From contig CALPQA020000026.1 of NCBI GenBank assembly GCA_943325595.2, positions 1 through 10,683 of the forward strand: a stretch of DNA of 10,683 nt. Reading direction: 5' to 3'. The DNA is from Auritidibacter sp. Marseille-P8566 (GTDB lineage Bacteria; Bacteroidota; Bacteroidia; Flavobacteriales; Flavobacteriaceae). The notes under the pieces are model-generated. The model had not been told where the DNA came from. It was given only the letters and a program-made list of their open reading frames with translations, and made no database searches. Position numbers and translations under genes: made by a program. Positions 1 to 10,683 of the stretch are shown one piece after another; position 1 is the first letter of the stretch; every line of letters begins with the position of its first letter.

Positions 1-130
1 AAAAATAATGCTTTTTGAAACATAAATCATACTGCTTTTGAGTAAGTATTTATGTCGATTTAAGCCATTTGTGTCGCTTTGCGACATATGGAACTGCATT
101 TACTTTTTTCTTCTGTTTAATTGACTAAAA

Positions 131-159
131 TTTGTTCCGAAATCAATCAAATAATGTTG
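131..159 (+). promoter_or_regulatory. candidate Bacteroidota promoter for the accessory operon
   Basis: TTTG at 131-134, a 17-nt spacer, and TAATGTTG at 152-159 match the Bacteroidota pattern TTTG...TAnnTTTG with one mismatch in the -7 element. Transcription would begin near 166, leaving a leader of about 42 nt before the first gene. The leader has no Shine-Dalgarno motif, as is usual in this group. A small hairpin further upstream (TGTCGC 72-77 with GCGACA 81-86, loop TTT) has no T-tract and no assigned role. Nothing else stands out in 1-130. Confidence 0.42.
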
Positions 160-207
160 CAACAGAAAGATGATTTAGACAAATTATTAATCTAAATTTT
201 AGAAATT

Positions 208-963
208 ATGGCAAGACAGAAAGGCATAATTAAATTGAAAGGTACTATAGGAGATATTACTTTTTACAAAACGCAAGACGGGCATTTGGCTCGTGAAAAA
301 GGCGGAATCGATGCCAGTCGAATCAAAAACGATCCTGCGTTTCAAAGAACCCGTGAGAACGGTTCGGAGTTTGGGAGAGCTGGTAAAGCAGGAAAGATTT
401 TGAGAACTGCTTTGAGAGCATTGCTTTTGAATTCTGCTGACGGTAGAATGGTAAGCCGTTTAACTCAAAAAATGGTTCAAGTTATCCAAGCTGATTTAAT
501 CAGCGTTAGAGGATTGCGAAATGTTATTGATGGTGAAGCCGAACTTTTAGCAGGTTTTGAATTCAATATCCGTGGGAAACTGGGCACCAGTTTATTTGCT
601 CCTTTTGTGGGAGTAATTGACCGTGTTACAGGAAACATTACAGTTGATTTGGCTTCATTTATTCCTGCCAATATGATTGCTGCACCAAGTGGAACAACTC
701 ACTTTAAAATTATTTCTGCTGGTGCGGAAGTCGATTTTGAAGCGGAAACATTTGTTGAAGCGCATTCAGAAACGGCAATTTTACCTTGGGACACAACCGC
801 TACGGCTGTAATTAGTCAAACAAATGCTGTAACTCCAGCCAGTACAAAACCTTTGTTTTTGGCTCTTGGAGTTGAGTTTTACCAAGAAGTAAATGGTCAA
901 ATGTACCCATTGAAAAATGGCGCGTTTAATCCATTAGCATTGGTGCAAGTGAGCGGATTGTAA
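208..963 (+). CDS. conserved hypothetical protein, 251 aa, first gene of a phage-like cassette
   Basis: I cannot assign a function. The protein resembles a hypothetical family I associate with flavobacterial accessory regions, but I give no family name. Residues 1-70 are basic and rich in Lys/Arg/Gly (MARQKGIIKLKGTIGD and an REKGG motif at 29-33). Residues 75-115 look helical. From about 115 to the end the sequence is beta-rich with hydrophobic alternation. There is no signal peptide or membrane segment, so it is probably cytoplasmic or part of a particle. The gene stops one base before the next start, so it is almost certainly co-transcribed with the DUF5675 gene. Its base composition is visibly less AT-rich than the genes beyond 3989, which fits horizontal acquisition. 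A phage structural or accessory role is a guess from the neighbours. Confidence 0.85.
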   Translation: MARQKGIIKLKGTIGDITFYKTQDGHLAREKGGIDASRIKNDPAFQRTRENGSEFGRAGKAGKILRTALRALLLNSADGRMVSRLTQKMVQVIQADLISVRGLRNVIDGEAELLAGFEFNIRGKLGTSLFAPFVGVIDRVTGNITVDLASFIPANMIAAPSGTTHFKIISAGAEVDFEAETFVEAHSETAILPWDTTATAVISQTNAVTPASTKPLFLALGVEFYQEVNGQMYPLKNGAFNPLALVQVSGL

Positions 964-964
964 G

Positions 965-1360
965 ATGGTTTTAAGACTATTGAGAACTTATTTCCCTGAT
1001 GGAACGAACGGAAAAATCGAATGCGAAGGCAAATTGATTTGTAAAACCATTGAATTGCCGTGGAAGATGAACGAAACGAAAGTTTCCTGCATTCCGGAAG
1101 GGAAATATTTTATAAAAAAGCGGTACAGCAAGAAATTTCAATGGCATTTGGAAATAATTAATGTAAAAAATAGAAGTTTAATTCTGTTTCATCCTGCCAA
1201 TAATGCTTTGCAAGAATTGAATGGTTGTATTGCTCCAGTAACAAAACTTTCTGGACCTGGTTTAGGTCTTATGTCTCGAAAAGCATTTTCTAAATTGAAA
1301 AATATAGTCAATCCAATTTTAGACAAAAATGGAAGTGTTGTTTTAATTGTTCAATCTTAA
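965..1360 (+). CDS. DUF5675 family protein, 131 aa
   Basis: This is recognised as DUF5675, a small single-domain family found in phages and in phage-derived regions of Bacteroidota genomes. Its exact reaction is not established to my knowledge. Features seen are the N-terminal strand with TYFPDGTNGKIECEGKLIC (residues 8-26), the PEGKY turn (44-48), and the core LILFHPANNALQELNGCI (72-89), where H76, N79/N80, G87 and C88 are the likely conserved positions. A further loop, GLGLMSRKAF (99-108), resembles the SR segment of the family. The length is normal for the family. One base separates its ATG from the stop of the preceding gene, and 9 nt separate it from the following one, so it sits inside an operon. 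The small membrane proteins downstream make a role at the cell wall plausible, by analogy with lysis cassettes; that is inference. Confidence 0.85.
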   Translation: MVLRLLRTYFPDGTNGKIECEGKLICKTIELPWKMNETKVSCIPEGKYFIKKRYSKKFQWHLEIINVKNRSLILFHPANNALQELNGCIAPVTKLSGPGLGLMSRKAFSKLKNIVNPILDKNGSVVLIVQS

Positions 1361-1369
1361 AATAAGATT

Positions 1370-1597
1370 ATGAAAAAAATAATAAATAGAGCGAAAGCTC
1401 CAACTCCGAAATTTTTTAAAGTGCTTCGAAATATTGGTTTGGCATTAGCTGCTGTAGGCGGAACAATTTTGGCAGCGCCAGTTGCTTTGCCAGTTGTAAT
1501 TACTACAATTGGCGGTTATGTAGCCGTTGCAGGTGGCGTTATTTCGGCGGTTAGCCAATTGACAACCACAACCGAAAAAGCCGATGCAACACAGTAA
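1370..1597 (+). CDS. small membrane protein, 75 aa, possibly holin-like
   Basis: I do not recognise a named family. A basic N-terminus (MKKIINRAKAPTPKFFKVLR) is followed by a hydrophobic, Ala/Gly/Val-rich stretch, about residues 22-62. It can form one long or two short membrane helices, with a Pro-Val turn near residues 37-42. The tail is polar and Thr-rich (TTTTEKADATQ). A short protein with positive charge inside and one or two glycine-rich helices directly after a DUF5675 gene is the layout expected of a holin or other phage-type membrane partner, but no motif proves this. The gene starts 9 nt after the DUF5675 stop, and its last 14 nt overlap the next gene. Confidence 0.75.
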   Translation: MKKIINRAKAPTPKFFKVLRNIGLALAAVGGTILAAPVALPVVITTIGGYVAVAGGVISAVSQLTTTTEKADATQ

Positions 1598-1760
1598 TTC
1601 AACTGTAATTGGTACCGCTGGTGGTACATTTTTGAGTGTTTTACCGAATTTACATTCGGAAGATGTTTTAAAAACTATAATTCTTGCCACACTTGGTGCA
1701 GTTGTTAGTTTTTCAATATCTTTGATTCTCAAATTTTTCATTAGAAAGCACAAAAAATAG
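1584..1760 (+). CDS. small membrane protein, 58 aa, overlapping the preceding gene
   Basis: An ATG at 1584 opens a 58-codon frame ending with TAG at 1758-1760. It overlaps the 75-aa gene by 14 nt in another frame, which suggests translational coupling. The N-terminal 30 residues are polar to neutral (MQHSNSTVIGTAGG...). Residues about 31-53 form one hydrophobic membrane helix (TIILATLGAVVSFSISLILK), and the protein ends in a strongly basic tail (RKHKK). That topology, one helix with a positive C-terminus, suits a small inner-membrane protein such as a holin or antiholin-type partner. It is the last gene of the operon: a strong terminator follows 42 nt after the stop codon. It is below the length cut-offs of many gene finders, so it is easily missed. 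Confidence 0.65.
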   Translation: MQHSNSTVIGTAGGTFLSVLPNLHSEDVLKTIILATLGAVVSFSISLILKFFIRKHKK

Positions 1761-1801
1761 TCTAATTCTAGTTGTGGTGACCTTTGGATTAGACATTAAT
1801 G

Positions 1802-1832
1802 AAGCCCAAACCGTAAGGAATGGGCTTTTTTT
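1802..1832 (+). terminator. intrinsic terminator of the accessory operon
   Basis: The arms AAGCCCA (1802-1808) and TGGGCTT (1821-1827) form a 7-bp stem. An inner CC/GG pair (1811-1812 with 1817-1818) closes a GTAA tetraloop. The stem runs directly into a T-tract (1826-1832). It lies between the convergent 58-aa and 59-aa genes. It has no T-tract on the other side, so it should act mainly on + strand transcripts. Confidence 0.85.
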
Positions 1833-1843
1833 ACGTTCTAAAA

Positions 1844-2023
1844 TTAAACTTCTTCAAATAGATTCAGCGTAACTTCTAAAACCACAACTTCGGAATTATG
1901 GTTATACAATTCTTGCCATTTTGCACTGTCAATAGCTTTGGCTCTGGTGTCGAAAACGCCAAAACATACTCTTGATGCTCTGCTTTTCCAATTGTCGGTC
2001 TGATACAAAATAAATAATTTCAT
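1844..2023 (-). CDS. small conserved hypothetical protein, 59 aa
   Basis: The minus-strand frame starts with ATG at 2023-2021 and ends with TAA at 1846-1844. The protein begins MKLFILYQTDNWKSRASRV, continues with a VFDTRAKAID segment and a helix (SAKWQELYNH), and ends with a hydrophobic-acidic strand (EVVVLEVTLNLFEEV). A beta-alpha-beta layout of a small soluble protein fits this pattern. I do not recognise a named family. It lies 29 nt downstream of the 155-aa gene on the same strand and is probably co-transcribed with it. Clean alternation of hydrophobic and polar residues, a normal start codon and the small gap to its neighbour support it as a real gene despite its length. Confidence 0.68.
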   Translation of the reverse strand: MKLFILYQTDNWKSRASRVCFGVFDTRAKAIDSAKWQELYNHNSEVVVLEVTLNLFEEV

Positions 2024-2052
2024 AGTTTAAAATTTTTGGTTTATAAATGGAT

Positions 2053-2520
2053 TTATCGTTTGCAATAGCGATACAAAATCACTCTACGCAAATCGTTTAT
2101 GAGGTTGATATTTTCGTGAAATTGTTTCTCTTTTTGCTCCAAAAGTTTGAGCGCAGTTATATTTTTTTGATGTTCTTCGTGTTCCTGCATCATCAAACTA
2201 GCTTTTGGATTGAATTCTTTTGAGAAATCTGGAAGACGTAAAAATGGAATTACTGAACCCACTAAATGCGGATGCCAGAATTTTGTTTGCCATAAGCTGT
2301 AAGCCACAAAATAAATGCTTTCACAATCTATTTCGTTTTGAAAAATGACCACAAAACTGTTCGTAAATGGCTCTTTTTGTGGTTTTCCGCTGTTCATTCC
2401 TTTGTTAAGTACAAAGAAGTGCGGTTTTGAATAAATCGAGTTTTTTTGGTGGGTTTTAATGATAAAATTGAGCATACTTTCTGATTTAAAGTTGAGGTTT
2501 TCAATTCCTTTTTTTGCCAT
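2053..2520 (-). CDS. DUF6943-like hypothetical protein, 155 aa
   Basis: From memory this resembles the Bacteroidota family DUF6943, whose function is unknown; a profile search has not been done. Recognisable parts are FIIKTHQKNSIYSKPHFFVLNKG (about residues 19-41), a KPQKEPFTNSFVVIF strand, the aromatic YSLWQTKFWHPHLVGSVIPFLRL segment (74-96), and a charged C-terminal helix ending RRVILYRYCKR. There is no signal peptide or membrane helix. Family similarity seems to begin near residue 17, so Met16 is an alternative start. I keep the upstream ATG because it is preceded by an A-rich leader typical of this group. The gene is first of a two-gene minus-strand unit with the 59-aa gene and converges with the DUF5675 operon. 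A purine tract and hairpin-rich DNA lie just upstream. Confidence 0.8.
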   Translation of the reverse strand: MAKKGIENLNFKSESMLNFIIKTHQKNSIYSKPHFFVLNKGMNSGKPQKEPFTNSFVVIFQNEIDCESIYFVAYSLWQTKFWHPHLVGSVIPFLRLPDFSKEFNPKASLMMQEHEEHQKNITALKLLEQKEKQFHENINLINDLRRVILYRYCKR

Positions 2521-2548
2521 TAAATTTTTGAAAAGAAAAAAAAGAAAA

Positions 2549-2763
2549 AAAAAGAAAGTCGTCTATCAAGTGGAGGTTTCAAGAAAAGCAAGTTTTTTCA
2601 AAAAAATACTACCCGGCTTTTTAAGATAAAGTTCTACGGAATTGGAGTTTTGATTTTAATCAAATGTTGAAGCGAGAACAAAACGTAGGGTGGAGATTTT
2701 ATTGAAAACCGTAGGCTTGAACTTTCTTTTCTTGAAACTGGAACTTACCTTTACTTTCTTTTT
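2549..2763. repeat. hairpin A: long inverted repeat with two paired blocks
   Basis: The inner block is GTTTCAAGAAAAGCAAGTT (2576-2594) against 2720-2738: 18 of 19 bp pair, with one C-T mismatch. The outer block is AAAAAGAAAGT (2549-2559) against ACTTTCTTTTT (2753-2763), 11 bp perfect, at the edge of a purine tract (2529-2558) and a matching pyrimidine tract (to about 2782). Internal loops of 16 and 14 nt separate the blocks. The 125-nt interior contains a further small palindrome, TTGATTTTAATCAA. Confidence 0.7.
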
Positions 2764-2848
2764 ATTTATTTTTTTATTTTTCTTGCTGCCGATAAGTTTC
2801 TTATGAAATGAGATCCAAAAAATGTTGTTTAGAAAGAAGGAGTTCTTT

Positions 2849-2935
2849 AGAAAGGGTATGAATTTTTAAAACAGAAAAAAAAAGATAAAATTCCATTCCG
2901 ATTATTTTTCTGTTTTGAAAATTCGTACTCTTTCT
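2849..2935 (+). repeat. hairpin B: 31-bp stem
   Basis: Arms 2849-2879 and 2905-2935 are complementary over 31 bp around a 25-nt loop. Twenty-eight pairs are Watson-Crick. The three exceptions, at stem positions 7, 11 and 19, are all G-T on the + strand. It is the longest stem in the region and is far beyond chance. It has no T-tract of its own and no neighbouring gene to terminate, so a simple terminator role is unlikely. Confidence 0.8.
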
Positions 2936-2944
2936 TACGGTTGA

Positions 2945-3026
2945 TTTTGTGGGTGTAAAAAATTGCTTTATCGGTATTGTGAATTTTAGAAGTGAAGTTG
3001 TAAAGCAATTTTTTACACTTACAAAA
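2945..3026 (+). repeat. hairpin C: 26-bp stem, first copy of a two-copy family
   Basis: Arms 2945-2970 and 3001-3026 pair over 26 bp around a 30-nt loop. The outer part reads TTTTGTGGGTGT on the left and ACACTTACAAAA on the right. The only two non-Watson-Crick pairs are adjacent G-T pairs (GG opposite TT). The inner 18 bp (2953-2970 with 3001-3018) are perfect. The flank after the right arm (ACAAAAACAATG) recurs after hairpin F. Confidence 0.8.
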
Positions 3027-3185
3027 ACAATGAAAAAACTTACCTAGTGAGTTGGCAGAAGCTCAAAGCAAGTGTGTGGTTTTTTATTTGCTTACTGGGG
3101 TGTTTCTGATTGTTTTTATGATGGCTTGATGCCACAAACGCTCCTGCAATTATTAGGTTCTCGGTAATCAAAGAATGTGCTATGA

Positions 3186-3221
3186 AATTGTTATGGCATC
3201 TTGGCCATCGTGAAAACAATT
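3186..3221 (+). repeat. hairpin E: bulged 12-bp stem
   Basis: AATTGTT (3186-3192) pairs with AACAATT (3215-3221), and ATGGC (3193-3197) pairs with GCCAT (3204-3208). The loop is 6 nt, and there is a one-sided 6-nt bulge (3209-3214). It is weaker than its neighbours but falls in the same array. Confidence 0.5.
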
Positions 3222-3272
3222 ACTTCTTATTCTATGGCAAATAAAAAAGCACACTTTTGCTGGCATTTTTTG

Positions 3273-3352
3273 TTTTGTGGGTGTCAAAAATAGCATATTC
3301 AAAAGTTTTTGTTTGAGGAAAGTGTTCCTTGCTATTTTTGGCACTTACAAAA
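3273..3352 (+). repeat. hairpin F: 23-bp stem, second copy of the family of hairpin C
   Basis: Arms 3273-3295 and 3330-3352 pair over 23 bp around a 34-nt loop. Three G-T pairs and no other mismatch occur. The outer TTTTGTGGGTGT and CACTTACAAAA segments and the following CAATG are shared with hairpin C, 328 nt upstream. The inner stem and the loop differ, yet pairing is kept. Confidence 0.78.
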
Positions 3353-3396
3353 GCAATGCAAACACTACCGATTTATACACAACGCTGATAAAACAA

Positions 3397-3425
3397 TTGT
3401 AAAGTTCTTGCGAAAGATATATTTG
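3397..3425 (+). promoter_or_regulatory. candidate promoter reading into hairpins G-H-I
   Basis: TTG at 3397-3399, an 18-nt spacer and a perfect TAnnTTTG element, TATATTTG, at 3418-3425 match the Bacteroidota primary promoter consensus. Transcription would start near 3432, only a few bases before an ATG at 3439 and 28 nt before hairpin G. No convincing protein gene follows, so an RNA product is the likelier target. Confidence 0.5.
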
Positions 3426-3459
3426 TAAATTTAAGAAAATGTTGTTCGGAATTTTGAAA

Positions 3460-3539
3460 GTGGTTTGCGAAGGACGGTTTTTTGAGCGGCTGGGTGATGC
3501 GATGGGAGCTGCTCAAAAAGTTGTCCTGGAGCAAACCAC
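3460..3539 (+). repeat. hairpin G: interrupted stem with three adjacent G-T pairs
   Basis: The left arm 3460-3487 and right arm 3511-3539 pair as GTGGTTTGC with GCAAACCAC (9 bp), a small 2/3-nt internal loop (GA opposite GGA), then AGGAC with GTCCT, then GGT opposite GTT (three G-T pairs), then TTTTTGAGC with GCTCAAAAA. The loop is 23 nt and G-rich (3488-3510). It is noticeably less AT-rich than the other hairpins. Confidence 0.75.
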
Positions 3540-3558
3540 AAGCGCGTTGGGTGTGGCG

Positions 3559-3654
3559 GCTGTTTTACATAACGTTATTATAGGGCAACGAAATACAATT
3601 TTTCAAATTAAGACGACTTTTGTTGCCCTATAATGCCACGTTATGTAACACAGC
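3559..3654 (+). repeat. hairpin H: long palindromic element, attC-like in outline
   Basis: The left arm 3559-3593 and right arm 3618-3654 pair over about 34 bp. The outer block GCTGTTTTACATAACGT has one T-C mismatch. A one-sided bulge follows (T on the left, GCC on the right), then ATTATAGGGCAAC with GTTGCCCTATAAT, perfect over 13 bp, then a G-T pair and three A-T pairs. The loop is 24 nt (3594-3617). Two stem blocks separated by unequal unpaired bases resemble the folded form of integron attC sites, though the outer ACATAAC/GTTATGT pair misses the RYYYAAC/GTTRRRY consensus by one base on each side. Confidence 0.75.
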
Positions 3655-3661
3655 TTGGGGG

Positions 3662-3729
3662 AAAAAATTACTGGCGCAAGTTGCAAAGCGTACGTGTTTT
3701 TTCTAAAAACTGTGCCAGTAATTTTTTTT
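3662..3729 (+). terminator. hairpin I: A-tract/T-tract hairpin, possible terminator
   Basis: AAAAAATTACTGGCGC (3662-3677) pairs with 3712-3727 over 16 bp with one G-T pair. The right arm ends in eight T residues (3722-3729). The A-tract on one side and T-tract on the other are typical of intrinsic terminators, but the 34-nt loop is long for one. It is the last strong hairpin of the array and would end a transcript from the promoter at 3397-3425. Confidence 0.5.
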
Positions 3730-3934
3730 AGAGCGTTGGCAAAGGAGTGACAATTGAAATGTAAAACGTCTTTCTTAATTGCCAAACGAGATTTTTTTAT
3801 TGAAATACTTTTTAAGATATTATGTAATTAAATAGTAGTATCTTAAATAATTAGGTATAAACTTATGTTTATTAAATAGTTCAATATTTTTATTAATAAT
3901 TTTAAACGAATAAAAAAATTATCTAACAACAGAA

Positions 3935-3972
3935 TTGCAATAGAATTGGATTTTAATTTTGAATTCAAAATT
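3935..3972 (+). promoter_or_regulatory. promoter with overlapping 18-bp palindrome ahead of the T9SS cargo gene
   Basis: A perfect TAnnTTTG element, TAATTTTG, lies at 3954-3961. A TTG at 3935-3937 is 16 nt upstream, slightly short of the usual spacing. Overlapping it is a perfect palindrome, AATTTTGAATTCAAAATT, at 3955-3972, centred on GAATTC, with a partial repeat (AAAATTCAAATTTT) after it. It ends 16 nt before the start codon. The position would suit a dimeric repressor that blocks RNA polymerase, but AT-rich DNA also yields such palindromes by chance. Confidence 0.4.
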
Positions 3973-3988
3973 CAAATTTTTATTATAA

Positions 3989-5218
3989 ATGAAAACTATT
4001 TTACTCATTGCTTTTACAATTATAACATTAAATACCAATGCTCAAATCAAAATTTTGTTCGATGCAACTAAAGCTGAAAGTGCAGGAAATGCAGATTGGG
4101 TTATTGATGCTGATACTCATAATATAGGATTTTCATCTGGACCAGCAATTATTGGAAGTGGTACGGAAAGTAATCCGCAAAGAATACCAACACCTTTACA
4201 ATCTAATATTACATCATCAACACTAGAGAATTATTGGAATGGTGGTTTGTCTAATTGGGCGATTGATTGTGTAAAACAAGGCTATCTAGTGGAAAGTTTA
4301 CCCTATAATGGTCAAATTACTTATGGAATAACTTCAAATGTGCAAGATTTGAGCAATTATAAAGTGTTTGTAATTGATGAACCAAATATCTCATTTACAG
4401 CATCTGAAAAAACTGCTATTATAACTTTTGTTCAGAACGGTGGCGGTTTATGTATAATTTCCGATCATACTATATCTGATAGAAATAATGATGGTGTAGA
4501 TTCACCACAGGTTTTAAATGATTTGATGAGTAACAACACCATCCAAAATAATCCGTTTGGAATTACTTTTGATTATGCAAATTTTTCTCAAACTTCATCT
4601 AATGTTGCGACGCTGCCAAGCAATACTGTTTTACACGGAACAGCTGGAAATGTTACACAAGTGAAATGGTCAAATGGGACCTCAATGACTTTAAATCCTA
4701 CTCAAAATATTAGTGTAACTGGATTGGTTTACAAAACAGGTTCAAGTACAAATATGATAACAAATGTTATGTGCGCTTCAGCAACCTATCAAAATGGAAA
4801 AGTAATTGCTATTGGAGATAGTTCCATACCGGATGATGGGACTGGAGATATTGGTGATACTCTTTATAATGGTTACATTGCTGATGCAAGTGGAAATCAT
4901 CAACGATTGCTAATGAATGCAATTATTTGGTTAGCTACTACAAGCCCGTTGAGTATTGAAAGCTCTAGTTTTTTAAATAATAGTTTTGTTATTGCACCTA
5001 ATCCTATATTGAATAAAGAATTGAAATTTAATTATTTGAATCCCGAAAATGAACTTACAAAAATTGAAATTTTTGATGCATTAGGTAGAACTGTAAAAAT
5101 TGCTTTACTGTTAAATAGCGAAAATTCAATTGCTTTAAATGAGCTAAATTCTGGAGTTTATTTGTGCAAAATATCAAATGCTAACCATTCTAAAAGTATG
5201 CGATTTGTAATTAATTAA
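3989..5218 (+). CDS. secreted protein with GATase/DUF4350-like domain and T9SS type A sorting domain, 409 aa
   Basis: A Sec signal peptide spans residues 1-18 (MKTILLIAFTIITLNTNA, cleavage before Gln19). The central part, about 20-320, starts with a strand and the segment FDATKAESAGNADWVIDAD (24-42). It then shows VFVIDEPN (127-133), a glycine-rich NGGGLCIISDHT turn (150-161) and a late KVIAIGDSSIPDDGTGD segment (271-287). This layout resembles class I glutamine-amidotransferase-like or DUF4350-type folds that may bind sugars or act as hydrolases; no catalytic triad could be assigned. The C-terminus, about 325-409, is a type A sorting domain: APNP at 336-339, KIEIFDALGRTVK (358-370), ELNSGVYLCKI (385-395) and a final SKSMRFVIN. 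The protein should therefore cross the outer membrane through the type IX system and be released or anchored at the surface. The downstream DUF6134 gene follows after 11 nt. Confidence 0.88.
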   Translation: MKTILLIAFTIITLNTNAQIKILFDATKAESAGNADWVIDADTHNIGFSSGPAIIGSGTESNPQRIPTPLQSNITSSTLENYWNGGLSNWAIDCVKQGYLVESLPYNGQITYGITSNVQDLSNYKVFVIDEPNISFTASEKTAIITFVQNGGGLCIISDHTISDRNNDGVDSPQVLNDLMSNNTIQNNPFGITFDYANFSQTSSNVATLPSNTVLHGTAGNVTQVKWSNGTSMTLNPTQNISVTGLVYKTGSSTNMITNVMCASATYQNGKVIAIGDSSIPDDGTGDIGDTLYNGYIADASGNHQRLLMNAIIWLATTSPLSIESSSFLNNSFVIAPNPILNKELKFNYLNPENELTKIEIFDALGRTVKIALLLNSENSIALNELNSGVYLCKISNANHSKSMRFVIN

Positions 5219-5229
5219 ATAATAAAAAT

Positions 5230-5826
5230 ATGAAATCAATTGCACTTATCTTTATTGTGTCAGTAACTAGTTTATTCACTCCAGTTACATCTAATGACAT
5301 TTTAGTTTATGATTTGATTGTGTCTGGAGAAAAAATAGGAACTGTAACTGCCACCAAAAAAGTAGAAGGAAATAAAATTATTTATACTTCAAATAGTGAT
5401 GCTACTACTTCAATGCTTTTTAAAATTGATATAAAAACACGAATGACTGTTGTTTATAAAAATAATATTCTTCAAGAAAGTAGTTACCAATTTTATAAAA
5501 ATGGTAAATTAAAGGAAGAAGCAAATGTTACTTTATCCAATGGTATTTATTCTATTATTCACGACAAAAAAGTTACAACTTACAACAAGAAAATAGTGAA
5601 AAGCACTATTATTTTGCCTTTTGAAAAACCCAACGATAAAGACAGTTATTTTGAAGAAGTTGAAGGTAATTTTAAAACTATAAAACTAATTAAAGAGAAT
5701 AATTATCAGTTGTATAATCAAAATAATACTCAAAAAGATGATTATAACTATAAAGATGGCAACTTGCAATCTTCTTTAGTTAGAAACACTTTAGTAGATT
5801 TTAAAATGGTTTTGAAAACTAAATAA
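5230..5826 (+). CDS. DUF6134 family exported protein, 198 aa
   Basis: A signal peptide covers about residues 1-20 (MKSIALIFIVSVTSLFTPVT), with no lipobox cysteine, so the mature protein is probably periplasmic. The mature part starts with YDLIVSGEKIGTVTATKKVEG (27-47), the pattern of DUF6134, in which a strand, a GxxIGT turn and a second strand open a beta-rich domain. Alternating hydrophobic/polar strands continue through SYQFYKNGKLKEEANVTL and the C-terminal DFKMVLKTK. The function of the family is unknown. The gene lies 11 nt after the T9SS cargo gene and shares its promoter, so the two products may act together at the envelope. A weak terminator lies between it and the convergent DUF5686 frame. 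Confidence 0.83.
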   Translation: MKSIALIFIVSVTSLFTPVTSNDILVYDLIVSGEKIGTVTATKKVEGNKIIYTSNSDATTSMLFKIDIKTRMTVVYKNNILQESSYQFYKNGKLKEEANVTLSNGIYSIIHDKKVTTYNKKIVKSTIILPFEKPNDKDSYFEEVEGNFKTIKLIKENNYQLYNQNNTQKDDYNYKDGNLQSSLVRNTLVDFKMVLKTK

Positions 5827-5848
5827 TTTCAATTACAACCATTATATA

Positions 5849-5880
5849 TAGGTATTAAAAAATTACCTAAAGCTTTTTTT
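5849..5880 (+). terminator. weak candidate terminator after the DUF6134 gene
   Basis: TAGGTA (5849-5854) pairs with TACCTA (5864-5869) in a 6-bp stem with a 9-nt AT loop. A run of seven T residues follows at 5874-5880. The stem is short and the T-tract begins 4 nt after it. Its place between two convergent genes is the main support. Confidence 0.42.
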
Positions 5881-5909
5881 ATAATTATTTATAAATGGTT
5901 TCCAGTTAA

Positions 5910-8414
5910 TTAAAATGTTGTTTTTAGACCAACTCTAATTCCGAATTTTGGATTTACAGATCCATTAAAATTTTGAAAATCACTTCGCCAAATAAAATCT
6001 AATCTAAACGGTCTTACATTTCCATAACCAATGTTTTCAAAGCCAAAACCATATTCATAATAAAGTTTTGTTGGCGCAACATATAATATTGAAGATTGGT
6101 TTATTTCTTTACTACCATTAGAAATCGTTCCATAAACACCTCTAAAAGTAACTAAACTACGCCAGCTTAACTTTTTTATAATTGGAATTTTATTCATTAA
6201 AAAGCCATTAAAATGATGCTCAAAATGACCTTCTACATAAGTGTCAGCAACAAAATCATAATAATCTAACAACGCAAAAGTATTGGGTAATAAAAAATAA
6301 GTTTGATTAGAAGAAACTGCTGTAAGTATTGATAACGGTGTGGGTTCAAATGTTTTACCAGCACCAATTGTAGCGTCAAAAATACCAAATTTACCCAATG
6401 AAATAGGATTGTTATATAAAACTTGTAATCGATTGTAGTTAAAGTTACCTCCAAATACATTTTTATAACCTCGTTTGTAATTGAACATAAATGTAGGATG
6501 TAATTTGATACCTTGTTTTTCATCAACACCAAAACCTGAAACTTCTTTTCCTGGTGTATAAGTCAAATACAAATCAGATGTTAAATCGGTAGTTTCAGAT
6601 TTTATTTGCCCAGTATTAGTATCTAAATAATCTAGTGAAAATCTATTTGGAGCTGCTGATTTGATTATATTATGGGTAAGAGTTAGACCAAGATGTAAAT
6701 TTTTTGACGGTTCTACATCAAACCGAAACATACTTTTTTGAATTTTAGAAAGAAAGAAATTCTGACCTCTGTTAAACAATGCTTTCGAACCTTTGTCAGC
6801 TTCGGGCAAAAGATGAATACCATTAAATTGTGTCAAACCCATTTGTTCGTTATCTTTCAAAAACGCAGCACTTATGGTAGTTCTGGGAGTATTTGAAAGT
6901 AAATATCTAGCTTCTAAACCGTATTTAGTTATTTTATCTTTGCGACCATAAGCAGTAAATCCTTCTACTCTAAAACGATCATCTTCTGAAATAAATGTTC
7001 TAAAACCAAATCGCAATCGCAATCCTTCAATTTGATTTCTTGCTGCCGTTGTCCAAATATTACCAGTTTGAAACCCTTTGAATAGCGGAATATAACCGTC
7101 TGAAAGTATGTAAATAGTTCCAGTAACCGCTTTTATTTTTTTGCTATCTTTAATTACATTTACAAGTTTATATAAGTTTTTAGTTTCTTCATCTTGTTTC
7201 ATACTCCAATAAATGCTGTCTTTTTCAAACTGATTAGCATCTATTTGTTGCATTTGCGTATTATAAAAATCAGCTTCTTTTGGAATATTAAGTATGTAGT
7301 TACTAAACATTTCTTTTTTAACAACATATGCACCTTTTTCTTTTTCATCTTTTGTTAGTAGTGTGAAATCTCCTTTGTATTCATTTAATAATGGTAAGTA
7401 AATACTATCGCTTTGAATTGTAAATGTTTTTGTTAATTCAAAATTTCTAACGAAATTTAAATTCATTTTTCTAGGAGTTCGCATTTCAATTTCTGTTAAT
7501 GCAAAATTTTTAGTATCAACGGTAAAACTCCCTCTAAAAGCAAAGTCTCTGGGTTCTCTAGGAAAAAATCGAATGGTATATTGTTTTTTATCAGCTACAA
7601 ATGTACTGTCGGTTAGTTCATAATCGTAGGTTCCAAAACCTTCAGATGAAATTGGGCTTACAAAATTTTTATTTAAAATTGTTATGTTGTTTTGATATAC
7701 ATCTATCTCTTGAAATGTATTTGCAATATTTTCGAATATTTTTCCTTCTTGTTTAATACCAATAGTTCTTTCTCCATCAATATCTATTCGTTCCTTGTTT
7801 ATAATATTGTTTCCATATATTTTCTCATTTCTTTCAACTAATTCAATTGGAACATAAAATTTATTGTCAATATTGGTTTTCATTTTTAATGCAATACTAT
7901 CAAAATCTTTTTTTAATGCTTTTTTGACAAATGCAGTATCTAAATTGTCAATCCCTAATTCTACTGTTGAATATTTTTCATACTCATAGGTTTTAGAAAG
8001 CTTTAATCCGTTTTGCTTTTTGTTTTTCCAGATATTTTCTAGAATTTTATAAGCTGGGTTTTCTTTCTTTTTTAATCGTATTTTTGATCTAGATTTTACA
8101 ATAACTTCGTTTAGTGTTGAAGCTTGTTCTTTTAGTGCAATAGTTAAGTTATTGGTATATTGATTTTCGAGATGAATTATTTTATTTTCAAATCCCATAC
8201 AACTAATAGTAATATCAGAATAATGGTTGTTTGATTTTAATGTAAAAGCCCCAGCAGAATTGGTTAATGTACCTTCGGTTGAACCTAAAAATAGTATATT
8301 GGCATTAGCGATAGGCTTGTTTTTTTCATCTGTAAGATTGCCTTTTACACTGGTTTGACTTGACATAAAGTTAGAAATTAATAGAAAACCAAAAAAGATA
8401 TTGTTGGTTTTCAT
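5910..8414 (-). other. DUF5686 / carboxypeptidase-regulatory-like outer-membrane module, 834 aa with its own start
   Basis: From the internal ATG (8414-8412) the protein begins MKTNNIFFGFLLISNFMSSQ, a convincing Sec signal peptide. Next comes a CarboxypepD_reg-like beta-sandwich, about module residues 21-105 (VKGNLTDEKNKPIANANI, TNSAGAFTL, ISCMGFENK, LNEVIVKS), as found at the N-terminus of many Bacteroidota outer-membrane proteins. A basic linker (KIRLKKKENPAYKILENIW) leads into the DUF5686 region, which fills the rest. Its last 350 residues consist of alternating strands with many Tyr/Phe and glycine turns, ending FGIRVGLKTTF. The terminal Phe and this pattern indicate an outer-membrane beta-barrel. 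The substrate of the family is unknown. I consider this start the likeliest biological start of the DUF5686 protein. Confidence 0.75.
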
Positions 8415-9248
8415 TATTATAACTTTGGATTTTACTTTATGTTTTGAGCATTTATCTTTTTCAACAAATGGTCTTACAATTAGCTTTTTGAAACTCTCGT
8501 TATCTTCACGAATCATATTGGTATCTACACCACAAATAATCTCGGATTGTTTTAATTGATGAAATGTAGAAAATAATTGATCCCATATTGTAAGCACATC
8601 GCCAAAATTACTATCTGTATAAGGCAATTGATAATGGTGATGAATATGATGCGTGTTTGGTGTAACAAAAACTTTAGATATAATATCGTTTACTCTTTTA
8701 GGAAGCTTGGTTTTAGAATGTGAAATAATATTAGATGCACTTTGAATAAATTGTTTAAAAATAAGTACCCAAGGTGTAGCACCAACAAGGCAAATTACCA
8801 AAATTGAATAACTTACTCTTATAAATGTTTCCCCAGGATGTTCTCTAACTGTAGTTGAAATATCTACATCTAAATCACTATGATGAACTTGATGAAATTT
8901 CCAAAATATTGGTGTTTTGTGCATCATAAAATGATACAAATAATCAAATAAGTCAAGAATCACAAAAGCAATTATAAAAAACAGAAATGAGTTTTTTGAA
9001 ATAGGTAGTAAAAACATAACTCCCCACTGTTTAACCTCAATAAAATTGGAAGCAAACAATACCAGAATTGATAATGAAAATTGAACTGGAACTACAAAAA
9101 ACAAAAACTTTGCATTTAGAAAAGTATGTGTAAGTTTGGTTTTTATATTTTGAGAGAAAATAAAAAATTCTAAAACCCAAAAAAACACCAATACGCAAAT
9201 GAACAGTAAAATTTGAAATTCAAAGATATGATTAAGAAAATGTACCAT
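5910..9248 (-). CDS. continuous frame joining a sterol desaturase/fatty-acid hydroxylase domain to a DUF5686 outer-membrane protein, 1112 aa
   Basis: The frame runs without a stop from ATG at 9248 to TAA at 5910. Residues 1-278 form a membrane di-iron hydroxylase. Residues 279-1112 begin with a new Met and a signal peptide and form a complete DUF5686 protein with a CarboxypepD_reg-like domain. These families are normally separate genes. A protein that crosses the inner membrane several times and then must export 800 residues to the outer membrane would be very unusual. I therefore suspect two adjacent genes whose intervening stop was lost by mutation or by a sequencing error. In the other two frames TAA codons occur at several points in the 35 nt before the internal ATG at 8414, so a one-base shift would restore a normal end. 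Two module entries give details. The upstream region is shared with the divergent PAP2 gene. Confidence 0.82.
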   Translation of the reverse strand: MVHFLNHIFEFQILLFICVLVFFWVLEFFIFSQNIKTKLTHTFLNAKFLFFVVPVQFSLSILVLFASNFIEVKQWGVMFLLPISKNSFLFFIIAFVILDLFDYLYHFMMHKTPIFWKFHQVHHSDLDVDISTTVREHPGETFIRVSYSILVICLVGATPWVLIFKQFIQSASNIISHSKTKLPKRVNDIISKVFVTPNTHHIHHHYQLPYTDSNFGDVLTIWDQLFSTFHQLKQSEIICGVDTNMIREDNESFKKLIVRPFVEKDKCSKHKVKSKVIIMKTNNIFFGFLLISNFMSSQTSVKGNLTDEKNKPIANANILFLGSTEGTLTNSAGAFTLKSNNHYSDITISCMGFENKIIHLENQYTNNLTIALKEQASTLNEVIVKSRSKIRLKKKENPAYKILENIWKNKKQNGLKLSKTYEYEKYSTVELGIDNLDTAFVKKALKKDFDSIALKMKTNIDNKFYVPIELVERNEKIYGNNIINKERIDIDGERTIGIKQEGKIFENIANTFQEIDVYQNNITILNKNFVSPISSEGFGTYDYELTDSTFVADKKQYTIRFFPREPRDFAFRGSFTVDTKNFALTEIEMRTPRKMNLNFVRNFELTKTFTIQSDSIYLPLLNEYKGDFTLLTKDEKEKGAYVVKKEMFSNYILNIPKEADFYNTQMQQIDANQFEKDSIYWSMKQDEETKNLYKLVNVIKDSKKIKAVTGTIYILSDGYIPLFKGFQTGNIWTTAARNQIEGLRLRFGFRTFISEDDRFRVEGFTAYGRKDKITKYGLEARYLLSNTPRTTISAAFLKDNEQMGLTQFNGIHLLPEADKGSKALFNRGQNFFLSKIQKSMFRFDVEPSKNLHLGLTLTHNIIKSAAPNRFSLDYLDTNTGQIKSETTDLTSDLYLTYTPGKEVSGFGVDEKQGIKLHPTFMFNYKRGYKNVFGGNFNYNRLQVLYNNPISLGKFGIFDATIGAGKTFEPTPLSILTAVSSNQTYFLLPNTFALLDYYDFVADTYVEGHFEHHFNGFLMNKIPIIKKLSWRSLVTFRGVYGTISNGSKEINQSSILYVAPTKLYYEYGFGFENIGYGNVRPFRLDFIWRSDFQNFNGSVNPKFGIRVGLKTTF
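8415..9248 (-). other. sterol desaturase / fatty-acid hydroxylase superfamily module, residues 1-278
   Basis: An integral-membrane di-iron oxygenase of the FA_hydroxylase family, expected to hydroxylate or desaturate a lipid in the inner membrane. Hydrophobic segments lie at about residues 8-31, 47-70, 78-100 and 144-168. The histidine clusters are intact: H106-x3-H110 (HFMMH), H119-x2-H122-H123 (HQVHH), H137 in REHPGE, and H201-x2-H204-H205 (NTHHIHHHY). The C-terminal part, TIWDQLFSTFHQL (220-232), is also typical of the family. The length to residue about 260 is normal for a complete family member, which supports an original stop near residue 270-278. The substrate cannot be read from the sequence; sterols, carotenoids and fatty acids are all possible for the superfamily. 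Confidence 0.83.
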
Positions 9249-9275
9249 CTTATTGCGTTTTAATTAATATTACTA

Positions 9276-9302
9276 CAATAGTAGGCTTTCATTCTACCTC
9301 AA
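9276..9302 (-). promoter_or_regulatory. weak candidate promoter for the minus-strand hydroxylase/DUF5686 frame
   Basis: On the minus strand TTG (9302-9300) and TACTATTG (9283-9276) are separated by 16 nt. The -7 element differs from TAnnTTTG at one base and the spacing is short. The start codon lies 27 nt further on. The tandem repeats at 9305-9330 abut its upstream side. Confidence 0.3.
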
Positions 9303-9304
9303 TT

Positions 9305-9330
9305 CTATCTGAAATCTATCTGAAATCTAT
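9305..9330. repeat. 11-bp tandem direct repeat in the divergent promoter region
   Basis: CTATCTGAAAT occurs at 9305-9315 and again at 9316-9326, followed by CTAT at 9327-9330. This gives about 2.4 perfect copies of an 11-bp unit, one per helical turn. Direct repeats with 10-11 bp spacing are the usual form of binding sites for OmpR/PhoB-type response regulators, and a response regulator gene begins at 10572. The link is inference. Confidence 0.6.
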
Positions 9331-9448
9331 TGTTTCATTTTAAAATTCAGAATACTAATACTATCTTACTAACCATAGAATTAAAATAGATTTTGTTTAT
9401 AAAATTGCATCAAAATTATTTTCAATTAAATTACATACGACATAGAAA

Positions 9449-10492
9449 ATGAGAAATCATAAATTAAATTGTATTTTTAAATTTTTGTTTGATAAAAACA
9501 CAAGAACAAGAAAAATTGTGATTATAATTTCATTTATTTTATGCTATTCAAATATAAAAGCCCAAGAAAAAGATACCATTACAAAACCAATTATAGAAAA
9601 TTTAAACTATCAACAGTTTAGAATAAATGATAATTTAACGTATCAATATTCAAAACCTAAATTCTTTGATTTCATTACAAAAGTGCCACACGATTTTGGT
9701 CTAATGGGAAATTTGCTGATACAAAAAAATAACTTAATTTGGTTTGGTGTATCAGTTGGAACTACTGCTGTATTACTTCCGATTGACCAACAAATAATAA
9801 ACGGTTCGAGAGATTTTGGGCAACAAATAGGATTGCAAGAAAATCATACCTATTCAGGACCTTTAAAAATGTTTCCTAAAAATATAAATTCTGGAATTTA
9901 TAGAGTTGGAAACGGATTTACAGCACTTTTAGTTGGTGGAGGATTATTGGTTTATGGTTTGTCTAATGATGATTATAGAGCGATACATACCTCAAGTGAA
10001 TTGATGGAAGGATTGATTGCTTCTGGATTGTTAGTACAACCAATAAAACGAATTACAGGTCGTGAAAGTCCATTTATTGCAGAGCAAAATGGAAATAAAG
10101 GTGGCGATTGGAATTTCTTTCCTTCGTTTACCGCTTATCAAAAAAATACTCCATATTATGATGCAATGCCTTCGGGACATATTACAACATTAATGACAAC
10201 AATAATGATACTTTCTGAAAATTATAAAGAAGTAAAATGGATACAACCAGTTGGTTTTGGACTAATTGGATTAATGGGTTTTGAAATGTTGCAAAGTAAA
10301 GTGCATTGGATTTCGGATTATCCAATCGCCATTTTTATGGGATATATAATTGGAAAAAGCATTGTTAAATCAAGGATTACAGAAATAAAAAACAATAAAG
10401 TTGGAGTTTTAAAAACGTTTCAGCCGAAGTTTCATTATTCCTTTAATTCAAATCAAAATTATACATTAGCAAGAGTAAATATGGTTTTTTAA
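9449..10492 (+). CDS. exported PAP2 superfamily phosphatase, 347 aa
   Basis: A lipid-phosphatase-type membrane enzyme. Residues 22-38 form a signal peptide or N-terminal helix (KIVIIISFILCYSNIKA) after an unusually long basic N-region. Further hydrophobic segments lie at about 96-112, 157-172, 186-197, 264-280 and 291-305. The three PAP2 motifs are present in order. Motif 1 is KRITGRESP (200-208). Motif 2 is AMPSGH (239-244), with H244 as acid/base. Motif 3 is KVHWISD (284-290), with H286 as the nucleophile and D290. The Arg normally six residues before the motif 3 His is Met280 here, a variation I believe occurs in some Bacteroidota homologues. Such enzymes remove phosphate from membrane lipids such as undecaprenyl or lipid A phosphates. 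The gene is divergent from the hydroxylase/DUF5686 frame and lies 79 nt upstream of a response regulator on the same strand. Confidence 0.88.
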   Translation: MRNHKLNCIFKFLFDKNTRTRKIVIIISFILCYSNIKAQEKDTITKPIIENLNYQQFRINDNLTYQYSKPKFFDFITKVPHDFGLMGNLLIQKNNLIWFGVSVGTTAVLLPIDQQIINGSRDFGQQIGLQENHTYSGPLKMFPKNINSGIYRVGNGFTALLVGGGLLVYGLSNDDYRAIHTSSELMEGLIASGLLVQPIKRITGRESPFIAEQNGNKGGDWNFFPSFTAYQKNTPYYDAMPSGHITTLMTTIMILSENYKEVKWIQPVGFGLIGLMGFEMLQSKVHWISDYPIAIFMGYIIGKSIVKSRITEIKNNKVGVLKTFQPKFHYSFNSNQNYTLARVNMVF

Positions 10493-10571
10493 ACCAATGT
10501 TTGCAAATCTTGATTAATTTTATGGTTTTTATTGGAAATCATATTCTAATACTAAATTAAGCATTTATATT

Positions 10572-10683
10572 ATGAAAATATTATTAATTGAGGACGAACC
10601 CGAATTACAGAAAAGCATCAAACAATACCTTGAAATGGAAGGTAATGTAGTTGAATTTGCAGCTGATTATAGCAAAGCTGCAC
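10572..10683 (+). CDS. response regulator, N-terminal receiver domain only (partial at window end)
   Basis: Thirty-seven codons are visible: a first strand KILLIEDE with the acidic pair E7/D8 used for metal binding in receiver domains, the helix PELQKSIKQYLEMEG, and a second strand VVEFAADYSKAA. The phospho-acceptor Asp, expected near residue 51, and the output domain lie beyond the window. The opening resembles OmpR/PhoB-family regulators such as those paired with sensor kinases in Bacteroidota, but the class cannot be confirmed. It follows the PAP2 gene by 79 nt on the same strand. No clear promoter or terminator was found in that gap, so co-transcription is possible. Confidence 0.85.
   Translation, partial: MKILLIEDEPELQKSIKQYLEMEGNVVEFAADYSKAA

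Follow-up and report, generated by a model that had tools for sequence, protein, structure and literature searches.

Positions 2525-3735 on the + strand of the window (the whole stretch of DNA analysed here, 10,683 nt) appear to encode a non-coding RNA some 1.2 kb long, with eight hairpin domains (A, B, C, D/E, F, G, H and I). Together with the divergent DUF6943 gene, it would belong to the core of a mobile element of the integrative type in Bacteroidota. The RNA is proposed to work as a folded RNA, and in the mechanism that we prefer, it would be transcribed as one molecule and bound by the DUF6943 protein, giving an RNP that may serve the element in its maintenance, in the control of its transfer, or by controlling or helping the adjoining defence cargo. 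We consider this whole explanation (folded RNA, element core and DUF6943 RNP) to be the best available, with a probability of roughly 0.6. It starts from what the sequence comparisons show, namely a conserved folding and its strand, the nearness of DUF6943, an integrase and RteC in some relatives and neighbours rich in defence genes. Judged from the aligned regions, 2525-3735 has almost certainly been selected as a folded + strand, and we infer with high confidence that it acts as RNA.

Table 1. Features of the window discussed in the text.
Feature	Position	Strand	Evidence or remark
251-aa core protein (MARQKG...), no assigned function	208..963	+	relatives in 66/80 loci
DUF5675 core protein	965..1360	+	PF18925, E=2.2e-32; relatives in 70/80 loci
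Small hydrophobic ORF, core cassette	1370..1597	+	like the ORF after DUF5675 in L147, L067, L071, L075
Small hydrophobic ORF, 58 aa, core cassette	1584..1760	+	relatives in 33/80 loci
59-aa ORF, core cassette	1844..2023	-	relatives in 35/80 loci
DUF6943 gene, start at conserved Met (residue 15 of listed ORF), divergent from RNA	2053..2478	-	Pfam PF22105, E=9.1e-57; start by alignment A3
Candidate large structured RNA, class I, domains A to I	2525..3735, ends approximate	+	44 other loci, covariation, G.U asymmetry
Domain A, nested long helix 2530-2559/2753-2782; 2576-2594/2720-2738; continuing inward	2530..2782	+	69 pairs
Domain B hairpin	2849..2935	+	30 pairs; 3 G.T in window
Domain C hairpin, partly repeated in F	2941..3030	+	direct repeats D1, D3; 15 pairs; no better on cells than slid control
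Domain D/E, long helix enclosing 3109-3125/3204-3220; replaces the earlier hairpin E	3067..3261	+	56 pairs
Domain F hairpin, repeat of C	3273..3352	+	29 pairs; slid control 14 pairs but fewer cells
Domain G hairpin, GCGA loop, conserved G.U/U.G pairs	3460..3540	+	separate alignment
Domain H hairpin	3559..3654	+	29 pairs
Domain I hairpin, then T run	3662..3727	+	13 pairs
Conserved block GAGCGTTGGCAAAGGAGTGACAATTG after hairpin I	3731..3756	+	similar block after hairpin I in homologues inspected

Mismatch Asymmetry in the Hairpin Array and Its Homologues

Inspection of ORFs and repeats showed that 2530-3727 is filled with inverted repeats and holds no convincing gene. A stem finder that penalises G-T and A-C mismatches equally, and hence favours neither strand, returned 11 stems in the window with 223 Watson-Crick pairs, 18 G-T, no A-C and nine other mismatches, while the chance level was a mean of 0.2 stems in 30 mononucleotide shuffles (three each of 10 of the 45 regions introduced below, the window included). 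From the composition of the window (fG*fT/(fA*fC)=1.64), about 62% G-T would be expected; treating the mismatches as independent, a count of 18 out of 18 has p=1.9e-4. A preliminary description of this DNA had counted 13 G-T and no A-C; the lack of A-C and the asymmetry stand, but the figure of 13 was slightly too low. The stem finder reproduced the positions given there for hairpins B, C, F, G, H and I. Hairpin A is also present, but as a nested helix (arms in Table 1), and the stem described as E (3186-3221) exists but is a competing local stem, the conserved pairing being a longer helix with outer arms 3067-3091/3237-3261. When 2840-3735 was folded as RNA, the + strand reached -338.4 kcal/mol (z=-18.7) and the - strand -247.0 kcal/mol (z=-11.9; 20 dinucleotide shuffles per strand).

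A genome scan with the DUF6943 protein found 97 relatives, from which 80 loci, mostly of Flavobacterium, were kept. The array DNA is conserved beside DUF6943 in 44 of these loci (region ~2525-3735, + strand; 61-81% identity to the window) and across genera, and these loci and the window make up 45 full-length class I regions by the cut-offs chosen. In the 45 regions, the neutral finder counted 468 G-T, 27 A-C and 435 other mismatches, or 107 G-T versus 14 A-C at distinct positions; the regions are related by descent, so binomial values are indicative only. The excess of G-T has the same sign in all eight domains and is weakest in domain A (G-T/A-C: A 42/13, B 83/2, C 55/0, D/E 113/4, F 73/2, G 57/0, H 19/0, I 15/0, unassigned 11/6). 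Composition would give a ratio of 1.3 to 2.3 to 1, compared with the 17 to 1 observed. The 36 remaining loci, some of which are very short, were counted apart and gave 110 G-T and 24 A-C. As a control, DNA lying 1900-3200 bases downstream was scored in 70 loci; much of this DNA is coding, and it gave 21 G-T and 15 A-C.

The alignment to homologous loci, which the preliminary description had proposed as a check, has thus been run, and the 44 other loci align along the full-length region. Two outcomes that it had named as speaking against selection were stems decaying with A-C as often as with G-T and hairpins identical to decayed transposon ends. A-C proved far rarer than G-T, both in total and at distinct positions, and the transposon ends found no support, the 1.2 kb aligning as a single unit.

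Covariation and Domain Architecture

RNAalifold gave -174.4 kcal/mol for the + strand of the class I alignment versus -101.1 for the - strand. Domain by domain, the + strand folded better everywhere but in the linker, and barely so in A (-102.5 vs -100.3) and H (-47.4 vs -45.5). The domain counts exclude short rows as well as columns in which more than half of the cells are gaps. Over all domains together, 113 of the 286 predicted pairs have changes on both sides; the domains that are strong are A (19 of 69 pairs), B (20/30), D/E (17/56), G (19/32) and H (8/29), and those that are weak relative to slid versions of the alignment are C (8/15), F (12/29) and I (7/13), a comparison that is biased towards the predicted structures because they come from the same alignments. 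The linker at 3362-3452 has no covariation support (3/13 pairs).

Domain G was aligned separately (44 rows including the window, with L049 excluded). In this alignment, 99.1% of cells are paired and both-side changes occur in 18 of 27 pairs; none of 500 shuffles reached any of the measures, and slid versions had at most nine pairs with both-side changes. Three neighbouring pairs remain G.U or U.G in 36-39 of the 42 distinct rows, and the GCGA loop is invariant. Elsewhere in the RNA region, modules are repeated (C and F, as well as GCGTTGG junctions). The both-side changes, together with the 468 G-T versus 27 A-C, support the earlier proposal that the asymmetry reflects selection on a folded + strand.

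Coding Potential and Ends

No ORF is common to all homologues, in agreement with the earlier view that the array holds no gene. The most-covered position lies in an ORF of at least 50 aa in 25 of the 45 regions, and 107 of 1197 indel runs in the homologue alignment are a multiple of three. A Bacteroidota promoter pattern near the 5' end was matched in none of the 45 loci. The 3' end is uncertain because the T run after hairpin I is not retained in every homologue.

A Second Structured Class at DUF6943 Loci

Sixteen DUF6943 loci without similarity to class I (L025, L056, L058, L060, L063, L067, L068, L070, L071, L073-L078 and L080) hold another conserved region at the same place. RNAalifold gave -304.9 for its + strand versus -257.2 for its - strand, and both-side changes were found in 38 of 182 pairs. 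The strand evidence appears weaker than for class I because the neutral finder, run with a lower cut-off, counted only 30 G-T versus 18 A-C; four loci related to this set have 15 G-T versus 2 A-C. These alignments suggest that other DUF6943 loci have a class II region of ~850 nt in this position, and hence at least two sequence classes of the putative RNA.

The DUF6943 Gene and the Distribution of the Candidate RNA

A covariance model of domain G was run on 199 genomes sampled from the genus to which G001, the F. luteum genome with locus L001, belongs. It found 77 copies, spread over 48 of these genomes, with up to five in a single genome; of 299 genomes sampled from the family, three contained a copy, G001 itself being one of them. 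The model-based genome search of the Infernal type that had been suggested earlier was thereby run for domain G. DUF6943 is present in 66 genomes of the same genus draw, and all 48 RNA-bearing genomes carry it. For 72 of the 77 copies, an oppositely oriented DUF6943 gene lies within 6 kb at the expected place, at a median of 1004 bases (the six weakest DUF6943 matches being excluded from the count), and no adjacent DUF6943 was found for the other five. Since the 80 loci were collected via DUF6943, only this 77-copy count tests the link from the RNA side.

In a sample of the phylum, DUF6943 occurs in 17 of 395 genomes, 15 of them over the cut-off; 26 places gave 20 loci, of which 17 were matched for comparison. 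Six of the divergent loci (L158-L163, DUF6943 31-40% identical to that of the window) have 4-9 upstream stems with 11 G-T and 1 A-C, and a seventh (26% identity) has only two upstream stems; these counts used a lower cut-off for stems and no shuffle control. The AlphaFold model of DUF6943 is weak (pLDDT 70) and gives no hint of RNA binding, and comparison with the PDB by sequence returned a single chance-level match, to myosin (E=0.063). To DUF6943 being the partner of the RNA we give somewhat less than an even chance.

Probable Association with an Integrative Element

To the left of DUF6943 lies a core cassette (Table 1). Relatives of its 251-aa protein numbered 6944 at E<=0.001 among 7999 candidates scored. 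By sequence, this protein had no phage match, one plasmid match and no solved-structure relative. It was also considered as a virion protein, which is not supported: its predicted fold (pLDDT 84.5) had no match at E<=0.001 in the PDB or among viral models. The DUF5675 family also occurs in phages (74 phage records) and is named in phage papers. Further conserved neighbours in the 80 loci are DUF6943 (79, by ORF clustering), a 67-aa ORF (53) and an integrase (15); by tblastn, the integrase occurs in 15 of the 61 loci whose left flank extends for 5 kb or more.

Three of five extended loci (L146-L150), namely L146, L147 and L150, look like integrative elements of 13-17 kb, with the order integrase, 251-aa protein, DUF5675, DUF6943, RNA, cargo, ATPase-like ORF, 286 to 311-aa ORF, HTH ORF and RteC-like ORF. 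A Pfam scan of 10 ORFs of L146 confirmed a tyrosine integrase (arm-binding and SAM-like domains), HTH_17 and RteC; L147 and L150 were judged by look-alike ORFs. The right-hand gene set (RteC/HTH side) was not evident in L148 and L149, and no convincing att direct repeats were found at the ends of the five extended regions. Neither integrase nor RteC is visible in the window, which begins 207 bases left of the 251-aa gene; here, the core cassette and the RNA are followed directly by other genes, and L012 has the same right-hand neighbour. We read the window copy as an element whose right part has been lost or lies elsewhere. That the RNA is borne by a mobile element is very probable. A wider proposal, which we put forward tentatively, concerns a new kind of RNA of more than 1 kb that comes in two or more sequence classes. 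This RNA and DUF6943 would together make up an RNP or RNA cage, and the complex would belong to the core machinery of an integrative element that is widespread in Bacteroidota and bears defence systems; it would act in maintaining the element, in its transfer or in anti-phage defence itself.

A Marivirga plasmid (L111) carries the integrase, a small ORF, the 251-aa protein and DUF5675. It was not counted as a homologue: its positions 6300-9700 hold only five stems (2 G-T, 0 A-C) and no DUF6943.

Alternative Explanations

The transcript could also work without DUF6943, self-assembling into a large ornate RNA in the manner of GOLLD and ROOL or serving as a decoy or scaffold, with DUF6943 nearby only as a fellow core gene. 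This would suit a large multi-domain RNA with repeated modules (C/F; GCGTTGG junctions) and an invariant GCGA loop, as well as the five copies without an adjacent DUF6943, and GOLLD, ROOL and OLE make RNA-only complexes according to PMC12286853. However, DUF6943 stands beside 72 of the 77 copies, and next to divergent DUF6943 genes the corresponding place is taken by other structured regions. In our view such an assembly is unlikely, though it deserves serious weight. A different possibility is that the hairpins act in the + DNA strand as single-stranded DNA, in transfer, rolling-circle replication or recombination (oriT or attC-like), where G.T would be tolerated too. Folded single-stranded sites occur in integrons and conjugation, some copies lie on integrase/RteC elements, and covariation and G-T bias alone cannot separate RNA from single-stranded DNA. 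The sites of this kind known to us are short, whereas 1.2 kb with 286 predicted pairs is conserved here, no att repeat was found in the five extended regions, and the three adjacent G.U/U.G pairs kept in nearly all distinct rows (36-39/42), together with the invariant GCGA loop, are RNA-like. We consider a DNA element improbable.

The region sits immediately before the start of DUF6943, on its upstream side, and domains A and H fold nearly as well on the - strand, as would be expected of a long structured 5' leader of DUF6943. On that strand, however, the 468 G-T become A-C and the region as a whole folds worse, so that such a leader is very improbable; a - strand role for domain A alone is conceivable because A has the weakest bias (42 vs 13). 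The preliminary description had itself raised the possibility that a strand-biased process of C-to-T mutation acting on old palindromes could yield the bias; the array would then consist of decayed palindromes without function. This is disfavoured because such decay is unable to produce the both-side changes seen in 113 of 286 pairs or to retain the same G.U pairs, and because neighbouring stems show no such bias (21 vs 15, 70 loci); with the conservation across genera, it is left with next to no probability.

Comparison with Known RNAs and Elements

The proposed folded RNA was compared with catalogued families. At the gathering score, Rfam 15 gave no matches in the window, in L001, L013, L030, L048, L058, L061, L063, L065 and L079 or in L111 6000-9500, and a permissive scan of 2400-3990 gave 43 sub-threshold matches, none of which was GOLLD, ROOL or OLE. 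A group I or II intron or another catalogued RNA family was rejected on the lack of an Rfam match, and a type III toxin-antitoxin RNA, which would have short tandem repeats just upstream of a toxin gene, on a direct-repeat search, which found only two-copy repeats in 2300-4100. The array DNA had no match in 50,697 phage records and none in plasmid records, DUF6943 and the 251-aa protein had no close relative in IMG/VR, and no tRNA genes were found in the six loci scanned.

According to PMC12286853, GOLLD and ROOL are large multi-domain structured bacterial RNAs of mobile DNA (one ROOL of 659 nt, many GOLLD of >800 nt), they and OLE form RNA-only complexes, and the functions of all three are described as poorly understood. 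The region here is likewise large, multi-domain, structured and borne by mobile DNA. Unlike GOLLD and ROOL, which lie in phages or prophages and often close to tRNA islands, it has no Rfam match, no DNA match in phage records and no tRNA in the six loci; it lies near DUF6943, and some loci are on integrase/RteC islands. The phage setting of GOLLD and ROOL was thus not found, although the neighbouring DUF5675 is a phage family. OLE is presented in PMC9723947 and PMC10898510 as a large structured RNA working as an RNP; the region here differs in having no Rfam match, in belonging to Bacteroidota and not to Gram-positive bacteria, and in lying on a mobile element. The Rfp RNAs of F. psychrophilum are structured, with some conserved in the genus, and typically short (median 176 bp; PMC9723704). 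Both they and the region here (~1.2 kb) are structured and found in Flavobacterium, and the difference noted lies in the typical length.

RteC-type integrative elements of Bacteroidota, which we take to be CTnDOT-like, have in common with L146 the tyrosine integrase, the HTH_17 protein and RteC. In contrast, the elements described here carry the large RNA, DUF6943 and the 251-aa/DUF5675 cassette, and we know of none of these in CTnDOT.

The region has the general features of a large structured bacterial non-coding RNA (many covarying helices, no conserved ORF, one strand), with the linker unsupported and C, F and I weak. DUF6943 is not mentioned in the literature searched (5.39 million papers), and no recognised description was among the matches listed for large RNAs, Flavobacterium and RteC islands, in searches that most subscription papers and preprints lie outside. 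The earlier remark that no element of this form had been described agrees with these searches and with the lack of an Rfam family. By its kind it can be placed among the large structured bacterial RNAs, and judged from the literature searches and Rfam only, it appears to be a new family. The candidate RNA would be larger than GOLLD, ROOL and OLE, which are the best-studied examples of such size in bacteria. It combines strong covariation with several copies per genome in cultured environmental bacteria, and lies beside one small protein family, with defence genes adjoining. A candidate protein partner, a mobile element and cultivable hosts would thus provide handles for asking what giant bacterial RNAs do.

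Defence Genes Adjoining the Candidate RNA

The cargo of L146 comprises a CBASS set (phospholipase effector, cyclase, E2, CapP and CapH-like) together with NADAR and PRTase-CE proteins. For the class I loci, cargo ORFs had to be 150-1300 aa long and to lie no more than 3.6 kb to the right of the RNA, and the first one or two of these were taken. The resulting 79 ORFs, from 42 of 44 loci, match 249 PADLOC families at E<=1e-10, compared with five families, each in one ORF, for 78 random ORFs from 13 regions, one per host genome (13); the counts are of families and not of proteins, many models may be matched by a single protein, and a few of the cargo sets are almost the same as one another. The genes adjoining the RNA are rich in defence families. 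Pfam names among the matches listed (25 of 68) include Schlafen AlbA_2, UvrD helicase, AbiEii, TOTE primase, Eco57I and Abi_2, and plain metabolic families occur there too.

Repeated motif and insertion in the predicted class I RNA

The heptamer GCGTTGG, which occurs at two junctions of the hairpin array in the window (Table), was counted in 45 arrays, namely the window and the 44 homologous loci with a full-length class I region. Exactly two copies were found in 30 of the 45, with a range of 0 to 4 over the whole set, and mononucleotide shuffles gave 0.04 copies per array. The motif is possibly a repeated binding site. At one locus (L034), the predicted RNA is split, between the equivalents of window positions 3050 and 3053, by an insertion whose 333-aa ORF is a putative transposase gene.

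Features and their positions
Feature	Location	Position	Size
Junction motif GCGTTGG	window	3544-3550 and 3733-3739	
251-aa core protein	window	208-963	251 aa
ORF of a possible gene fusion	window	5910-9248	1112 aa
Class II structured region	L025, L056, L058, L060, L063, L067, L068, L070, L071, L073-L078, L080	upstream of DUF6943	~850 bases
Integrase, small ORF, 251-aa protein and DUF5675 cassette	L111 (Marivirga plasmid)	3325-9262	

Conserved elements flanking the predicted RNA and DUF6943

To the right of the predicted RNA, in the reverse-complement view, we observed a second conserved motif of ~85 bases, which reads AGCGAAATGAAGCAAAC...GGAATACTTGGAC...TGAATGAGATAATG. It is present in 23 copies over 22 loci (including L001, L013 and L030), and its end is the point at which the loci diverge. 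A small stem within it, judged by eye in the 23 copies, has C-G in 14, T-A in seven and a mismatch in two. In L002, L016, L044, L046, L050 and L062, the motif lies >1 kb further right, with genes intervening between it and the RNA; none was seen in the inspected stretch of the window's right flank. Short ORFs of 93-100 aa, also on this side (L004, L016, L050, L062, L064 and L072), presumably resemble the N-terminal RuvC-I part of Cas9.

The class II region, found in loci without class I similarity, contains very conserved stretches, and in several loci (such as L060, L063 and L077, as well as L080), 40-base stretches near its opposite ends resemble each other.

Proteins of the cassette and the window

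Of the 7999 candidates scored for the 251-aa core protein, 6944 are homologues at E ≤ 0.001; the 120 matches listed show 88-98% identity. The predicted fold of this protein gave no significant match in PDB or viral models. On the plasmid of Marivirga, a host of another order, no DUF6943 was found; the 2.4 kb that come after the cassette contain no listed genes. In the window, a fatty acid hydroxylase domain and a CarboxypepD_reg/DUF5686 protein are encoded together in a single ORF, which may reflect a gene fusion.
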